From positions 682,001 to 746,000 of the forward strand of contig NZ_JALPRP010000001.1 of the NCBI RefSeq assembly GCF_023195915.1: a stretch of 64,000 nucleotides of DNA, given 5' to 3'. A program made the translations under genes and the position numbers. This document shows positions 1 through 64,000 of the stretch, one piece after another. The notes below the pieces were generated by a model, which saw only the letters and a program-made list of their open reading frames with translations, had not been told where the DNA came from and did not search any database. Each line of letters opens with the position of its first letter. Position 1 is the first letter of the stretch. The DNA is from Methanoculleus sp. 7T (GTDB lineage: Archaea; Halobacteriota; Methanomicrobia; Methanomicrobiales; Methanoculleaceae).

Positions 1-222
1 TGTGCTCTCGCCGATCTCCTTCTGCCTGGCATCGATCATCCGGTCGACCGACGGGTCGCTCTCCGCGAACCTGCCGAAGTCGGCGAGTTCCATATCGTGC
101 TCCCGGGCGAGCTGGCGAAAGACCTCCCCCGCGGATATGAGGTCAAGCCCGTACTTCCCGGCCAGGTACCGGGCAAGCGATGTGGTGCCGCTTCCCGGGG
201 GGCCGCTGATGGTTATCCGCAT
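1..222 (-). CDS. cmk: Cytidylate kinase, archaeal type (5' part; cut by window edge)
   Basis: Phosphorylates CMP/dCMP to the diphosphate in pyrimidine nucleotide metabolism. Reading the minus strand gives 74 residues starting MRITISGPPGSGTTSL. The P-loop GPPGSGTT, with Thr in place of the usual Lys, is typical of archaeal Cmk. The remaining C-terminal part lies outside the window. The start ATG shares one base with the TGA of the DUF106 gene upstream, so the two are translationally coupled. Its position after secY, adkA and DUF106 is the usual archaeal arrangement. An eL34 gene, often found between DUF106 and cmk in other archaea, is absent here. Confidence 0.9.
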   Translation of the reverse strand, partial: MRITISGPPGSGTTSLARYLAGKYGLDLISAGEVFRQLAREHDMELADFGRFAESDPSVDRMIDARQKEIGEST

Positions 223-842
223 CAGATCCCTCCGATATTGAGCGATTTCCGGATCACCTGACTGATGGTCAGCGAACAGATCATGTACCAGAGGATCCAG
301 GCCGGAACGATCCAGAACGCAACGTCCGAGAGACTGACAGCCCCGATGAAGGGCAGCACGATGCCGCTAGCAATACTGACCGGCGCGCCGACCGGCGGGA
401 GCCGGAAGAGGAGCCAGAAGAAGATCGGCACCGTCAGCACGAGGATAATCGCCATGGGGGTAAACTGCTGCCGAGAGATCTCCAGTTGGTCCTGCATCAT
501 CCGGTCGCGCTTCCCCTCAAGTTTCTTGATCTTCTTCTCGTCCCCGGAGAGTTGGGCCTCGCGGAACTCCTTCTGGAACTCCCGCATCTTCTCCTGCACC
601 TCCTGCATCTTCTCGTAATTGATGGTGTATTTCTGGACGAGCGACGAGTACAGGCCCGTAATACCGGAGAGGATGAGGATCATGACAAAGAACGGCACAC
701 CGAAGACATCGATGAACGGCCCGAGCATCATATCCATCACCGCTCCGACGGTCACCCGCACCCACTCTATGCCGTACGAGAGCATCACGAGCATGGTAAA
801 GAGGAGGGCGATCGTCGGGCCGTGCTTCTTCAGGTCCACCAT
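222..842 (-). CDS. DUF106 membrane protein, EMC3/TMCO1/YidC-like insertase homologue
   Basis: 206 residues. Three hydrophobic segments are visible: near residues 10-35, 45-65 and 125-195 (the last containing more than one span). They are separated by a charged, coiled-coil-like stretch (about 75-125, rich in Lys/Glu/Gln). This is the layout of archaeal DUF106 proteins. The family is known to be related to the YidC/Oxa1/EMC3 membrane insertases, so a role in membrane protein insertion beside SecY is likely (inference). It lies 7 nt after adkA and overlaps cmk by one base, in the same operon as secY. Confidence 0.88.
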   Translation of the reverse strand: MVDLKKHGPTIALLFTMLVMLSYGIEWVRVTVGAVMDMMLGPFIDVFGVPFFVMILILSGITGLYSSLVQKYTINYEKMQEVQEKMREFQKEFREAQLSGDEKKIKKLEGKRDRMMQDQLEISRQQFTPMAIILVLTVPIFFWLLFRLPPVGAPVSIASGIVLPFIGAVSLSDVAFWIVPAWILWYMICSLTISQVIRKSLNIGGI

Positions 843-849
843 AATCAGG

Positions 850-1434
850 TTACCTCAGTACGTCCACGAGATCGCCGACAGCTCGTTCGAGCAAGAAGTT
901 CTCGTTCTTGACTATCTTGATGGTGCAGCCGGTGTACATCGCATACGCCGCGGCGACGGCGCGGTTGAACTCCTGGTGCTCGGCGATCGCCCGGGCACCC
1001 TCCATGTCGCGGACTCTCGACTCGTCGCCGAGCCGGCGCATCAGGATCTGGTCCGGGTCGGTCTCCACCAGCACGACCACGTCGGGCATCAGTTCCCGGA
1101 GCACCCACTCAGGCAGCCCCGCGAGGAAACCTGCCGGGGTCTTGACGCTGCTGTGGGTATCGATGATGATGTTCGCATCTCCGCTCATGGCGGCGATTCC
1201 CGAGGCAGCCGCCTGTTGGAGGCGCTTCTGGACATCTTTTCCGAGTTTACGCATCTCGTCGCGATTCGAGACCAGGTTCTCCTTACGGGCCACATCAAAC
1301 ATGAACGTGCCGAAGTTGACGGCCTCGTAGGTGATGCCTTCGGCCGCCAGTCTCTCCATCGCACCGTTGATGACGGTGGTCTTCCCAACGCCGGGAACCC
1401 CCGTCACGACGACTTTCTTCCCCAAATCTATCAC
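850..1434 (-). CDS. adkA: Adenylate kinase, archaeal AdkA type
   Basis: Interconverts ATP+AMP and 2 ADP. 194 residues; the P-loop GVPGVGKTT lies near residues 12-20, followed by the archaeal-type core without the bacterial zinc lid. The length matches archaeal AdkA (about 190). A TATA-like element about 25-30 bp upstream of the ATG suggests a near-leaderless transcript that starts separately from secY, because the secY-adkA gap is nearly 290 bp and contains hairpins and a T-run on the coding strand. It is followed closely by the DUF106 and cmk genes. Confidence 0.93.
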   Translation of the reverse strand: MIDLGKKVVVTGVPGVGKTTVINGAMERLAAEGITYEAVNFGTFMFDVARKENLVSNRDEMRKLGKDVQKRLQQAAASGIAAMSGDANIIIDTHSSVKTPAGFLAGLPEWVLRELMPDVVVLVETDPDQILMRRLGDESRVRDMEGARAIAEHQEFNRAVAAAYAMYTGCTIKIVKNENFLLERAVGDLVDVLR

Positions 1435-1457
1435 TCCTAACTAGGTATAGTTCCCAG

Positions 1458-1467
1458 TAAAATAAAT
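1458..1467 (-). promoter_or_regulatory. TATA box of adkA
   Basis: The minus strand reads ATTTATTTTA, centred about 28 bp upstream of the adkA ATG. This is the spacing expected for an archaeal box A serving a leaderless or short-leader transcript. Confidence 0.5.
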
Positions 1468-1538
1468 CCGTGCCTGAAAGAGTAATTCTTTTCGAAACCA
1501 CCCCGGCCTTGGACAGTTGCCGGGACCGCTCCGAGCGG

Positions 1539-1545
1539 AAAAAAA
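1539..1545 (-). terminator. T-run between secY and adkA
   Basis: Seven consecutive Ts on the minus strand lie downstream of the secY hairpins and upstream of the adkA promoter. Archaeal termination commonly uses such oligo-T tracts. It probably separates the ribosomal operon from adkA. Confidence 0.4.
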
Positions 1546-1609
1546 GGGCTGTGGTGTGTGGGTTTGGGAGGGGGCCGGAGTCACCCTTCTTGAAGGATAT
1601 AGGTTCGCT

Positions 1610-1715
1610 CCAGTCGAAACCGGCGCGGATATGAGGAAACATTCCAGTCGAAACCGGCGCGGATGCGCCGGTTTCTCCCAGAGTGACTCCTCCGGTCCCG
1701 CCTCTGGGCGGGACC
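1610..1715. repeat. Direct repeat and two perfect hairpins just after secY
   Basis: A 21-bp sequence beginning CCAGTCGAAACCGG occurs at 1610-1630 and again at 1644-1664 (period 34). The second copy runs into a 10-bp perfect stem with a GGAT loop (1651-1674). A further 9-bp stem (1694-1702 with 1707-1715) sits directly after the secY stop. The arrangement suggests an RNA 3'-end or processing structure for the S10/spc/secY transcript. No gene is visible in the rest of the 288-bp gap. Confidence 0.6.
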
Positions 1716-1722
1716 TCCGGAC

Positions 1723-3156
1723 TCACTCTTTCCCAAAGAACCCCCGCATGAAGGGGTACATCTCCATGATCTGCTGGCTTGCTATCTCCTCGTAGAGCCG
1801 GTAGGTGATACTCACCGCCAGCAGCAGTCCCGTCCCGCCGACCGCGCCGATCACACCGAAGAGGTTCGCGACGACCGAGAGGATCCCGATGAACGCACCG
1901 CCGATGATGGTGATCCTCGGTATGTAGCGGTCGAGGTACTTTTCAAGCACCTGCTCGTTCCGGCGGTAGCCGGGGATGTGCATCCCGCTCCGCTGAATCT
2001 GCCGGGCCACGTCCTTCGAGTCGAGGCCTGCGGTCTTGACCCAGAAGAGCGCGAAGATCGCACCCCCGATCACCATGACCGAGATATCAATGCCCATACG
2101 CAGCAGGACCTCCCAGGGAGCGTGCCCGAGGTCGGTGAGCCACCACATCCAGTCCTGCGGCTGGTTGATGGGGGCGATATACCACATCAGGCCGTTGATC
2201 GGCTGCTGTCCCTGGAACTCGCCGAGGATCGTTATCCCGGCATTCGAGAGGAGCATCCCGATCATCTGGACGTTCGCCTGCAGCACCCGGACCAGGATCA
2301 TCGGCAGAACACTCGCGTATATGAGCTTCACCGGGAAGCGCGCGCGTGCCCCGCGAACCGCGGTATGCGCAAGCGGGATCTCGATGCGGGTCGACTCCAC
2401 GTAGACGATGACCAGGAAGATGATGATCGTCGTGACGAGGGCGAGCATATCCGTGCCGAAGTACTCGAGGAAGTTTGCGCCCGAGGTTCCTATGGCGATC
2501 AGCCGCGGGAAGAACCCGATCGGGAAGGGATCGGTGCCCGTCTGCCAGTTCAGGAACCCGTTCACGAGACCCTGCGAGACCCCTGCAACGATGAAGAGCC
2601 CCACGCCCGAACCGACGCCCCACTTCGTGACGACCTCGTCCATCAGCACCACCAAAAGCCCGCCGATGCAGAGCTGGAGGAAGATCAGGAGCGAGACCAC
2701 GAACGTATTCCCGCCGAACAACTGTGCCGCTACCGTTGGGTCGGGCAGCATCAGCCCGCTTAAGACCATGGGAAGCGCCTCGACGACGATCATCACGAAG
2801 ATGAGCATCTTCTGGAGGCCCATGTACATGACCTGGCCGCGTGCTTCGCTGGTGTCGATCTGCAGGATTTCAGCACCCTTGAGCAGCTGCAGCACGATCG
2901 AAGCGGTGACGATCGGCCCGATACCGAGATGCAGGAGCGAACCGCTTGCACCGGCAAGCAGGGCACGCCATAGTCCGAATATATCCTGTGACTGTGGAGA
3001 AAGTCCAAAGATATCGATATTTGTCAATGTGAAGTAGAGGAGCAGAATCGCAAGCGTCCACATCAGTTTGTTCTTGAAGTGGACGTGCCCCTCCGGACTT
3101 CTGACTGCAGGCATCGCTGCAAGGATGGGTTCAAATCTATCCAGCAGATCTCCCAT
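1723..3156 (-). CDS. secY: Preprotein translocase subunit SecY (Sec61 alpha)
   Basis: Central channel of the Sec translocon in the cytoplasmic membrane. 477 residues with about ten hydrophobic spans, of normal length for archaeal SecY. The N-terminus runs into the plug region around SGSLLHLGIGPIVTASIVLQ, which is typical of SecY TM2. It follows uL15 after 20 nt, the conserved end of the spc block. Hairpins directly after the stop probably mark the end of the ribosomal transcript. Confidence 0.97.
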   Translation of the reverse strand: MGDLLDRFEPILAAMPAVRSPEGHVHFKNKLMWTLAILLLYFTLTNIDIFGLSPQSQDIFGLWRALLAGASGSLLHLGIGPIVTASIVLQLLKGAEILQIDTSEARGQVMYMGLQKMLIFVMIVVEALPMVLSGLMLPDPTVAAQLFGGNTFVVSLLIFLQLCIGGLLVVLMDEVVTKWGVGSGVGLFIVAGVSQGLVNGFLNWQTGTDPFPIGFFPRLIAIGTSGANFLEYFGTDMLALVTTIIIFLVIVYVESTRIEIPLAHTAVRGARARFPVKLIYASVLPMILVRVLQANVQMIGMLLSNAGITILGEFQGQQPINGLMWYIAPINQPQDWMWWLTDLGHAPWEVLLRMGIDISVMVIGGAIFALFWVKTAGLDSKDVARQIQRSGMHIPGYRRNEQVLEKYLDRYIPRITIIGGAFIGILSVVANLFGVIGAVGGTGLLLAVSITYRLYEEIASQQIMEMYPFMRGFFGKE

Positions 3157-3176
3157 GGTTTCACCTAAAAAGTAGA

Positions 3177-3602
3177 TCAGACGGTCATCGTCTGACCGCC
3201 CATCTCCTCAATCTTTGCCCGGGCTCGTTCTGAGAACTCCCGGGCGGAGATGCTCAATTTGTGGGTGACTCTTCCGCCACCGAGCACCTTATCAATACCA
3301 AGTTCGGTAACATCGAGGGTGATAAGTTCACCCTCCCGGACGGCAAGCCCCTCATCGAGCAGAGCCTCGGCCATCTGGTCGATCTCCCCGACATCGAGTG
3401 CGGATACCGGCACGGACGTCTTGCTGACGAAACCGTGCTTGCCGTTGGATATCTCGCCCTTCAGGTAGAAGTGGGAGAAGCGGTGGTCGCGCTGCCCGGC
3501 TCTACCTCGTCCACCCCTGTTGCCGGCGCCACGCCGGTTTTTGTGCGTACCGCCGCCGCAGGTCCGTGAACCCCTGTATTTGGTTCTCTTGTTTACGGGC
3601 AT
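3177..3602 (-). CDS. rpl15: Large ribosomal subunit protein uL15
   Basis: 50S protein, 141 residues beginning MPVNKRTKYRGSRTCGGG, with the Gly/Arg-rich N-terminal extension of archaeal uL15 (KNRRGAGNRGGRGRAGQRDH). A longer reading from a GTG at 3611 is possible. The ATG at 3602 is preferred because a GGTGAG ribosome-binding site lies at the right distance and the GTG would overlap that site. It lies between uL30 and secY in the spc operon. Confidence 0.96.
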   Translation of the reverse strand: MPVNKRTKYRGSRTCGGGTHKNRRGAGNRGGRGRAGQRDHRFSHFYLKGEISNGKHGFVSKTSVPVSALDVGEIDQMAEALLDEGLAVREGELITLDVTELGIDKVLGGGRVTHKLSISAREFSERARAKIEEMGGQTMTV

Positions 3603-3607
3603 CTGTC

Positions 3608-4072
3608 TCACCTCATCTTGTAGAGGAGATCGTTGATCTCGGGGCCGTAGTAGCCGAGAGCCCCACCCTGCTGAAAGGTTCGCTTGATGGTTTTATAGCC
3701 CTTTCGTGGAGGGTGCAGCCGGAGAACCGGCTTGATCTCAGCCAGATCACGGAAACTCGTCTCGCCGTTGCAGAGCGCCTTCGCAAATTCGTCGATCCCG
3801 GCATATCCGGTATGCGCCTGGACGTATTCGTCGGTCAGCCGCTCGTCCCCGGTCAGTCTGCCCCGGGTGCGCAGGAGGGTGGCCAGGGTCTCCGGGTCCA
3901 CCTCACCGTACGCTACGAAGTCCTTCACCTTGCGGATCATGCCCAGATACGCAGGGGTATCCGGCACGAGAACGCAGTGGTTGACGTGGTGCAGACGGAG
4001 CATCTTCAAGGTGTCCTTGATCTCGCGGTTGGTCTTGACCACGCCGCGCACCTGCACTACCGCGTACATCAC
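3608..4072 (-). CDS. rpl30: Large ribosomal subunit protein uL30
   Basis: 154 residues starting [14 protein letters not shown], the archaeal long form of uL30 with the C-terminal extension around [19 protein letters not shown]. It overlaps uS5 by 4 nt and is followed by uL15 after 5 nt; its stop codon lies within the uL15 ribosome-binding region. Confidence 0.96.
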
Positions 4073-4686
4073 TCCGTCCCTCCGATCCGGACGATGTTCG
4101 TCTGCCGAAGCGCCTCGAACGTCGCCTTGGCGTAGTTGATGGTCGTCCGGGTCTGCCCCCGGTTGAAAGCCCAGACATCCTTGATGCCTGCAAGCTGCAG
4201 AACCTTCTTCGGGATGTCTCCGGTCACAAGGCCGATTCCCTGCGGAGCAGGCTTCAGCGTCACCCGGACGCTGCCCGCCTTACCGGTCACCTCGATCGGG
4301 ATCGAGTGGGCGGTGTCACAACCGCACTCCCAGCTCCCGCATCCCCGGTAGACCTTGATGAGGTTCACTTTCGCGTCTGCTATCGCTTTCTGGATTGCGT
4401 TGCCGACCTGAGCGTCCTTTCCCTGACCGAACCCGACGTAGCCGTTCCGGTTGCCGACCACCACGACGGTGCGGAACTTCACACGGCGGCCCGAGTCCGT
4501 CATCCGCTGGACCATGTTGATGTCCAGCACCTCGTCCTCCAGGTCGGGCAGAAGGGCGTCGACGATCTGGGGCTCCTTGATCGGTTTGCCGCTCGCGAGC
4601 ACCTCATCAATACTGGTGATCTCGCCCGCGGCAACCATGCGCCCGAGACCGGTGAGCGGAATCCATTCTTCCTGTACGTATGCCAT
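4069..4686 (-). CDS. rps5: Small ribosomal subunit protein uS5
   Basis: 205 residues. The S5 dsRNA-binding fold follows an archaeal N-terminal extension; the signature region [20 protein letters not shown] is near residue 75. The archaeal CGSWECGC insertion is present near residue 116. It is part of the 30S decoding-fidelity region. It overlaps uL30 by 4 nt and sits 1 nt after uL18. Confidence 0.96.
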
Positions 4687-4687
4687 G

Positions 4688-5215
4688 TCACACCAGCTCC
4701 TTCTTGATGGCCAGAGCCACAGCCTCTACATTCGCCACCAGATCGCCTGCCCGCTCGGGGGCGTACTCGGCGATGTGGGCACCCTTGAGCCGCTCCTCGT
4801 CAGGGAGGATCGACTCGCCATACGGAACGTCGAGACCCGCATCCACTGCCCCCTTCAGGGCGGCAAAGACACGCGCCCCGGGCTTTGCCCGGGCAAGCCC
4901 GATGTCCAGGATGGCCTCGTCATACTCCGCGTTCAGCGCCTTAACCGCAAACAGCATCCCGGTCAGGTAAGCGGCCGGGGTGCTGGAGGTCGAGCCCTTG
5001 TAGCCGTAGTCGGCAAGTTCGGCCGAGTATGCGGCTACCAGGGTGCGGTCTCCCTCATCCTCGGGGACGACCAACTGCACGATGATCTGCCGGTTCGTCT
5101 TCCGGACGACCATCCGCGGCGTCCCAGATGACAGGAGCGACATCCGCTTGTAGTAATCTGTCTTGCCCTCGTGCCTTCTCCGGAAGGGCACGAAGTATCT
5201 TGGGCCAGTTGCCAT
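4688..5215 (-). CDS. rpl18: Large ribosomal subunit protein uL18
   Basis: 175 residues, starting [20 protein letters not shown], matching the archaeal/eukaryotic uL18 that binds 5S rRNA. Its start shares one base with the eL19 stop. Spacing and order are conserved with other archaeal spc operons. Confidence 0.96.
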
Positions 5216-5667
5216 TATTTCATCCTCCCTGCCATCGTCTCAACATGCGCTGCAAGGTGCGCCACACTCCGGAACTGACCGCCGGAAGCCCGCCGGTACA
5301 TCAGGCGGTAGAGACTCCGGTCGATTGTGCCTTCGGCACGCATCTCGCGCAGAACGCGGCGCTGTGCCCGGATCTTGCCGATCCATAACCGCTTGCTGGA
5401 ACTGCGGGCTCCGGCGGCACCCTTTCTTCTTCCGGGTCCGTTCCGGTGACCGTAGGCGCGCTTCGCCATCCGCTCGCGTGCTCTTCCCCGGCTGTTTCCC
5501 TTCACGACGCGTGCCTTGATCGCACCGTCGGTGATAAGTTCACGCAGGTCGTCCCGGGAGATAGCCGCCTCGATGTCGGCTTGGCGCTCGGGATCGAACC
5601 AGACACGGTTGACCCCGCACTTGAGAATGGCGGCTGCCATTCGCTTCTGGTTGGCGAGATCACTCAT
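5215..5667 (-). CDS. rpl19e: Large ribosomal subunit protein eL19
   Basis: 150 residues, starting MSDLANQKRMAAAILKCG, with the basic middle GRARERMAKRAYGHRNGPGRRKG typical of eL19. It is an archaeal/eukaryotic-specific 50S protein. It overlaps eL32 by 8 nt, so the two are translationally coupled. Confidence 0.96.
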   Translation of the reverse strand: MSDLANQKRMAAAILKCGVNRVWFDPERQADIEAAISRDDLRELITDGAIKARVVKGNSRGRARERMAKRAYGHRNGPGRRKGAAGARSSSKRLWIGKIRAQRRVLREMRAEGTIDRSLYRLMYRRASGGQFRSVAHLAAHVETMAGRMK

Positions 5668-6091
5668 CCTCGTTCACCTCTTCTTCAACCGCAACAGGTT
5701 CAGGGGCCGCACGGGTGAGATCTTTTGCGTTCAGCACCTTGAGCCCCAGTTCCAGAGCCCGCGCCTGAATCTCTCCGCGCTTTCTGTTGCCTACCGATCC
5801 GGCAATCCGGACGGCCTGAACCTCCGGGTTCAGTCCCGCAAGGTCGGCCGGCGAGAAGACCCGAACCTCCTCATAGCCGCTTGGGTGCATGCCGCGGACT
5901 GCGGCAGGGCTTCCGTATCCCGGCCGGGGGAGAACGCCTTTTGCGCGGAACTGCCGTCTCTGCTTGCTGTGCAGACCGCGTGGGCGCCGCCAGACATCGT
6001 CCAGTTTCACTTTGCGGTGGAGCCCGCGCCTCTTAAAGGCAGGTTTGTTGTGCTGGGTGCGGACGCGGATCAATTTTCTTCTCTCATCCAT
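5660..6091 (-). CDS. rpl32e: Large ribosomal subunit protein eL32
   Basis: About 143 residues starting MDERRKLIRVRTQHNKPAF. The basic core VWRRPRGLHSKQRRQFRAKG and an acidic C-terminus (VAVEEEVNEDE) are visible. An alternative GTG start at 6100 would overlap the uL6 stop as GTGA. The ATG at 6091 is chosen because the GTG sits too close to the GAGAGG motif; the choice is not certain. Confidence 0.93.
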   Translation of the reverse strand: MDERRKLIRVRTQHNKPAFKRRGLHRKVKLDDVWRRPRGLHSKQRRQFRAKGVLPRPGYGSPAAVRGMHPSGYEEVRVFSPADLAGLNPEVQAVRIAGSVGNRKRGEIQARALELGLKVLNAKDLTRAAPEPVAVEEEVNEDE

Positions 6092-6096
6092 TGCTT

Positions 6097-6621
6097 TCAC
6101 GCCCTCTCAGTGATGTAAATGCCGTCCTGGAACACCCTCGGGTCACGCTTCGTGATCTTGGTCGCGTGCTCGATGTTTGCGGCCGTGTTGCCCACTTTCT
6201 CCTTGTCGATACCGGTGAGCGTCAACTCGTCGTTTCCGATCTTGACAGAGACACCCTCGATGATCTTTGCTATCCGAGGCTGCTTCTCGCCGAGGAAGTT
6301 GTTGATCTCGAGGCGGTCGCCCTGCAGTTTCAGCTGGATCGGGAAGTGGCTGTAGACCACCTTCATACGGTACTCGTAGCCTTCGAGGACACCCCGGATC
6401 ATGCTCTTTGCATGTGCCTCAAGCGTGCCGCTCATGGCAAGGAACCGCTTCTTGTCGGATGCCGTGGAGACGACGAACTCGCCGTCTTCAAGCGCGACAT
6501 CAATCTGCGGGAAGCGCATGTCGCGGGCAAGCGTGCCTTTCGGCCCCTTGACCGTGAGCACGCTGCCTTCGAGCGCGACGTCCACATTCGGGGGGATCTC
6601 AACTCGTCTTGTTATTCCCAT
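6097..6621 (-). CDS. rpl6: Large ribosomal subunit protein uL6
   Basis: 174 residues starting MGITRRVEIPPNVDVAL. The sequence then reads VLTVKGPKGTLARDM, the uL6 N-terminal domain signature. The frame is open for another 37 codons upstream. The ATG at 6621 is preferred for its GGAGGG ribosome-binding site and because the upstream part would run into the uS8 gene. Confidence 0.95.
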   Translation of the reverse strand: MGITRRVEIPPNVDVALEGSVLTVKGPKGTLARDMRFPQIDVALEDGEFVVSTASDKKRFLAMSGTLEAHAKSMIRGVLEGYEYRMKVVYSHFPIQLKLQGDRLEINNFLGEKQPRIAKIIEGVSVKIGNDELTLTGIDKEKVGNTAANIEHATKITKRDPRVFQDGIYITERA

Positions 6622-6634
6622 TGTTTTCCCTCCA

Positions 6635-7027
6635 TCAGTAGACGTATCCCAGCAGTTGCCCGCCGATACCCTCGCCCCGGGCCTGCTCATGGGAGACGAC
6701 TCCCTTCGAGGTGGAGAGGATGAGGATACCAAAGTTCTTTGCGGGGAGATACTGCGACTCCCAGAATTCCATGTCAGCCATCGTCACCGGGAACCGGGGG
6801 GTGATGGCGCCACACTTATTGATCGTTCCGGTGAGTTGGACCCGGAACTGGCCGCCGCGGCCGTCGTCGATGAACTCGAAGCCGCCGATAAAGCCGTTTT
6901 CCTGCATGACGCGGAGCATTGCGCCCAGCAACTTGCTGGCGGGCTCAACGATAACCTCGCTCTTCCCAGCGTCGCCGGCATTCTTGATCGTGCTCATCGC
7001 GTCAGCGATTGGATTCAGTCGTGCCAT
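6635..7027 (-). CDS. rps8: Small ribosomal subunit protein uS8
   Basis: 130 residues starting [18 protein letters not shown], with the conserved [14 protein letters not shown] motif near the C-terminus that contacts 16S rRNA. Length is normal for archaea. It lies between uS14 and uL6. Confidence 0.96.
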
Positions 7028-7039
7028 ATTCTCTAACCC

Positions 7040-7219
7040 CTAGTTCATCTTCTTGAAGCCCATCTTGCCCGCCCACTCGCGGAAGCACTGGCGGCAGAAG
7101 TAGATGCCATATTTACGGACAAGGCCCTGCTTTCTGCCGCAGATGCGGCACTCGTTCGCACCACGGCCGAACTTCTTTACGTTCTCGCCCGCAGAAGGCG
7201 CTCCTGATTCTTCTGCCAT
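7040..7219 (-). CDS. rps14: Small ribosomal subunit protein uS14, zinc-binding form
   Basis: A short gene of 59 residues starting [18 protein letters not shown] and ending KMGFKKMN. It carries two CxxC pairs (ECRICG and FCRQCF), which bind one zinc in the C+ form of uS14. The position between uL5 and uS8 is conserved; it starts 2 nt before the uL5 stop region and ends 12 nt before uS8. Confidence 0.95.
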
Positions 7220-7221
7220 CT

Positions 7222-7725
7222 TTATACCTCCACCTGGTAGCGCTCGCGCATGAATGCGATGGCTTCCTCTCTGTTCACTTTCTGGTTCGCCGGCAGTTTC
7301 CTGCGCTCGACATCCCTGCGTGCGATCCGAACGCCTTTGCGCTCGAGCACCACGTTGACGTCCATGCCGTAGATACCGATCATCGGGTCGTAGGACATAC
7401 CGGGAAAGTCGGTATGCTCTTCGATGCCGAACGAGACGTTGCCGGTCTGGTCAAACTGGGAGACCGCGAGTTGCCGCTCGATGATATCGAGTGCGGTCTG
7501 GATGAACTTCTCGGCGTTCTCGCGGCGCAGAGTGACTTTGCACCCGATGGGTGCACCCTTTCTGATGCCGAACGCCGGTTGGGTCCGCTTTGCGATGGTG
7601 CGGACGGGTTTCTGGCCGGTGATCTTCCTGACGAGATCCTCAGCCTTGACCAGCCGTTCGCCGCTCTCGCCGACACCCATGTGCACAATGACCTTGTCGA
7701 TGTAGACATCTTTCATCGCGCTCAT
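7222..7725 (-). CDS. rpl5: Large ribosomal subunit protein uL5
   Basis: 167 residues starting [22 protein letters not shown], with the conserved [21 protein letters not shown] stretch. It forms the central protuberance with 5S rRNA. The start overlaps the eS4 stop by 4 nt. The first Met is used; MKDVYIDK three codons on is an alternative start. Confidence 0.95.
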
Positions 7726-8456
7726 GCCATGGCCTCCAGTTCAGGTGCGATGCCGGAGCGGCCGACCATGAAGATGTACTCCTCGATGGTCTCGAACCGC
7801 TCGTTTGCCGAGTCGTCCACGAGGACCACGCGGTTCTGGACGGAACTTGCAGTCTTGATGATCTCGACGATCCTGCCGACTCTTCCGGAGTGCTTTCCAC
7901 CGACGACCATGGCCACGTTGCCTTCCGCGAAGGGGAAGTGGTCGATAATCTGGAACCGGCCTTCACCGGTCTTTGCGTCGCCGAGGGTCACCACGACGGA
8001 ATCCTTTGCCTTGTAGGTGTTGTCGGCGAGGATGTTTGCGCCGTAGGCCAAGTTCAACTGCACCTTGCCGCCCTTGACGGTAGTCTTGTTCCGGATCTTG
8101 CAGAGCCGGGTCTTTGCGGATTCCGCAGGGATCTCAACGGAGATCAGGTTGCCCCGCTTATCCAACTGGATACGGTAGTGCTTCCCGAGCTTCGGGATCG
8201 AGACGATGTCAAAGACCCCAAGGCCCATCTGCGGGTTTCTGCAGGGCCGCCCGTTGACCAAGACGTCCTGCTGGTGCAGGATCTTCCGGACCTCGCTCGC
8301 ATTCAGAGCAATGCCGATGTGCTCACGGAGCCAGACACCTATCGGGAGTGCACCGGCGTTGTGGGGACCGGGGGCGGTCTTCATGACAAATTTCTGTACT
8401 TTCTTCGGGATATGCCAGGATTCCGGCGCTACCAGCCGCTTGAGATGGTTGGACAT
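7722..8456 (-). CDS. rps4e: Small ribosomal subunit protein eS4
   Basis: 244 residues starting [19 protein letters not shown], with S4, central eS4 and KOW segments in order. This is the archaeal/eukaryotic eS4, not bacterial uS4. It shares one base with the uL24 stop and overlaps uL5 by 4 nt. Confidence 0.96.
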
Positions 8457-8821
8457 TATGCTCCGCCTCCGAGTCTCTCCTCACGTAGTTTGTCTTTCAG
8501 GTTGAGTTTCGTGATCTGCACGTTCGAGGGATCGACCGGCCGGGGAACCTCGGTTCCGTCGGACTTGGTTACCATCACGCCGTGCACGTTCAACCGGCAT
8601 GTCTTCATATCGACCGTGTCGACGACGCCTTCTTCACCGGCGAAGTCTCCACGGAGCACCTTGACGGTGTCGCCCTTGACCACACGGGTCCGCCGGGCGT
8701 TGTACTTCCCGCGAAGTTCGGCGCTGAGCGATGCGGAGAGGAACCGGCCTCGAGTGTGGTTCGGTGCGTTGAAGCGCGCCTTACGCTGCTTTCTCGGTTG
8801 TTTGCTTGCTGTGCGTACCAT
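8456..8821 (-). CDS. rpl24: Large ribosomal subunit protein uL24
   Basis: 121 residues. A basic N-terminus (KQPRKQRKARFNAPNHTRG) precedes a KOW motif (KGDTVKVLRGDFAGEEGVV). It is an assembly-initiator protein of the 50S subunit. It lies 13 nt after uL14 and shares a base with eS4. Confidence 0.96.
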   Translation of the reverse strand: MVRTASKQPRKQRKARFNAPNHTRGRFLSASLSAELRGKYNARRTRVVKGDTVKVLRGDFAGEEGVVDTVDMKTCRLNVHGVMVTKSDGTEVPRPVDPSNVQITKLNLKDKLREERLGGGA

Positions 8822-8834
8822 TCTTCACCACACC

Positions 8835-9233
8835 TTACACGATTATCGTCGCCATGGAGGCGATCTTTGGGAACCGCTCCGCGATTTCGCGGGGGACGGG
8901 ACCCTTGATCTCGGTCCCCTTCGGTTCGCCGCGCTCGTTGATGAGCACCATGGCGTTGTCCTCGAACGAGAGCCGGATGCCGTTCGGGCGGCGGATCTCC
9001 TTTTTCTGCCGGATGACCACCGCCTTTTCGAGTTTTCTCCGCATGTCGGGGGTGCCCTTCTTGACGCTCACGGTCGCTGTATCGCCGACGCCCAGGCAGG
9101 GCTGCCGCCGCCGAACACCGTGGTAGCCGTCGACAGAGACGACCTCCACAAGCCGTGCGCCGGTGTTGTCGGAACAGACCATGCGGGAACCGGTGGCGAG
9201 TGCACGCGGAATGGTAGACTGCATCGCCTTCAT
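8835..9233 (-). CDS. rpl14: Large ribosomal subunit protein uL14
   Basis: 132 residues starting [20 protein letters not shown], with the conserved [13 protein letters not shown] segment. The ATG at 9233 overlaps the uS17 TGA and has a GGTGATGAAGG motif upstream. It matches the usual archaeal length; the frame is open further upstream but that part lies inside uS17. A start at 9224 (MQST) is possible. Confidence 0.95.
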
Positions 9234-9556
9234 TCCTTCATCACCTCGACCACCACAAAGTTCGTTGTCTTCGAGAGCGGTCTGCACTCCGCAATCCGGA
9301 CCACATCGCCGACGCCCGCGTTGATGCAGGGCGTGCTGTGGGCATGATACCGGGATCTGCGTTTCTCATACCGCTTGTATTTCTTGACGTAATGGAGGAA
9401 CTCACGCTCCACGACGACGGTACCGTTCATACGGTCGCTCACGACTTTGCCGGTAATCACCTGGCCGCGTACCGGCAAAGTGCCGTGAAACGGACAATTT
9501 GCGTCCTCACATTCCGCTTCGGGAATGGGGACGTCCAACCCAATGTTTCGTGCCAT
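9230..9556 (-). CDS. rps17: Small ribosomal subunit protein uS17
   Basis: 108 residues. An archaeal N-terminal extension with Cys ([14 protein letters not shown]) precedes the OB-fold ([18 protein letters not shown]). It overlaps uL14 by 4 nt and follows the RNase P protein gene after 13 nt. Confidence 0.96.
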
Positions 9557-9569
9557 TATTCATCCTCAC

Positions 9570-9842
9570 TTATCTGATGCGCATACTGATCCGCCGCTCC
9601 GGCTGCATCTCCAGGCTTGAACCGTCCACATCGACGGTCGTGCCGTCCGGGAGCCGGAGGCGGAATATGCTGAACCGCTTAGGTATCCGCGCCTCTCCCC
9701 GTTCGGTCCTGATAACCAGGGTGTTCCGGGTCTCATCGACGATGCGACCGGACACCCCGACATGACCGGGGTTGCTCGCGCGAGCGACCAGAACGTCCAG
9801 GCCGATCAACTCGTGCCGAAGGACGTTCTGGGGAGAGATCAT
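9570..9842 (-). CDS. rnp1: Ribonuclease P protein component 1 (Rpp29/Pop4)
   Basis: Protein subunit of archaeal RNase P, which matures tRNA 5' ends. 90 residues starting MISPQNVLRHELIGLDVLVA, with the Sm-like barrel region IVDETRNTLVIRTERGEARI. Its location between uL29 and uS17 is the classical archaeal position. It overlaps uL29 by 4 nt. Confidence 0.94.
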   Translation of the reverse strand: MISPQNVLRHELIGLDVLVARASNPGHVGVSGRIVDETRNTLVIRTERGEARIPKRFSIFRLRLPDGTTVDVDGSSLEMQPERRISMRIR

Positions 9843-10042
9843 GCGTTCCTCCGTGCGTTCTGCTCGGTTCGGATGCGCGCGATCGTCCTCCTGATCTCGC
9901 GGATCCGACCGGGGTTCTCCGTGGCACCGCCGGCGCTGACCTTACCCCGCTCTTGGACCAGTTCGAGAGAGAGTTTCTGCTCCTGCTCGATGAGTTCGGT
10001 ATCGGAGAGCTGCTTTACTTCTTGTGCGCGAAAGATTGCCAT
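9839..10042 (-). CDS. rpl29: Large ribosomal subunit protein uL29
   Basis: 67 residues of almost entirely helical, charged sequence starting MAIFRAQEVKQLSDTELIEQ, with the conserved RGKVSAGGATENPGRIREIR. It sits at the 50S tunnel exit. It abuts uS3 and overlaps rnp1 by 4 nt. Confidence 0.95.
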   Translation of the reverse strand: MAIFRAQEVKQLSDTELIEQEQKLSLELVQERGKVSAGGATENPGRIREIRRTIARIRTEQNARRNA

Positions 10043-10744
10043 TTACCGCTCCTCCACGTACTCCTCATCCGAGATCTCTTCGAGTTCATCCTCAAACTCC
10101 TCACCGACCTCTTCGGGCTCGGCAGGCTGCACCGGGGCCTTCTTCGGCTCGGGCGGGAGGGTCTCGAAGGTGTCGGGCAGTCTCGCACCCGGCGGGACGA
10201 TCATGACCTGGACCCCGATAGTTCCCAGTTTCTTGATTGCAAGAGCATAGCCCTTCTCGACGATAGTCTCGCTGGGTTCGCCACAGTGCTTGACGTAGCC
10301 TTCGATGAACTTCTGAGTCCGCGATCTCGCGCCGGTCAGTTTCCCGGCGATGATGACTTCACAGCCGAGCGCACCGGAGTCCATCACACGGCGGATCGTG
10401 CTCTGCCCGGCCTTTCTGAAGTACCAGCCGCGCTCAAGGGCGTTGGCGAGCCGCTCTGCCATGATCTGGGCATTGAAGTTGGGGTTCTGGACCTGCTGGA
10501 CCTCCACCTGCGGAGACTCGATGTCGTAGGTGGTGGCGAGGTCCTGCGTGAGCTGGCGAACCTGCTTGCCGCCCTTCCCGATCACGATACCGGGTTTCTC
10601 TGCAAAGATGGTCACCTGGGTGCCGAGCGGCGTCCGGGTGATGTCCATGCCGCCGTACCCGGCCCGCTTGAGTTCTTTGGTGAGGAACTTCTCGACGCGG
10701 ACGTTGCGCACGCCGTCAGTGATAAATTTCTTCTCGATTGCCAT
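10043..10744 (-). CDS. rps3: Small ribosomal subunit protein uS3
   Basis: 233 residues: an N-terminal KH domain with the GxxG loop (IVIGKGGKQVRQL), then the S3 C-terminal domain. It ends in an acidic tail (EEFEDELEEISDEEYVEER) characteristic of archaeal uS3. It shares one base with the uL22 stop. Confidence 0.96.
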   Translation of the reverse strand: MAIEKKFITDGVRNVRVEKFLTKELKRAGYGGMDITRTPLGTQVTIFAEKPGIVIGKGGKQVRQLTQDLATTYDIESPQVEVQQVQNPNFNAQIMAERLANALERGWYFRKAGQSTIRRVMDSGALGCEVIIAGKLTGARSRTQKFIEGYVKHCGEPSETIVEKGYALAIKKLGTIGVQVMIVPPGARLPDTFETLPPEPKKAPVQPAEPEEVGEEFEDELEEISDEEYVEER

Positions 10745-11211
10745 TACGCCACCTCGGTCACAACTATCTCGATGTTCACGGTCTCCCTGCGCTTCGGGGT
10801 GGCGCGACCCATCGCACGCGGGAAGAAGGCCCGGAGACCACGGCCCGCGTTCGCGGCAACGTGGTCGATCCGGAGTTTCCCGGTATCAAGGCCGATATAC
10901 TCGGCGTTCTTCTCGACCGACTCAAGCAGTCTGATGTAGGCCTCTGCGGCCTTGACCGGGTACCGGCCTGCCGCCCACTTCTGGAGACCCCGCTTGTGAG
11001 CGACGTTCCGGTTGAACCGCTTGAAGGGGATGGCCTTCTTTAACTCCACCACATCGGCGAGGTATGCCTTTGCTTCGGCGGTTGTCATGTTCCGGATGAA
11101 CCTGGCAATCTCGATCGAGTGCTTGGGGGAGACGGGAAGTTCGTTCGCCTTTGCGCGAGCGACGTTCTCACCCTCAATCTTTGCTGAATACTCTGTCCTT
11201 GCCATAGCCAT
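10744..11211 (-). CDS. rpl22: Large ribosomal subunit protein uL22
   Basis: About 155 residues starting [20 protein letters not shown], then [19 protein letters not shown], typical of archaeal uL22. The ATG at 11211 shares one base with the uS19 TGA. An ATG at 11205 is nearly as good. It lines the exit tunnel of the large subunit. Confidence 0.94.
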
Positions 11212-11624
11212 CACTTCAGCGGTACGTACTTGCTCGACCGGGTTGCACCGATACCGGCGCTGCCGTGGGAGACCTTCCTGCGGGTCAATGCGAATTCTCC
11301 GAGGTAGTGGAAGACCGCCTCAGGCTGGATCTCCACCTTCTGGAACTCTTTCCCGTTGTGGATCTCGATGGTCTTTCCGACCATCTCGGGCATGACGATC
11401 ATGTCACGCAGATGGGTGCGGAGGTTCGCGTCTCCCGACCTGACATCGGCGAGGAGTTTCTCGTGTTCCCGAGAGAGACCGCGGTCGAACTTCCTGCGTG
11501 CCCGGGCGGGCATGAGCGGCAGTAGCTCGGAGAGAGCCATCTGCTGCAGGTCCTCAACGGAGTAGCCGCGATAGGTGAACTCCTCACGCCGCCGCGGCAT
11601 TCGCTTCTGTGTCTTCTTTGCCAT
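11211..11624 (-). CDS. rps19: Small ribosomal subunit protein uS19
   Basis: 137 residues; the archaeal N-terminal extension ([20 protein letters not shown]) is followed by the S19 core ending [18 protein letters not shown]. It follows uL2 by 13 nt and overlaps uL22 by one base. Confidence 0.96.
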
Positions 11625-11637
11625 GCTTCACCCCTCC

Positions 11638-12357
11638 TCACTTCTTCCACTTGCCGGTTCTCCTGGCGGCAATATGCCCTACCTTTCTGCCGGGAGAAGT
11701 TCCGTGGGATACAGTCTTCGGCCGTCCGCAGTGCTGGTGGCCGCCGCCGCCGAACGGGTGGTCGATGACGTTCATGCAGACACCCTTGACGCGAGGCCAC
11801 TTCTCGGCGGAGGACTTGACGTGGAGGTACTTCTTTCCTGCCTTGGCGAACGGTTTTTCACCCCGTCCGCCGCCGGCAACGATACCGACGGTCGCCATGC
11901 AGACGCCGCTGAACCATTTGTTCTTGCCGCTCGGCATCCGGACGCCGACTCTGCCGTCATCGGCCTTGCCGATGACGAGGGCCTGAACGCCGCTTGAGCG
12001 GACGAACTTGCCGCCGTCGTTCGGACGAGCCTCGATGTTGCAGATGTATGCACCGACCGGGATCTCCTGGAGCGGCAGGGTGTTCCCGTTCTTCACGGCG
12101 CCTCCCGGCCCCCAGGATACCATATCGCCGACGCCGAGCCCTTCGGTGGCAAGAATGTAGACTTTCTCGCCGCTCTCGAGTTTGGCGAGAGCGATCGGCG
12201 CGTGGCGGGCCGGGTCGTGCTCGATATCGACGACGATCCCGGAGACTAGGGCGGCATTCGTTCCTGCGTGCCGCAGTTCGGCCTTATACCGGTGCGACGG
12301 TGCACGGTAGGTCGGGCCGCCTTTACCACGGCTCTGTGATGTAATTCTATGTGCCAT
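11638..12357 (-). CDS. rpl2: Large ribosomal subunit protein uL2
   Basis: 239 residues starting MAHRITSQSRGKGGPTYR. The C-terminal domain contains the peptidyl-transferase-proximal GVCMNVIDHPFGGGGHQHCG. A GTG six bases further upstream is open, but AGGTGA is correctly spaced only for the ATG at 12357, so that start is used. Confidence 0.96.
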   Translation of the reverse strand: MAHRITSQSRGKGGPTYRAPSHRYKAELRHAGTNAALVSGIVVDIEHDPARHAPIALAKLESGEKVYILATEGLGVGDMVSWGPGGAVKNGNTLPLQEIPVGAYICNIEARPNDGGKFVRSSGVQALVIGKADDGRVGVRMPSGKNKWFSGVCMATVGIVAGGGRGEKPFAKAGKKYLHVKSSAEKWPRVKGVCMNVIDHPFGGGGHQHCGRPKTVSHGTSPGRKVGHIAARRTGKWKK

Positions 12358-12368
12358 CGTCACTCACC

Positions 12369-12617
12369 TTACATAATTCCCAGCCGGCTGAGGATCTCTT
12401 CAGCCGCCTTCGCATCCGCAAACTTTACGATGGCCTTCTTCTCGCCCTTCATGGTCATCGTTGTGCGGACAGAGGTCACTTCCTGCTCGAAGGCCGACTC
12501 CAGTTCACGCTTGATATCCTGCTTGGTGGCGTTTCTCTGCACGATAAACTGGAGTTTGTTCTCGCCTTCGAGCATCATCGTTGCTTTTTCAGTAACGAAC
12601 GGGTACTTCACCATCAT
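12369..12617 (-). CDS. rpl23: Large ribosomal subunit protein uL23
   Basis: 82 residues starting MMVKYPFVTEKATMMLEGEN, matching the short archaeal uL23 at the tunnel exit (the SRP/Sec docking site). The reading may begin at the second Met. It overlaps uL4 by 4 nt. Confidence 0.95.
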   Translation of the reverse strand: MMVKYPFVTEKATMMLEGENKLQFIVQRNATKQDIKRELESAFEQEVTSVRTTMTMKGEKKAIVKFADAKAAEEILSRLGIM

Positions 12618-13363
12618 GAGAACTCCTCCAGTCTCCTGATTGCAGACTCCGTCCAGATCGTCAGGCGTCCTGCCTGCGTGCCGGGTGCCAGCAGTTCGGT
12701 GTTCAGCTGGTTGACCGCCACGGCATCGACGCCGGCAAGGTTCCGGGCCGCCCGGAGCGGTTCGTTCCCTGTGACGATGAGGACGCTCTTGCGCTGCTTG
12801 TAACGACGGCCGCGCATGGTGCCGCGCCCTGCACGGACCTTTCTGCTGCCCTTCGCCCGCTCGACATCGCCGTAGACCCCGAGAGCGGAGAGCGCCGCGA
12901 TAACGTCGCCGGTCCGGGTGATCTCCTCGAACCGGTCCTCAAAGACCAGCGGGAGGTCCCCCTCGAAGAGGTGCCCGCGTCCGCGGACAAGGTCTTGGAA
13001 AGTGCTGGCCGCGATTGCAGACCGGAGAGCCTTCTGCTTCTCTTTCCGGTTGATCTCCTTGACGAGGACCTTTGCGACCTTCGGGGGGTGCGCTGCACGC
13101 CCGCCGGTTGCCTGCGGCACCCGGGCTACCCGGCTGCCGTTCTTCAGGCGGGGCACCTGAGCGACACCCCGGCCGCTCCCCCAAGACTCTGCCGAGGTGC
13201 GGATGCCGGCATAGGGATCAGTCCCATGCGGCTGGAACCTGGTGCTCTGGAGCGCGAGAACCGCCCGCTTAATCAGGTCGGGTCTGTACTCTTCATTGAA
13301 TATTTCCGGGAGATCGATCTCATGGGCGATCTCGCCTGTTAGTGTTCGAACCTGTGCCTTCAT
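12614..13363 (-). CDS. rpl4: Large ribosomal subunit protein uL4
   Basis: 249 residues, the archaeal/eukaryotic L4/L1e form. The tunnel loop region SWGSGRGVAQVPRLKNGSR and the conserved AAHPPKVAKVL motif are visible. Six nt follow the uL3 stop; uL23 overlaps its end. Confidence 0.96.
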   Translation of the reverse strand: MKAQVRTLTGEIAHEIDLPEIFNEEYRPDLIKRAVLALQSTRFQPHGTDPYAGIRTSAESWGSGRGVAQVPRLKNGSRVARVPQATGGRAAHPPKVAKVLVKEINRKEKQKALRSAIAASTFQDLVRGRGHLFEGDLPLVFEDRFEEITRTGDVIAALSALGVYGDVERAKGSRKVRAGRGTMRGRRYKQRKSVLIVTGNEPLRAARNLAGVDAVAVNQLNTELLAPGTQAGRLTIWTESAIRRLEEFS

Positions 13364-13369
13364 CGCTGC

Positions 13370-14383
13370 TCACCCCTGCTTGCTCTGCGCGCTGACGAAG
13401 TTGATCGTCGGCGTGCGGATGGTGTGTTCACCCTGCCGTATCGCGGGCCGTATCCGGACCAGCCGCTTGTTCGGCCCCGGGACGGAACCCTTGATCAGCA
13501 CGTAGGGGCCGCGCACGAGACCGTAGTGGAGGAACCCGCCTGCCGGGGTTATGTCGTCGCCGTTCGCACCGATCTTCAAGATGCGCTTGTTGAACTCGGT
13601 GCGCTGCTGGTAGCCCATCTGGCCCATCTGGGGAACCTGCCACCTGACATGGTGCGGGTGCCACGGACCAAGGTTGCCGATGTGGCGCTTCTTTCCGCCG
13701 CGAGAGTGCTTCCGCTTCCGGACCTGAACGCCCCAGCGCTTGACCGGGCCTTCGGTACCCTTACCAGTGGTGACGGCGGTCACGTCGACGTATTCGCCGA
13801 CTTTGAGGTTGCCGGAGATCGTAACCTCTTTCCCGAGGATCCCCTCTGCGTAGGCGATCTGGTCGTCAAGGCTTCCGCCGGCGATCCGCATCTCCATCAG
13901 GTCGGGAACCTTCTTCGGGACGCCGGTGAGCGCCGTGGGCCGAGTATAGGTCAGGGCATAGAGTTCGACAACCTTGCCTTCGCCGATCGCTTGTTTGATG
14001 GTCTCAAGGGCGGCGGCGGTGTCGTGGTTCTTCGGGACGTTGATGCGGCGGGACAACTCCTCGTCGAGGTCGGTCGTCCAGGCCTCGGTCAGTGCGTGCT
14101 TACCGTAAGTGTCCTCGCTGTATGCGCGCACGCCTGCCACCCGCATGGGCGGGATCTCAACCACGGTCACCGGCACCATCACGTCCTTGCCTTCGGTAGG
14201 GCTGCTCTTGTGGTCATCCACCATGATGACGTGGGTCATCCCCACCTTGTACCCTGCAAATCCCTGCACGGCCGGTGCTCCCGTGTACTCCGGCCATGAG
14301 CCATACCGGGGAACCGGGCTTTTTGCCCGCTTTCTCGGGCTGTACGCGAGGGAACCTCTGCGTGGCCTGTGTAAGTTCGGCAT
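13370..14383 (-). CDS. rpl3: Large ribosomal subunit protein uL3
   Basis: First gene of the ribosomal operon. 337 residues starting [20 protein letters not shown], the archaeal long uL3, with the conserved [20 protein letters not shown] and [18 protein letters not shown] stretches close to the peptidyl transferase centre. A long, hairpin-rich leader without genes lies upstream. Confidence 0.96.
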
Positions 14384-15010
14384 GTTTCAATCAACCCTTC
14401 GTGCGTTGTAGTGTGATGCACCGACTGCAGCTCTGCTGCAGAACGATTCGGGCTGCTGCAGGAACGCAAGCGTGCCTCGAATCCTGTGCCGGACGGGCCG
14501 GCACATCGGTCATTACGGCGAACCCGTATCGGGCATGACATCGAACACCCCGGCTTTTTCAGCGGGGTGTGAAGGGAAACAGTCGGATGGAGGCAGCGGA
14601 ACGCGAGGTGCGAGAGACATATGTCTCGTATTGCGCACTCCGATCGCTATCCGCCGCCGGCCCGGGTGGTGCACCGGGTACGTCCAGTCGTCGCTAATAG
14701 ATCCTGACTCTTTGACGTTTCCGGAAACGGGTGTTCCCGGAACCGGGCGCGCTGCACTGGCGTTGGCCCAACGTCTCGATCAGATCCAGCTCCTGTCATC
14801 CCGTTGTGCCGAAGCACAACTCCATATCGACATCGGCCCTCCGTGTGGAGGGTTCGACCTTCGCTTTGTCTGATACCTCCCGCACCGCCCCGCCGCGGGT
14901 CTCTGATCTACGTATCTCGCAAATCAGCAGAGATCTCGGAAATCAGAGGCACATACAGTGCCTCTTACCTCCCGGATCACGGCAGGATTGTGCAGAGCGG
15001 TTTCTTAAAC
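14384..15010 (-). ncRNA. Structured leader of the S10 operon or independent structured RNA (candidate)
   Basis: No convincing protein gene lies in this stretch. Perfect or near-perfect stems are at 14545-14552/14563-14570 (8 bp), 14614-14627 (14-bp palindrome), 14761-14773, 14803-14809/14814-14820 (7 bp closed on the minus strand by a C-UUCG-G tetraloop), 14837-14842/14847-14852, and 14945-14952/14958-14965 (8 bp). A TATA-like element at 15022-15033 points toward uL3 on the minus strand. The UUCG loop and promoter direction favour a minus-strand RNA. I looked for RNase P RNA and SRP RNA core motifs and did not see them. It could be a regulatory 5' leader controlling ribosomal protein synthesis, or a separate RNA. 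Confidence 0.45.
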
Positions 15011-15021
15011 ATTACTTAAAA

Positions 15022-15033
15022 TTAGATATAAAC
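15022..15033 (-). promoter_or_regulatory. TATA box reading toward the S10 operon
   Basis: The minus strand reads GGTTTATATCTA in an AT-rich island of about 45 bp. A start about 25 bp downstream would give a leader of roughly 610 nt before uL3. Confidence 0.5.
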
Positions 15034-15246
15034 CTTGTTATCAAATGTCCCGAGAATTTGCGGCAAAGGGATATTTGCTGCAGGCGTGACACCAATTCCC
15101 CAAACTGATAGATTGGGGGGATGAACGAAGGGCTGCGGTCACCCCGTTGCAGACGCGCGGCCGAGCGAGCTCCTTTTGCAGGGCTCCCGCCGTGGTGCGG
15201 CCGCCCCGGCACAAGACCCACCCGGGTGCGCGCTCCGGCAGTTGCA

Positions 15247-15651
15247 TCATCCGAAGTACAGGTCGCCGTCTTCGTTGATATAGACCTCAACGTCCTCGCG
15301 GACCTGCCTGCCCCTGAACCGGTCGGGATTCGCGTCCCTGAGCCGATTGATGAGCGAGATGGTGTCGTACTTGACCTTCACTCCCATCTTCTCGGCTTCG
15401 GTGTAGATGATCTCGGGAGCCTTGAGCAGGTCGAGGCCGCCCGGGAGCGTGCAGAGGTGTGCGGCGTCGAGCGTGTAGAGAAACTCAAGCGTGTCACGTG
15501 CACGTGCAATGTTCTCGAGAGCGGCCTTCTCGATAGTACAGACGTTTGCCTTAGACGTATGGATAATCTCTGCGATCTGTTGCTGCGTCAACCCTTTCTT
15601 TCGGTAGCGCAGTACTTCCTTCTGGCGATCGGTAAGCAGACCTTGTTTCAT
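15247..15651 (-). CDS. tfx: Tfx-family transcriptional regulator
   Basis: 134 residues from MKQGLLTDRQKEVLRYRKKG. An N-terminal LuxR/sigma70-like helix-turn-helix (LTQQQIAEIIHTSKANVCTI) is followed by an acidic C-terminal domain ending NEDGDLYFG, the layout of archaeal Tfx. In Methanothermobacter, Tfx binds just downstream of the promoter of the fmdECB (molybdenum formylmethanofuran dehydrogenase) operon. Here it is divergent from mtd with 142 bp between, so it may regulate C1-pathway genes (inference). Seven extra codons upstream are open, but the ATG at 15651 matches the family N-terminus and lies about 25-30 bp from a TATA-like TTTAAATTTAA near 15675-15690, suggesting a short leader. Confidence 0.88.
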   Translation of the reverse strand: MKQGLLTDRQKEVLRYRKKGLTQQQIAEIIHTSKANVCTIEKAALENIARARDTLEFLYTLDAAHLCTLPGGLDLLKAPEIIYTEAEKMGVKVKYDTISLINRLRDANPDRFRGRQVREDVEVYINEDGDLYFG

Positions 15652-15737
15652 CAAATATATATATGGACACATTAAATTTAAACACTTTTCCTTAACAGCC
15701 CCTCTCGAACCGGGTTTTTTCGGGCTATTTCAAAACG

Positions 15738-15773
15738 TTTATATGAGAACTTGGCAATACTATCGTGTTCTCA
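15738..15773 (+). promoter_or_regulatory. mtd promoter with inverted repeat over the start site
   Basis: Box A TTTATAT at 15739-15745 is followed at once by an inverted repeat, TGAGAAC at 15744-15750 and GTTCTCA at 15767-15773. The repeat spans the predicted transcription start. A ribosome-binding site GAGGTG lies at 15782-15787. This is a good candidate operator, possibly for the divergent Tfx protein. Confidence 0.55.
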
Positions 15774-15793
15774 AATTTTGAGAGGTGTTTAAA

Positions 15794-16636
15794 GTGGTAG
15801 TTAAAGTAGGAATTGCGAAACTGGGAAATATCGCCAGTGGTGTAATGGGCGAACTCCTTCTCGATGAGCGTGCCGACCGTGAGGATATCATCACCTTCAT
15901 GGCGACCTCCGGGACGAAGCTCCAGCCCGAGGATATCGACCGCGTGGTCAGCAATATGAAAGCATGGGGCCCCGACTTCTGTATCGTCGTCTCCCCGAAC
16001 GGCATCCTTCCCGGACCCACTAAGGCCCGTGAGGACCTCGCAGCGGCCGGAATCCCCTGCATCGTCATCACCGACGACGTCACCACCAAGAAGGAGCAGT
16101 TCGAGGCGCTCAAGGCGAGCAACTTCGGCTACATCATCATGAAGGCCGACGCCATGATCGGCGCCCGCCGTGAGTTCCTCGACCCCATCGAGATGGCGGA
16201 CTACAACGGGAACCTCGTCAAGGTGCTCGCCATCACCGGCGCGTTCCGGAAGATGCAGACGGAACTCGACAAGGTGATCGACCAGGTGAAGGCCGGCAAG
16301 AAGGGCGCGGACCTCGCGCTCCCGAAGGTCGTCATGACTTCCGACAAGGCGGTCGACGGCGAGTTCACCAACCCCTACGCGCTCGCGAAGGCCCGTGCAG
16401 CCTACGAGATCGCACAGGCGGTTGCAGGCGTCAACGTTAAGGGCTGCTTCATGACGAAGGAGTGGGAGAAGTACATCCCGATCGTCGCGAGCGCCCACGA
16501 GATGATGCGCCAGGCCATGATCCTCTGCGAGGAGGCACGCGACCTCGAGAAGGGCATGGACGCGGTCATCCGGAAGCCGCACAAGAAGACCGGCGAGATC
16601 GTCTCCAAGACGAAGCTCATCAGCAAGCCCGAGTAA
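15794..16636 (+). CDS. mtd: F420-dependent methylenetetrahydromethanopterin dehydrogenase
   Basis: Oxidoreductase of the methanogenic C1 pathway: methenyl-H4MPT plus F420H2 to methylene-H4MPT. 280 residues starting (GTG) [16 protein letters not shown], with conserved stretches [19 protein letters not shown] and [16 protein letters not shown]; length is normal for Mtd. The GTG start is preferred over a GTG three codons upstream because GAGGTG then sits 6 nt away. It is a single-gene unit between its own promoter and a pyrimidine-rich T-run; mer lies 1.3 kb downstream on the other strand. Confidence 0.97.
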
Positions 16637-16650
16637 ATTCGATAACACTT

Positions 16651-16660
16651 CTCCTTTTTT
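16651..16660 (+). terminator. T-run terminator of mtd
   Basis: CTCC followed by six Ts begins 14 bp after the mtd stop. It is a typical archaeal oligo-T terminator. No gene is visible between here and the end of the galT-like gene. Confidence 0.5.
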
Positions 16661-16816
16661 GAAGCCGCCCGCTTGAACCATCCTGCTGCCGCGTAACTCT
16701 CTTGAGCGGTGCGGCCGTGCCATAGCACCTCTGAAACACGCATGAGCCCTACGAGCCGGGGCATATACCGAAGACCTCCGGCCGTATCGGCGGTTTCGAC
16801 GGCCCGGGCGAGAGCC

Positions 16817-17752
16817 TTAACGACTGCCTAAACGCCTGAAAAGAGGTCCTAAGTCTTCAGGGAGCGTCAGGATGACCGGCTCAAGGTGCAGCCGCTCCAT
16901 GAACGCCGAGTCGCACATGGAGAGGCTGTTTGGGTTCAGCCGCGAGATCAGCGAGCAGAATACTCGGTGACCTCGCCCCGCCGTCCCCGGGGCGTCGAAG
17001 AAGATCGAGGCGTTGAAAGCATGCGTCCCGAGGCTCCGGTAGAAGTCGATGATGCGAAGGAGCCCGTCGACCAGCGGCTCGATGTAGGGTCCGAGTTCGG
17101 CAAGCGTCGATATCGGCAGGATCCCCCGCACCTCCCGTTCACCGAGGGGGACCGGGCTTGCCGACCAGAAGATCTCGTCCTCAAAGAGGAACCGGCCGGA
17201 ACAGCGCTCGCGCTCCGCCAGGTCGTCCCAGTAGAGGCGGCCGTGGTCGGCAAGATACCGGCGGCCTCCGGCGATATAGAGATCGGCAAGGCGGGTCGGC
17301 TCGGGGTCGGCGATGCCCTGGAGGTGCGGATGGACGATGCTCGCACCGGCCGAGGGAAGATAGTTCCAGTTGATGCTCGCATACCCTGAAGACCGAACAA
17401 GGGCTTCTGCGGTGCCGGATATGGCGTCGGCGAGGCACCGCTTATCGAACCGATCGGGCGCATGGTCGGGCGTGATCACTGTGACCACGTGATGCTCGGC
17501 GAACGGATAGAGATTGGGGAACGTCATGCTCTCTCCGCACCGGAGCCGACTGCCGTCCGCGAACGTCGGAGTGGAGGTAGTTATGGCCCCAGGGCAGAAC
17601 GGGCAGCCTTTGCGGGAGGCAGGCATGGCAGGAGCGGTATTGATCTGCCGTTCGACCCGGACGGGACTTATTCGGCACCGAATGCCGGTGAGGGATTCGC
17701 GGCGGTACTGGAGGATCCCTTGTTCCGTCCGGATCTCATGGATGGTGAACAT
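16817..17752 (-). CDS. Galactose-1-phosphate uridylyltransferase-like protein (HIT superfamily)
   Basis: 311 residues. An N-terminal CPFC motif (zinc-type, about residue 50) and the active-site HPHLQ near residue 143 (HxHxQ) mark the GalT/nucleotidyltransferase branch of the HIT superfamily. It probably transfers a nucleotide to or from a sugar phosphate; the substrate cannot be read from sequence. A TATA-like TTTTATACGG at about 17784-17793 gives a short leader. It is located between mtd and mer but has its own promoter and no visible metabolic link to them. Confidence 0.8.
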   Translation of the reverse strand: MFTIHEIRTEQGILQYRRESLTGIRCRISPVRVERQINTAPAMPASRKGCPFCPGAITTSTPTFADGSRLRCGESMTFPNLYPFAEHHVVTVITPDHAPDRFDKRCLADAISGTAEALVRSSGYASINWNYLPSAGASIVHPHLQGIADPEPTRLADLYIAGGRRYLADHGRLYWDDLAERERCSGRFLFEDEIFWSASPVPLGEREVRGILPISTLAELGPYIEPLVDGLLRIIDFYRSLGTHAFNASIFFDAPGTAGRGHRVFCSLISRLNPNSLSMCDSAFMERLHLEPVILTLPEDLGPLFRRLGSR

Positions 17753-17886
17753 AGCCCTTCATACTCCGATTGGGGCGCCGACCGTATAAAACCCTGTCCG
17801 GGGACACCGCTCTTCCCCCATCGGTCGGGGCGTTCCCTCAGGATCTTCGAGAGCGAACCGAGGACTGATGCCGGAAATTCCGGAAT

Positions 17887-17893
17887 AAAAAAA
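17887..17893 (-). terminator. T-run terminator of mer
   Basis: Seven consecutive Ts on the minus strand lie 22 bp after the mer stop, upstream of the galT-like promoter. Confidence 0.5.
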
Positions 17894-17915
17894 GAGTGAT
17901 GAGTGTTCGTCTGCC

Positions 17916-18908
17916 TTAGACAATGTACTTGCCGAGCAGGCGGATGGAGTTGGTCATGTCGGGGCCGAGAGGCGAGCCGAAGATGATCTGGGTAACTCCA
18001 GCCTTGGTGAGGTCTTCGCACTTCTGCTTGACCATGTCGGGGGTTCCGGCAATGGTGAAGGCGTCGATCTCCTTGTCGCCGACAAGGCCGCCGACGGTCT
18101 TGAAGTCGAAGCGCCCGAGGGCTTCCTTGATCTTGGCGACGTTGTTCATGTCGAGTCCGTGGCGCTGGAGAACCGGGGGCGGGGAGCCTGCGGCGATGAA
18201 TGCGGCCACGATCTTTGCGGCGTTCCGGGCCTTCTTCTCGTCCTTGTCGATGGACATGGCAGTGTAGGCGCCGACGTCGAACTTCTTCTTGTCGACCGCC
18301 GCCATTGCCTTCTTGATGATCGGGATGGCGATCTGGAAGTCCTTGGGGTTGGACGCGTTGATCAGGGCTCCCTCACCGATTTCACCGGCGAGCTCGAGCA
18401 TCTTGGGTCCCTGGGCACCGATGTAGACCGGGATGCCCTTCTTGCCGGGCAGGGTGACGCCGGTCAGCTTGGCACCGTCGTAGTCGAAGAACTCCATCTC
18501 TCCGGTCTTCTTGACTTCCTCACCGGCGAGGAGCTTCTTGATCTGGACGACACCCTCTTTCAGGCGGGCGACGGGCTTTGCGGGGTCGATGGCAAGCTTC
18601 GGGAGCGTCGAGAGGTCACCGGGTCCGATACCGAGGACGGCACGTCCGTCGGAGATCTCGTTTAAGGTAGCCATGAAGGATGCAATGGCTGCCGGGGTGT
18701 CGGTGAACGTGTTCATGATACCCGGTCCCATCTTGATGGTGTCGGTGTTCGCCGCGATCATGGCGAGGGTCGGGTATGCATGGCGGTTGTTGTAGTGGTT
18801 GGTAATCCAGGCAAAGTCGATATCCTTCGACTCTGCAAGCTTGGTGTAGGTTACCACCTGCTTGACATTGACTGCTCCAGGCACAAATTCAATTCCATAT
18901 GTAGTCAA
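17916..18908 (-). CDS. mer: F420-dependent methylenetetrahydromethanopterin reductase
   Basis: Reduces methylene-H4MPT to methyl-H4MPT with F420H2, the step after Mtd in CO2 reduction. 330 residues of the luciferase-like TIM-barrel family: TTYGIEFVPGAVNVKQ at the N-terminus, GRAVLGIGPGDLSTLPKLAI in the middle and IIFGSPLGPDMTNSIRLLG at the end. The start codon is TTG, supported by GAGGTG 8 nt upstream and by the family N-terminus. A strong TATA box lies about 40 bp upstream. Confidence 0.97.
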   Translation of the reverse strand: MTTYGIEFVPGAVNVKQVVTYTKLAESKDIDFAWITNHYNNRHAYPTLAMIAANTDTIKMGPGIMNTFTDTPAAIASFMATLNEISDGRAVLGIGPGDLSTLPKLAIDPAKPVARLKEGVVQIKKLLAGEEVKKTGEMEFFDYDGAKLTGVTLPGKKGIPVYIGAQGPKMLELAGEIGEGALINASNPKDFQIAIPIIKKAMAAVDKKKFDVGAYTAMSIDKDEKKARNAAKIVAAFIAAGSPPPVLQRHGLDMNNVAKIKEALGRFDFKTVGGLVGDKEIDAFTIAGTPDMVKQKCEDLTKAGVTQIIFGSPLGPDMTNSIRLLGKYIV

Positions 18909-18946
18909 GGCTAATACACCTCACTTGAGTAGTTACGTGCAGAGAG

Positions 18947-18957
18947 ATATATATATT
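18947..18957 (-). promoter_or_regulatory. TATA box of mer
   Basis: An alternating AT tract (AATATATATAT on the minus strand) lies about 40-50 bp upstream of the mer TTG start, giving a leader of about 15-20 nt that holds the GAGGTG site. Confidence 0.6.
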
Positions 18958-19091
18958 ATCATTTTGTGTTCACTAAACGACACGTACCGCACAGGTAGTG
19001 CAAAACGGAGCGACGTAACGTGTTCTCCGGGGCATCGAGGAGATCTCCCCGCTTACCCTGTAGAGAACCTCCGCACGATGTGATCAAACCG

Positions 19092-19160
19092 GAACGTATA
19101 AATATCAAATCCCGTGAACGGGTGCGCTCCCGGACAGGGGCGATGTACAGAAATATATAT
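19092..19160 (+). promoter_or_regulatory. Two TATA boxes upstream of the tubulin-fold gene
   Basis: GTATAAATA at 19092-19100 and AAATATATAT at 19151-19160 both read toward the gene starting at 19265. They predict leaders of about 140 and 80 nt. A GGGAG motif lies just before the ATG. Confidence 0.45.
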
Positions 19161-19264
19161 GTTCGTCTACCCAAATACTCATCAGTAGTTTCGGGTGATA
19201 TGCACGCTCTTTTCCGCGGCGAAGGCACCCCAGTCATGCGAAGGTTTGGGACGGGAGTAATAGT

Positions 19265-21142
19265 ATGCGAGTGCTGGCGATCGGGTTGGGTGGCGCCGGG
19301 TCACGGATTGTGGATAAACTCCACGACCACGACCGGCGAAGTAAAGTCTGCTGCATGAGTGCGGTAGCAATCGACATCGACCCGAACTCCCTCGTGCAGC
19401 TCCGTTACCTCCCTGACCCCGCCAGGATCTTCTTTCCTCCCGTCGACGCTATAGACCCGGGCGACATCACGAACTTGATCGATATCGAGGAGGTGATGAC
19501 GCGGATCCAGAGCATGGATACGATGGAGATCGATGCCATTCTGCTCTGTTGCGGACTCGGGGGTAACGTCATCGATATCGCCCCCCTCATCATCGAGGAG
19601 ATCCGGAAGTCCTACGTGGAGCCGCTCTTCTCTCTCGCCGTCCTGCCGTGTCTGGACGAAGGGAAGCGGGTCTCGGCCAAAGCCGCCGACGATCTCGACA
19701 TGCTCCAGGAACTCACCGATGCCGTCATCCTCTTCGATAACGAGACTTGGTCGCAGAAGATCAAGGCCGCGGCAGCTGCGGACGAGAAGGAAGATTCCGG
19801 CCTCGTGGGTCAGATACGCCGGAGCCCGCTTACTCAGGGACTGAACCCGAGGACCCACTACGATATGCTCAACGAGCGGATCGCCCGCCAAATCGGCCTT
19901 CTCCTCCGCGCAGGGGAGTTCAACGAGTTCGGCATCGACGCCGCCGAGGTGGTCCTCGATGCCGGAGAAGTCCTCAACACCCTGAAAGGGATGGGGTTCG
20001 TCGCGGTCGGCTACGCGACCGAGCGCCTGCCGGCCGGATGGCTGGACTTCATCTACCGGCGGCGGTCGCTGAAGTACTTTATCCAGGGTTCGCACGAGAA
20101 AGCCGCCCGAATCGTATCGCTTGCCAAGAAGGCGGTCTACGAAGAGGTATCGGTTCCCTGCGACCTGACCAGCGCCGAGAAGGCGCTGGTGCTGATCGCC
20201 GGCCCATCGGCGGAACTCTCGATGAAGGGGTTCCAGACGGTCAGAAAGTGGATCGACCGGAGCATCGCGGGGCTTGAGATGCGATCCGGCGACTACCCGG
20301 TGAAGAACACGTCGTTCGTCGGGATCATCATCGTACTCTCGGGATTGTCCAATGTCCCCCGCATCGAGGAGATTCGGGAGATTCGGACCGAGTATCGGCT
20401 TGAGTGCGAGGAGGAGCGGCTGAGAGCCGAGGAGGAAGAGCGGCTGCGTGAGGAGGAGGCAAACAGGGTGCCGGAGGAAGAGGACGCACCGTACTTCGCT
20501 TCCCCCCTCGAATCAGCGTTTCTTGAGGAGAGCGGCTACATGGCAGAACCTACAGCAGAGAAGGATGAGATGATCGAGTTCGCGGGCGGCGGCCGGAGCG
20601 ACCAAAGAAGCAAGGACGATACCATCGATATGCTCCCGAAGGCCGAGAAGAAGCAGGACGACGGGGCTATCATCCTCCCGCCGAAGCCGGGCGGGAGGGT
20701 GGTCGACCTCGCCGGGTCGGCCTCGGTCTCCTCGTCTGTGCCTGCGCCGAAGAATTCCGTCTTCAGCCCGAAAGGGATCAGCATCGATAAGACAGCCCCG
20801 AAAGACGATGCAGTGGTCTACTCCGCATCGGTACAACCGGTGCAGCGCCCGAAGGACGGGGCGCTCAACGGCGATACGGTCTCGCTCGACCCCGGACTGC
20901 GGCCGAGCGACGGTATTCTCGACGAGCCCGGCCTCCGCATGAGGGGAGCGGCCCCAGCGCCGAAGGACAACCTGCTCGGCCATGCCGGGAGAGGCCTTGA
21001 CCGCGGCGGCCCCCGGCCGAAGGAGGTCGATCCCTCGCGCGGCAGGCTCGAGGTGATCGACGCCGTCAAGCAGCGGCCGGAGAGCCGGGATAAGAAACCG
21101 GAGGAAGACCAGGGCAGCGACGGCGGAATCACCTGGATGTAA
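19265..21142 (+). CDS. Non-canonical FtsZ/tubulin-superfamily protein with long repeat-bearing tail
   Basis: 625 residues. Residues 1-365 look like an FtsZ fold. GLGGAGSRIVDKL at 7-19 matches the first nucleotide-binding loop. LPCLDEGKRVSAKAADDL near 127-144 and FDN at 157-159 match the FtsZ core. LTSAEKALVLIAGP at 301-314 matches the C-terminal subdomain. The tubulin signature loop GGGTGTG is replaced by CGLGGNVID (96-104), so GTP binding or hydrolysis may be altered. A charged coiled coil (about 366-410) leads to a 200-residue disordered tail with recurrent PKD/PKG/PKE motifs. It is transcribed divergently from mer and converges with nrpR, overlapping by 14 bp. It belongs to the family only broadly; a cytoskeletal role is inference. 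Confidence 0.75.
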   Translation: MRVLAIGLGGAGSRIVDKLHDHDRRSKVCCMSAVAIDIDPNSLVQLRYLPDPARIFFPPVDAIDPGDITNLIDIEEVMTRIQSMDTMEIDAILLCCGLGGNVIDIAPLIIEEIRKSYVEPLFSLAVLPCLDEGKRVSAKAADDLDMLQELTDAVILFDNETWSQKIKAAAAADEKEDSGLVGQIRRSPLTQGLNPRTHYDMLNERIARQIGLLLRAGEFNEFGIDAAEVVLDAGEVLNTLKGMGFVAVGYATERLPAGWLDFIYRRRSLKYFIQGSHEKAARIVSLAKKAVYEEVSVPCDLTSAEKALVLIAGPSAELSMKGFQTVRKWIDRSIAGLEMRSGDYPVKNTSFVGIIIVLSGLSNVPRIEEIREIRTEYRLECEEERLRAEEEERLREEEANRVPEEEDAPYFASPLESAFLEESGYMAEPTAEKDEMIEFAGGGRSDQRSKDDTIDMLPKAEKKQDDGAIILPPKPGGRVVDLAGSASVSSSVPAPKNSVFSPKGISIDKTAPKDDAVVYSASVQPVQRPKDGALNGDTVSLDPGLRPSDGILDEPGLRMRGAAPAPKDNLLGHAGRGLDRGGPRPKEVDPSRGRLEVIDAVKQRPESRDKKPEEDQGSDGGITWM

Positions 21143-22091
21143 CGTCCGCTATTCTTTCAAACGGTACGCTTCCGGCGCCGATCTCGGTCCTGACGGCGTA
21201 GCCTTTCTCGATAGCGTTCCCCACCATGTTCATGCCGGAAAACGCGACGATGGGGAGCCGATAGGGGTGTTTCGGGAGGTTGAACTCCCCGATGCCGTTT
21301 TCGGCAGGGAATATGAACCCCCACTCTGCCATCAGGCCGACGGCTTCCTCAACTTGTTCCCGCGCAGCCGCAGGCACCTCGCGGACGTTTGCAAGCGCTA
21401 CGCCGGCCCGGGTCGTCACCAACCGGTTGATCGATGTGAGTCCGGCGGATATGAAGAGGTGGAGGGGGTCGACCGATGTTCCCCGGTAGCCGATAAGGTC
21501 GAGGAACCCGGCGGAACCGCCGTCGACGGCAATCCTCCCCGCGTACTCAAGCCTCGCCGGTATGCCCATCTTCTGGAGGACGCCGTCCAGCGTGACGCTG
21601 CAGGCGGTCATGATCCCGGTATGCCCTTCCGGTATGCGAGGGTCGGCATCGACGATCCGGTAGGTGTTCAGGAACCCGTAGCCTGCGGCGGCCACCTCAT
21701 CGAAGGCTGCCGTGACGCCTGCCAGGTCTTCCTCGCGCACGATGGAGAGGTTGTAGGCGACGCTTCCCGTGCCGGCCGTCGGGTCGAAGTTGCTCCGGAA
21801 TGCGAGTTGCTCGAGCCTCGATATGATGAAGCCGATCCGCTCGTCGACGAGCGCGCTCTCGCTCTCGGCGATGCCCGCCTCGGTGAGAACGCGGCCCCGG
21901 TTCCCGATCTTCTTCGTAAACCCCATCTCGTCGAGGTACTGGAGGTAGTACTGGACCGCACGGTCGCTCAAGACGAAACCCCGCTCCGCCATCTTCTCGC
22001 TTAACCTCTTCGCGCCCAGAGGTTCGTGCGATTCCGCAAGGATCCGCAGGATCTCAAGGTATTTTCGCTCCGAGCGTATCGGCGGGCTCAT
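21129..22091 (-). CDS. NrpR-like transcriptional repressor (HTH + one NrpR/DUF128 domain)
   Basis: 320 residues. The N-terminal winged helix (residues 5-65, RILAESHEPLGAKRLSEKMA) is followed by one NrpR regulatory domain of about 245 residues (YNLSIVREEDLAG, IPEGHTGIMTACSVTLDGVL, PLHLFISAGLTSINRL). NrpR represses nitrogen-assimilation genes in methanogens and senses 2-oxoglutarate. One HTH plus one NRD resembles the NrpRI form. No nif or glnA gene is in the window, so its targets are unknown. The start overlaps the dcd stop as ATGA, so it is co-translated with dcd. Confidence 0.85.
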   Translation of the reverse strand: MSPPIRSERKYLEILRILAESHEPLGAKRLSEKMAERGFVLSDRAVQYYLQYLDEMGFTKKIGNRGRVLTEAGIAESESALVDERIGFIISRLEQLAFRSNFDPTAGTGSVAYNLSIVREEDLAGVTAAFDEVAAAGYGFLNTYRIVDADPRIPEGHTGIMTACSVTLDGVLQKMGIPARLEYAGRIAVDGGSAGFLDLIGYRGTSVDPLHLFISAGLTSINRLVTTRAGVALANVREVPAAAREQVEEAVGLMAEWGFIFPAENGIGEFNLPKHPYRLPIVAFSGMNMVGNAIEKGYAVRTEIGAGSVPFERIADVTSR

Positions 22092-22513
22092 CGTGTATGC
22101 ACCGCACCGCTGCTGTCCTGATACCTGCCCTGATACAGCCGGTCACCGTTGCGCACTTCCTGCAGGACCATCTGCACGACCCGCTCTCCTTCCGCAAGCC
22201 GGATCTCCTCCGCACCCATGTTGGTCAGGCAGAGCGTCAACTGGCCGCGAAACCCCGGGTCCACGAACCCGCCGCCGAGAAGGACGCCGCGGCGGGCGAA
22301 CGAGGAGCGGCACCGGAGGGTTGCCGCGAGGTCGGCGGGGAGTTCCACCCGCTCGATCGAGGGGACGAGGGTGCACGCGCCGCGCGGGAGCGTGATCTCT
22401 TGGGCCGCTCGGAGGTCGTAGGATGCGGGCTGCTGGGATGCGCTGTGATACGGCTCGATGACGAGATCGCCGTCCTCGCGCCTGCGAGTGATTTCGCCGG
22501 ATGAGAGGATCAT
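22088..22513 (-). CDS. dcd: dCTP deaminase (dUTPase superfamily)
   Basis: 141 residues from MILSSGEITRRREDGDLVI. Conserved motifs are RCRSSFARRGV (substrate phosphate binding), GGGFVDPGFRGQLTL (active-site region) and GERVVQMVLQ. It deaminates dCTP to dUTP for dTTP synthesis; some archaeal members also hydrolyse dUTP, which cannot be excluded here. It is somewhat shorter than bacterial Dcd. Seventeen extra codons upstream are open, but MILS is the family start. It forms a two-gene unit with nrpR. A thymidylate synthase-like gene lies at 38.7 kb. Confidence 0.85.
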   Translation of the reverse strand: MILSSGEITRRREDGDLVIEPYHSASQQPASYDLRAAQEITLPRGACTLVPSIERVELPADLAATLRCRSSFARRGVLLGGGFVDPGFRGQLTLCLTNMGAEEIRLAEGERVVQMVLQEVRNGDRLYQGRYQDSSGAVHTR

Positions 22514-22568
22514 TGTATACTGTACTGACACAAAAACGCTTAATATCTTATGATAGAAAACCATGAGG

Positions 22569-22640
22569 GGACCTATGGGGTAGAGGACATCCTTTTGGGC
22601 TTCGAACCCAAGGACGCGGGTTCAATTCCCGCTGGGTCCG
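22569..22640 (+). tRNA. tRNA-Arg (anticodon TCG)
   Basis: Cloverleaf visible. Acceptor GGACCTA pairs with TGGGTCC plus discriminator G. The anticodon stem TTGGG/CCCAA encloses CTTCGAA (anticodon TCG at 22602-22604). The T arm is GCGGG-TTCAATT-CCCGC. CCA is not encoded. It reads CGA. A TATA-like TTAATATCTTA lies about 30 bp upstream. Confidence 0.93.
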
Positions 22641-22671
22641 TCATTTCTTTCGGGTGCGTGCGTCGCGCCCG

Positions 22672-22678
22672 AAAAAAA
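22672..22678 (-). terminator. T-run terminator of the first giant surface protein gene
   Basis: Seven Ts on the minus strand start 3 bp after the stop codon, between this gene and the tRNA on the opposite strand. Confidence 0.45.
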
Positions 22679-22680
22679 GA

Positions 22681-25600
22681 TTATTCGAGCAGGATGTAAT
22701 CCTTCCGCTCTCCTCCGATCGTGATATTCCTGCAGATGTCCCAGGCGTCCGGCGCGTCGGGCGCGGTGGCATAGACCCGGACCGCGTACTCGCCGGGCGG
22801 GAGGGCCCGGGCGTCGAGCGTGGTCTCCATCCGGCTTACACCGGGGGGAGACGTCAGGGTGTCGAACCGGATCCACGTGTATCCGCCGTCGCCGGAGTAG
22901 GAGACCTCCTGCAGGGCCTCTTCCGTCCCGGTGTAGTTCAGGTCCCAAACGAGCGGGAGGAACTCGGCGGCCGGGGACGTGCAGTTGAGGTTGGCGACGT
23001 TGAGCGACCGGGCGTCCATGGTGGTGTTCTCCTCGCCGAACGCCGTGATGTAGACGCGCGGGAGCGGCACCCGGTCATGGTCGTTGAAGGTGATGGTCGC
23101 GCCGTCCCCGAAGAGGCCGATCGTGCCTTCGGCGAGGACCCTGAGTCGGAAGGTCGCTTCCCAGGTCTGGTTGAGGCGGATGGTGCCGATATCGAAGTGC
23201 AGGGTCTGGTTCTCCCGCCAGGCGGCGGTGTCGTCACGGGTGTATGGGGGGACGATCTCTGCCGTGCTGTTGTAACTTCGTATCAGCGTGGATGCTCCCT
23301 CTTCATGGACGTAGTCGAAGATCCGGTTACCGGGCACCGGGGCACTGTCCACCTCCACGTTCTCGAAGGCGACGTCCATCGCGGTGTTGACGCCGGCCTC
23401 GGTCTTGAGCCTCTTGGCAATCGCTTCAAATGCCTGCTCGACCATAACATGGTTGCCGGCAAAGAAGTACTCGCCGCCGGACTCGTTCGCCAGGCCGCGG
23501 GGGACATTCTCCTGTGCTTGGGATCCGCTCCCTGTATAGTAGATCGGGAAGATCTGGATTCCCTTACTCTTTGCGTACTTTGCCAGATTCTGTTGTCCTC
23601 CGAGATCATCGAATGGAACGTATTTCGTTGAATCCGGCCCGCAATCCGCCGGGTTGGTAACCGCAGATCCGCCGGCATCCGGTCCGAACGGGCTACCATA
23701 GTAATTATACCGGCTCTGCATCAGGACGATGATCGCTCGCACGGAGTCCTCGCTGCTCGGGGGAGTTGCCTCCAGGGTTTTTATCGCCTTATACAACCCG
23801 TATCGGAGCGGAGCGCTCGCCTCCCCAGTCTGACCGTTCTTCATCGGCACCACACTCCAGAGCGAGTCGTGGATGGCAGGTGAGTTTCCCGGAACCAGGT
23901 CGTTCCTGAGATCGGCATAATCGCTGTACCAGATCTCGCCGTTACCGGGATAGTGTTCCTGAACATAACCTTCATCACCGCTTGGATTCCCATCTTTCCC
24001 AGCATCTTTGGCCCAGTTATAACTCTCAGGCAGTTTCAGGATATCGACTTTGTTGCCCGTATACGGCGGGCATGTGGGCTTGTCTCCATATGATATGAGG
24101 CCGACACGGTTGTTCTGCCAGCGGCCGATATCGGTGTCGATATACCAGGTGAAGTTTTCGGCTGCTGCGCGGGCATAGACCATCCGGTCATCAGCATCGC
24201 CTTCGTCGTTCAGGAGCATCCCCTCTCCCCGGTCAAGGAGGATGACCACGTCGATGGGTGCATACCGGGGGATTGCCCAGCCGTCGCCCTTTAGCCGGAT
24301 GGTGACATCGACTGTGTCGTTCACTGTGACCACATCAGGGGTGACATTCGTCGTGATGGCGAGGTAGGGGTAGTTCACCCACGTGAGGGCGATGGAGCGC
24401 TTGATATCCTTCCACGCCGCGACGACCTTGCAGGTGCCGGTCGCGGTCGGGCTATAATTGAGGGCGCTACGCTCGGTAGTGAACGCGCCCGGGGTGAACT
24501 CTACGGACGCGATGCCGTGTGCATCGGTTGTGGCGCTCTCTCCGGAGAGCGACGGGGGCGTGGTCTGGTTAAAACAGTCGTCTACGACGACATGTTGTAT
24601 CGAGAACCCGACGTTCTCGCCCTCGACCGGGTTGCCGAACTGGTCGACGACCTTCGCCCGTATGACCACCGGAGCAGAGCCGGGCACATCCCTGCTCGGC
24701 ATCGTCTCGGGGCAGGTGGAGAGGAGGAGGTTCACCGGGTCGCTGCTGACGAACGCGAGGTCCTGCAAGCAGGTGACGGAGGTGTTGTCGACGGCGGTGG
24801 CCGTGACGGCGACCCCGCCGGTCGTCTCCCGCGGTCCGTAACTGACCTGCGCGCGGCCGTAGACGTTCGTCGTCACCAGCGTCGCCTCTTCGCCGCTCAC
24901 GTTCGTGACGATCGCAAGCGCCCGTCCTGCGGACGGATTCCCGTACTCGTCGAGGAGCGTGTAGGTGAGGAGAAACCGGCTCGACCCGTCGGCAATCACG
25001 CCGGGAGGGTTTCCCCCGGGCTGGACGTCGACCAGAATTGCGCAGGGCTCTCCGTTTGCCACGCCGCGTATCGTCAGGTAGCGGTCGGGCAACGGTTCGG
25101 GCGGGCTGACCACGACGATGTTCTCGCCCGGCAGTGTATCGACCCTGAGCGTTATGGTGGCGTTTCCGGCCGCGTCCACGCCGACATCGGCGCCGTCGAG
25201 CGCCGCGGCGCCCGAGGGCGAGCCCACCATGAACGTCACGGTCTCGGCCTCGCGCCGACCATCCACCGGGTTACCAAACCGGTCCACCATCCGGACGGCG
25301 ATCTCCGTCGTCCCCCCGGCGGTCACCTCCGGCTCGTACCAGATGTTCTCGACCTGGTAGGGAGCCGCGTGGTCGATCCGCTGCAGGAACGTCTCCTCCC
25401 ACACCGACACAGCTTCCCCGTCACGGTGTGATACCGTGACGGTGATCGGCGCATCCCCGGCGACGGTCCCGGGCTTGAAGACCGCCGTCGCCATCCCGGT
25501 GGCGTCGGTCGAGGCAGTGGCGTGCGAGATGCTGCCGAAGGTCTCGTCCACCGCAAACTCGACCGCGGCTCCCCCGATCTGAGTGCTTCCGGTGGTGCTG

Positions 25601-25761
25601 TTCTTGACCTGCACCGTTATGGTCGCGGTATCACCGCTCCCTACCGTCAGCCACTCGGTATCCGTGCCGATCGTTACCGCATCGGGTATCAGTGCGCCGG
25701 CCGGGACCGCAAGGAGGAGCAGCCCGGCGATAATCAGGTATGCGGATGTCCATCTCCTCAT
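22681..25761 (-). CDS. Giant secreted surface protein: Ig-like repeats plus degenerate VWA domain
   Basis: 1026 residues from MRRWTSAYLIIAGLLLLAVPAGA, a clear signal peptide. The N-terminal 500 residues form several Ig-like (Big_1/invasin-type) repeats with motifs such as DATGMATAVFKPGTVAGDAP and VDRFGNPVDG. A VWA-like domain follows (about 510-800), but its metal site is lost: DRGEGM replaces the DxSxS motif and MQSR replaces TDG. A beta-rich C-terminus follows with no PGF-CTERM or transmembrane anchor. It is a paralogue of the gene at 26270-29407. The ATG at 25761 is preferred because the open frame upstream has no signal sequence and crosses a TATA box (TTTATATA near 25796-25803). Probably extracellular adhesion or envelope function (inference). 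Confidence 0.8.
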   Translation of the reverse strand: MRRWTSAYLIIAGLLLLAVPAGALIPDAVTIGTDTEWLTVGSGDTATITVQVKNSTTGSTQIGGAAVEFAVDETFGSISHATASTDATGMATAVFKPGTVAGDAPITVTVSHRDGEAVSVWEETFLQRIDHAAPYQVENIWYEPEVTAGGTTEIAVRMVDRFGNPVDGRREAETVTFMVGSPSGAAALDGADVGVDAAGNATITLRVDTLPGENIVVVSPPEPLPDRYLTIRGVANGEPCAILVDVQPGGNPPGVIADGSSRFLLTYTLLDEYGNPSAGRALAIVTNVSGEEATLVTTNVYGRAQVSYGPRETTGGVAVTATAVDNTSVTCLQDLAFVSSDPVNLLLSTCPETMPSRDVPGSAPVVIRAKVVDQFGNPVEGENVGFSIQHVVVDDCFNQTTPPSLSGESATTDAHGIASVEFTPGAFTTERSALNYSPTATGTCKVVAAWKDIKRSIALTWVNYPYLAITTNVTPDVVTVNDTVDVTIRLKGDGWAIPRYAPIDVVILLDRGEGMLLNDEGDADDRMVYARAAAENFTWYIDTDIGRWQNNRVGLISYGDKPTCPPYTGNKVDILKLPESYNWAKDAGKDGNPSGDEGYVQEHYPGNGEIWYSDYADLRNDLVPGNSPAIHDSLWSVVPMKNGQTGEASAPLRYGLYKAIKTLEATPPSSEDSVRAIIVLMQSRYNYYGSPFGPDAGGSAVTNPADCGPDSTKYVPFDDLGGQQNLAKYAKSKGIQIFPIYYTGSGSQAQENVPRGLANESGGEYFFAGNHVMVEQAFEAIAKRLKTEAGVNTAMDVAFENVEVDSAPVPGNRIFDYVHEEGASTLIRSYNSTAEIVPPYTRDDTAAWRENQTLHFDIGTIRLNQTWEATFRLRVLAEGTIGLFGDGATITFNDHDRVPLPRVYITAFGEENTTMDARSLNVANLNCTSPAAEFLPLVWDLNYTGTEEALQEVSYSGDGGYTWIRFDTLTSPPGVSRMETTLDARALPPGEYAVRVYATAPDAPDAWDICRNITIGGERKDYILLE

Positions 25762-26269
25762 ATGCCTTCGCAAGGGGACATTGGAGTGATTCTCTATATA
25801 AATATAGAGTATTAAACAAAACCATTTTATTAGGCATTTTAGTATTTCTCTAATAGAAATCGACTGTTTTGAATAATGTTCAAGACGGCGGCACGATCTT
25901 CGAACAGATCGAGCAGAGGAATCACGAACATGGCATCGTTCGTTTCCCAACCGGGAAACGACCGTTCCCGGACTCGCGAGAAACTCGTTGCAGAAGAGGT
26001 TACCATTCGGGAGCCGATCTGGGCCGGACCGAGCCGTTGGAGGGCATCCGAAATGCGATCGCCATGATGTAAGCCTCCAGAGTACGATCGCCCCGGAAGG
26101 TGTGCTTTAGGAGGTAGTAATTAACCAGCTCACCTTTGAGATGATTACTTGACAATATAGAACTTGTTCTGAGTTTAATTTGGTTAGGATAACAGAGTTA
26201 GACGGCTTTGTCGTTCTTTCCCTCAAAAAATAGGGCGTAGTTTTGGAGGGAGTTTTTAGGGGCAGAAGA
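25762..26269. other. Intergenic gap between the two giant surface genes
   Basis: It holds the promoter of the downstream-lying gene (TATA at about 25796-25803) and a T-run near 26226-26231 (minus strand) just after the next gene. A GC-richer block at about 25870-26100 has short open frames on both strands, but none has a recognisable product or ribosome-binding site. It may be a decayed gene. Confidence 0.4.
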
Positions 26270-29200
26270 TTATGCGATTCTGATATATGCCCGGTTCCCC
26301 ATCCCCACCGGAATAACATCCCCATAGGTCACTTCGTCGCTCACACCTTCAGGAATATTTTCATATGCCGAAACCTTGATCCTATACCAGCCTCCCTTAT
26401 CCCCAAAGTCAAGGTGGGATGAATACGTACCGTTAATATCTGTTTCCGAAGGATGGTGTTTCGTATCGGCCACATGCCAAGTGCCGTCCCACCAGACATT
26501 ATCCTGACTGAACTGGTACATGACCTCCTGTATTACGGATCTGTTCCCCGTGTAGGTGAGACCCCAAGAGGGAACAAGGATGCCAGGTCCCTCAGTGGAA
26601 ACGGTGAGAGAATCCAACCGGATATCCGGCGTGCCGGCGTTAGTCTCTTCGAGTACCAGACTGGCAGTGATAAATGTGTGGGGAAGACCCAGTTCCGTCT
26701 TGCCCTGGGTGCCGTTGAACCGGATCTTGGAATTGCTGCCGAAGATATCGATGTTCCCCTCTTTTAAGACCTTCAGGCGGAAGGTCGTCTCCCAGGTCTG
26801 GTTGAGGTAGATGTCCCCGACATCAAAAGTGAGGACCTGGTCGTCCCAATCACTGCTCTGGTCATAGGAAGCCGGCCCCCAGAATACCGAACCGTTGTTT
26901 GTCCAGTATTTAACTTCCCGAGTCGAAACCGGAGCCATAGGTTCATACTTAAAGACGTCGCGCATGGGCGTCGAATTGATCGCGACGTTATCGAACACCA
27001 GATCCACCGTAGTATTGACGCCAGCCGCCTCTTGGAGTTTCGTGGCGATGTCTTCATAGACCCGCGTCAGGTCATCACCTGCCGTGGCGCTGTAGAACTT
27101 ACCGCCGGTCTGGTTGGCATAACTCTCGAGTTCATCGTGGCTTGGTTCGTCACCGAGGGCGATCGTGAAGATTTTGATGCCATTGTTTTTTGCATAATCG
27201 ATGACACTGCCGGTCCCGACCACAGGGAACCTTGTGGCGTCCTGACCACCCTCTGGATTTCCACCCGTGTTCCACTCCCCATCGGTCAGGAGGACGATCG
27301 CCTTCACAGGATTGTCCGTTCTTGGGTTCTCCAGGATCATCCGCACGGACCGGTACAGTCCCTCGCGCATCGGCGTTCCACCGCAGGGGAGCCAGTTGTC
27401 AATTGTGGTGTTGACGTTCTGGTAGTTTTTGGTCAGTTCGAGGTCGCGGGTGGCAGGACCATTATAATTTTGCGGGTTTTTGTAGTGAGATGCTATATAT
27501 TCGTTATCATCGCTCGAATCGGATCTCCACTTACCATTACTCCATTTGTAGTCATTACCAGCCCAATACTTATATCCATAAGCCTGCCACCCGCCATAGG
27601 GCGAATATGTATATTTATCAAGGTCTGTATAATCCGAATTACCAAATGATACTAATCCTACCCTGTCCTTCGATGGCTGCATCTGATATGTGAAATTCTT
27701 CGCCGCCCGCATTGCATGGACCATACGGTCATCAATCGATTCTTGCTTAATCCATTCACGGTCACGACTGTTATAGCCAGAAACTGTAGTAGTATTCAGC
27801 AACATACTCCCCGACCGGTCGGTGCAGAGCACCACGTCGATCGGTCTCGACTGGAGGGCCCAGCCGTCGCCGATCAACTGAACCGTGACGTTCACGCTGC
27901 CGTTCACGGCTACCGACTGGGGCTCAACGGAGGTCCTGACGCTGAGGTAGGGGTAGTTCCTGAAAGATACTGTAGTATTCTCCCGCTTATCATTCCAGAT
28001 GGCTTGGATCGTTGCATTTCCCGAAGCCATGTTGCTATACCTAGGATCGGACGTATCCCGGGTAAATTTACCGGGATGGAAATCAATTGCAGCAAATCCG
28101 TCCATATCGGTCATAGCAACAAGAGCTATGCCGATCCCCCCGTAGGTGTGGGTGCCGTTCGAGATCTCGGGCCCAGCAGTCATCGTACATCCCCCATCGT
28201 TGACCTCAACAATTCTGAATGAAACGCTTTCGTTTCGAACAGGGTTCCCCTTTGAATCCATTACTTTCGCCCTGATCGAAGAGACAATATCATCTTTCAC
28301 ATCCCTGCTCGCGATGGTCTGGGGGATGGCAGTGAGGAGCATATCGGTCGGGGTAGTGCTGTAGAAGCCGACCCTCTGTGTGCACGAGACACTGCTGTTA
28401 TCAACGGCGGTCGCGACTATCTCAGCGACACCGGCCCGGGTAGACGGGCCGTACATGATCTGCGCCTTGCCCTGGCTGTTTGTTGTAACAAACCACTCAC
28501 CCGATGTCAGGGATCCAGAGACCGACCGGATGTTTACTTTTATCTGCCGGTTACCGGCAGGATTGCCATACTCGTCATAGAGGGCGTAGGTGATGGTGAA
28601 CTGTCCGTCCAGCGAAAGTTCGGGATAGTAATCAGGATTCGGATCCTCAACTTTTGGGGACACAGTCTGATAGATCTTTGACGGTTCTCCGTTCGCAAGC
28701 CCATTAATGGTCAGATAACGCGACCCGATGTCTCCGGGAAACGTTACGAGAACAATATTCTCCCCGGCCGCCGTGTCGACCCGGAGCGTCACGGTAGCGT
28801 TCCCGGCCGCATCGACCGGCACCGTGATCTCATCCGTACCGCCGACAAACGCCGCACCCCCCGCAGGCGAGCCCACCATGAACGTCACGTTCTCGGCTAC
28901 GCGCCGGCTATCTACCACGTTCCCATAGCGGTCCACCATTTGGACAGTGATATCCGTCGTCCCCCCAACGGTCACCTCCGACTTGTACGAGAGATTAGCG
29001 ATCGTATTCGGGGCCGCATGATCGATCCGCTGCCGGAACGTCCCCTCCCGCACCTGTTCGACCTCTCCGTCATGGTACGAGGCGGTCACCGTGATCGGTG
29101 CATCCCCGGCGACGGTCCCGGGTTTGAAGACCGCCGTCGCCTTTCCGTCAGGGCCGGTCACCGCATGCGCGGGGGATATGCTGCCGAAGGTGCTGTCCGC

Positions 29201-29407
29201 TGCAAAATCGACGGCGACTCCCTCGAACGAGGTGTTGCCGGAGGTGCTGTTCTTGACCTGCACCGTGATGGTTGCGGCATTGTCGCCCCCCGCCGTCAAC
29301 CACTCGGAACTCGTGCCTATATCGATGTTATCAGGAATCTGTGCGCCGGCCGGGGCAGCGAGAAGGAGCAGCCCGACGGCAAGGTACGCATACGTCCATA
29401 CTTTCAT
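26270..29407 (-). CDS. Giant secreted surface protein: Ig-like repeats plus VWA domain with intact MIDAS
   Basis: 1045 residues starting MKVWTYAYLAVGLLLLAAPAGAQ (signal peptide). Four or so Ig-like repeats (VDRYGNVVDSRR, LYDEYGNPAGNRQ, VMDSKGNPVRN) precede a VWA domain with an intact metal-ion site: IDVVLCTDRSGSM and VLLTDGEWN. A beta-rich C-terminal part follows, ending IPVGMGNRAYIRIA without a membrane anchor. It is closely similar to the neighbour at 22681-25761, so a tandem duplication is likely. The segments near 27.45-27.7 and 27.96-28.3 kb look more AT-rich than the rest. TTTATATATG at 29438-29447 and GGTGGAG before the ATG support the start. Confidence 0.85.
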   Translation of the reverse strand: MKVWTYAYLAVGLLLLAAPAGAQIPDNIDIGTSSEWLTAGGDNAATITVQVKNSTSGNTSFEGVAVDFAADSTFGSISPAHAVTGPDGKATAVFKPGTVAGDAPITVTASYHDGEVEQVREGTFRQRIDHAAPNTIANLSYKSEVTVGGTTDITVQMVDRYGNVVDSRRVAENVTFMVGSPAGGAAFVGGTDEITVPVDAAGNATVTLRVDTAAGENIVLVTFPGDIGSRYLTINGLANGEPSKIYQTVSPKVEDPNPDYYPELSLDGQFTITYALYDEYGNPAGNRQIKVNIRSVSGSLTSGEWFVTTNSQGKAQIMYGPSTRAGVAEIVATAVDNSSVSCTQRVGFYSTTPTDMLLTAIPQTIASRDVKDDIVSSIRAKVMDSKGNPVRNESVSFRIVEVNDGGCTMTAGPEISNGTHTYGGIGIALVAMTDMDGFAAIDFHPGKFTRDTSDPRYSNMASGNATIQAIWNDKRENTTVSFRNYPYLSVRTSVEPQSVAVNGSVNVTVQLIGDGWALQSRPIDVVLCTDRSGSMLLNTTTVSGYNSRDREWIKQESIDDRMVHAMRAAKNFTYQMQPSKDRVGLVSFGNSDYTDLDKYTYSPYGGWQAYGYKYWAGNDYKWSNGKWRSDSSDDNEYIASHYKNPQNYNGPATRDLELTKNYQNVNTTIDNWLPCGGTPMREGLYRSVRMILENPRTDNPVKAIVLLTDGEWNTGGNPEGGQDATRFPVVGTGSVIDYAKNNGIKIFTIALGDEPSHDELESYANQTGGKFYSATAGDDLTRVYEDIATKLQEAAGVNTTVDLVFDNVAINSTPMRDVFKYEPMAPVSTREVKYWTNNGSVFWGPASYDQSSDWDDQVLTFDVGDIYLNQTWETTFRLKVLKEGNIDIFGSNSKIRFNGTQGKTELGLPHTFITASLVLEETNAGTPDIRLDSLTVSTEGPGILVPSWGLTYTGNRSVIQEVMYQFSQDNVWWDGTWHVADTKHHPSETDINGTYSSHLDFGDKGGWYRIKVSAYENIPEGVSDEVTYGDVIPVGMGNRAYIRIA

Positions 29408-29437
29408 ACTCCACCGTATGTGCTCCTGCTACACCAT

Positions 29438-29448
29438 CATATATAAAC
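29438..29448 (-). promoter_or_regulatory. TATA box of the second giant surface gene
   Basis: The minus strand reads GTTTATATATG about 32-41 bp upstream of the ATG, an excellent box A match. Confidence 0.65.
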
Positions 29449-29658
29449 GTTGTCAATGGATCCGCAAACCAGAAGGCTCCTTTTCCCGATCGGGCAACGA
29501 TATCCACAGAGATTGAATGAATATTCGGTAGAGATGTCATGGGGAGGAATAAAAGATATTTTCTCACCTCCGATCCGAAAATATCCTTTCTGTCAAGGGT
29601 AAACCCTGCCGTCGAACTCACGAAATAAACATGCCCCGGAGGAGAGGCCGGAAACACG

Positions 29659-29666
29659 AAAAAAAA
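29659..29666 (-). terminator. T-run terminator of the PEGA protein gene
   Basis: Eight Ts on the minus strand about 14 bp after the stop codon of the PEGA gene. The remaining 210 bp to the next gene's start hold only the promoter described separately. Confidence 0.5.
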
Positions 29667-29679
29667 GTATTTGGTGGAC

Positions 29680-31077
29680 CTAGAACCTGCCACGGCCACG
29701 CGGCGGCCTGCTCCGGGTCTGTCCGGCCTGCCTGCGCCGCACCACAAGGACCGCCGCGAGGATGACCGCAGCGACAACGCCGATGCCGGCCACGAGCACC
29801 CAGACGTTAAATGTCTGCTCCATCACGAGCGGGACGGTGAACTCTTTCGTGCCGAGCGGGATCTCGACATCGACCGAGATGTTCTCATAGCCGTCGCGGG
29901 TGGCGGTGACCGCATACGCCTTGTTCGTTGCCAGCGCCGTCCGGAGACATCCGAGGCCGTCGGTCACCCCCACAACCTGACCGTCGATCAGGACGACCGC
30001 ATCGGCAACCGCTTTCCGGTCGGAGCCCTCCGCACGGATGGTCACGCTTGCCTGGTCATACTTCAGTTCGGCGACGATATCCTCACCCTTTCCGGAGATC
30101 TGACGTGTCTCGGTCCAGTCCCCGTACCCGGGCGCCCTCACCATGATCTCATAGGTGCCCGCATGGAGGTCGGAGATCATGAACCGGCCGTAGGCGTTGG
30201 TCTTGCCCTTGAGCGTCCCGTCGAGGTAGATCTCCGCCCCCTCGATCGGCTTCATCGCCTCGCTGAAGGCCGTTATTGAGACCGGGTATGCCGACTTCGA
30301 GAGGTGCACCAGGATGAGCACATCGTCAGCCTCAAGGTAGCGCTCTTCCTGGTACGGCTGGTAGTCCGGCGCCGTAACCTTCAGAGAATACCTCTTCTCC
30401 CGCTGCAGGTGAAGCGGCACTTTGCCGTCGGCGTCGGTCACCCCGGCGCGCGAGCCGTCGATATAGACCTCCGCGCCCTTGAGAGGAGAGGATGTCTCGC
30501 CGTCCCAGACTTGGACCGCGAGAAGGTCGTTCCTGAAGAGCCAGTATTGGACGACCTTGGCGCTGTTATCCATCTGCACGGTCTTTGAGAGGTCGTAGTA
30601 GTTCGACGCGCGGATCTCGACGTTGTAGAGCGTACCCGACCTCACCGTGAAATCCGTACTCCCGCTGCTTCCGGTGATCTCCGAGCGGGAGATCCCGTCA
30701 CCCTCGACGCGCACCAGGGCACCGACAATCGGCTTCAGTGTCATCGCGTCGTAGAGTTCAAACGTGAGGGTCTCGTCCTTCCGGACCATGTCGACCTGGA
30801 TGCGGGTTCTATCGGCATCGACGTATTCCGTCCAGTCTTGGTAGCCTTTCCGCGTCACCTTCAGGCGCAGGTCCTTCTTCCCGGAGTGGACGTAGGAGTA
30901 AGTGCCGTCCGACGCGGTACTGCCCACGTACTCGCCGTCGACGTATATCGACGCGTCGGCAAGGGTTTCATCGGTCTTCTCGTCGGCCACGCTGACCTTT
31001 AGAGTGACCGCCTGCGCCGTACAGCAGAGAAGGACGCAAGAGACTAGAAGTGCTATGATGAGACGACGTTTCAACAT
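29680..31077 (-). CDS. Secreted, membrane-anchored PEGA-domain protein
   Basis: 465 residues from MLKRRLIIALLVSCVLLCC (signal peptide). About five repeats of a beta-sandwich unit follow with motifs such as DASIYVDGEYVGSTASDG, GAEVYIDGSRAGVTDADG and GAEIYLDGTLKGKTNAYG, i.e. PEGA/carboxypeptidase-regulatory-like repeats. A single transmembrane helix (VWVLVAGIGVVAAVILAAVL, near residue 430) is followed by a short Arg-rich cytoplasmic tail (RSRPPRGRGRF). The PEGA region would face outward. The same-strand surface genes on the low-coordinate side suggest an envelope role; the exact function is unknown. The ATG at 31077 is chosen for the signal peptide. Confidence 0.82.
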   Translation of the reverse strand: MLKRRLIIALLVSCVLLCCTAQAVTLKVSVADEKTDETLADASIYVDGEYVGSTASDGTYSYVHSGKKDLRLKVTRKGYQDWTEYVDADRTRIQVDMVRKDETLTFELYDAMTLKPIVGALVRVEGDGISRSEITGSSGSTDFTVRSGTLYNVEIRASNYYDLSKTVQMDNSAKVVQYWLFRNDLLAVQVWDGETSSPLKGAEVYIDGSRAGVTDADGKVPLHLQREKRYSLKVTAPDYQPYQEERYLEADDVLILVHLSKSAYPVSITAFSEAMKPIEGAEIYLDGTLKGKTNAYGRFMISDLHAGTYEIMVRAPGYGDWTETRQISGKGEDIVAELKYDQASVTIRAEGSDRKAVADAVVLIDGQVVGVTDGLGCLRTALATNKAYAVTATRDGYENISVDVEIPLGTKEFTVPLVMEQTFNVWVLVAGIGVVAAVILAAVLVVRRRQAGQTRSRPPRGRGRF

Positions 31078-31116
31078 GCTGGAGTGTACTGCGGCCAAAA
31101 ATTTGAGTGCATCGGT

Positions 31117-32640
31117 TTATACCCAGCGTTCAGGCGGAATGCGCTCAAGGACCATCCCTTCGACGACCACCGGCATGAGGGTCCGGCCGACCTCGATCGC
31201 GCGCTCAAGCCGCCATTCCCGGTCGGCATAGATGGTGAAGATGGGATCGCCCTTCCTGACCCGCGTCCCCTTCTTTGCGTGGATGTCGAGCCCCGCGCCG
31301 TGGTCGTAGGGCGAGCCCGCGAGCCGGGCAAGGGTCACGAGCGCGCTGTTGTTCAACTCGATGACGTAGCCGTCCTGCGGCGCCCGGACATCGAACCGGT
31401 ATTCCCCGGGAACGATATCGTCGGCCTTCACCGCCGGGTCGCCGCCTTGAATCTCGATGATCTGCCGCATCTTCTCAAGCGCCTTGCCGCTTCGGAGGAG
31501 GTCCGCCGCCGCCTGGTAGCCCTGCCCCCGCGCAGCCTTCCCGGCCATCTCAAGCGCAATCCCAGCAAGGGAGAGACTCTTCTGTATCAAGGAGCTCGGC
31601 TCAGTCGCCCCCTCGAGGACGGCGAGCGCCTCACGGACTTCGAGGTTCGGGCCGATGGTGTGGCCGACAAGCGACTCCCCGTAACTCAACGCGCACTCGA
31701 CCCGCATGCCGAGCCGCTCACCGAGCTCGATGAACTCGCGGGCGAGTTTTCGGCCGTCTTGAGCCGTCGCGATCTTGGTGTTCCGGCCGACCGGGATATC
31801 GATGACCACGAGGTCGGCGCCGACGGCGAACTTCTTGGCCATGACGCTCGCAAGCATCTGGCCCCGGGCGTCGATCCGGAGCGGGTACTCGTAGGTGATG
31901 ATCTTGTCGTCGGCAGGGGCGATGTTCGTTGCTCCGCCCCAGACTATGACGCCGCCGACCTTCTCGGTCATTTGCTGGACCTCGAGCGCCGAGAACGAGA
32001 CGGGCGCGAGGACCTCCATGAGGTCCGCGGTCCCGCCGGCGCCGGTGATGGCGCGGGAACTGGTCTTCGGGATCCGGAGGCCGCTCGCGGCGATGATCGG
32101 CGCGATCAGGAGGGTGATCTTATTCCCGGGCACGCCCCCGATGGAGTGCTTGTCGACGACGGGGTGTCGGGTGAAGTGGAGACGTTCTCCGGTCTCGACC
32201 ATGGCACGGGTCAGGTACTCCACCTCGTCCATGTCGAGGCCGTTGATGTAGGATGCGGTGACGTAGGCGGTGATCTCTCCGGGCGAGAGGGTTTCGCTGA
32301 CGATATCCTTGACGATCTCCAGGGTCTCGTCCTTGGTAAACCGGCCCCCGTCCATCTTCTTCTTGACATACGAGAGGGAGATGGGCCGCTCGGCGCCCCG
32401 CACCTCGACGGGGGTTCCTTCGTCAACGGCGAGCGCGGCGTTCAACGGGCGATAGACGCCGATGACGCCGGGCTCGATGAGCGAGCCGGTGGTGTCGACA
32501 TGGGCTTGGACGGTCTTTCCGGTCGCTTCGTCGGCGATCTGGACCCGGTCGCCGTCGCGGACCCGCATGTTCCGTGCGTCGGTACTGTGGAGGAGGACCC
32601 CCCGGTTGGCGATATCGAGCAGTTTGACGGTCAGCTTCAT
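31117..32640 (-). CDS. deoA: AMP phosphorylase (archaeal thymidine phosphorylase family)
   Basis: 507 residues, the archaeal long form with an extra N-terminal domain (residues 1-90), then the phosphorylase core: [19 protein letters not shown] and [20 protein letters not shown] phosphorylase converts AMP and phosphate to adenine and ribose-1,5-bisphosphate. In archaea this feeds R15P isomerase and type III RuBisCO. Those partner genes are not in the window. It ends 39 bp before the PEGA gene. Confidence 0.93.
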
Positions 32641-32688
32641 GTGAGTTACCTACCCTGGTTGAAATTGCGGCTTTGTACTACTTAATGA

Positions 32689-33009
32689 CGGCTGATCCGG
32701 CGGGGCCTCTGTGATGTCCACCGGAAGTTCGCTTGGTTTTCCGGGACACCGGTCTACCGGCTCCGGGTGGGCGAGTACCGGGAGGCCGGGAAAACCCTGC
32801 TCCAAGTGGGGATGTTCAAGCTGTCCTCGAAGACCTGTTCGGTCTTCGGCTACCAGAAAGCCGACCTAACGCTCACGGACCGGGGCATCAATGCCGCGAT
32901 CAACATCAAGCAATTCGCGCTATCAGGTACGGAATGTGCCGTCGAGCCTGGACCCGCTCCTGATAGGAGGTATAATAGCCGTGAAGCCCCGCCCTTAAGG
33001 ACAGGGTAG
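32689..33009 (+). pseudogene. Remnant of an IS200/IS605-type TnpB (C-terminal part)
   Basis: The frame opens without a start codon and reads EYREAGKTLLQV, then KLSSKTCSVFGYQKADLTL, then DRGINAAINIKQFAL. This is the end of TnpB: the first half of the zinc finger, then the RuvC-III DRxxNAAxN motif. The second zinc-finger CPxC pair is missing (in-frame deletion), the first pair has become CSVF, and everything before the last ~110 residues is lost. No TnpA is present. It cannot encode an active nuclease. Confidence 0.8.
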
Positions 33010-33015
33010 TTTCAC
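32967..33015 (+). mobile_element. Right-end / omega-RNA-like scaffold of the IS605 remnant
   Basis: Directly overlapping and following the TnpB tail is GAAGCCCCGCCCTTAAGGAC-AGGGTAGTTTCAC (from 32983), with an imperfect hairpin around TTAAGG. This is the typical right end of IS605-group elements, from which TnpB guide RNA is made. No matching left end was found nearby. Confidence 0.55.
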
Positions 33016-33202
33016 GGTCCAGAAAGATAACTCCCGTCAAAAAGATTAACACTCCTCTCCCATCGCCACCCAGATTCGCTCGTCCACCTCGGCCGCCCTG
33101 ATCATCCGCCGATGCAGGCTACCCAGGCCAGTTAACCCTGGCTAAAAATAGGGTTTTGTCGTTGTGGCTGGGAGAGGGCATCGGCCCGCACCCCCTCCAC
33201 GA

Positions 33203-33482
33203 TCACTCCCGGCGCCTGAGCGCGAGGGCAAGCAGCCCCACGACGACAAGCCCGATAGACGCATAATACACAACAGGCGCTTCTTTCGGCGTCGGGGTTG
33301 CGGCCGAGGCGGCAGGTGTGGGCGTCGATGAGACTCGTCTGCGAGATGCTCCCGGCGTTCGCCGACGTTGCGGCCGAGGCGGCAGGTGTGGGCGTCGATG
33401 AGACCTCAGGCTCCACCACATCAACCCTCTCCCTGGCAGTCATGGCGGGCGCCGGTGTCGATACAGTCTTGCCGGGGTGCAA
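33203..33482 (-). pseudogene. Frameshifted C-terminal anchor of a surface protein
   Basis: Two minus-strand frames join into one surface-protein tail. The upstream frame gives a Thr/Pro linker (EVSSTPTPAASAAT). The other frame gives the same linker followed by TPKEAPVVYYASIGLVVVGL and LALALRRRE, a transmembrane helix with a basic end as in PGF-CTERM-like anchors. The switch coincides with a 70-bp tandem duplication (33297-33404); 70 is not a multiple of 3. The rest of the protein is missing upstream. Confidence 0.6.
33297..33404. repeat. 38-bp exact direct repeat, period 70 bp
   Basis: A 38-bp sequence beginning GTTGCGGCCGAGGCGGCAGG occurs at 33297-33334 and again at 33367-33404. It encodes the Thr/Pro/Ala linker on the minus strand, and the 70-bp period shifts the reading frame by one. 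Confidence 0.85.
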
Positions 33483-33535
33483 AGGAAGCAGCCTAATTAA
33501 ATCAGTTTCGACAACGATTCATCGATGAGGTATTC

Positions 33536-34882
33536 CTATTTAGTTCCCAACCGCGAAGGCATCCCCAATCCCCTCTTCCAGAGATCGCACTCCCGGTTAA
33601 AGGCAAACATAAACTCCCGGCCGCGCTTCTCTTTCCTGACACAACCCAGTTCAGCAAGGCGGAGAAGATCGGTCCTTGCTGTCTGGTAGACGACGCCGTA
33701 GGTCTCCATGACCTGGCGGATGGTGAAGTGCTCATCACCGCGCTCCATCATGCACTGGAGGATCTCCGCCTGCCTCTGGTTGATCCCCCTGATGCTCTTA
33801 ATGATTGCTTCTGTCCGGTTCTGCTCGCTCTGCTTCTTCTCGATGTAGGCGAGCAGGTCCTTTCGTGCCTCTTCGATGCACCTGATGTTGTAGAGGATGA
33901 AGTAAGTCAGGTCCATCTCGTCGTGCTCGGTGCGGAGGTAGGCGAGAGCGTAGTCCCTCTTCGACCGGAGGATGATCCGGGAGATGGGCATGTACTCAAA
34001 GAGCCAGTAGCCCCGCGAGAGAACGTACCAGTAGAAGATGCTCCGTGCGGTCCTCCCGTTGCCATCTTCGAAAGGGTGGATGTAGCCGATGAGGAAGTGG
34101 AGGATGATCCCCTTGACGATGGGGTGGATGAATCTCCCGGCGCCTTCTTCGTCGTCAGCGTTTGCGAACCGGCACAACTCCTCGATCATCACCGGGATCT
34201 CTGCGTGGTCAGGGGGCGTGTGATAGACAGTGCCGGTGACAGGATCGGCGACCACAATATCGTCGATCTCCCGGAATCGTCCGACGGCGGCACTGTTGAG
34301 GGTGTTCTCTGTCACAATCCGGTGGGTTTCGAGGATGAGTTCCGGGGTCAGTGGTTCATCCTTTCTCTCCAGTATGGACTGCATGGCCTTGTAACTGTTG
34401 ACCACCATCTGCTCGGACCGATTCCTCGGGCGTATCCCCCTGCGGAGCATCTCTTTTGCGGCCCTACGGGTGGTCGCCGCCCCTTCAAGGATGCTTGAGG
34501 CGATGGCCTCCTCCATGAACGAGTTGATGATATAAGACTGGTCGAGCCTGATGGTTCTATTGTGGAGCCGGATGATGCCGGAGAGGTACTGGTCGAAGAC
34601 ATGTAGGTTTCGCGAGGATTCGGGGGTGATCGAGTACCTGAGATCGAGGTGGGCGAAAGGGACGGGTTCGTAGCGCATCGCCCGAAGCATTTTCATGACC
34701 GTCCAGGCCGCGAGCCTCTTCTCCGGGTCAGGGATGCGGTAGGTGAGTTCGTCCCAGGCGAGGTAGCGGTTGTTGTAGTCGGTCACTGTCTTCCTGAAGT
34801 CGGGATCCTCTACGATGTCGCTGAGCACCATGAGGATTTTCCCATCCCGGGTTTGGGGCGGTCTTTCGGGGAATCTGGTCAT
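33536..34882 (-). CDS. Fic-domain AMPylase with N-terminal inhibitory helix and C-terminal winged helix
   Basis: 448 residues. The catalytic Fic motif HPFEDGNGRTAR is complete at 269-280 (HPFxxGNGRxxR). The inhibitory motif S129xxxE133G134 lies N-terminal to it, so this is a class II, self-inhibited Fic protein. The last ~90 residues contain a helix-turn-helix (HFTIRQVMETYGVVYQTAR). Such proteins transfer AMP or other nucleotides to target proteins; the target is unknown. No separate antitoxin gene is adjacent, in line with built-in inhibition. The promoter contains repeated ATTAGTATT boxes, which suggests autoregulation by the HTH (inference). Confidence 0.9.
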   Translation of the reverse strand: MTRFPERPPQTRDGKILMVLSDIVEDPDFRKTVTDYNNRYLAWDELTYRIPDPEKRLAAWTVMKMLRAMRYEPVPFAHLDLRYSITPESSRNLHVFDQYLSGIIRLHNRTIRLDQSYIINSFMEEAIASSILEGAATTRRAAKEMLRRGIRPRNRSEQMVVNSYKAMQSILERKDEPLTPELILETHRIVTENTLNSAAVGRFREIDDIVVADPVTGTVYHTPPDHAEIPVMIEELCRFANADDEEGAGRFIHPIVKGIILHFLIGYIHPFEDGNGRTARSIFYWYVLSRGYWLFEYMPISRIILRSKRDYALAYLRTEHDEMDLTYFILYNIRCIEEARKDLLAYIEKKQSEQNRTEAIIKSIRGINQRQAEILQCMMERGDEHFTIRQVMETYGVVYQTARTDLLRLAELGCVRKEKRGREFMFAFNRECDLWKRGLGMPSRLGTK

Positions 34883-34897
34883 GGGTATGGTCTCGTA

Positions 34898-34935
34898 AAT
34901 ACTAATTTAGTAGATATTAGTATTTGATTAGTATT
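34898..34935 (-). promoter_or_regulatory. Palindromic operator in the fic promoter
   Basis: AATACTAAT (34898-34906) and ATTAGTATT (34916-34924) form a perfect 9-bp inverted repeat with a 9-bp spacer. A third copy, ATTAGTATT, is at 34927-34935. The boxes start 16 bp upstream of the fic ATG and cover the AT-rich promoter. Confidence 0.6.
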
Positions 34936-35500
34936 TCGATCTGCGAATGTAAAGAGGTCGTCCCGGACAACTCCGTGCTTGTGAAGAGGCGTAACCAGTT
35001 TTCAGCATCATGGACCGCATCGCTCCGGCATCAGATGAAGATTGTCCCGAATTTTGAGGAGGTATTTGAGTGGGCGTTGGACTGTGTCGAACTCTACACC
35101 CGGGCGACCAGGTGAGGTCCTGCACGGTCGGTGTGATGATCGGAGTAGTTGAGATGCTGCGTAAAGAGCGTCGCGAAGATGACGCCAGTAGGAAAGATTA
35201 TTCTGGATTTCGCTACGCTGGAAGCCCCGCAACCTTTTGAAGGCAAACCGGAAGTGCTCTTCGCCCGGAATGCGAACAGCATATGAGGTCATCCCAAAAA
35301 GATCTCTGGACCTTCGGTATACCCTAATCGGAGCACTTACCACCGGTGTATTTACCATCTGAACTCTACCCTGGGCAAGGAGGGTGAAACGGCTTCCTAC
35401 TAGGAGTCGCACCTTCGGTGCTCCTGCTCCGGTTCTATGAACTATCGCATATCGCAACTCGGGGGAGGGTCCGGGAGGTGTATCCGGCGGAACGGCGGAT

Positions 35501-35562
35501 GCATGAGCACCGAAGGTGCGAGTGGGTGTCCCCCTCCCGGTAGCGGTGTTTTGGGACAACCT
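35501..35562. repeat. Dispersed intergenic repeat, copy A
   Basis: A short palindrome (GAGCACCGAAGGTGCGAG) is followed by TGGGTGTCCCCCTCCC and by GGTGTTTTGGGACAACCTC. Closely related copies are at about 41299-41378 and, partially, at 57283-57321. All lie in non-coding DNA. Confidence 0.6.
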
Positions 35563-35813
35563 CTCGCCCAGAAGTTCGCGAAGTTTGCCCGTCTCCGGTC
35601 TTGTTCTTCGCGGCCTTCGCGGTTCGAAGACTTTCGGCCTTCTCACGCTCCAGACCTTGTATCCGTCGCACTTCGCGTGAGACCGGTGGACGCGGAGTAC
35701 GTGGAATGTTAACTGCCTAGTTGCCCTAAAACACTACCGGCAGCCCACAGAACCCTCAGGCTCAAGAAACCGTCCCGTACCTCAAAAACCGCTTCACCAA
35801 AACAGCGCGAAAT

Positions 35814-35821
35814 AAAAAAAA
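35814..35821 (-). terminator. T-run terminator of the S-layer gene
   Basis: Eight Ts on the minus strand lie 18 bp after the S-layer stop codon. The intervening DNA is a TTAG-rich tract. Confidence 0.55.
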
Positions 35822-35838
35822 GGGTTAGTTAGTTAGGG

Positions 35839-38277
35839 TTAGTTCCGGCGCAGAACCAGGAATGCAACTGCACCAAGGCCGGCCAGAGCAACAAGCGCAC
35901 CGAATCCAGGGGACTGGGTCGGGGTGGTTGCGGGGGCGGTCGTGGTAGCGGTGGTTGCAGTTCCGGTGGGCTGCGTGGTTGCAGTCCCGGTGGGCTGCGT
36001 GGTCGGCTTGGGCTCGACTACGTTGAAGTTCGCCGTCTGGGTCGTGCCGGTCTCGACAGACTCGATCTTGACGATGTACTGGTCGGGCTTGAAGCTGGCC
36101 GCGTCAACCTCGAAGGACCACTTGTTCATGCCGTCGCCCTTCTCGACGGTTACAGTGCCGGAAGCGCTGGCGAATCCAGAGGCCTCAGTCTTCTTGGTAG
36201 GCTGGAACGCAGCGGAGGTCACGTCGATGATCAGCTTGTCGCCGACAGCGAGGTTCGTGGTTCCGGAGATCGTGAACTTGCTGCCCGCTTCCTTGTCGCC
36301 GATCGGATCGATGAAGATGTTCGGCTCCTCGACGACGAAGGTGAGCTTCGTGTAGGTGTCGTCGACGTTCGGAGAGTCGAGAGCGTTAACCAGTGCGGTC
36401 GCCGCGTCGGATGCCTGCAGGTTGGCAAGGTCCACCGAGTTAATGCCGTCACCTACGATACTAGTGCCAGATGCCCGAACACCGAATCCCTTAGACATCG
36501 GGTGCTGGACAACCACAAAGTACTGCCCTGCAGTCAGATCCTTGGTCTCGCCGGACTCGAGTTTGTACTCGAAGCTACCGTCGGACTCAACGCTGGCACC
36601 TTTTGCAAGCTCGCGCTTGTTCTTACCGAAGATCCAGACATTCACGCTGGACGGGTTGCCCTGAGCAGTACCAGTGATCGTCAACTTGTCGCCCTTGGCG
36701 ATGGTTGCACTGCTCGCGGTTGCCGTAATGAAGGCAGACTTCAGGTTGACACCGACCGTGGCGTACTTGTTGTCGCCGAGGTCATCCTTGCTGACGGGCT
36801 GCGCAACAGCGTAGACGGTGTAACCGCCTGCGTCAATGACCTGCCCGAGGCTGGAAGTGTCCCACTTGTAGGACCAGGTGTCGTCGGCCTCAACGCTAAC
36901 GCGCGTGAAGTTCTGCGTCGCCTCAACAGAATTCTCTGTGCCGGTCTTGGTCTTCACCCTGGTGTCATCGAGTTTGACACCGTTGGTGCCGAGGTTCGGA
37001 CCGGTCAGGAAGAGGTAGACATACTTGCTGTCGGTGTTGGTTCCGGAGAGCGTGACCTCCTCGCCGATGTAGTAGACACCGGTTCCGGATGCGGTCACGG
37101 TGACCTCACCCTTCTCGACCTTCACCTTAACCTCGTCGTAGGTGCCCTTATCCTTCAGGTCCTGGACGCGGATGGTGAACTGCCGGTCGTCGGTGGTCGT
37201 GCTGGTGTTGAACTGGATAGAACGGGTACCGCCAGCGTTGGTCTCAACCCATGCCTGGGTGTAGTTCAGACCCGGGACTGTCGTGAGGTCGACATTTGTT
37301 AAGGGATCTTTCCCCGCCTTAGCTTGCAGTTTACCGTTAACCCTTTCAAAGTAGGCAAACGTTTCGTTCTTTACACCGTTCTGTCCAGGTGCGATCAGCG
37401 GGTACTGGTTTTCAGCAAGACCTACATCCTTAACGAACAGGAAGTAAGACTGCTTGGACTCACCAGTGATGGTCACGGTGAAACTGTTGTCACGGACAAC
37501 AGTGTCCTTGTTCGCCGAGATCGCGAGCTTCTTGGTGAGAACCTCGAAGGTCACAGCCTTGGAGTCGAAGCCCTTGCCGTAGAAGTCAGAGCCACTGGGC
37601 CACTTCGCCACAGCAGAGTAGGTTCCTGCCTCAGCGTTCGTCAGGTCGATGGGGCCCCTCCACATGGTCGTGCCGTCAACAGTAACGTCCTTAAGGTTAG
37701 TAACGCCACCGAACTGAGTCGTCACACCGCCACCAGGCAGGGTAACCTCGATGTTCATCGTGGCACCACCGTAAGTAGAAGTCTGCTTAAGGCCATTTAG
37801 GTTGTTCGTCAACTTGAAGTCCAACTTGTTGTCCCTAGTGACGGATTTGCCGTTCACGGAATCCTGCGGGGAGCTGCTCAACACAACGTCAAGTGTTGCT
37901 TCAGGGTACTGGACGTTGACGGATCCCGCAGCGTTGTTCCGGCTACCAGTGTCGGCACCATCGGCAAACACATAGTAAGTACCGGTCGTTGTGCCAATGG
38001 CAGACTTGGTCAGCTCAGTAACATTACCATTCTTATCTGCAAGAATGGTCTTGTCAATGGCTCCTGCTGAGGGGTCGCTGTAGTGGACTAACTGGTCAAC
38101 CTTCACCAGCGTACCGAAGCCACCTGTTCCTGTTGAGGAGGCGAAGTTAATGTTCTCTTCACCCACATAGACGGTGGTGCCATTTGTATTAATCACCCTC
38201 GCCGCCGCAGCCGGTGCTACAACCAGCGCAGCCACGAGGAGCATGGCGACAACCATCAATTTTGTCATACTCTTCAT
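35839..38277 (-). CDS. S-layer protein with DUF3821-like N-terminus and PGF-CTERM tail
   Basis: 812 residues from MKSMTKLMVVAMLLVAALVV (signal peptide ending APAAAA). The mature N-terminus RVINTNGTTVYVGEENINFA resembles DUF3821, found in Methanomicrobiales surface proteins. Several Ig-like beta domains follow. The C-terminus is a Thr-rich linker (PTGTATTQPTGTATTATT, probably O-glycosylated), then SPGFGALVALAGLGAVAFLV and LRRN, a PGF-CTERM signal for archaeosortase cleavage and lipid attachment. GGAGGT precedes the ATG by 5 nt and the leader is about 100 nt, as expected for a very highly expressed mRNA. Likely the main cell-wall protein. Confidence 0.88.
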   Translation of the reverse strand: MKSMTKLMVVAMLLVAALVVAPAAAARVINTNGTTVYVGEENINFASSTGTGGFGTLVKVDQLVHYSDPSAGAIDKTILADKNGNVTELTKSAIGTTTGTYYVFADGADTGSRNNAAGSVNVQYPEATLDVVLSSSPQDSVNGKSVTRDNKLDFKLTNNLNGLKQTSTYGGATMNIEVTLPGGGVTTQFGGVTNLKDVTVDGTTMWRGPIDLTNAEAGTYSAVAKWPSGSDFYGKGFDSKAVTFEVLTKKLAISANKDTVVRDNSFTVTITGESKQSYFLFVKDVGLAENQYPLIAPGQNGVKNETFAYFERVNGKLQAKAGKDPLTNVDLTTVPGLNYTQAWVETNAGGTRSIQFNTSTTTDDRQFTIRVQDLKDKGTYDEVKVKVEKGEVTVTASGTGVYYIGEEVTLSGTNTDSKYVYLFLTGPNLGTNGVKLDDTRVKTKTGTENSVEATQNFTRVSVEADDTWSYKWDTSSLGQVIDAGGYTVYAVAQPVSKDDLGDNKYATVGVNLKSAFITATASSATIAKGDKLTITGTAQGNPSSVNVWIFGKNKRELAKGASVESDGSFEYKLESGETKDLTAGQYFVVVQHPMSKGFGVRASGTSIVGDGINSVDLANLQASDAATALVNALDSPNVDDTYTKLTFVVEEPNIFIDPIGDKEAGSKFTISGTTNLAVGDKLIIDVTSAAFQPTKKTEASGFASASGTVTVEKGDGMNKWSFEVDAASFKPDQYIVKIESVETGTTQTANFNVVEPKPTTQPTGTATTQPTGTATTATTTAPATTPTQSPGFGALVALAGLGAVAFLVLRRN

Positions 38278-38397
38278 ACTATACCTCCATTGTGATGACA
38301 TGAGGGAATGTGAACACGAGGTACTCGACAGACGTCGAATACGGGTTCACCACGCTCTATACTCCGAATTACGGAATATGTCACAATATTTGTGGAA

Positions 38398-38410
38398 CAC
38401 TTAATATATC
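38398..38410 (-). promoter_or_regulatory. TATA box of the S-layer gene
   Basis: The minus strand reads AAGGATATATTAAG about 125 bp upstream of the ATG, predicting a leader near 100 nt. A further TATA-like GAATAAATACC at about 38528-38538 reads the opposite way, toward the thyA-like gene. Nothing else is seen in the 38302-38736 gap except a GGGAGCGCCCGCTCCC hairpin near 38565-38580. Confidence 0.5.
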
Positions 38411-38736
38411 CTTTGCGGTCGACCGGGGATCTGACGTCTCTAAAAGGCACTACAATGCTGGAAAATGCCCCGAATGCGCTAGGATTCTGCTTCATTCCCG
38501 GATCATCGGGGTTCATACGTATACGAGAATAAATACCTTACTCCGCCAAAACCAGGGAGATCAGGTGGGAGCGCCCGCTCCCTGCGCCGCCCTATCGGCG
38601 TGTCGGACCAGTGCGCCCATAGCCAGCACGCAACCGACCCCCCGTGGAGCGCCGGGAGCACCCGACCCCCGCCGCACGCCGTACCTCCCGGACCGGTTTC
38701 GGAGGGTTTTCTATCCCGGGCCGCCAACAATCCTCT

Positions 38737-39462
38737 ATGCGGATCATTCGGGCACCCACGCTCGCACGGGCACACGAACTGGCGGTCAGGGCCGTCCTCG
38801 AGAAGGGGCAGGTGCTGGAGACCGAGAACGACGAGGCGACGGTCGAGTGCGAGGAGCTCGCGCTCGAGGTGGAGTCGCCGGAGAGCGCTCCGATGGTGAG
38901 CCCCGCCTCCCGGTTCCAGCAGCGGTTCCTGGACGCCTACGCCGAAAACCTCCTGCACGGCTCGGACGCGAAGTTCGAGTACGACTACCATCGAAGACTC
39001 TTCGACTGGGGCGAGCGGCTCACCGCGGAGGGCGAGGACGTCCACGTCGACCAGATCGACTACATCGTCCGGAAACTCACCGCCGCCGCGAACTCCCGGC
39101 GGGCGGTCGCGATCACCTGGAACCCGGTCGTCGACGAGAACCTCGACGACTGCCCTTGCCTGCAACTCGTCCAGTGCCTGCTGCGGGACGGGAAACTCCA
39201 GATGAAGGTCGTCTTCCGGAGCAACGATATCCTCTCCGCCGCCGGCGCGAACATGTACGCGCTCGTGCGCCTCCAGAAGGCGATCGCCGACCGGCTCGGC
39301 GTGCCCTGCGGGCGCTACACCCATATCGCGCTCGTGCCCCATGTCTACTACCGGCGGGATATCAACGATATCGAGCCGTTCTGTAAATCCGGCACAGAGA
39401 TACTGCCTATTTCCGAGGTCTGCCGGGCCTGCGGGAAATGCCCCCGGGCATCCCAGGCATGA
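38737..39462 (+). CDS. thyA: Thymidylate synthase (archaeal methanogen form)
   Basis: 241 residues from MRIIRAPTLARAHELAVRAV. The core aligns with ThyA: CPCLQLVQCLLRDGKLQMKV supplies the nucleophile Cys region, VVFRSND the phosphate-binding Arg, and GANMYALVRLQKAIADRLG followed by YTHIALVPHVYYRRD the substrate-binding region. It methylates dUMP (or a related pyrimidine), probably using a H4MPT-type carbon carrier (inference). The C-terminus is unusual: SEVCRACGKCPRA replaces the normal ThyA end. A longer open frame upstream lacks support; ATG 38737 fits the archaeal length. Confidence 0.82.
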   Translation: MRIIRAPTLARAHELAVRAVLEKGQVLETENDEATVECEELALEVESPESAPMVSPASRFQQRFLDAYAENLLHGSDAKFEYDYHRRLFDWGERLTAEGEDVHVDQIDYIVRKLTAAANSRRAVAITWNPVVDENLDDCPCLQLVQCLLRDGKLQMKVVFRSNDILSAAGANMYALVRLQKAIADRLGVPCGRYTHIALVPHVYYRRDINDIEPFCKSGTEILPISEVCRACGKCPRASQA

Positions 39463-39514
39463 CCCCGAGGCGTCAGGTTAATTAGGACTTACAAACAACA
39501 TTTTAGAGCCGAAT

Positions 39515-39587
39515 AGCCCGGTAGTGTAGCGGTCAATCATGCAAGGCTCTGGACCTTGCGACAGCAGTTCGAATCTGCTCCGGGCTA
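39515..39587 (+). tRNA. tRNA-Gln (anticodon CTG)
   Basis: Acceptor AGCCCGG pairs with CCGGGCT plus discriminator A. The anticodon stem CAAGG/CCTTG has loop CTCTGGA (anticodon CTG). The T arm is AGCAG-TTCGAAT-CTGCT. The A1-U72 pair is the identity element used by archaeal GatDE for Glu-to-Gln conversion. CCA is not encoded. Confidence 0.94.
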
Positions 39588-39744
39588 CTAACTCACCTTG
39601 TTTTGGACTTTTAACGTACAAGATACATCGTCGATAACGCCGGGGCCTTTGTTTTGTGCAGGAAATGGTGCGGAGACGCCGGCCAAGCCTCACGCAAAGG
39701 GTATCCTGATGGTGACCGCGGCCCCATACACCAAAGGGAGATAT

Positions 39745-40569
39745 ATGGCTGACTACAACCTCGGCTGCACCGTGCGGCTCGACGACCAAGAAACCCTCGC
39801 GCTGCTTCGCGGGCTCTACGAAGAGCGCGCAATCGACCACATCCAGGTCCAGGCCGTCCCCCTGCCCCGGCCGGTCTTCGAAGAACACCTCGCGGCGGTC
39901 GCCGCAGCAGGCATCCCCGCCGTCATCCACGCCCCGCACCACAGCCACGGGGTGAACCCCTGTGCTCCGACCGCCTACGACGACCGGCCGCCGCAGGAGA
40001 TCGAGGAGCATATCGAACTGGCGATGAGCCAGACCTTCGAGGCCGCCGACGTCCTCGACGCAGAAACAATCGTCCTCCACGCAGGGAGATACCGGCCGGG
40101 GGAGCGCTCCGACGCCGCGGCGGGATTCTCCGAGTTCCTCGACCGTTGCTTCGACCCCCGGCTCACCCTCGAAAACCTCCCCGCGGTCTACGCAGGCTAT
40201 CCACTGCTTGGGAACACCGCCGAAGAACTCGCCGCCCTTGCGGACGGGAAGATAACTCAGTTCTGCCTCGACTTCCCGCATCTCGCCTGCACCGCAAACT
40301 ACCGCCGTTTTTCGTTCGCGGAGGAACTGGAGCGGTTCGAGACCCTCGACGTGACCCTCCACCACCTCTCGAACATACGGAGGGGCTCGATCACCGACGA
40401 GCACCTCGAACTCGACCACCCCGACAGCGGCCTCGACGTTGCGGCGGTCTTCGCCAGGCTCTGGCGGCACCGCACCGTCCCGACGACGCTTGAGTACAAG
40501 CAGGACTCGCCGGGGGTCTACGCCCGGCAGGTGCAGGTCTTCGCCGACCTCTATAGAAAATACTCCTGA
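39745..40569 (+). CDS. Sugar phosphate isomerase/epimerase-like TIM-barrel protein
   Basis: 274 residues from MADYNLGCTVRLDDQETLAL. Motifs of the xylose isomerase-like (AP endonuclease 2) TIM barrel are visible: IPAVIHAPHHSHGVNP, ETIVLHAGRY, LTLENLPAVYAG (metal-binding Glu), FCLDFPHLACTAN and VTLHHLSNI, then TLEYKQ. These residues would bind a divalent metal. The substrate is not predictable. A GGGAGAT motif 6 nt before the ATG supports this start over upstream alternatives that run into the tRNA. Confidence 0.8.
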   Translation: MADYNLGCTVRLDDQETLALLRGLYEERAIDHIQVQAVPLPRPVFEEHLAAVAAAGIPAVIHAPHHSHGVNPCAPTAYDDRPPQEIEEHIELAMSQTFEAADVLDAETIVLHAGRYRPGERSDAAAGFSEFLDRCFDPRLTLENLPAVYAGYPLLGNTAEELAALADGKITQFCLDFPHLACTANYRRFSFAEELERFETLDVTLHHLSNIRRGSITDEHLELDHPDSGLDVAAVFARLWRHRTVPTTLEYKQDSPGVYARQVQVFADLYRKYS

Positions 40570-40616
40570 ACGATTGCCTAGGGCTGATGATAACGTAGTC
40601 GCCTTAAAATCCTCCG

Positions 40617-41058
40617 GTGATTGAAGGTCCCATGGTTTTAGGGCAGAGGCATTCAGGGGCGACTTCAAGCACCGTCTGTATGATTCGGCAAAGAGGCGAT
40701 GACGTGACGGAAGGGGTCCGGGATGTGGCAATCCGCATCAAACTCTTGGAGATGACAGGGAGTGTCGATATGGTCAAAGAGCACCTCCCCGACTCATCCG
40801 ATTCGTTTGGGCAACTCGGCATCATCAAAGACGGTATCTACAAGCGTATCGAGTATGCCATCGATATCTGTGCAATCCTGAATGCTGACCTCCACCTCGG
40901 TGTCCCCGGCACCGATGAGGATATCCTTGAGAACCTCATGCCTAACGGGGCAATCGACGATGCCCTTGCCCTCTCGATCCTCAAAGAAGCATATCGGCGA
41001 CTATGCTCTCTTCAGGCAGGAGATTGAACGCTTCCTGCAGTCGGTGAGTGAAAGGTAA
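40617..41058 (+). pseudogene. Decayed HepT-like (DUF86) toxin gene
   Basis: The main frame reads VAIRIKLLEMTGSVDMVKEH and FGQLGIIKDGIYKRIEYAID, then LGVPGTDEDILENL, all typical of HepT ribonucleases of HepT-MntA toxin-antitoxin pairs. After ALALSILKE the frame shifts by +1 at about 40989 and continues as HIGDYALFRQEIERFLQSVS ending at 41058. The catalytic RxxxxH (RNxxVH) segment that should precede IDDALAL is deleted. No MntA nucleotidyltransferase partner lies nearby. Inactive relic. Confidence 0.7.
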
Positions 41059-41298
41059 CCGAGGCCATACCACACCCTTCCAATCCCCCTTGATGTATCC
41101 TGAGACGGCGGGCCGGGTTTTGGGAGAGAAACACCGTTATCACCCTATGAACCCGGAACCGGACGGATTCCTCGGCCTTCGCCTTTGAAGATCCGGGCGT
41201 CGGATGAAAAGCAGATGTTATTAGGACCGTAGTGGACATCGCATAAAGTATTCTCCCCTCCCCGAAAGGGGTCCGTCCATGCCCAGGCGCCGGATGAT

Positions 41299-41378
41299 GC
41301 TTGAGAAGACCAAAGGTCTTCGAGTGGGGCCGGGAGCGGGTGTCCCCCTCCCTGCCGAGGTGTTTAGGGACGACCTCA
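41299..41378. repeat. Dispersed intergenic repeat, copy B
   Basis: TTGAGAAGACCAAAGGTCTTCGAG (a hairpin) is followed by GGGTGTCCCCCTCCC and GGTGTTTAGGGACGACCTC. It matches copy A at 35501-35562 with a longer stem. It lies in the 384-bp gene-free gap 41059-41442, which otherwise shows nothing. Confidence 0.6.
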
Positions 41379-41442
41379 GCAAAATCCCGGCCGCAGCACT
41401 CTGGAGTTCCATGAGCGGTAATCACAACCGGCCGAAGAACCC

Positions 41443-42195
41443 TCACGCCAGAAGCGCCGCGATGATCCCGGTCAGGAATATCCCGTCGAACGTCCCGGCC
41501 CCGCCGATGCTCGCCATCGGCGCCCCAAGCTCCGCAATATGGTTGAGGTTGAGGAGGTCGGCCCCGATCAAGGTTCCAAGTGTCCCGCTCACGTAGGCGA
41601 TGATCACAGCCGCGGCCGGAACCCCGCCTGCAAACATCGAGAGGACGAGCGCCGCAAACAGCGCGGCGAGCGGCGGTATGAAGAACGGCGTCGCTATCCC
41701 GAGGCCGGGCACCGGGCGGGCGACCATCTTCGTCACGACCGTCACGACCGCCACCCCGGCAAGCGCCAGTCCGAGAACTTGGTAGCCGCCGCTGATCACG
41801 ACCGAGTCGTAGAGCAGATAGAGCGATATCGCAAGCGGGATGAGGGCGCCGCCGACGTTGACCGCAAGGACCGTCCGGCGCACCGGTTGCGGGATCCGGT
41901 AGAGCCGCCCGTACATCGCGACGTAACGGTCGTACGCCGGTGCGGCGCGGCTCTCCAGCGTCCTGACCGGAATGTTGATGAAACTCCCGGCAAGCGTCAG
42001 GATGAGGATGAGGAGCGCCTCCCGCCAGGAGAAGCCGAGTTTCGTGAACGTCGCCCCGATCGCAGTCAGGAAGAGGATCGGAAAGAGGATGAGGGCGAGC
42101 CCGAAGAGTATGAGCAACCCGAAGAGGAAGAGGAGCATCAAGGGAGAGAAGGGGTTGAAGACTACTCGGTCCATGGGAAGGAGTTGCTCGCCCAT
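41443..42195 (-). CDS. DUF1614 integral membrane protein (first copy)
   Basis: 250 residues with about seven hydrophobic spans. DUF1614 signature motifs are SFINIPVRTLES, VNVGGALIPLAISLYL, PVPGLGIATPFFIPPLAA, GTLGTLIGADLLNL and ASIGGAGTFDGIFLTGI. Function unknown. A paralogue is at 56509-57216. The start could instead be ATG 42174, which lies about 27 bp from a TATA-like TATATATTA, implying a leaderless transcript; both starts are open. It is last in the nop5-flpA direction. Confidence 0.8.
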   Translation of the reverse strand: MGEQLLPMDRVVFNPFSPLMLLFLFGLLILFGLALILFPILFLTAIGATFTKLGFSWREALLILILTLAGSFINIPVRTLESRAAPAYDRYVAMYGRLYRIPQPVRRTVLAVNVGGALIPLAISLYLLYDSVVISGGYQVLGLALAGVAVVTVVTKMVARPVPGLGIATPFFIPPLAALFAALVLSMFAGGVPAAAVIIAYVSGTLGTLIGADLLNLNHIAELGAPMASIGGAGTFDGIFLTGIIAALLA

Positions 42196-42205
42196 CTAAT
42201 ATATA

Positions 42206-42808
42206 CTACCCTCGCCGGGAGCAGACGATCGCGGCATGGTCATGGTGATAGGGCTCAAGCCACCTGACCTCCATGACGTCGAGGTGACGCTCAAGTCCGG
42301 CACGGGCCTCAGCCAGCACCTCGGCCGGGTCCCGCCGGACATCCACGCTCCGGGTCTTGAGCATCAGGATAAGATGCCCCCCGGGTTTGAGGAAGATAAG
42401 GTTCTTCTCCGCGATCTCGACTTGGTTCGGCTGTGCCACATCTTGGTAAACCAGGTCGACCGCCTCCATGAACGGCGCATACTCCTCCGGCCGATTTGCG
42501 TCGGCCATGATCGGGACGATGTTCTTCCTCCGGCGGGCCACCTCGAGGAGGTCCTGCATCGGCCGGGGCGCAAACTCGACCGCATAGACGGTCTCGACGT
42601 AGTCGGCGACGTGCGAGACCGTGGTCCCGTTCGCCGCGCCGAGATAGAGCACCTTAAGGTCGGGCGTGAGGTCCACCCCGGTCCCAAGGGTGTAGAGCGC
42701 GGCGAACTTGCTCCGATAAGGGTCCCAGACCCGGTAGCCGTCGAGCGTCCGCTCCCCGTAGACCCCGCCCTCGCCGGGGGATACGAGAACGTTTCCAAGC
42801 CGGATCAT
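42206..42808 (-). CDS. flpA: Fibrillarin-like rRNA/tRNA 2'-O-methyltransferase
   Basis: 200 residues of class I SAM methyltransferase fold: VLYLGAANGTTVSHVADYV (SAM-binding motif I), VYAVEFAPRP and DLVYQDVAQPNQ, followed by LKPGGHLILMLKTRS. It is the catalytic subunit of box C/D snoRNPs, guided to rRNA and tRNA. The ATG overlaps the nop5 stop by 4 nt, the usual archaeal pairing. Confidence 0.96.
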   Translation of the reverse strand: MIRLGNVLVSPGEGGVYGERTLDGYRVWDPYRSKFAALYTLGTGVDLTPDLKVLYLGAANGTTVSHVADYVETVYAVEFAPRPMQDLLEVARRRKNIVPIMADANRPEEYAPFMEAVDLVYQDVAQPNQVEIAEKNLIFLKPGGHLILMLKTRSVDVRRDPAEVLAEARAGLERHLDVMEVRWLEPYHHDHAAIVCSRRG

Positions 42809-43665
42809 GCCACTACCCCCGCTTCGTCGATCCGTGCTTGGGCCTCCTTGATGAACTCCGGCACCGCCTCTCCCCGGTAGTAGTCGAGCCGGGCGGCGAT
42901 GGCAAGTTTCGCTGCGAGCACTCTCGCCACCCGGCCCCGCACCTCGCGTGGCGCGTTATGGACCCGCCGGTGCTGGAATATGATCCCATGCTTCGGCGGC
43001 GGCGTCCCGGCACGGAGGTGCGAGAAGAGCGCCCGCTCCGAACCAAGGACCTGGATCGTGCTCCCCGGCATCCTCGCAAGCGCGGCAAGCCCCCCTGCCC
43101 GGGAGAGAAGCCGGGCCGCGACCAGGCCGCCGATGAGGGCGCTCACATTCGGCAGCACCTCATCGGCCCGGGACGAGACCTCCCGCATCAGGCGGCTCCG
43201 GACCCCGGCGAGCCGGTCGATCTCGCCGGCAACGTCCCCAAGACCGCCTCGGGCCCCTCTCTGGATGATGCCGAGCATCTTCCGGGCCGGGAGCGACCGG
43301 TACTTCCGGGAGAACGACGGCGTCGTGACCTGATACCACTCCGCGGCACGCTCTTGGAGGAGGTTGATGACGTTGTCGAGCTCGTCGAGCATCCTGACCA
43401 TCTGGAGGAGCTCGACATCCCGGGCTTGGTAAGAAACCGCAATCTTCTCCCGGGCAAGGGCGATGCAGACCGCACGGAGCAGGTCGATATACTCTTCCCG
43501 GGTCCGGACGACCCCGCAGTCCCGGGCTGTCTCCCAGTCGATGGGAACGTACGATTCCATACCGGTGCGGAGCGCGGCCGCCCGCTTTGCAAGCGCGGCC
43601 GGATCGGTGCCTGCAGCCCGGCACCCCTGCTCATCGACGTCTCCGAACCAGTAGCGTTGTAGCAT
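42805..43665 (-). CDS. nop5: Nop5 (NOP56/58-like) box C/D RNP scaffold protein
   Basis: 286 residues from MLQRYWFGDVDEQGCRAAGT. N-terminal domain, coiled coil and Nop domain are in order; the Nop domain contains PNVSALIGGLVAARLLSRAG and GSTIQVLGSERALFSHL, followed by PPKHGIIFQH. It bridges fibrillarin and L7Ae on C/D guide RNAs. Short for the family: the long Lys-rich C-terminal tail is missing, as in many archaea. The open frame extends far upstream but that part is a shadow of the exchanger gene. Confidence 0.93.
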   Translation of the reverse strand: MLQRYWFGDVDEQGCRAAGTDPAALAKRAAALRTGMESYVPIDWETARDCGVVRTREEYIDLLRAVCIALAREKIAVSYQARDVELLQMVRMLDELDNVINLLQERAAEWYQVTTPSFSRKYRSLPARKMLGIIQRGARGGLGDVAGEIDRLAGVRSRLMREVSSRADEVLPNVSALIGGLVAARLLSRAGGLAALARMPGSTIQVLGSERALFSHLRAGTPPPKHGIIFQHRRVHNAPREVRGRVARVLAAKLAIAARLDYYRGEAVPEFIKEAQARIDEAGVVA

Positions 43666-43747
43666 GGTACGGTATTGGGGTTCAGGCGATATAAGGGAGA
43701 ACCCCGACGGCAACCGATATCCGGGAGGTATACTATACCATGCACCC

Positions 43748-44677
43748 ATGCTCCCGCTGGTAGTCGTCTCTCTCCCGGAGTTTATCATCGGCATCATCCT
43801 GCTCATCAAAGGCGCCGATATCTTCGTCGGCGGAGGAAGCGGGCTTGCCGCCCGATACCGGGTCTCGCCGGCGCTGATCGGGTTTACCGTCATCGCTTTC
43901 GGGACGTCCTTCCCCGAACTCGTGGTGAACCTCCGGGCAGCCGCTGCCGGGGCGCCCGGCCTTGCTCTCGGGAACATCATTGGGAGCACCATCGCCAACA
44001 TCGCCCTCGTCCTGGCCGTTGCCGCGATCATCAACCCGGGGGCGATCCGGGACAGACATATGGTGCAGGGGACCGGGCAGATTGCCATGATGCTCGCGGC
44101 CGCTGTCTCCTTCGCGCTCCTCGGCCTCCGCGGGGTCTTCGATCTCACCGCCGGCATCACGATGCTCAGTATCTTCGCCCTTACCATGATGGTAATGTGG
44201 CGACAGGGCGTGGCCGCGGAGGAGACCTTCGAGAGCCACGGCGGCCGTGACTTCCTTCTCACCGGCGGGGGACTTGTCGCGGTCATCCTCGGCGCCGTGC
44301 TGCTCGTCGACTCCGCGACCCGGATCGCCGTCGCCTATGGTATCAGCCCGTTCGTCATCGGCGTCAGCATGGTCGCCGTGGGCACATCGCTCCCGGAACT
44401 CGCCACATCGCTCGTCGCTGCGCTCCGGGGCGCAGGCGGGATATCAGTCGGGAACGTCGTCGGCAGCAACACGTTCAACCTCCTCTTCGTGATGGGATGC
44501 GCAGCACTCATCCGGCCCATCCCGGTCGGCTCGTATGCTGACATCCTCGTCATGCTGGGGTTTTCAATCGCCATCCTCCCGTTCTTCTCCTCCCGGGTCC
44601 GGCTGCGGCGGTGGTGGGGGTTTGCGATGCTCTTTGCGTACGCAGGTTACATCGGCCTGCTCTTCGGGTTCATATGA
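43748..44677 (+). CDS. Calcium/sodium antiporter-type membrane protein (CaCA family)
   Basis: 309 residues from MLPLVVVSLPEFIIGIILL. Two alpha repeats with the ion-binding motifs are visible: TVIAFGTSFPELVVNL near residue 50 and MVAVGTSLPELATSLVAAL near residue 215, each followed by GNIIGS or GNVVGSN. About ten transmembrane spans. It exchanges Ca2+ (or another cation) for Na+ or H+. It is divergent from nop5 with 82 bp between and converges on the TctA-like gene, overlapping its end by 8 bp. Confidence 0.88.
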   Translation: MLPLVVVSLPEFIIGIILLIKGADIFVGGGSGLAARYRVSPALIGFTVIAFGTSFPELVVNLRAAAAGAPGLALGNIIGSTIANIALVLAVAAIINPGAIRDRHMVQGTGQIAMMLAAAVSFALLGLRGVFDLTAGITMLSIFALTMMVMWRQGVAAEETFESHGGRDFLLTGGGLVAVILGAVLLVDSATRIAVAYGISPFVIGVSMVAVGTSLPELATSLVAALRGAGGISVGNVVGSNTFNLLFVMGCAALIRPIPVGSYADILVMLGFSIAILPFFSSRVRLRRWWGFAMLFAYAGYIGLLFGFI

Positions 44678-45926
44678 CCCCAAAGGAGTAGACCATCACC
44701 GGGACCATGATCGCGCCCATGCAGTAAACCCGGCGGATGTTGACCAGCGCCGGGACGTAGCCGACCGCCGTCGCAAGGAGGAGGACCAGCCCCCCGAACG
44801 GGCCGCAGAGGAAGAGGGAGAGGAGGGTGACGAAGGCGATGACGCCGTAGTTGAGCGCCGTCACGTTTACGCCGCCGAACCACCCGGCCATCGAAGAGAG
44901 GCGGATGGTTAGGAGGTAGGCCCCGACCGCGGCTATCGCGCCTGCAAGGAGGATGACGGTCGCGGGCGGGACCTCCTCGGCAGCCGCGAGCGCCGCCATC
45001 ACCCCGTTCCGGGTTCGGGATATGGCGTAGAGTGCCGCAAGCCCGAGAAAGGCGTTCACGGTGTTCGCGGCGCTGGTCGCGAGGATGTACTCCCGGGGGT
45101 TTGTGTCGTAGCCGATGACTGAGGTCAGGAGGGCGTTTGCCGTGGCGTTCGAGAGGCCCGGGAGCCAGCCGACGAGGGCGCCCGCGATGGAGCCGAGGAT
45201 GGAGCCCCGGCGGATTGCACCCCGCGGGAGGTCGATCCCCGAGAAGTGCTGTGCAGGCATGGACCCGTGCGACGCCCGCAGAAGGACCGCAATCCCGAAG
45301 AGCCCGGAGAGGAGGGGCATCAGCACACCTGACTCGCCGCCCGCCGGCCAGGCAAGGAATGAGTAGTGGAGAGTGAAGACCCCGAGCACCCCTGATACCC
45401 CAAAGACCGCGAGCGCCCACCCCGGCGACTCGGAGACGACGATGAGGTAGCCGGCCACCGCGAGAATGATGAGCCCGATGCCCCAGTCGATCCCGGGCTG
45501 GAGCGCGGGGAGCACCAGGACGAAGGCGAGCGCGAGCGGCAGGGAGAGGGCGACGCCGGCGGCGCTCCCGAGCGCCGATATCCGGACAGCCTCCTCCCCG
45601 CGCCCTTCGAGGCAGAGGGAGTGCGCCGGGAGGACCGCAAGCGAGGTGTCGGCATCGGGAATGCCGAGGAACGTTCCCGGGACGCAGTCGAGAAACGTGT
45701 GCGTAACGAGAGCGGCGAACATGGCCGATGCGATGACCACCGGGTCGAACCAGGCGAGCAGGAGTGCTTGGAGAGAGAGGAGGACGCCCGCCATGGTGTT
45801 GGCATGGATGCCGGGGACAAGACCGCTGATGACGCCGCAGCCGATCCCGATAGCAGCGCCGATCATGATACTTGCAAGCACGCTGATCACCGATCGGAAC
45901 CGACGCGGATAAACCAACCGAATCAT
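44670..45926 (-). CDS. TctA-like tripartite tricarboxylate transporter family permease
   Basis: About 418 residues and 10-11 transmembrane spans. GCGVISGLVPGIHANTMAGV near the N-terminus and GALVGWLPGLSNATANALL in the second half are the duplicated Gly/Pro-rich motifs of the TctA (DUF112) family. No TctB or TctC genes are adjacent, so it is the stand-alone archaeal form; the substrate is unknown. The start is uncertain: ATG 45926 is used, a GTG at 45890 is also plausible, and the open frame extends to 46001. Confidence 0.78.
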   Translation of the reverse strand: MIRLVYPRRFRSVISVLASIMIGAAIGIGCGVISGLVPGIHANTMAGVLLSLQALLLAWFDPVVIASAMFAALVTHTFLDCVPGTFLGIPDADTSLAVLPAHSLCLEGRGEEAVRISALGSAAGVALSLPLALAFVLVLPALQPGIDWGIGLIILAVAGYLIVVSESPGWALAVFGVSGVLGVFTLHYSFLAWPAGGESGVLMPLLSGLFGIAVLLRASHGSMPAQHFSGIDLPRGAIRRGSILGSIAGALVGWLPGLSNATANALLTSVIGYDTNPREYILATSAANTVNAFLGLAALYAISRTRNGVMAALAAAEEVPPATVILLAGAIAAVGAYLLTIRLSSMAGWFGGVNVTALNYGVIAFVTLLSLFLCGPFGGLVLLLATAVGYVPALVNIRRVYCMGAIMVPVMVYSFGVI

Positions 45927-45969
45927 ATCGGGGATACAGTCATATTCCACCAAAACGAAGGTTGTGGCA

Positions 45970-46674
45970 ATGAAGATCGCCATCACCCGGCTCGAGAACA
46001 AGGCGGCGGGAGACCGCGCCCTCTGCGCCTCGTACGGTCACGATTGCTACACGGTCTCACCGCTCCGGGCGGAACTGCGGGCTGACAGGGTCGCCGCGTT
46101 CGTCGATGCCGTCCACCGCGGCGAGTTCGACTGCCTCTTCTTCTCAAGCGCCCTCCCCGCCGGGATCGTCGGGCCGAAACTCACCCGGTGGCCCCGGGTG
46201 ATCGCCATCGGCCCGAAGACCGCCGAGACCCTCCGGGAATCGGGGATCGAGGCCGAGGTCCTCCCCTCGTTCTACTCCCGAGACTTCGTCCCCTACCTCG
46301 GCGACTGGCTCCGGGGGCGGACGGTCGGGATCCCGCGGGCCGACGTCCCGAACCCCGGGCTCCTCGGCGCGATCGCCGCGGCAGGCGGGAAGGTCCATGA
46401 AGAGCGGGTCTATGCGCTCGTCCCCACAGGAGAGGAACTCGCCCTCGACGGCGCCGAGGCCGCCCTCTTCACGAGCGCCATGTCCTATCGGGAAGCCCGG
46501 TGGCGGCCCCGCGACGGCCTCCTCCTCGTTGCCATCGGCGACATCACCGCCGACGCGATGCGGGCAGGCGGGCACCCTCCGGCGGTCGTCGGGGACGGGT
46601 CGCTTGCAGGAACGCTCGATGCACTGAACCGCTACCTGGAAGGCGTGTCCCGGCGAGACCATGACCGAGCCTGA
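45970..46674 (+). CDS. hemD: Uroporphyrinogen-III synthase
   Basis: 234 residues from MKIAITRLENKAAGDRALCA. Two-domain HemD layout with FDCLFFSSALPAGIVG, VIAIGPKTAETLRESGIEAE and AALFTSAMSYREA in the expected order. Closes the linear tetrapyrrole to uroporphyrinogen III, the precursor of F430, cobamides and heme-like cofactors. Sequence conservation in this family is low. Its last 14 nt overlap cbf5. Confidence 0.82.
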   Translation: MKIAITRLENKAAGDRALCASYGHDCYTVSPLRAELRADRVAAFVDAVHRGEFDCLFFSSALPAGIVGPKLTRWPRVIAIGPKTAETLRESGIEAEVLPSFYSRDFVPYLGDWLRGRTVGIPRADVPNPGLLGAIAAAGGKVHEERVYALVPTGEELALDGAEAALFTSAMSYREARWRPRDGLLLVAIGDITADAMRAGGHPPAVVGDGSLAGTLDALNRYLEGVSRRDHDRA

Positions 46675-47581
46675 AGACCTCGGCATCCCGGAGTCCGGGA
46701 TCGTCGTCGTCGACAAGCCCCGCGGCCCGAGCAGCCACCAGGTGACCGCATGGGTCGGGGATATCATCGGGCGGCGGGTGGGCCATGCAGGAACGCTCGA
46801 CCCACAGGTCTCCGGGGTGCTCGTCGTCATGTTCGGCGGCGCCGTCCGGCTCGCCCCCGTGCTCCTCTCGCACAACAAGGAGTATGTCTGCCTAATGAGG
46901 CTCCACGGCGACGTGCCCCGGGAGGCCGTGGACCGGGTGGCGGAGGAGTTCTCCGGCCGGATCTATCAGCGGCCGCCCCGGAAGAGCGCAGTCAAGCGGA
47001 ACCTCCGAATCCGAAAGATCCAGGAGATCGAGGTCCTAGATGTGGAAGGCAGGCTCGTCCTCTTCCGGGTCAGGTGCGATGCCGGCACCTACATCAGGAC
47101 GCTCTGCGTCCACATGGGCTACGCGCTCGGGGTCTGCGCGCACATGCAGGAACTCCGGAGGATACGCTCCGGGCCGTTCGACGAGGCGACCAGTGTCTCG
47201 CTCCACGAACTCGCCGATGCCGCCGTGGCGGCACGGGAGGGCGATCCCGCCCCGCTCCGGCGGATGGTCCTCTCCCCCGAAGCCGCCGTCGTCGACCTCC
47301 CAAAGGTCGTCATCCGCGACACCGCGGTCGATGCCGTCTGCCACGGCGCCGTCCTCGCCGGGGTGGGGGTCACCGGCAAGGAGGGGGGATTCGGAAAAGG
47401 GGAGACCGTCGCGATCATGACGGAGCGGGGGGAACTGGTGGGGCTCGGGAAGGCTCTCATCAGTTCCTCGGCGCTGAAACCCGGAGAGCCCGGGTTCGTC
47501 GTCGCCCCCACCACCGTCCTGATGCGGCCCGGCACTTACCCGAGAGGCTGGAAGGCGCACGCCGGAGAGCCCAGAGGGTAG
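46661..47581 (+). CDS. cbf5: H/ACA RNP pseudouridine synthase Cbf5
   Basis: 306 residues. The TruB-like catalytic domain has VVVDKPRGPSSHQVTAWV and the catalytic Asp in GHAGTLDPQVSGVL. A C-terminal PUA domain follows (VVIRDTAVDAVCHGAVLAG, ETVAIMTERGELVGLGKA). It modifies rRNA under H/ACA guide RNAs. In many archaea cbf5 follows cmk and eL14 at the end of the ribosomal operon; here it is coupled to hemD, 46 kb away. Confidence 0.95.
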   Translation: MTEPEDLGIPESGIVVVDKPRGPSSHQVTAWVGDIIGRRVGHAGTLDPQVSGVLVVMFGGAVRLAPVLLSHNKEYVCLMRLHGDVPREAVDRVAEEFSGRIYQRPPRKSAVKRNLRIRKIQEIEVLDVEGRLVLFRVRCDAGTYIRTLCVHMGYALGVCAHMQELRRIRSGPFDEATSVSLHELADAAVAAREGDPAPLRRMVLSPEAAVVDLPKVVIRDTAVDAVCHGAVLAGVGVTGKEGGFGKGETVAIMTERGELVGLGKALISSSALKPGEPGFVVAPTTVLMRPGTYPRGWKAHAGEPRG

Positions 47582-47628
47582 AGATATTATTAATAGAGTT
47601 AGCCGCCAACTAATGATGCACATTCTGT

Positions 47629-47715
47629 GCTGAGGTAGTCTAGACCGGTAGGGCGCGGGCCTGGAAAGCCCGTGGGGCGTTGAGCCCCTCGGGAGTTCAA
47701 ATCTCCCCCTCAGCG
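47629..47715 (+). tRNA. tRNA-Ser (anticodon GGA)
   Basis: Acceptor GCTGAGG pairs with CCTCAGC plus discriminator G. The anticodon loop CTGGAAA (GGA) lies on a GCGGG-type stem. A long variable arm (GGGGCGTTGAGCCCC) identifies a class II tRNA. 87 nt. A TATA-like TATTATTAATAG lies about 35 bp upstream. CCA is not encoded. Confidence 0.94.
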
Positions 47716-47777
47716 CTTCTTATTTTCTTGTACGAACTTCATCACGTTGATATCTGAGGGACTCCTCAGACGGTATT

Positions 47778-47921
47778 ATGCCTCACGAGGACGACGAGCA
47801 CCTAAGCGACGAGGCCGTCAGAGGCATCGAAGAGTCCCTTGAGGGTATCAAAGCCGGCCGCCTGTATACCCTAGACGAATCACGCGCCGAACTGCAGGCG
47901 ATATGGAGCGGGAAACCATAG
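47778..47921 (+). CDS. Small acidic protein, antitoxin-like
   Basis: 47 residues starting MPHEDDEHLSDEAVRGIEES. The ending IKAGRLYTLDESRAELQAIW resembles the C-terminal part of small RelB/Phd-type antitoxins (the pattern of AGRxYTxxE before an amphipathic helix). There is no toxin gene beside it: the next gene is a protease on the opposite strand. It could be an orphan antitoxin or chance; the composition and codon use look real. No clear ribosome-binding site. Confidence 0.45.
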   Translation: MPHEDDEHLSDEAVRGIEESLEGIKAGRLYTLDESRAELQAIWSGKP

Positions 47922-47999
47922 GCATAGTGAGACGCAAAACACACTATCGGAGCCCCGGCCCCGCAGGAACTCTGAAAATTGTATGCCGGAGACCCCGCC

Positions 48000-49148
48000 T
48001 CAGAACGATATCCCGGCCATGAGCAGGGCGAAGAGCACGAGGTCGTAGACGGTATGAGTGACCGCCGACGTCGTGGTATTCGAGTATCTGCGGATGTAAG
48101 CGAAGACGACCCCCGCAAAGAAGACCGAAATAAGGCCGTCCCAACTGTACTGGAATGCGTGGAGCGAAGCAAAGAGGACCGCCGGGAGGAGGATGCCGAA
48201 CCTGGGCTGGAGCAGGCCGCGGATGCTGACTTCTTCGCCGAACCCTGCCGCGATGGACGCCACGATGATCCCGGGAACGGTCAGCGAACCTGCAAAGAGC
48301 AGGTTGACGGCCTCGGTATCGGTGACGGGTAGGCCGAGGTAACTCACCAGCGCCGCGAGCATCGGGTCGATGAAGTGGAACGCCCCAACGAGTGCAAAAG
48401 CCGCGGCAACGGCGAGAACAACCTCCCGTCCCGTCGGCCGGACGAGCCCGAGGCGCTCCATGGCCTCACGGGGCGTCCGCCGCACGCATGCTCCGGCGAT
48501 GAGGAACGAGGCGACGATCGTCCAGAAGAGGCCGTAGGCATTCACCCGGACCGTGTCGGCGAAGAGGTCTCCTGATTCCGTCAGGAGTTCTATGAACTGC
48601 GGAGAGAGATACGGCGGAACACCCGTCACTAGGAGGGACACCGGCGGGATCAGGGTCAGGGCGAGGATAGCCACGAGCGCAACCGTATGGACGAACGAGT
48701 CCGGGTCGAACGGGAGGTAGCGGGCGAGCCACTCCCTGAACCGGCGGGAGAACCCGACGAGGCTTGCAACCGCCGCCCCAAGGATGCCGAGGAGGAGCAG
48801 GGCTATCTCCGCGGCCATGGCAAGGTCGGCGGTATCAGGATCGAACTCCTCGGCCTCGAGCGCCTCAGCCGGCAGGATCGAGATAACCCCGAAGCCGGCC
48901 GCGACGGCAGCAAGTCCGCCGACGAGGATGAGAAGCCAGATGCCGGCGGCCCATCGGAACGCTCGATGCCGGTCCTCCGCCAGGTAGGCGAGCATCGCAA
49001 GGACAACAAAGAGCGCCACGTCGAGCGAGGCGGTGAGGAACGACTCCATCTCCCCACCCGGGGATCCGAAGATCACGACCACGAAGATGAGGCCGAAGAA
49101 GACGAGCATCAGTTCGGGAGCATGGCGGCGACAGAAATCTAACAGCAT
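48000..49148 (-). CDS. CPBP-family intramembrane metalloprotease
   Basis: 382 residues, about ten transmembrane spans. The C-terminal half carries the CPBP/CAAX motifs: GEEVSIRG (EExxxR), FASLHAFQY (FxxxH) and TTSAVTHTVYDLVLF. The N-terminal 180 residues are extra spans with an acidic loop (EALEAEEFDPDTADL). Family roles include prenyl-protein processing and self-immunity; the target is unknown. Confidence 0.85.
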   Translation of the reverse strand: MLLDFCRRHAPELMLVFFGLIFVVVIFGSPGGEMESFLTASLDVALFVVLAMLAYLAEDRHRAFRWAAGIWLLILVGGLAAVAAGFGVISILPAEALEAEEFDPDTADLAMAAEIALLLLGILGAAVASLVGFSRRFREWLARYLPFDPDSFVHTVALVAILALTLIPPVSLLVTGVPPYLSPQFIELLTESGDLFADTVRVNAYGLFWTIVASFLIAGACVRRTPREAMERLGLVRPTGREVVLAVAAAFALVGAFHFIDPMLAALVSYLGLPVTDTEAVNLLFAGSLTVPGIIVASIAAGFGEEVSIRGLLQPRFGILLPAVLFASLHAFQYSWDGLISVFFAGVVFAYIRRYSNTTTSAVTHTVYDLVLFALLMAGISF

Positions 49149-49213
49149 GATATCATCTTTTCAACAATCCGAGGAGAAACGCGGTATTCTGTAGGGCAGG
49201 CTGCACAAAAAAC

Positions 49214-50425
49214 CTACCGCCACCCGAGCCTCCCGATGAGAAGACACCCGAGCACCCCCATGACCGCGAGGACCCCCGCCTGCAACAGGAATATCGCCGT
49301 CAGCGGGTAGCGGCCGGAGAGAGCGGCTCCCGCAAACGGCCCGGCCGCGAGCCCGATGGAGAAGAAGGTGTTGTACATACCATAGGCAACCCCCTGCGAG
49401 CCCTGGTCATGGTAGATTCCGGACATGATCGGCATCATCGGCACCAGGGCGCAGCTCAGCGTGATCCCAAGCGCGAGGATGGCGGCGGCGACCAGCGCGA
49501 GAGACGGCGCCTGCGTGGCGGCGAAGATCGCGGCGCCCGAGAGGAGAAGCCCGCCGCCGATGAGGTAGCGGCTCCCCCCGTAGCGGTCGTAGATGCGCCC
49601 GGCGGCAGGCTGGGCGACGGCGGCGGCAACCGCAAGCACCGCGAAGACAAGACCGATCGTCGCTGGGGACGCAGAGAACGCGGCGTGCAGGTAGACCGGG
49701 AGGTAGGGGTCCAGGACACCGTAGGTTCCCGAGACCGCAACCGTCGTGGCCGCACAGGCGGCGAGCGGGATGAGGTATCTCCGGGGCAGCACCCCGGCTC
49801 GGCCCCGGCTATCCTCCTGCGGACAGGTGCGTATCGGGACGGCGAGTACGAGCATCCCTACGCAGGCGACCACCACCGACGGGACGATGAAGGTCGCGGT
49901 GTAGCCCAGATACTCAAAGAGCAGCCCTCCGACGACCGGCCCGAGAACGGTCCCGAGCCCGACCGCGGAGAGCGCCACCCCCATCCTCTCCCCGAGCCTG
50001 GAGGGGTCGCAGGTATCGGCAAGGAGCGCAAGACCCGCAGACCAGGTGGCCGCGGCCGATACCCCTTGGACCATCCGGGCGACGAAGAGGTGCGCAATCG
50101 AGGTCGAGAGGCCGAAGAGGAGCGTCGCCCCGGCGAGGAGGAACATCCCGACGACGATGAGGGGGCGGCGGCCCACCCGGTCGGAGAGGAGCCCCATCGG
50201 GATGGAGAAGATGAAGAGCATGGCCGCGTAGACCCCGAAGATGACCCCGAGGACCGACTCGTCGACCCCGAGCCGGGGGGCGTACTCCGGGAAGACCGGG
50301 ATGAGGAGGCCGTAGACCATCATGTCCATGAAGATGACGAGCACGACCAGCACGAGGATTGCGTCCGGCGAAGCGGCGATGCGGTCCCGGAGGGTGCGGA
50401 ATCGTTGCGATTCCCTAGTAACCAT
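49214..50425 (-). CDS. Major facilitator superfamily transporter
   Basis: 403 residues from MVTRESQRFRTLRDRIAASP, with 12 transmembrane spans. The MFS loop motif GLLSDRVGRRPLIVVG (between TM2 and TM3) and its weaker repeat GRIYDRYGGSRYLIG are visible. Likely an efflux-type carrier of the DHA group (inference). GGAGAGAT 6-7 nt before ATG 50425 supports this start; the open frame extends 15 codons further. Confidence 0.85.
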   Translation of the reverse strand: MVTRESQRFRTLRDRIAASPDAILVLVVLVIFMDMMVYGLLIPVFPEYAPRLGVDESVLGVIFGVYAAMLFIFSIPMGLLSDRVGRRPLIVVGMFLLAGATLLFGLSTSIAHLFVARMVQGVSAAATWSAGLALLADTCDPSRLGERMGVALSAVGLGTVLGPVVGGLLFEYLGYTATFIVPSVVVACVGMLVLAVPIRTCPQEDSRGRAGVLPRRYLIPLAACAATTVAVSGTYGVLDPYLPVYLHAAFSASPATIGLVFAVLAVAAAVAQPAAGRIYDRYGGSRYLIGGGLLLSGAAIFAATQAPSLALVAAAILALGITLSCALVPMMPIMSGIYHDQGSQGVAYGMYNTFFSIGLAAGPFAGAALSGRYPLTAIFLLQAGVLAVMGVLGCLLIGRLGWR

Positions 50426-50537
50426 AGTGATATCTCTCCGTGCGGCACGACGTCGGTTTCGGTGCCGCATGTCTCAAGACATTGGCGCCGTCAGCATATA
50501 GCGGTTACAGAGAAGGGCCCGGCTTTAAGATACCGCC

Positions 50538-51386
50538 TCACAAAAATCCCCGGTAGTATGCGAGTTCGCGGGCGTAAGGGCGGAACGCTTCGACGAGCGC
50601 TTCCGCATCGCCGTCGGCCAAGGGCTCGCTCCTCCCGGCGGTGGCAAGGGCCTGCACCTCCGCCGGGGTCGAACAGCCGACGATTGCGACGGAGATCTCT
50701 TGAGCAAGCGCGTATCTGATGAGAACCTCCGGCGTCACCCCCGCATCGGCGACGATGTAATTCGTCCCCCCGAGCACCTTCATCCCGATGACCGCAACCC
50801 CCTGCTCCTTCGCGACGGAGAGCGTAGAGCCGAGGAACCCGCCCAAAGCGCCTTCCACGGGGTTGACCGGCATCATCACGGCATCGACCGGCCAGTTCTC
50901 CACCGCGTGCGAGAGGACGTCCGGGTCATGGTGCCCCGTCACTCCGATATGCCGGACGACGCCCATCTCCTTCGCCTCGACGAACGCAGAGAGGGCGCCG
51001 CTCGGCCCCTCGATCTCACGGAGAACGGAGAAGGTTCTGACGTCGTGGATCTGCCAGAGGTCGAGGGTCTCGATCCCCATTCTCTGGAGGGTCTCTTGGA
51101 GGTCCATCTCGGCATCGGCATGAAGCCGGCTCGCCGACTTGCTGGCCAGAAACACCGTCTCCCGGAGGCCGGGGCGGCTCCGCCAGACCTCGCCGTGGTA
51201 GTCCTCGCTCCCCGCGTAGACCTTTGCCGAGTCGAAGTAGGCGATCCCCTGCTCGATCGCCTCCGATATGACGGCCTTCGCCTCCGCGTGCCGTCCATAC
51301 GTCCTGAGGACCCCCTCACCCCCGAGCCCGACCGCGGTGACCTCCCGGCCGGCCTTCCCGAACCTGCGCCTGCTCAGTGCCGTCAT
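50538..51386 (-). CDS. Aldo/keto reductase
   Basis: 282 residues, one TIM-barrel domain of the AKR family. YFDSAKVYAGSEDYHGEVW holds the catalytic Asp and Tyr and FLASKSASRLHADA the Lys; LDLWQIHDV is typical, with His after the Gln-Ile. The C-terminus ends without the ferredoxin-like 4Fe-4S segment found in some archaeal AKRs. NADPH-dependent carbonyl reduction is likely; the substrate is unknown. Confidence 0.85.
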   Translation of the reverse strand: MTALSRRRFGKAGREVTAVGLGGEGVLRTYGRHAEAKAVISEAIEQGIAYFDSAKVYAGSEDYHGEVWRSRPGLRETVFLASKSASRLHADAEMDLQETLQRMGIETLDLWQIHDVRTFSVLREIEGPSGALSAFVEAKEMGVVRHIGVTGHHDPDVLSHAVENWPVDAVMMPVNPVEGALGGFLGSTLSVAKEQGVAVIGMKVLGGTNYIVADAGVTPEVLIRYALAQEISVAIVGCSTPAEVQALATAGRSEPLADGDAEALVEAFRPYARELAYYRGFL

Positions 51387-51459
51387 GGACCACCCCTATC
51401 CGTGCCCGGTTATAAAAACCTTCATTATCCGCCATGACCCTACCGGGACGGAGGTCCAC

Positions 51460-51822
51460 ATGATACCGACGATCACATGGTTCAACATCCCCGCCGGCGA
51501 CACCGAGCGGGCACGGGCGTTCTACGAGAAGGTGTTCGCCTGGAAGGTGGAACCGTTCCCGGGAATGGAAGAGAAGGGGGTCTTTGAGATAGTGACGGGC
51601 GGGATCGGCGGCGAGATACTCCCGCGGTCCCATACCGGCGAACCGATAACGGTCTTCATCGGCGTCTCCTCAGTCGAGGAGTACGCGACCAGGGCGGCCG
51701 GGTTCGGAGGGAGGGTCGTAGTCCGGAAGACGGCGGTGCCCGGGAGGGGCTACTTCGTCATCTGCGAAGATACCGAGCGGAACCGGTTCGGCCTCTGGGA
51801 GGACGACCCGCAGGCAGGCTGA
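51460..51822 (+). CDS. VOC-superfamily (glyoxalase-fold) protein
   Basis: 120 residues from MIPTITWFNIPAGDTERARA. The typical first half (FYEKVFAWKVEPFPGM) and second half ending RNRFGLWEDDP form a single VOC unit that would dimerise. It may bind a metal or small molecule; no specific enzyme can be assigned. GGAGG precedes the ATG by 5 nt. It starts 74 bp from the divergent AKR gene and is followed by the RDD gene. Confidence 0.82.
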   Translation: MIPTITWFNIPAGDTERARAFYEKVFAWKVEPFPGMEEKGVFEIVTGGIGGEILPRSHTGEPITVFIGVSSVEEYATRAAGFGGRVVVRKTAVPGRGYFVICEDTERNRFGLWEDDPQAG

Positions 51823-51845
51823 CGGGCACGACCCCGAGGCACCAT

Positions 51846-52298
51846 ATGGTCACCCTCTACCTCGCCGGATGGGGCACCCGGTTCTGGGCTTGGCTCATCG
51901 ACGTCATCCTGATCGGACTCCCCGCGTCGGCGGTCTCGGACCGGCTGCCGCCGGCCTGGCAGGTCACGGTAGCCCCGGGACTCCTCTCGTTCAGCCTCTC
52001 CTCGGTCGTCCTCTTCCTCTACTGGACGCTCCTTGAGGGCTACCGGGGCCAGTCCATCGGCAAGATGGCGCTGAACATCAGAGTCACCGGCCGCAGCGGG
52101 GAAAAGATCGGGTTTGGCGCCGCCGCGATCGAGAGTTTCGGAAAAGCCTTTATCCTGATCCCCGACTGCCTGATCGGCTGGCTCGCTATGCCGGGCTCAA
52201 AAGAGAGGCTCTTCAACCGGATATCCGGTACGGTCGTGATCGAGTCCCGGGAGAAGGAGGAGCCGGAAGGCGTCACCTACGTGAAGCGTGAGGAGTGA
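51846..52298 (+). CDS. RDD-family membrane protein
   Basis: 150 residues with three to four hydrophobic spans. The N-terminus FWAWLIDVILIGLPASAV is the RDD region (here the first Arg of R-D-D is not at the canonical site but the Asp is kept). YWTLLEGYRGQSIGKMALNI is the conserved family loop. Function unknown; some relatives act as Na+/H+ or Li+/H+ antiporters. It is 23 bp after the VOC gene, so probably co-transcribed. Confidence 0.8.
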   Translation: MVTLYLAGWGTRFWAWLIDVILIGLPASAVSDRLPPAWQVTVAPGLLSFSLSSVVLFLYWTLLEGYRGQSIGKMALNIRVTGRSGEKIGFGAAAIESFGKAFILIPDCLIGWLAMPGSKERLFNRISGTVVIESREKEEPEGVTYVKREE

Positions 52299-52335
52299 AG
52301 AGCAACCCCGACCGCAGGATGCCGGGTAAAGGTTC

Positions 52336-52749
52336 TCACTCGTCTATGCCGAACGAACGGTCAATCTCTGCAGCTGCGGCCTCAAGGTCGTCGAGGACCC
52401 TGAGGGCGTCTTTCCGCAGTTCCTGCACCATCGACTGGAGAGAACTCCCCCGAAGATAGATCAGCCTCTTCTGACGGTACACGACGCCGGCATCGACAAG
52501 GTTCCTGATATGGTGATTTATGCGGGAACTAGAGATATCTAGGTCGCGCGAGATTCTCTCCACAGGCACGCCGTTCCCCGAGATCTGGTGCTCAAGGAGC
52601 GTGATTAGGATCCGCTGGGCGACTTGGTCGATGTCTCTTCCCTCTCCGATACCAAGACTGCTGAAGAACCATTGGAGGCTGTCGTCATCCCCCTTACTTC
52701 GCGGTCTCTCAACCTGCCTGAATATAATCTGCCTTGCCATTGGGGCCAT
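52336..52749 (-). CDS. Winged-helix transcriptional regulator beside groES-groEL
   Basis: 137 residues. A winged helix (ILITLLEHQISGNGVPVERI, then SRDLDISSSRINHHIRNLVD) is followed by a helical C-terminal part (MVQELRKDALRVLDDLEAAA). It is similar in build to archaeal ArsR/MarR-like stress regulators. It is divergent from groES with 137 bp between, so it may control the chaperonin operon (inference). A TATA-like CTTTATACC at about 52777-52785 reads toward it. A second ATG at 52740 is possible. Confidence 0.75.
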   Translation of the reverse strand: MAPMARQIIFRQVERPRSKGDDDSLQWFFSSLGIGEGRDIDQVAQRILITLLEHQISGNGVPVERISRDLDISSSRINHHIRNLVDAGVVYRQKRLIYLRGSSLQSMVQELRKDALRVLDDLEAAAAEIDRSFGIDE

Positions 52750-52826
52750 AGACCGCTCATGGGTATGAGCCCGGCGGGTATAAAGGTATATGATTTATCG
52801 AAACCATTTCAACAAAATTGGCAATG

Positions 52827-52836
52827 TTTAAATATA
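52827..52836 (+). promoter_or_regulatory. TATA box of groES-groEL
   Basis: TTTAAATATA about 50-60 bp upstream of the groES ATG, giving a leader of about 30 nt that contains GGAGGAG at 52871-52877. A GAAACCATTTC inverted repeat lies just upstream at 52800-52810. Confidence 0.55.
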
Positions 52837-52886
52837 TCAGATTCCAATGATACCGTTGCAAATAATCTCTGGAGGAGATTAGACCC

Positions 52887-53159
52887 ATGGAGATTATCCC
52901 AATTGGAGAACGAGTTCTGATAAAACCCATAAAACAAGAAGAAGTAACGAAGAACGGCATTTACATTCCCGAGTCCGCGCAAGAAGGCAGAAAGGAAGGA
53001 TCCGTTGTTGCGGTAGGAAAGCGTGACGATGGATCCGATCTCCCCCTGAAACAGGGAGACCATGTCTTATACGGAGGCTACAGCGCGGATACGTTCGAGA
53101 TCGACTCCGAGACGTATGTGTTCGTCCCGTATAAGGACATCCTGGCGAAGATCGAGTAA
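52887..53159 (+). CDS. groES: Co-chaperonin GroES (group I, bacterial type)
   Basis: 90 residues starting MEIIPIGERVLIKPIKQEEV. The mobile loop region (TKNGIYIPESAQEGRKEG) and conserved VVAVGKRDDG and GDHVLYGGYSAD are present. It caps the GroEL ring. Group I chaperonins are rare in archaea and best known from Methanosarcina, where they coexist with the thermosome and were acquired from bacteria. GGAGGAG lies 9 nt before the ATG; groEL follows 12 nt later. Confidence 0.95.
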   Translation: MEIIPIGERVLIKPIKQEEVTKNGIYIPESAQEGRKEGSVVAVGKRDDGSDLPLKQGDHVLYGGYSADTFEIDSETYVFVPYKDILAKIE

Positions 53160-54785
<1,626 letters not shown>

Positions 54786-54929
54786 GAGCACCTCTGTGAG
54801 GGGCAACCTTCCCTTCTTTTCCCATCCCTCACTTCCGTTCATGCACGGACTCCCAAATGGAGCACGCCCGCATCGAGAGGGCGGCAGTTGCGGTGAGCCC
54901 ATCGTAAAGACCTCGAAGGTAGGTCAATC

Positions 54930-55355
54930 TCAGGTCACTGGGAGTCCGGCCGCCTTCCAGGCATTCATGCCGCCCTCGATCTCATAAACTTCGCGGAACC
55001 CTGCTTCCCGCATCTGCTCGCGGACGACGGCGCTCCGCACGCCCCCGCGGCAGTAGATAACGAAGGTCCCGTCTTGGTCCAGACTTGCAAGGCGCTCGGA
55101 AAAGTCAGCCGAGTCGATGTTGATCGCACCCGGGATGTGCCCGCCGGCGAACTCGTCCGGTCTCCGGACATCGATGATAACGAACTCCGAACTCTGCCCC
55201 ATCTTGTCGATCAGGGCGGACGCCTCGGCGGGCGGTATGGTCCGGACGACCTGGTCCCGTTCAGGGGCAGGACCGTCGCCAAGGCACCCGCTGATCAGCA
55301 CGGCCGCGATGATGCTCCCGAGGGCGAGGAGAAGAGCGAGGTCAACCATACCCAT
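54930..55355 (-). CDS. Rhodanese-domain lipoprotein
   Basis: About 141 residues from MGMVDLALLLALGSIIAAVL, a signal peptide ending in the lipobox ISGC, so the protein is probably lipid-anchored outside the membrane. One rhodanese domain follows: FVIIDVRRPDEFAGGHIPGA and the active-site loop CRGGVRS with its catalytic Cys, then IEGGMNAWKAAGLPV. It may carry sulfur as persulfide. It lies 34 bp after the ABC ATPase gene on the same strand. Confidence 0.85.
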   Translation of the reverse strand: MGMVDLALLLALGSIIAAVLISGCLGDGPAPERDQVVRTIPPAEASALIDKMGQSSEFVIIDVRRPDEFAGGHIPGAINIDSADFSERLASLDQDGTFVIYCRGGVRSAVVREQMREAGFREVYEIEGGMNAWKAAGLPVT

Positions 55356-55389
55356 CGCATAACCGCCGCGGGTAAAGAGGTTTGGAATG

Positions 55390-56109
55390 TCAGGAGGTAT
55401 CGTCAAGTTCCAGCGGCGCATCGCCGACGGCCATCACCGCCCGGAAGGTCTCCGGAGTATCCAGGGCGACAACCTCCCCGCGGTCCACCACCGCAACCCG
55501 GCTGCAGAGCGCCTCCGCTTCCGCTATATCGTGAGTTGTAAAGATGACCGTCATCCCCCGCTCGCGGTTCAGCCGTCGAAGCAGGTCCCGGATCTCCCGG
55601 CGGCCGGGATCGTCCAACCCCTCCATGGGGTCGGCAAGGAAGAGGACATTCGGGTGTGCAATATACGCCCGGGCAATCTCAAGCCGCCGCACCATGGCCG
55701 AGGGGCAGGTCCCGACCGCGACATCCGCGCTCCCCGAGAGTCCGAATAGCCCGACGACCTCGGTGATCCTCCTTCTCCGGACATCATCGTCTAGGCCGTG
55801 CAGTCGTGCGTGAAAGTCCAGGTTCTCCCTGCAGGTCAGCGCAGGATCGAGCACCGGTTCCTGGAAGACGATGCCCATGCTCCGCCGCACGTCACCGAGA
55901 TTCCCGAGGATCGCAAGCGATGAACGCTCGGCAAACCCGGGAACCGGGAAGAGCATCGTCATGAGGACGGCAATCAGGGTCCGCCGGCCCTGACCGCAGG
56001 GGCAGAGGATGCCGAAAACCTCTCCGCTCTTCACATCGAACGGGATAGGACCGCGTGCCTGAAGCCTTTCCAGGCGCCGTATCAGGTCCTCAACGGTAAA
56101 GGCGGCCAT
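55390..56109 (-). CDS. Solitary ABC-type ATPase with degenerate nucleotide-binding motifs
   Basis: 239 residues with the overall sequence of a DrrA/ABC-2-type ATPase, but key motifs are altered. Walker A GxxGxGKST reads CPCGQGRRT (residues 36-44): the Lys is Arg. The LSGGQ signature reads CPSAM (135-139). Walker B LFLDEP reads LFLADP (156-161), losing the Mg-binding Asp and moving Asp to the catalytic position. The Q-loop Gln (FQEP, 83) and H-loop His (TTHD, 193) remain. No permease is adjacent. GGAGGAG directly upstream supports the start. It may bind but not hydrolyse ATP, or serve as a regulator (inference). Confidence 0.8.
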   Translation of the reverse strand: MAAFTVEDLIRRLERLQARGPIPFDVKSGEVFGILCPCGQGRRTLIAVLMTMLFPVPGFAERSSLAILGNLGDVRRSMGIVFQEPVLDPALTCRENLDFHARLHGLDDDVRRRRITEVVGLFGLSGSADVAVGTCPSAMVRRLEIARAYIAHPNVLFLADPMEGLDDPGRREIRDLLRRLNRERGMTVIFTTHDIAEAEALCSRVAVVDRGEVVALDTPETFRAVMAVGDAPLELDDTS

Positions 56110-56508
56110 GCTCCTCCGAACGGCCTCTTCCAGTCGGACAGAACGAGATCGTTTTCAATCACCCATCATTGAGGCATATACAGACCCCGGTGCATGAGAC
56201 CGGCATCCTCCATGCAGATATGTCGTGGGGATGTGCGCTCCGGAGCTCGTTATCCAATCCGGGGAAGGGGTTGCTCTGATAATCTTATTTTGGCTATCGA
56301 TATATGAAGATACCTATTTTGAAACAAAATTGAGAAGAGGTCTTTAACAGTTTTATATAGTATAATGTGCCCTTTTCAACGTAAAGCCATTGATAGGTGC
56401 CTACACATAAGTCACAACCGCGGAGGTTCCGGACCGGCGGCACCGCCGACGTGGTGAGTCTCCGGCTGAAGATATTTATGGTATGGGCCCGCCCGATGTA
56501 CCAAACTC
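56110..56508. other. Intergenic gap with two tandem TATA boxes
   Basis: TTTTATATAG (56351-56360) and GATATTTATGG (56471-56481) both read toward the DUF1614 gene. The second predicts a leaderless transcript from about 56500. The first would start a 130-nt leader or a separate small RNA from about 56380 that contains a GGCGGCACCGCC hairpin. No protein gene is seen. Confidence 0.45.
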
Positions 56509-57216
56509 ATGGCGACCGAACTCCCGGGGATCGCGATCCTGCCGATCCCTTTCAGCCCCGAGCAGGTCATCATAGCTCTGGCCGTCCTCATACCGGCTCT
56601 GGTCATCTTCAACCTCCTCCTCATCAGCGAGGAGGTCTTTGAGTCGATCGGGTTCGGGTTCTACCAAGCGGTGCTGGTGACCGTTGGGGCGCTCCTCGGC
56701 AGTCTGATCAACATACCGCTGGTTCCCGTCGACGAAGCCGTCATCGCGGTCAACGTCGGCGGCGCCGTCATTCCGCTCTTCGTGACCCTCGGGATGGTCG
56801 CACGAGGCCGGGTCTCGCCCGTAAAGACCCTCGTCGCCATCGCCATCGTGTCGCTCGTCGCCTACGCGTTCGCAACGCCTGTCCCCGGCCTCGGGATCAC
56901 CATGCCGTTCTATGTCGCGCCGCTCGCCGGGGCTGCCGTAGGACTCTTCCTCGCCCGCGGCTGCCGCGCCGCCCCGGGACTTGCCTACGCCGGCGGGACC
57001 ATGGGGACCCTGCTCGGCGCCGACCTCTTCAACCTCGCCGACCCGGAGGTGCTCACAGCGCTTGTCGGAGGCAAAACAACAGTCCTTTCCATAGGCGGGG
57101 CCGGGATATTCGACGGTATCTTCATCACCGGCGTGCTCTCGGTCCTGCTGGCCGCGTATGCAGGGAGACGCCTGCGGGAGAAGGCGGGAGTCTGTCCGCA
57201 GGAGCAAGGAGAGTGA
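56509..57216 (+). CDS. DUF1614 integral membrane protein (second copy)
   Basis: 235 residues, about seven transmembrane spans. It shares with the protein at 41443-42195 the motifs GSLINIPLVPVDEAVI, VNVGGAVIPLFVTLG, PVPGLGITMPFYVAPLAG, GTMGTLLGADLFNL and LSIGGAGIFDGIFITGV. Function unknown. It is probably a separate unit with a leaderless transcript. Confidence 0.82.
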   Translation: MATELPGIAILPIPFSPEQVIIALAVLIPALVIFNLLLISEEVFESIGFGFYQAVLVTVGALLGSLINIPLVPVDEAVIAVNVGGAVIPLFVTLGMVARGRVSPVKTLVAIAIVSLVAYAFATPVPGLGITMPFYVAPLAGAAVGLFLARGCRAAPGLAYAGGTMGTLLGADLFNLADPEVLTALVGGKTTVLSIGGAGIFDGIFITGVLSVLLAAYAGRRLREKAGVCPQEQGE

Positions 57217-57282
57217 CGGGCGGCCAAAGAGGGAGACGGCGATCCGATCTCACGCGAAGTGCGATGGTTTGAACGTCCGGCT

Positions 57283-57321
57283 CTTGAGAAGCCGAAGGCC
57301 TTCGAGACGCGAGAGGGAGGG
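57283..57321. repeat. Dispersed intergenic repeat, partial copy C
   Basis: TTGAGAAGCCGAAGGCCTTCGAG, a hairpin related to copies A and B, is followed by a GAGAGGGAGGGA tract. Only the hairpin and the start of the purine/pyrimidine block are kept. It lies in the 172-bp gap before asnB ends. Confidence 0.45.
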
Positions 57322-57388
57322 ACCATACGGAACTCACGCCTTCGCGTAAGGCAACCCGATATTCTGGAGCGCTACCCGTTCAGGCGGA

Positions 57389-59197
<1,809 letters not shown>

Positions 59198-59209
59198 ACC
59201 AGGGATCGG

Positions 59210-59656
59210 TTACTCGTCGGAGCAGGTCTTGTCCAGGCCCGTGCCGTTGAGGTCGCAGGACGGACAGGGCGCCGAACCGTTCACCACACGGTAAGCGTCC
59301 GCAAGGACCGCAGCGTTCGCGAGCAGGCCCGCAATCAGGATCGCCTCCAAGATCTCGGCCCGGGTTGCGCCCTTCGCCATAGCCGACTGCATGTGATACT
59401 CAACGCAGTGGCTGCACTTGAGCGCGGCGCCCACCGCTAGGCTGATCAACTCGATCGTCTTCGGTTCGAGTTGGCTGGTCTCGACCACGGCGCCTTTGTA
59501 GAGCAGGTGCGAGATGAGGATCTCGGGCCGTTCCGCCATCCGCTCAAAAATCAGGGGAACCCTGCCGTACTCGCTCTCAATCTCCCGAAGGAGTTCATCC
59601 GCAATCGCTTTTGATCCCCGTTCCGCAATCCTCGCAGATATCTTCTCGAAATCCAT
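59210..59656 (-). CDS. Carboxymuconolactone decarboxylase-like (AhpD-fold) protein
   Basis: 148 residues. An AhpD-type CxxC within KCSHCVEYHMQSAMAKGATR (near residue 80) with the following His is the redox motif of the family; another pair, CPSC, lies in the C-terminal tail, which ends GLDKTCSDE. Peroxidase or disulfide-reductase activity is more likely than decarboxylation (family knowledge). It follows mmp7 by 2 bp, so it belongs to the marker operon. The extra C-terminal Cys-containing tail is unusual. Confidence 0.85.
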   Translation of the reverse strand: MDFEKISARIAERGSKAIADELLREIESEYGRVPLIFERMAERPEILISHLLYKGAVVETSQLEPKTIELISLAVGAALKCSHCVEYHMQSAMAKGATRAEILEAILIAGLLANAAVLADAYRVVNGSAPCPSCDLNGTGLDKTCSDE

Positions 59657-59658
59657 CG

Positions 59659-60600
59659 CTACACCAATATCCTGGTCTCCGAAAAGGGTTTAATCCGTAT
59701 CAATATGTAATTGCGCATCCGTGACGGCAGAACGTCGGCGATATCTTCCACGATGACACCGTCGGCAACCTCAAGCGCCCGTATGTCGTCGGCGTAGAGG
59801 TCGTAGGGGAGTTTCACCCGCAGCCCTTCCATCTGGGCGGTCACCGGCGTCGGGTGCGTCAGCATGCTGACCTCCTGGATCCGCTCCTCGAGGATCGCCA
59901 TTAGGCGGGGCGGGAAGACGGAGAGGGGATCCCTTGCAAGGTCGTCCCGCCGGGCGTCCAGGGTGCGGGAGACCTCGTCCACCAGTTCGTCGAGTTTCGA
60001 AAGTTCCTCCGGGCGCTTGAACCGGTGCATGATCCTCCCCACCCCCCCGACATACCCCTCGACAGGCGGGTCGATGATCCGCATCAGCGTCTCCCGGTCG
60101 GGGGCCCCGGTCACCACGATCGGCACGCGGATCCCCCGACGGAGCACCGGGAACTTCTGCCTGATACACTCCTCGAAGCTCCCGAGGGCGTAGACGGCGA
60201 GATCGTGCTCGTTGATGATATCCCGCTCCTCGTCGTTGAGGTTCGCGATCCGCTTCCCAAACCCTCGCGCAAGCCCGACCATGTTGGTCTTCGCGCCGGC
60301 CCGCCGGAGATACTCGGCGATATCGCAGGCGGTGTGGGGGAGGTGGTGGATCTCCAGGCTCGGGCTGACCACGGCGATCTCGGTCCCGACGAGGGGCGCC
60401 TCGGTCACCTCACCGGCGAGCGGCTTTGCAACCTCTCGGATCAGGTCGATGTCGTCCCGCGGCACGAACGACTGGAGCACGACGTCTTGGGCCATGACGT
60501 GTTTCTGCACGATGTAGCCCCCGAGGTCGTCGATCAAGTCCATGATCTCGTCGTGCCGGTAGACGCCCCCCTTGTAGGTCACCGGCACCAGCGTCGTCAC
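59659..60600 (-). CDS. mmp7: Methanogenesis marker protein 7
   Basis: 313 residues starting MTTLVPVTYKGGVYRHDEIM. The sequence GGYIVQKHVMAQDVVLQSFV and the region AVYALGSFEECIRQKFPVL match the methanogen-specific Mmp7 family. Mmp7 is reported as a component of the ATP-driven methyl-coenzyme M reductase activation complex. Overlaps mmp17 by 4 nt, as in other methanogens. Confidence 0.9.
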   Translation of the reverse strand: MTTLVPVTYKGGVYRHDEIMDLIDDLGGYIVQKHVMAQDVVLQSFVPRDDIDLIREVAKPLAGEVTEAPLVGTEIAVVSPSLEIHHLPHTACDIAEYLRRAGAKTNMVGLARGFGKRIANLNDEERDIINEHDLAVYALGSFEECIRQKFPVLRRGIRVPIVVTGAPDRETLMRIIDPPVEGYVGGVGRIMHRFKRPEELSKLDELVDEVSRTLDARRDDLARDPLSVFPPRLMAILEERIQEVSMLTHPTPVTAQMEGLRVKLPYDLYADDIRALEVADGVIVEDIADVLPSRMRNYILIRIKPFSETRILV

Positions 60601-61181
60601 AGCGTCACCCCCATCTTCTCAAACATCGGTTTGATCATGGTTTCCACGATATCGCCCGGCAGGGTATCCTCGCTTGCTACGTAGTAGAACGTTCCCCCCT
60701 TGATATACTGGCGACGGACCTTGAACCCTTCGGGGGCGATATACTGGAGCGCGTAGATGACATCCTTATAGAGCGTCTCGCTCGGATCGGCCACCACCAT
60801 CTCTTCGAGTTCCTCCGCCCCGACCACCCCTGCCGGGAGGACGACGGTGAACCGGTCGGGCTGGTCGACGTTCTCCTTACCGTAGCGGGCCCAGAGTTTC
60901 CGGAGCAGCGGTGCAAGGTAGGTCTCGTCGCCGATATCGAGCACGATCTCTTTCTCGCCTGGGTTGACGTTCGCAAAGTCGCTGACGCGGATTGCACGCG
61001 GCATATGCCGCAGTCGACCGGCGGCAACGAAGATCGGCGCCTTCGGGTCGACGTAGATATGCAGCTGGTCGATCACCTTGATCAGGTCGAGGTCCTGGAG
61101 CACGTCGCCCGCTATCCGCTCATAGGCCTCTCTCCCGACCTCATCGGGGGATTCGACTACGAAGTAGTTCAACGGGGGCAT
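60597..61181 (-). CDS. mmp17: Methanogenesis marker protein 17
   Basis: 194 residues starting MPPLNYFVVESPDEVGREAY. No Cys residue is seen, so it should not itself ligate an Fe-S cluster by thiolates. It is a methanogen-specific family that accompanies Mmp7 and is reported in the MCR activation complex. It directly abuts mmp15. Confidence 0.9.
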   Translation of the reverse strand: MPPLNYFVVESPDEVGREAYERIAGDVLQDLDLIKVIDQLHIYVDPKAPIFVAAGRLRHMPRAIRVSDFANVNPGEKEIVLDIGDETYLAPLLRKLWARYGKENVDQPDRFTVVLPAGVVGAEELEEMVVADPSETLYKDVIYALQYIAPEGFKVRRQYIKGGTFYYVASEDTLPGDIVETMIKPMFEKMGVTL

Positions 61182-62420
61182 CTACTCTCCCTGGACAAAC
61201 CCGGACGCGAGCAGGGCGGACCCGACCGCGCCGATGTACTGCGAGTAGGGCGGGACGACGATCTCGGTCTGCAGGAGCTGGCCCATCGCGTAGACCAGCC
61301 CCTCGATCAGCGAGGTGCCGCCCACCATGATCACCGGCTCCTTGATGTCGATCTCCTGCAGCTGCTGTTCAAAGACCTGTTCGGCGACACTGTGGCAGGC
61401 CGCAGCCGCCACGTCCTCCCGCGAGCTCCCTGCCGCAAGCGCGTTCACCAAACTCTGCGTCCCGAAGACGATACAGTAACTGTTCATCGGGACGTTCTTC
61501 CCCATGCCCTTCATGGCAAGCGGCCCGAGTTCGGTGATATCCACGCCGAGACGTTTTGCGGTCATCTCCAGGAACCGGCCGCTCGCACCGGCGCAGATCC
61601 CGCCCATCGTGAAGGTCCCGGGAATACCGTCGATCACGCTGATCGCCTTGTTGTCCATACCGCCGATATCGATGACGGTCGAGGCGCCCCGCTGGTGGCC
61701 GGCGAGGTAGACGGCGCCCTTCGAGTTAACCGTCAGTTCCTCTTGGACCAGGTCCGCCCCGAGGTGCTTGCCGATCAGGAACCGCCCGTATCCGGTGGTG
61801 CCGATAGCCTGGATATCCTCACGGGCGAGGCCCGCCATCTCGAGCGCGTCCGCGATGGCGCTCTCGGCGCTCTTGAGCACCTCGGTCGTCGGATGCCAGC
61901 CGGTGCCGACGATCTCGTTGTCCTTCATCACGACCGCCTTTGTGGTACTCGATCCCGAGTCGACGCCCATCGTGATCCCGGTCTGCTCCTCGCGGGCAAG
62001 GAGCGCTCTCCTCCGGGCGATGGTCGTCAGCGCCTCCATCCTCGTGAGAAGGGTCCCCGAGGTCGTCCGCTCGGTGAAGGAGTAACTCACCACCGGGAGC
62101 TTCGAATGTTCGGGGATGTATCGGCGAAGCTCGTTTCTGACGATCGCCGCCTCGGCGCACCGGAAGCAGGTGCCGATGAAGACCCCGTCCGCATCCACCT
62201 TCCCGTCCACGAGCGCCATGCCCCGGGCGATCATCAGTTTTAGGTCGGCGCTCCTGACATCAAGCCCGAATGTATCGACCGCCCGCTCGACATCGGCGAG
62301 CGCAATGTCCGGGAAGAAGACCTCCGCGCCCACCGCTTCGGCGGCATCGTAGATCTCCTTCTGAACGCCGCTGTACTCGGGGCCGCAGGATAGCTGGGCG
62401 ATCCGCACCTTTCGGCTCAT
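61182..62420 (-). CDS. mmp15: Methanogenesis marker protein 15 (BadF/HgdC-type ATPase)
   Basis: 412 residues. The ASKHA-type ATPase core shows [17 protein letters not shown] (phosphate-binding loop), [15 protein letters not shown] and [20 protein letters not shown], with a Cys that in HgdC-type activators helps bind an intersubunit 4Fe-4S cluster. TCFRCAEA in the N-terminal third is another Cys pair. It is similar to activators of 2-hydroxyacyl-CoA dehydratases; a role in ATP-driven electron activation for MCR is inferred. It overlaps mmp5 by 4 nt. Confidence 0.92.
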
Positions 62421-62869
62421 GCTTCACCTCCGTTCGGGAGACCGGCAAGGAACTTCTTGATGGAGGCGACGAACTGCACGCCCTCCTCCTCATTCGTGGG
62501 ATACTTCAGCTCCAGGATCGGGATACCGCTCTGGCGCAGGGAGAATAAGATCAACTCGTCGGTGCGGGCGCACCCCATGCACCCGAACGCAAGGTCCGCA
62601 TCGGTGACGATGACCGCGGCCTCGGCCTCCTCGATGAGGGGGCCGTAGATCGCCATCCGCCCCCGGACTCCGGACGGCACCTCGACGGCCGCGTATTTCA
62701 GGCCGCGTTTCGGCTCTTCGGGCGTGATCTGCAGGGGCGGGGAGTCAACCCCGGCGGTCTGTATCCGCTCCCGGATACCGAGGGCTGCACCGAGCGGTTT
62801 ATGGCCGAACCTGGCCACGAGGTCGGAGAGGATGAGGCTCGTTGCAGGATAGATAAACACCTTTGCCAT
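62417..62869 (-). CDS. mmp5: Methanogenesis marker protein 5
   Basis: 150 residues starting [20 protein letters not shown], with [15 protein letters not shown] as a conserved CxxC near residue 105. It is a methanogen-specific family of unknown biochemical role. It lies between mmp6 and mmp15. Confidence 0.9.
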
Positions 62870-62874
62870 TGTAT

Positions 62875-63330
62875 TCAGGACTCCTCTTCTATCAGTTCTT
62901 GTAATCGCTTAATATCCAGTACTGGTTTCTTCTCGCGTTCAGGCGCCGGCTCCGGCGCCTCTTCCCCTCGTTCGACAACCTCAAGGCCATGGGTGATGTA
63001 GCGGAGGATGCGGAACTCCCGTTCGTGGCCGAGGTAGCCGGGCCTCGCCCCGCCGAGGTTCGCCCGGCATCGACGCGGGTCCCCGGGCGGGAACCCCCGG
63101 TCCTTGACGAAGATGTGGGTGGGGTCGAACGTGCGGATCTCGGCGATGAGGCGGTCGACCGCCTCAGGAACGCCCGTCACCTGCAGTCCGAAGCACGTCT
63201 CCTTGATCAGGACGCCTTCGGACGCCTCGTAGGCCCTGAGCGCAAGCTCTCCGGGAGTCATCGACGGGGACTCGACGAAGACGTATTTGGTCACCGTGCC
63301 CACGTAGCCCGGTGTGTAGTCGGCCATCAC
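62875..63330 (-). CDS. mmp6: Methanogenesis marker protein 6
   Basis: 151 residues from MMADYTPGYVGTVTKYVFVE; MADY is an alternative start. It includes FVKDRGFPPGDPRRCRANLG and YLGHEREFRILRYITHGLEV. The C-terminal tail is charged. Mmp6 is reported with Mmp3, Mmp7 and Mmp17 in the MCR activation complex. Overlaps mmp3 by 4 nt. Confidence 0.9.
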   Translation of the reverse strand: MMADYTPGYVGTVTKYVFVESPSMTPGELALRAYEASEGVLIKETCFGLQVTGVPEAVDRLIAEIRTFDPTHIFVKDRGFPPGDPRRCRANLGGARPGYLGHEREFRILRYITHGLEVVERGEEAPEPAPEREKKPVLDIKRLQELIEEES

Positions 63331-64000
63331 TTCACCTCCCTTACGTATACTGTCGTTCCTTCGCGCATTGTGTCGAGTTTCTCCGCGTCGAGCACCTTCC
63401 CGATGATGTTCGTGCCGGTGAGCGGCTCGGACGTCGGGCCGAACTCGGCGTTCGGTAAGGACCGGACGCCGACCATGCCCGCGCCACGTCGCGAGTCGTT
63501 GGTCATCGCGAGGGTGAACGCAGGCACCTCGCCGGTAGGCACGTTCTCAGGGATGATCCCGACGCCCTTCCCGATCTTCGGTTTGAAGAGGGAGACGTCC
63601 TCGAACCTGAAGACAAGCGGCATCTTCCCGACGGCGTGGTGCTTGAGCCCGGTCACCTCACGGAAGATCGTGACCGACCGAGGCGCCGCCGCCTCCTCGA
63701 GGGTGACGCTGATGACCTGATCGGGCGGTTGCGTTGCGACCTTAACCGCCCCGTCGGCCAGCACCTCAAGCGTCGTCGCCGGGGTCTGGCCGACCACCAC
63801 GCGGTCTCCTCCGGCCGCATCGGCGGTGAGGGCTACACCGCGCCGGGCGGCGGCCGCCTCCGCCTCCGCAAGCGTAAACCCGACCAGGTCGAACTGTTCC
63901 GGTTCGGCCCGGATGGCAAGGAGGTCGTTATCACCGGCAAATCGCACGAGCTCGATGCCGTGAACCACCCGCCCGACGACGGTATGCGCCGGGCTTGCCG
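63327..64000 (-). CDS. mmp3: Methanogenesis marker protein 3 (C-terminal part; cut by window edge)
   Basis: The frame is open to the window end: residues before GTG 63968 read SPAHTVVGRVVHGIELVRFA, so the gene continues leftward of its visible part and GTG 63968 is not the start. About 224 residues are seen, including FTLAEAEAAAARRGVALTAD and TGLKHHAVGKMPLVFRFEDV, matching the methanogen-specific UPF0288/Mmp3 family with a cyclophilin-like portion. It is the first visible gene of the marker operon. Confidence 0.88.
   Translation of the reverse strand, partial: ASPAHTVVGRVVHGIELVRFAGDNDLLAIRAEPEQFDLVGFTLAEAEAAAARRGVALTADAAGGDRVVVGQTPATTLEVLADGAVKVATQPPDQVISVTLEEAAAPRSVTIFREVTGLKHHAVGKMPLVFRFEDVSLFKPKIGKGVGIIPENVPTGEVPAFTLAMTNDSRRGAGMVGVRSLPNAEFGPTSEPLTGTNIIGKVLDAEKLDTMREGTTVYVREVK

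Follow-up and report, generated by a model that had tools for sequence, protein, structure and literature searches.

A constrained inverted repeat at the start of mtd in Methanoculleus is doubtful as a Tfx operator and may join a promoter-proximal stretch to a predicted leader hairpin

We analyzed a window of 64,000 nucleotides from Methanoculleus sp. 7T (the whole stretch of DNA, positions 682,001 to 746,000 of contig NZ_JALPRP010000001.1), in which a regulator gene, tfx, and mtd, the product of which carries out a central step of hydrogenotrophic methanogenesis, diverge from an intergenic region of 142 bp (15652-15793). The start codons of both genes are our choice, and the limits of the intergenic region follow from them. 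The gene calls of a first-pass annotation of this DNA hold according to Pfam and NCBIfam profile matches. In profile searches, the tfx product matched PF14601 (2.3e-31), TIGR00721 (2.7e-34; 118 bits compared to a cut-off of 60.25) and NF003057 (2.5e-72). Both PF14601 (TFX_C) and PF04545, a sigma70-r4-like HTH in the N-terminal part, scored above their cut-offs, which places the protein in the Tfx family. Mtd is up to 98% identical to the nearest named loci, which belong to Methanoculleus. The tfx mRNA is probably leaderless from ATG 15651, and transcription of mtd would start at about 15765-15768, as estimated from the TATA centre plus 24-27 nt. The features of the locus are as follows.

15247-15651, minus strand: tfx, Tfx-family HTH regulator of 134 aa, chosen start ATG 15651
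15676-15696, minus strand: promoter block of tfx, GTTAAGGAAAAGTGTTTAAAT, a BRE/TATA together with a GTTAA element; candidate site of autoregulation
15727-15744, plus strand: mtd BRE and TATA block ATTTCAAAACGTTTATAT, highly conserved in 79 aligned loci
15744-15750, plus strand: left arm TGAGAAC of the palindrome, exact; identity 0.907 in the Methanoculleus group, mostly absent outside it
15757-15769, plus strand: ATANTA (-10 region) and TGTT (start-site region), widely conserved, mostly within the palindrome spacer
15767-15773, plus strand: right arm GTTCTCA of the palindrome, exact; putative first transcribed bases
15768-15784, plus strand: predicted 5'-terminal leader hairpin UUCUCAA-AUU-UUGAGAG, overlapping the Shine-Dalgarno
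15782-15787, plus strand: Shine-Dalgarno GAGGTG of mtd, nearly invariant in 79 loci
15794-16636, plus strand: mtd (PF01993 3e-110, NF002162 4.2e-130), chosen start GTG 15794

Two further observations concern the flanks of this pair. The gap of about 860 bp between tfx and a ribosomal protein operon, which holds no named gene, contains an inverted repeat CCCCAA-N9-TTGGGG at 15098-15118. Between mtd and mer lies an ORF of 311 aa (16817-17752, minus strand), for which Pfam and NCBIfam searches at 0.001 gave no match; its sequence includes HPHLQ, which we take to resemble HIT/GalT-type motifs.

In order to place the locus among its relatives, we compared the window with 80 named loci, and the upstream sequence sufficed in 79 of the 81. 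The divergent orientation of tfx and mtd, which had been pointed out for this window, was found at 76 of the 80 named loci, at distances of 139-787 bp. Three of the remaining four have just 19-716 nt of contig upstream of mtd, and the fourth (L087) has 3 kb upstream of mtd without tfx and an mtd promoter that appears degenerate by eye. The first-pass annotation had also cited a precedent from Methanothermobacter, which is borne out by the accessible part of PMC3087415: Tfx (MTH916) is reported to bind downstream of the fmdECB promoter. Common to both cases is a Tfx-family HTH gene beside a gene of the C1 pathway. The target in Methanothermobacter, however, is the operon of the Mo formylmethanofuran dehydrogenase, whereas the neighbour of tfx here is mtd. 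The same part of that paper names both Tfx and Mtd and draws no link between them, and among the papers listed in our literature searches, none was about Tfx control of mtd.

The intergenic region contains TGAGAAC-N16-GTTCTCA at 15744-15773, an inverted repeat with perfect 7-bp arms, a spacer of 16 bp and arm centres 23 bp apart. This palindrome is real as described before: its first base doubles as the final T in the TATA box (TTTATAT, 15738-15744), and it would span the start site of mtd. When the 142-bp region was shuffled 2000 times by dinucleotides, 634 shuffles had an inverted repeat with 7-bp arms and a spacer of 0-30, and 20 had one with a spacer of exactly 16. A second inverted repeat of the region, TCTCAAA-1-TTTGAGA, shares the right arm with the first. 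Since shuffles yield such repeats often, the palindrome by itself is unremarkable, and its sequence proves little. In the genus, 25 of 35 genomes carry it exactly and 7 more with a single mismatch, which makes 32 at a threshold of one mismatch; these were assigned to mtd by the spacer sequence. This genus-wide retention indicates that the palindrome is constrained in Methanoculleus beyond chance. The three genomes without it at this threshold are G006 and G027, both of which lack a complete mtd, and G020. Additionally, G025 has the palindrome on a different contig from the remainder of mtd, and no palindrome match is listed for an additional mtd copy of G022.

A genome search for further copies, as the first-pass annotation had proposed, found the exact palindrome only at mtd in the 2.6-Mb genome, and five further places with two mismatches compared to three for the reversed control pattern; with a single exact copy, there is no sign of a Tfx regulon. 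Across the Methanoculleus genomes, the palindrome lies solely at mtd, except for single-mismatch places in G012, G024 and G031, and the reversed control was found at one place, in G008. Conservation in relatives that carry tfx, a further expectation, held within the genus and failed beyond it. The exact palindrome occurs in 16 of 79 loci, namely in 15 of 21 from Methanoculleus and in 1 of 58 others (L059), where unnamed MAG rows were put in the genus by Mtd identity and the genome list in an assignment of our own. The right arm GTTCTCA is present in 32 of 79 loci; those of Methanocalculus, Methanocorpusculum and Methanomicrobium have the right arm and lack the left one.

These data bear on the proposal that a Tfx dimer binds TGAGAAC-N16-GTTCTCA and thereby blocks or modulates the mtd promoter. 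The divergent gene pair, the conservation of both arms in the genus and the binding of Tfx downstream of the fmdECB promoter are consistent with this proposal, and so is the regulator EnfR (TON_1525) of Thermococcus onnurineus. According to the accessible part of PMC10570040, the region protected by EnfR runs from -44 to +3, covers a TATA-like box and holds a 36-bp pseudopalindrome with an 18-bp minimum, a site similar to the mtd palindrome in position and length. The Tfx of the window matches PDB entries 1nr3 (2.6e-13) and 8hno (7.9e-16) in sequence, the latter being EnfR as judged from its sequence and molecule name. However, EnfR is a dimer with HTHs 35.8 Å apart, about one helical turn (same part of PMC10570040), and the 23 bp between the centres of the palindrome arms do not have this one-turn spacing, a standard taken from one family member only. 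The 18-bp minimal site given there, AATCTTTTTGTTTACATT, is also unlike the mtd palindrome. The EnfR contacts R35, R43 and R44 read K, K and A in the Tfx studied here. In the mtd-linked Tfx proteins, the equivalent positions are K-K-S (48) or K-K-A (25) in all 73 that were aligned, while they vary among 34 other Tfx proteins, one of which has K-K-S. With these positions constant, the operator of mtd-linked Tfx should be shared among the loci, yet the exact palindrome is almost absent outside the genus. Furthermore, alignment A2 (34 loci selected by the string GAGAGG, 23 distinct rows) showed no compensation of arm substitutions: the DNA dyad formed by the two arms had 77.6% of cells paired and no two-sided change, which is not above shuffles. 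We therefore regard the palindrome as quite improbable as a Tfx operator. Regulation of mtd by Tfx as such is plausible from gene order, and we consider the chances even; the palindrome is no evidence for it.

The two arms differ in the way they are conserved. Among 20 distinct sequences of the Methanoculleus group, identity was 0.947 in the BRE/TATA, 0.972 in the right arm and 0.964 on the Shine-Dalgarno side, and the left arm (0.907) lay somewhat above the spacer (0.845) and clearly above the third codon positions of mtd (0.763). The elevated left arm would fit a genus-specific operator for a regulator other than Tfx. Given the uncompensated arm changes and the lack of a second exact copy in the genome, such an operator is equally improbable. 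Across the 79 loci, the columns of high information are 15727-15744 (ATTTCAAAAYGTTTATAT), 15757-15762 (ATANTA, with N free), 15766-15769 (TGTT) and 15782-15787 (GAGGTG), while the left-arm columns 15745-15749 are weak across the order (0.27-0.70 bits).

We used the promoter of mer, which does not adjoin tfx, as a control for this conservation. In 54 common loci, 20 columns of the mer promoter reached at least 1.5 bits compared to 21 for mtd, 31 compared to 37 reached at least 1 bit, and the means were 0.89 and 1.02. Because mer nearly equals mtd, conservation of this degree does not alone imply a regulator, and we rejected it as proof of one. The mer promoter itself lies at 18909-18990 (minus strand) and has a AAAATGATAATNTATTTAA-like core; in 16 of 54 mer leaders, CTCA-N0..2-TGAGG abuts the Shine-Dalgarno. 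The mer control favours a reading in which conservation around the mtd start reflects the core promoter and leader of a strongly expressed gene, with Tfx unrelated to mtd. This reading is possible, and we lean against it: it leaves unexplained the adjacency of tfx and mtd at nearly all named loci and a second linkage of the two genes in another family (G257, see below), and ATANTA is present in 38 of 54 mtd leaders compared to 9 of 54 mer leaders.

We also searched the genome of the window with the mtd promoter elements. A profile built on 42 sequences, one length class of the 79 loci, found mtd at E 2.6e-15 and one other place at E 0.22 over 17 positions. The BRE and TATA block occurs once exactly and at two places with two mismatches (reversed control 0 and 1), and the core motif GGYRATANTATCGTGTT with at most three mismatches occurs at 32 places, two of them with two mismatches, compared to 9 for the reversed control. 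Outside the order, the block TTTCA[AC]AA was found in none of 16 readable mtd promoters (of 20 fetched, the other 4 yielded no start).

The right arm, on the other hand, has a partner in the predicted leader. In all 32 loci with the right arm, TCTCA is followed by a downstream TGAGA, and none of the 47 other loci has the pair; the 32 loci are mutually related and do not represent as many independent cases. In the window, 15768-15774 would pair with 15778-15784. The 7-bp stem is complete in one register in 31 of the 32 loci, and in L043 it pairs in a register shifted by 2, as read by eye from the sequence; it is broken in L044 and L051. The bases GA that precede GAGGTG are retained together with the right arm, and they would be dispensable for the Shine-Dalgarno, given what we take to be the archaeal 16S 3' end.

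On A2, the leader stem had 96.9% of cells paired, a measure that the kinship of the sequences inflates, and 1 of 500 shuffles was as good in paired cells and covariation score. One pair changes from AU to UA in 4 of the 23 distinct rows, perhaps in one or two events. By the count of pairs with two-sided changes, 337 of 500 shuffles were as good, and the measures of pair count and pair type were not above shuffles. Since A2 was selected by a string inside the 3' arm, which left little room for variation in several of the seven pairs (four never vary), the evidence from this alignment is moderate. The predicted folds are of modest strength. That of the window leader has -4.9 kcal/mol (z -1.86 for 35 nt, -0.77 for 66 nt), and z values in relatives were -1.27 (L057), -0.63 (L096), -1.01 (L112) and -2.97 (L078), where part of the longer fold in L078 may fall upstream of the start. 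The hairpin pattern occurs at mtd and at one other place in the genome; reversed controls gave 2 and 3 places, which argues that it is not a general leader. A search of 15200-16000 against Rfam at E 1 gave no match.

Leader hairpins that overlap a Shine-Dalgarno form a general class. As in these, upstream bases of the mtd leader would pair with the Shine-Dalgarno region; the mtd stem differs in being very short and in its position at the putative 5' end of the transcript. The leader and Shine-Dalgarno explain the right arm better than Tfx does.

Overall, the arms of the palindrome seem to be kept for different reasons, and it is rather likely that the palindrome represents two unrelated constraints that mirror each other by coincidence. 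The left arm would be the sequence that immediately follows the TATA box, under constraint in the Methanoculleus group alone and embedded in a conserved core promoter. The right arm would correspond to the initiator and the first bases of the mtd transcript and, in the mRNA, may pair with bases overlapping the Shine-Dalgarno to give a stem-loop of 6-7 bp at the very 5' end. Such a stem, if formed in the cell, would most likely tune translation or protect the 5' end of the mRNA. This depends on the estimated start site, as a transcript that begins after 15772 would be too short to form the stem. The palindrome is thus probably the wrong target for a footprint.

A different candidate for Tfx binding lies at the tfx promoter. 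The block GTTAASGAAAAGTGTTTAAAT (as GTTWA-N9-TTTA) was found in 74 of 77 tfx upstream regions and, with at most three mismatches, at a single place in the genome of the window (15676-15696). In two other lineages, tfx is accompanied by perfect inverted repeats of the form TTTAAC-N5/6-GTTAAA: it is preceded by TTTAACAAAAGTGTTAAA at L184, from another family, and TTTAACGTTTGGTTAAA is present at L241. In 34 context loci, sites of the form TTAAC-N5-7-GTTAA, with one mismatch allowed, have a 7.2-fold higher density near tfx (4 in 6,120 bp) than elsewhere (15 in 165,247 bp). These observations point to autoregulation, in which Tfx would bind its own promoter block, perhaps along with the BRE/TATA block of mtd, and would alter mtd as well; we rate this route as a fair possibility that falls somewhat short of even chances. 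The form TTAAC-N5-7-GTTAA, however, occurs in just 4 of the 34 loci, and the block includes a BRE and a TATA box and may be conserved without Tfx. The mtd BRE/TATA had looked promising as a duplicate of the tfx block, since the best mtd-promoter match had a median rank of 3 among about 13,000 positions and was in the top ten in 53 of 77 loci. We dropped this idea as the mer promoter ranks alike: for mtd and mer, the median rank by the tfx-block matrix was 7 and 8, with 33 and 30 of 53 loci in the top ten. The best mtd-promoter match to this matrix did not exceed 15.8 bits in 77 loci. The mtd promoter thus matches the matrix no better than the mer promoter, and one lineage (L063, L066, L076, L100 and L107) keeps the tfx block and not the mtd block. 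At these five loci, mtd has a AAAACGCAAC..TTTTTAT-like sequence instead of the ATTTCAAAA block.

Additional information comes from 36 other tfx contexts that were fetched. Eleven of them, informative by eye and not a random sample, were given to Pfam, and nine of the 11 had Mo/W-type transport or molybdoenzyme neighbours. L184 has a MOT1 molybdate transporter together with FmdE and molybdopterin proteins. At L185, L187, L227, L237, L240, L241 and L242, the neighbours are solute-binding or ABC transporter proteins of Mo/W kind, with the substrate tentatively assigned, and L227 and L232 have FdhA-like molybdopterin oxidoreductases. A tRNA-synthetase-like protein was found at L183. At L238 (2423-3847; G257, another family), tfx immediately follows mtd in the same orientation, the second tfx-mtd linkage. 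Among the remaining 25 contexts, a Mo/W-type neighbour was recognised by eye in some, for example L228. In six genomes outside the order, those with coordinates listed for both genes, tfx and mtd appeared by eye to lie on separate contigs or at a large distance from each other (G107, G142, G158, G168, G197 and G249). Three genomes of family f6 carry second Tfx paralogs, two of which (L227, and L228 by eye) have Tup-like ABC genes and an FdhA-like gene in divergent orientation as neighbours, and the third lies (L232) immediately before an FdhA-like gene.

Taken together, it is conceivable, albeit unlikely, that in Methanomicrobiales a Tfx-family regulator, a kind of protein often encoded next to Mo/W transport and Mo/W-enzyme genes in other archaea, was fixed opposite mtd, with mtd and Tfx tied to Mo/W supply via the widespread tfx-promoter block, and that TGAGAAC/GTTCTCA is a later accessory site in the Methanoculleus group. 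With the tfx-mtd pair kept, the Tfx contacts constant and the conserved blocks named, Tfx control could be tested directly at little cost, and the other tfx contexts, with their Mo/W-type transporters, fmd-like genes and molybdopterin oxidoreductases, suggest which signal to try.

Follow-up and report, generated by a model that had tools for sequence, protein, structure and literature searches.

A CetZ paralog of the Methanomicrobiales with a rebuilt GTP pocket, a retained T7 face and an FtsZ-like tail end

Results

Locus and distribution of the gene

The gene analyzed here lies in the 2.6-Mb genome of Methanoculleus sp. 7T (Methanomicrobiales). All coordinates refer to the window, the whole stretch of 64,000 nucleotides that was analyzed. 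The reading frame, which encodes 625 aa, had been described by an earlier sequence-only reading, which gave its position and strand correctly. The gene and its direct neighbors are:

17916 to 18908, minus strand: mer, the divergent neighbor, adjacent to the gene in the majority of the orthologous loci sampled
19265 to 21142, plus strand: pseudo-GTPase CetZ paralog of 625 aa (open reading frame with the Pfam domains CetZ_C and Tubulin; orthologs across the Methanomicrobiales)
21129 to 22091, minus strand: NrpR-domain regulator, the convergent neighbor, followed by dcd

Ortholog matches were present in 148 of the 150 genomes of Methanomicrobiales and in each of the 108 with a completeness of at least 90%; for a few incomplete genomes in this count, the match listed may be the canonical paralog. 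Among the 106 genomes with a completeness of at least 95%, CetZ_C genes were present in all and two or more of them in 105. The CetZ_C matches listed in these 106 genomes split into a strong canonical group and a weaker divergent group. The genome of strain 7T itself encodes four proteins with a tubulin domain: FtsZ1, FtsZ2, a canonical CetZ of 388 aa and the 625-aa protein.

Most sampled loci show the same gene order, with mtd, a GalT-like reading frame and mer on the divergent side and an NrpR-like gene and dcd on the convergent side. In Methanocorpusculum-type genomes mer and dcd are partly kept or located farther away. The synteny extends to the most divergent ortholog with 37% identity, and the orthology of this gene is confirmed because the locus order is retained there. 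A published Methanoculleus transcriptome reports up-regulation, under stirring or shaking, of a block that comprises VWA-protein genes, mer, mtd and a tubulin-like CetZ (PMC12008871); the up-regulation is reported for the block and not stated for cetZ itself. Judged by gene content, this block is probably the locus of the CetZ paralog.

Several neighboring genes are also recurrent. The reading frame between mtd and mer (16817 to 17752, minus strand) keeps its position over most of the order; its CPFC and HPHLQ motifs look like those of a GalT/HIT-type nucleotidyltransferase, and searches of Pfam and NCBIfam gave no match. A Tfx-type DNA-binding regulator (15247 to 15672, minus strand; TFX_C 2.5e-31) adjoins mtd and keeps this place in most sampled loci. 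Downstream of the CetZ paralog a tandem pair of genes (22681 to 25950 and 26270 to 29407, minus strand) encodes large proteins of surface type; both have Ig-like repeats (Big_1/Invasin_D3), and the second also contains a VWA domain. Similar surface-type genes are located downstream of the locus in many relatives.

The protein belongs to a separate group of CetZ paralogs

Pfam assigned residues 3-164 of the 625-aa protein to the Tubulin domain (E 7.7e-10) and residues 197-373 to CetZ_C (E 4.6e-44); the latter match (PF21011) reached 150.5 bits compared with a curated cut-off of 21.6. In a sequence search of the PDB the nearest entries were CetZ1 (7e-53) and CetZ2 (7.6e-30) from Haloferax volcanii. 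The AlphaFold model is folded from residue 1 to 400 and disordered from about 400 to 625. Its top Foldseek matches were CetZ1 (4b46, TM 0.87 by target length), CetZ2 (4b45, 0.88) and a Methanosaeta CetZ (3zid, 0.79), which gives the model the GTPase-domain fold of tubulin and FtsZ with CetZ structures as its nearest relatives. The core had previously been taken for FtsZ. We rejected this identity, since the FtsZ equivalog model of NCBIfam (TIGR00065) scored 29.7 bits compared with a cut-off of 295.2 and the C-terminal domain matched CetZ_C; Pfam, the PDB search and Foldseek all identify the core as CetZ.

In a tree of the C-terminal domain, whose sampling left out Thermococcales CetZ, 46 canonical CetZs from four groups formed one clade (SH-aLRT 96). 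The 625-aa protein was placed outside this clade, as were both degenerate groups, that of the Methanomicrobiales and that of the Archaeoglobales described below. On the combined evidence of sequence and model, the protein is a member of a separate group of CetZ paralogs, and the family assignment is well supported. The sequence-only reading had named clear membership in a well-characterized family as the outcome that would speak against it. The CetZ family is known indeed, but the subgroup is uncharacterized and lacks the nucleotide motifs of CetZ.

The nucleotide pocket is rebuilt

To describe the pocket we aligned 77 orthologs with 55 canonical CetZs; the genomes were those of Halobacteria, Archaeoglobales, Methanosarcinales-type archaea and Methanomicrobiales, some of these group labels being assigned from kinship and CetZ counts. 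All following counts refer to this alignment.

19283 to 19306, plus strand: T1 loop GLGGAGSR (glycines in 77/77, Gln replaced by Gly in 74/77)
19367 to 19390, plus strand: T2 loop AIDIDPNS (canonical Asn replaced by Asp37 in 76/77, Ala by Asp39 in 72/77)
19436 to 19477, plus strand: T3 site, shortened in the alignment, with the motif of canonical CetZ (KGHGVGxDNxxGA) gone
19550 to 19585, plus strand: T4 remnant CGLGGNVIDIAP (one-residue deletion in 77/77, GLGG kept)
19643 to 19693, plus strand: T5/H5 region (Glu132-Gly133 retained and near-invariant)
19733 to 19750, plus strand: T6 motif FDNETW (FDN at residues 157-159, Asn in 77/77)

The canonical motifs are present in all or nearly all of the 55 comparison CetZs. 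In the orthologs the T3 lysine is found in none of 77 sequences, and the GxDNxxGA half of the motif is gapped in 68-77 of them. The GTGSGG stretch that follows GLGG in canonical T4 is gone, with its residues retained by at most 3 of 77 orthologs. In the NAAR motif of H5 the Asn is changed to Lys139 (Lys or Arg in 70/77, Asn in 0/77) and the Arg to Asp142 (Asp or Glu in 70/77). Over T2, T3, T4 and the T5/H5 NAAR motif, most canonical residues occur in 0-4 of the 77 orthologs; at two aligned T3 positions the canonical residue is present in up to 14.

By this alignment the loss of the canonical pocket is fixed throughout the order, in all 77 orthologs, and is well supported. The pocket appears to be rebuilt and not merely decayed, because the replacements Asp37, Asp39, Lys139 and Asp142 are themselves conserved. 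The conservation of T1, of the Glu-Gly pair in T5 and of the T6 asparagine, which would be needless without a ligand, counts against the pseudo-GTPase reading given below. A sequencing error or a recent pseudogene was rejected as an explanation, since the changes are common to the 77 orthologs and dN/dS is low.

These results agree in several points with the sequence-only reading. It had recognized a rebuilt hallmark GTP loop, and T4 indeed reads CGLGGNVIDIAP instead of GLGGGTGSGG; the features it listed as kept are present as GLGGAGSR (first Gly loop), DEG...SAKAADDL (EG-R-A-L region) and FDN. Its proposal of a relative of the tubulin superfamily with an altered nucleotide site is borne out by Pfam, by AlphaFold and Foldseek and by the 77 orthologs. 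The description was incomplete, as the loss of T3, the H6-H7 insert and the conserved end peptide went unmentioned.

The T7 face and the C-terminal domain are conserved

The following features lie between the pocket motifs and the tail:

19757 to 19855, plus strand: variable H6-H7 insert, not present in canonical CetZ (alignment); the least constrained part
19853 to 20404, plus strand: CetZ C-terminal domain (PF21011), the most constrained part
19949 to 19990, plus strand: T7 (catalytic) loop VVLDAGEVLNTLKG (Asp232 in 77/77, Glu235 in 76/77)

With these frequencies both the T7 Asp and the catalytic Glu of CetZ are retained. Glu235 aligns with Glu218 of CetZ1 (numbering of the 4b46 alignment), the T7 residue that Duggin et al. 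reportedly mutated in 2015. Pairwise dN/dS was lowest in the C-terminal domain (0.07-0.13), followed by the N-terminal domain (0.12-0.21), the tail (0.19-0.34) and the H6-H7 insert (0.32-0.49). Judged from these ratios, purifying selection is acting on the protein, most strongly on the C-terminal domain.

A repeat tail ends in an FtsZ-like peptide

20363 to 20461, plus strand: acidic helix or possible coiled coil (residues 367-399; AlphaFold helix at about 365-400)
20747 to 21064, plus strand: six degenerate PKD-type repeats of about 15-19 residues each
21116 to 21139, plus strand: C-terminal peptide SDGGITWM, which resembles archaeal FtsZ C-terminal peptides

A long disordered tail with recurring PKD-type units had been proposed before, and both parts of this description hold. 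AlphaFold predicts disorder from about residue 400 to 625 with a pLDDT of about 35-45. The six repeats are PKNSVFSPKGISIDKTA, PKDDAVVYSASVQPVQR, PKDGALNGDTVSLDPGLR, PSDGILDEPGLRMRGAAPA, PKDNLLGHAGRGLDRGGPR and PKEVDPSRGRLEVID. Strict triplets of Pro, Lys/Arg/Asn and Asp/Glu occur four times in the tail compared with 0.8 expected from shuffles, and 294 times over 65 ortholog tails compared with 52 expected; the recurrence is not due to chance because both counts exceed the shuffled expectation. The repeats of relatives follow a more regular pattern: their spacing is exactly 15 in the tails of Methanocorpusculum type, and in the other tails it is often 15-19. A beta-solenoid fold of the repeats was rejected: a long repeat tail modelled alone gave a pLDDT of 45, a pTM of 0.10 and no secondary structure. 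The length of the tail in the orthologs ranges from none to about 760 residues, with seven examples among those that have no real tail.

The last nine residues fit the pattern hydrophobic-x-F/W-hydrophobic in 53 of the 65 tails with at least 60 residues (0.4 expected from shuffles); many of these tails come from close relatives, and outside the close Methanoculleus set 20 of 31 also fit. More than half of the tail tryptophans (56/84) fall within these nine positions. The end peptide reads GI(T/D)W(I/M) in most long-tailed orthologs, with GITW in most Methanoculleus and GIDW in some orthologs, and is missing from the Methanocorpusculum-type tails. Within the same order FtsZ1 ends in IDFLK, IDFMK or IDFLR and FtsZ2 in IDFL, IDFI(R), FDWIM, VDWVM or LEWVG. 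Archaeal FtsZ end peptides center on a nearly invariant GID motif, and SepF of M. smithii binds the FtsZ peptide NEDQLDDFIDGIF (PMC8178401). Each of the 21 genomes checked contains a SepF gene. For H. volcanii, pull-down linked SepF to FtsZ2 only (PMC8187382), which counts against SepF as a tether of the CetZ paralog. The partner-binding role suggested earlier for the tail is plausible, and the sequence of the conserved FtsZ-like end peptide strengthens it.

The canonical CetZ of the Methanomicrobiales also has a conserved acidic-hydrophobic end, DDGIEPLFE (16 sequences), which resembles the GID motif of archaeal FtsZ. Given this ending, filaments of this kind may more widely carry acidic-hydrophobic end peptides.

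A second degenerate CetZ in Archaeoglobales

Archaeoglobales genomes contain, beside a canonical CetZ, a second CetZ of about 310 aa (ten sequences). Like the Methanomicrobiales paralog it combines a degenerate pocket with a T7-type Asp, the C-terminal domain and a canonical partner. Unlike that paralog it has lost T1 and T6 in addition to T3 and T4, has no tail and lies among other neighbors. By profile scores it lies slightly nearer to the divergent group of the Methanomicrobiales (108 bits) than to canonical CetZ (79 bits). We rejected it as a syntenic ortholog, as neither mer nor mtd is located nearby. The degeneration in Archaeoglobales is independent or ancient; long branches blur the distinction between a single and separate origins.

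Discussion

A possible role at filament ends

Active sites in tubulin-superfamily filaments are formed by two adjacent subunits: the nucleotide bound by one is covered by the T7 loop of the other, which completes the site. One-sided assembly would be the simplest consequence of a protein in which the T7 side is retained and the nucleotide side is dismantled. We tentatively propose, as a reading that is quite possible, that the pocket-dead CetZ uses its T7 face to dock on a filament end of canonical CetZ or of FtsZ, with its tail as the tether. The intact T7 face would bind a subunit of canonical CetZ (or FtsZ) at the end that carries the nucleotide, and the protein's own nucleotide face would be unable to hold GTP normally, so that the next subunit could not be added in the usual way. 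The pseudo-GTPase CetZ might then act as an end cap, a brake or a nucleating end-piece of CetZ filaments and not form a polymer of its own. The tail would serve as a long flexible tether, its repeats could form weak, multivalent contacts, and SepF or a similar membrane-bound partner may be the target of the GI(T/D)W(I/M) peptide at its C-terminus. Points against this model are the members without a real tail, the Methanocorpusculum-type tails in which the end peptide is missing, the GIT in place of GID in Methanoculleus and the related ending of canonical CetZ. Rather than decaying, the gene has the appearance of a conserved cytoskeletal regulator.

An extension of this reading, which we consider rather doubtful, is an order-wide obligate pair in which the canonical CetZ is the GTPase and the pocket-dead partner contributes only its T7 face together with a SepF-type tether. 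The logic would be comparable to the division of labor between alpha- and beta-tubulin or that of gamma-tubulin, and the Archaeoglobales would represent a parallel or ancestral case.

Unlikely in our view, and a little more so than the obligate pair, is a non-polymerizing scaffold or adaptor whose tail and C-terminal domain act on partners of the surface, the envelope or division without any capping of CetZ. The variable length of the tail beside a highly conserved C-terminal domain would fit such a protein, as would the up-regulated block with VWA-protein genes, if it is the same locus. A pure adaptor has no use for the T7 Asp/Glu pair, however, and 76-77 of 77 orthologs retain it. The near-invariant T1 glycines, Glu132-Gly133 and FDN could also mean that the protein is an active divergent CetZ, assembling into filaments of its own and binding GTP or GDP through T1, T5 and T6. 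This is clearly improbable, given that T3 and the T4 GTGSGG, which hold the phosphates, are absent in 77/77 and the T5/H5 Asn is found in 0/77; the Archaeoglobales counterparts lack even T1 and T6.

The conserved residues of the pocket might also point to a different ligand, perhaps a dinucleotide (NAD(P) or F420, for instance). The pocket has a Rossmann-like appearance, with GxGGAG following strand 1 and an acidic residue closing strand 2; Asp37, Asp39, Lys/Arg139 and Asp/Glu142 are conserved, and the F420-using mer and mtd adjoin the gene over most of the order. The GGAG form is shared by FtsZ T1 loops, though, including FtsZ2 of the same genome. The Rossmann likeness is a resemblance only; no dehydrogenase fold occurred among the 50 best Foldseek matches, and the gene adjacency may reflect chance history. 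We regard this explanation as the least probable of those considered here, and hold to T7-mediated docking at filament ends as the working model.

Relation to known tubulin-superfamily proteins

The best-matching PDB proteins, CetZ1 and CetZ2 of H. volcanii (4b46, 4b45), share CetZ_C, the T7 Asp/Glu pair and the C-terminal domain with the 625-aa protein. In contrast to them, this protein has lost T3 and T4, has replaced the T2 Asn and the T5/H5 Asn and Arg, and has gained the H6-H7 insert and a repeat tail of more than 200 residues. ARC3 combines an FtsZ-like domain with an extra C-terminal part. In plant chloroplasts this relative of the tubulin superfamily restrains FtsZ assembly (PMC13335998). 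The likeness would lie in the way of working; the tail of ARC3 differs and its target is FtsZ. Archaeal FtsZ1 and FtsZ2 combine a variable linker with a conserved, SepF-binding end peptide (I-D-F/W-I/L), an arrangement that the tail of the 625-aa protein resembles, but the core of our protein is CetZ. FtsZl1 and FtsZl2 are likewise divergent members of the superfamily, and the absence of key motifs from some archaeal FtsZ paralogs was noted by Makarova and Koonin in 2010 (PMC2875224). FtsZl1 contains a coiled coil, its C-terminal domain is alpha-helical and its operon partners are of vWA/GTPase type, whereas the 625-aa protein has a CetZ_C domain.

According to the parts of Brown and Duggin (2023) considered here, each Methanomicrobiales and Archaeoglobales genome has two CetZs, one of them deep-branching, and a deep "non-Halobacteria-like" group comprises Archaeoglobales, Methanomicrobiales and Methanosarcinales (PMC9856176). 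The 625-aa protein almost certainly belongs to this group as those parts describe it. They contain no mention of lost GTP loops, a long tail or an end peptide, and differ from our results in two respects: few neighborhood similarities are reported for Methanomicrobiales (3 genomes), whereas we observed strong synteny, and the group includes Methanosarcinales, whereas the Methanosarcinales-type CetZs sampled here retain the canonical pocket. In the open literature searched we found no account of a CetZ without a GTP site. Archaeal paralogs poor in motifs are an old idea; an order-wide pseudo-GTPase CetZ with a retained T7 face and an FtsZ-like tail end appears to be undescribed there.

CetZ function is known mainly from halophiles, and the annotation "CetZ" in a genome need not mean a GTPase. 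The loss of the phosphate loops together with the retained face that completes a neighbor's site offers a handle on the control of filament ends in archaea, and the same paralog one on the origin of tubulin-type heteropairs. The FtsZ-like end peptide could connect the biology of CetZ with that of the division anchor SepF.

Divergent CetZs also occur in haloarchaea. Eight of these sequences show altered T2 or T4 loops, for example AFDTD and VGVGGAAGGG. They were rejected as members of the present group, as they score higher with canonical CetZ and their T4 has the canonical length. Some of the genes are located in near-tandem with a canonical CetZ.
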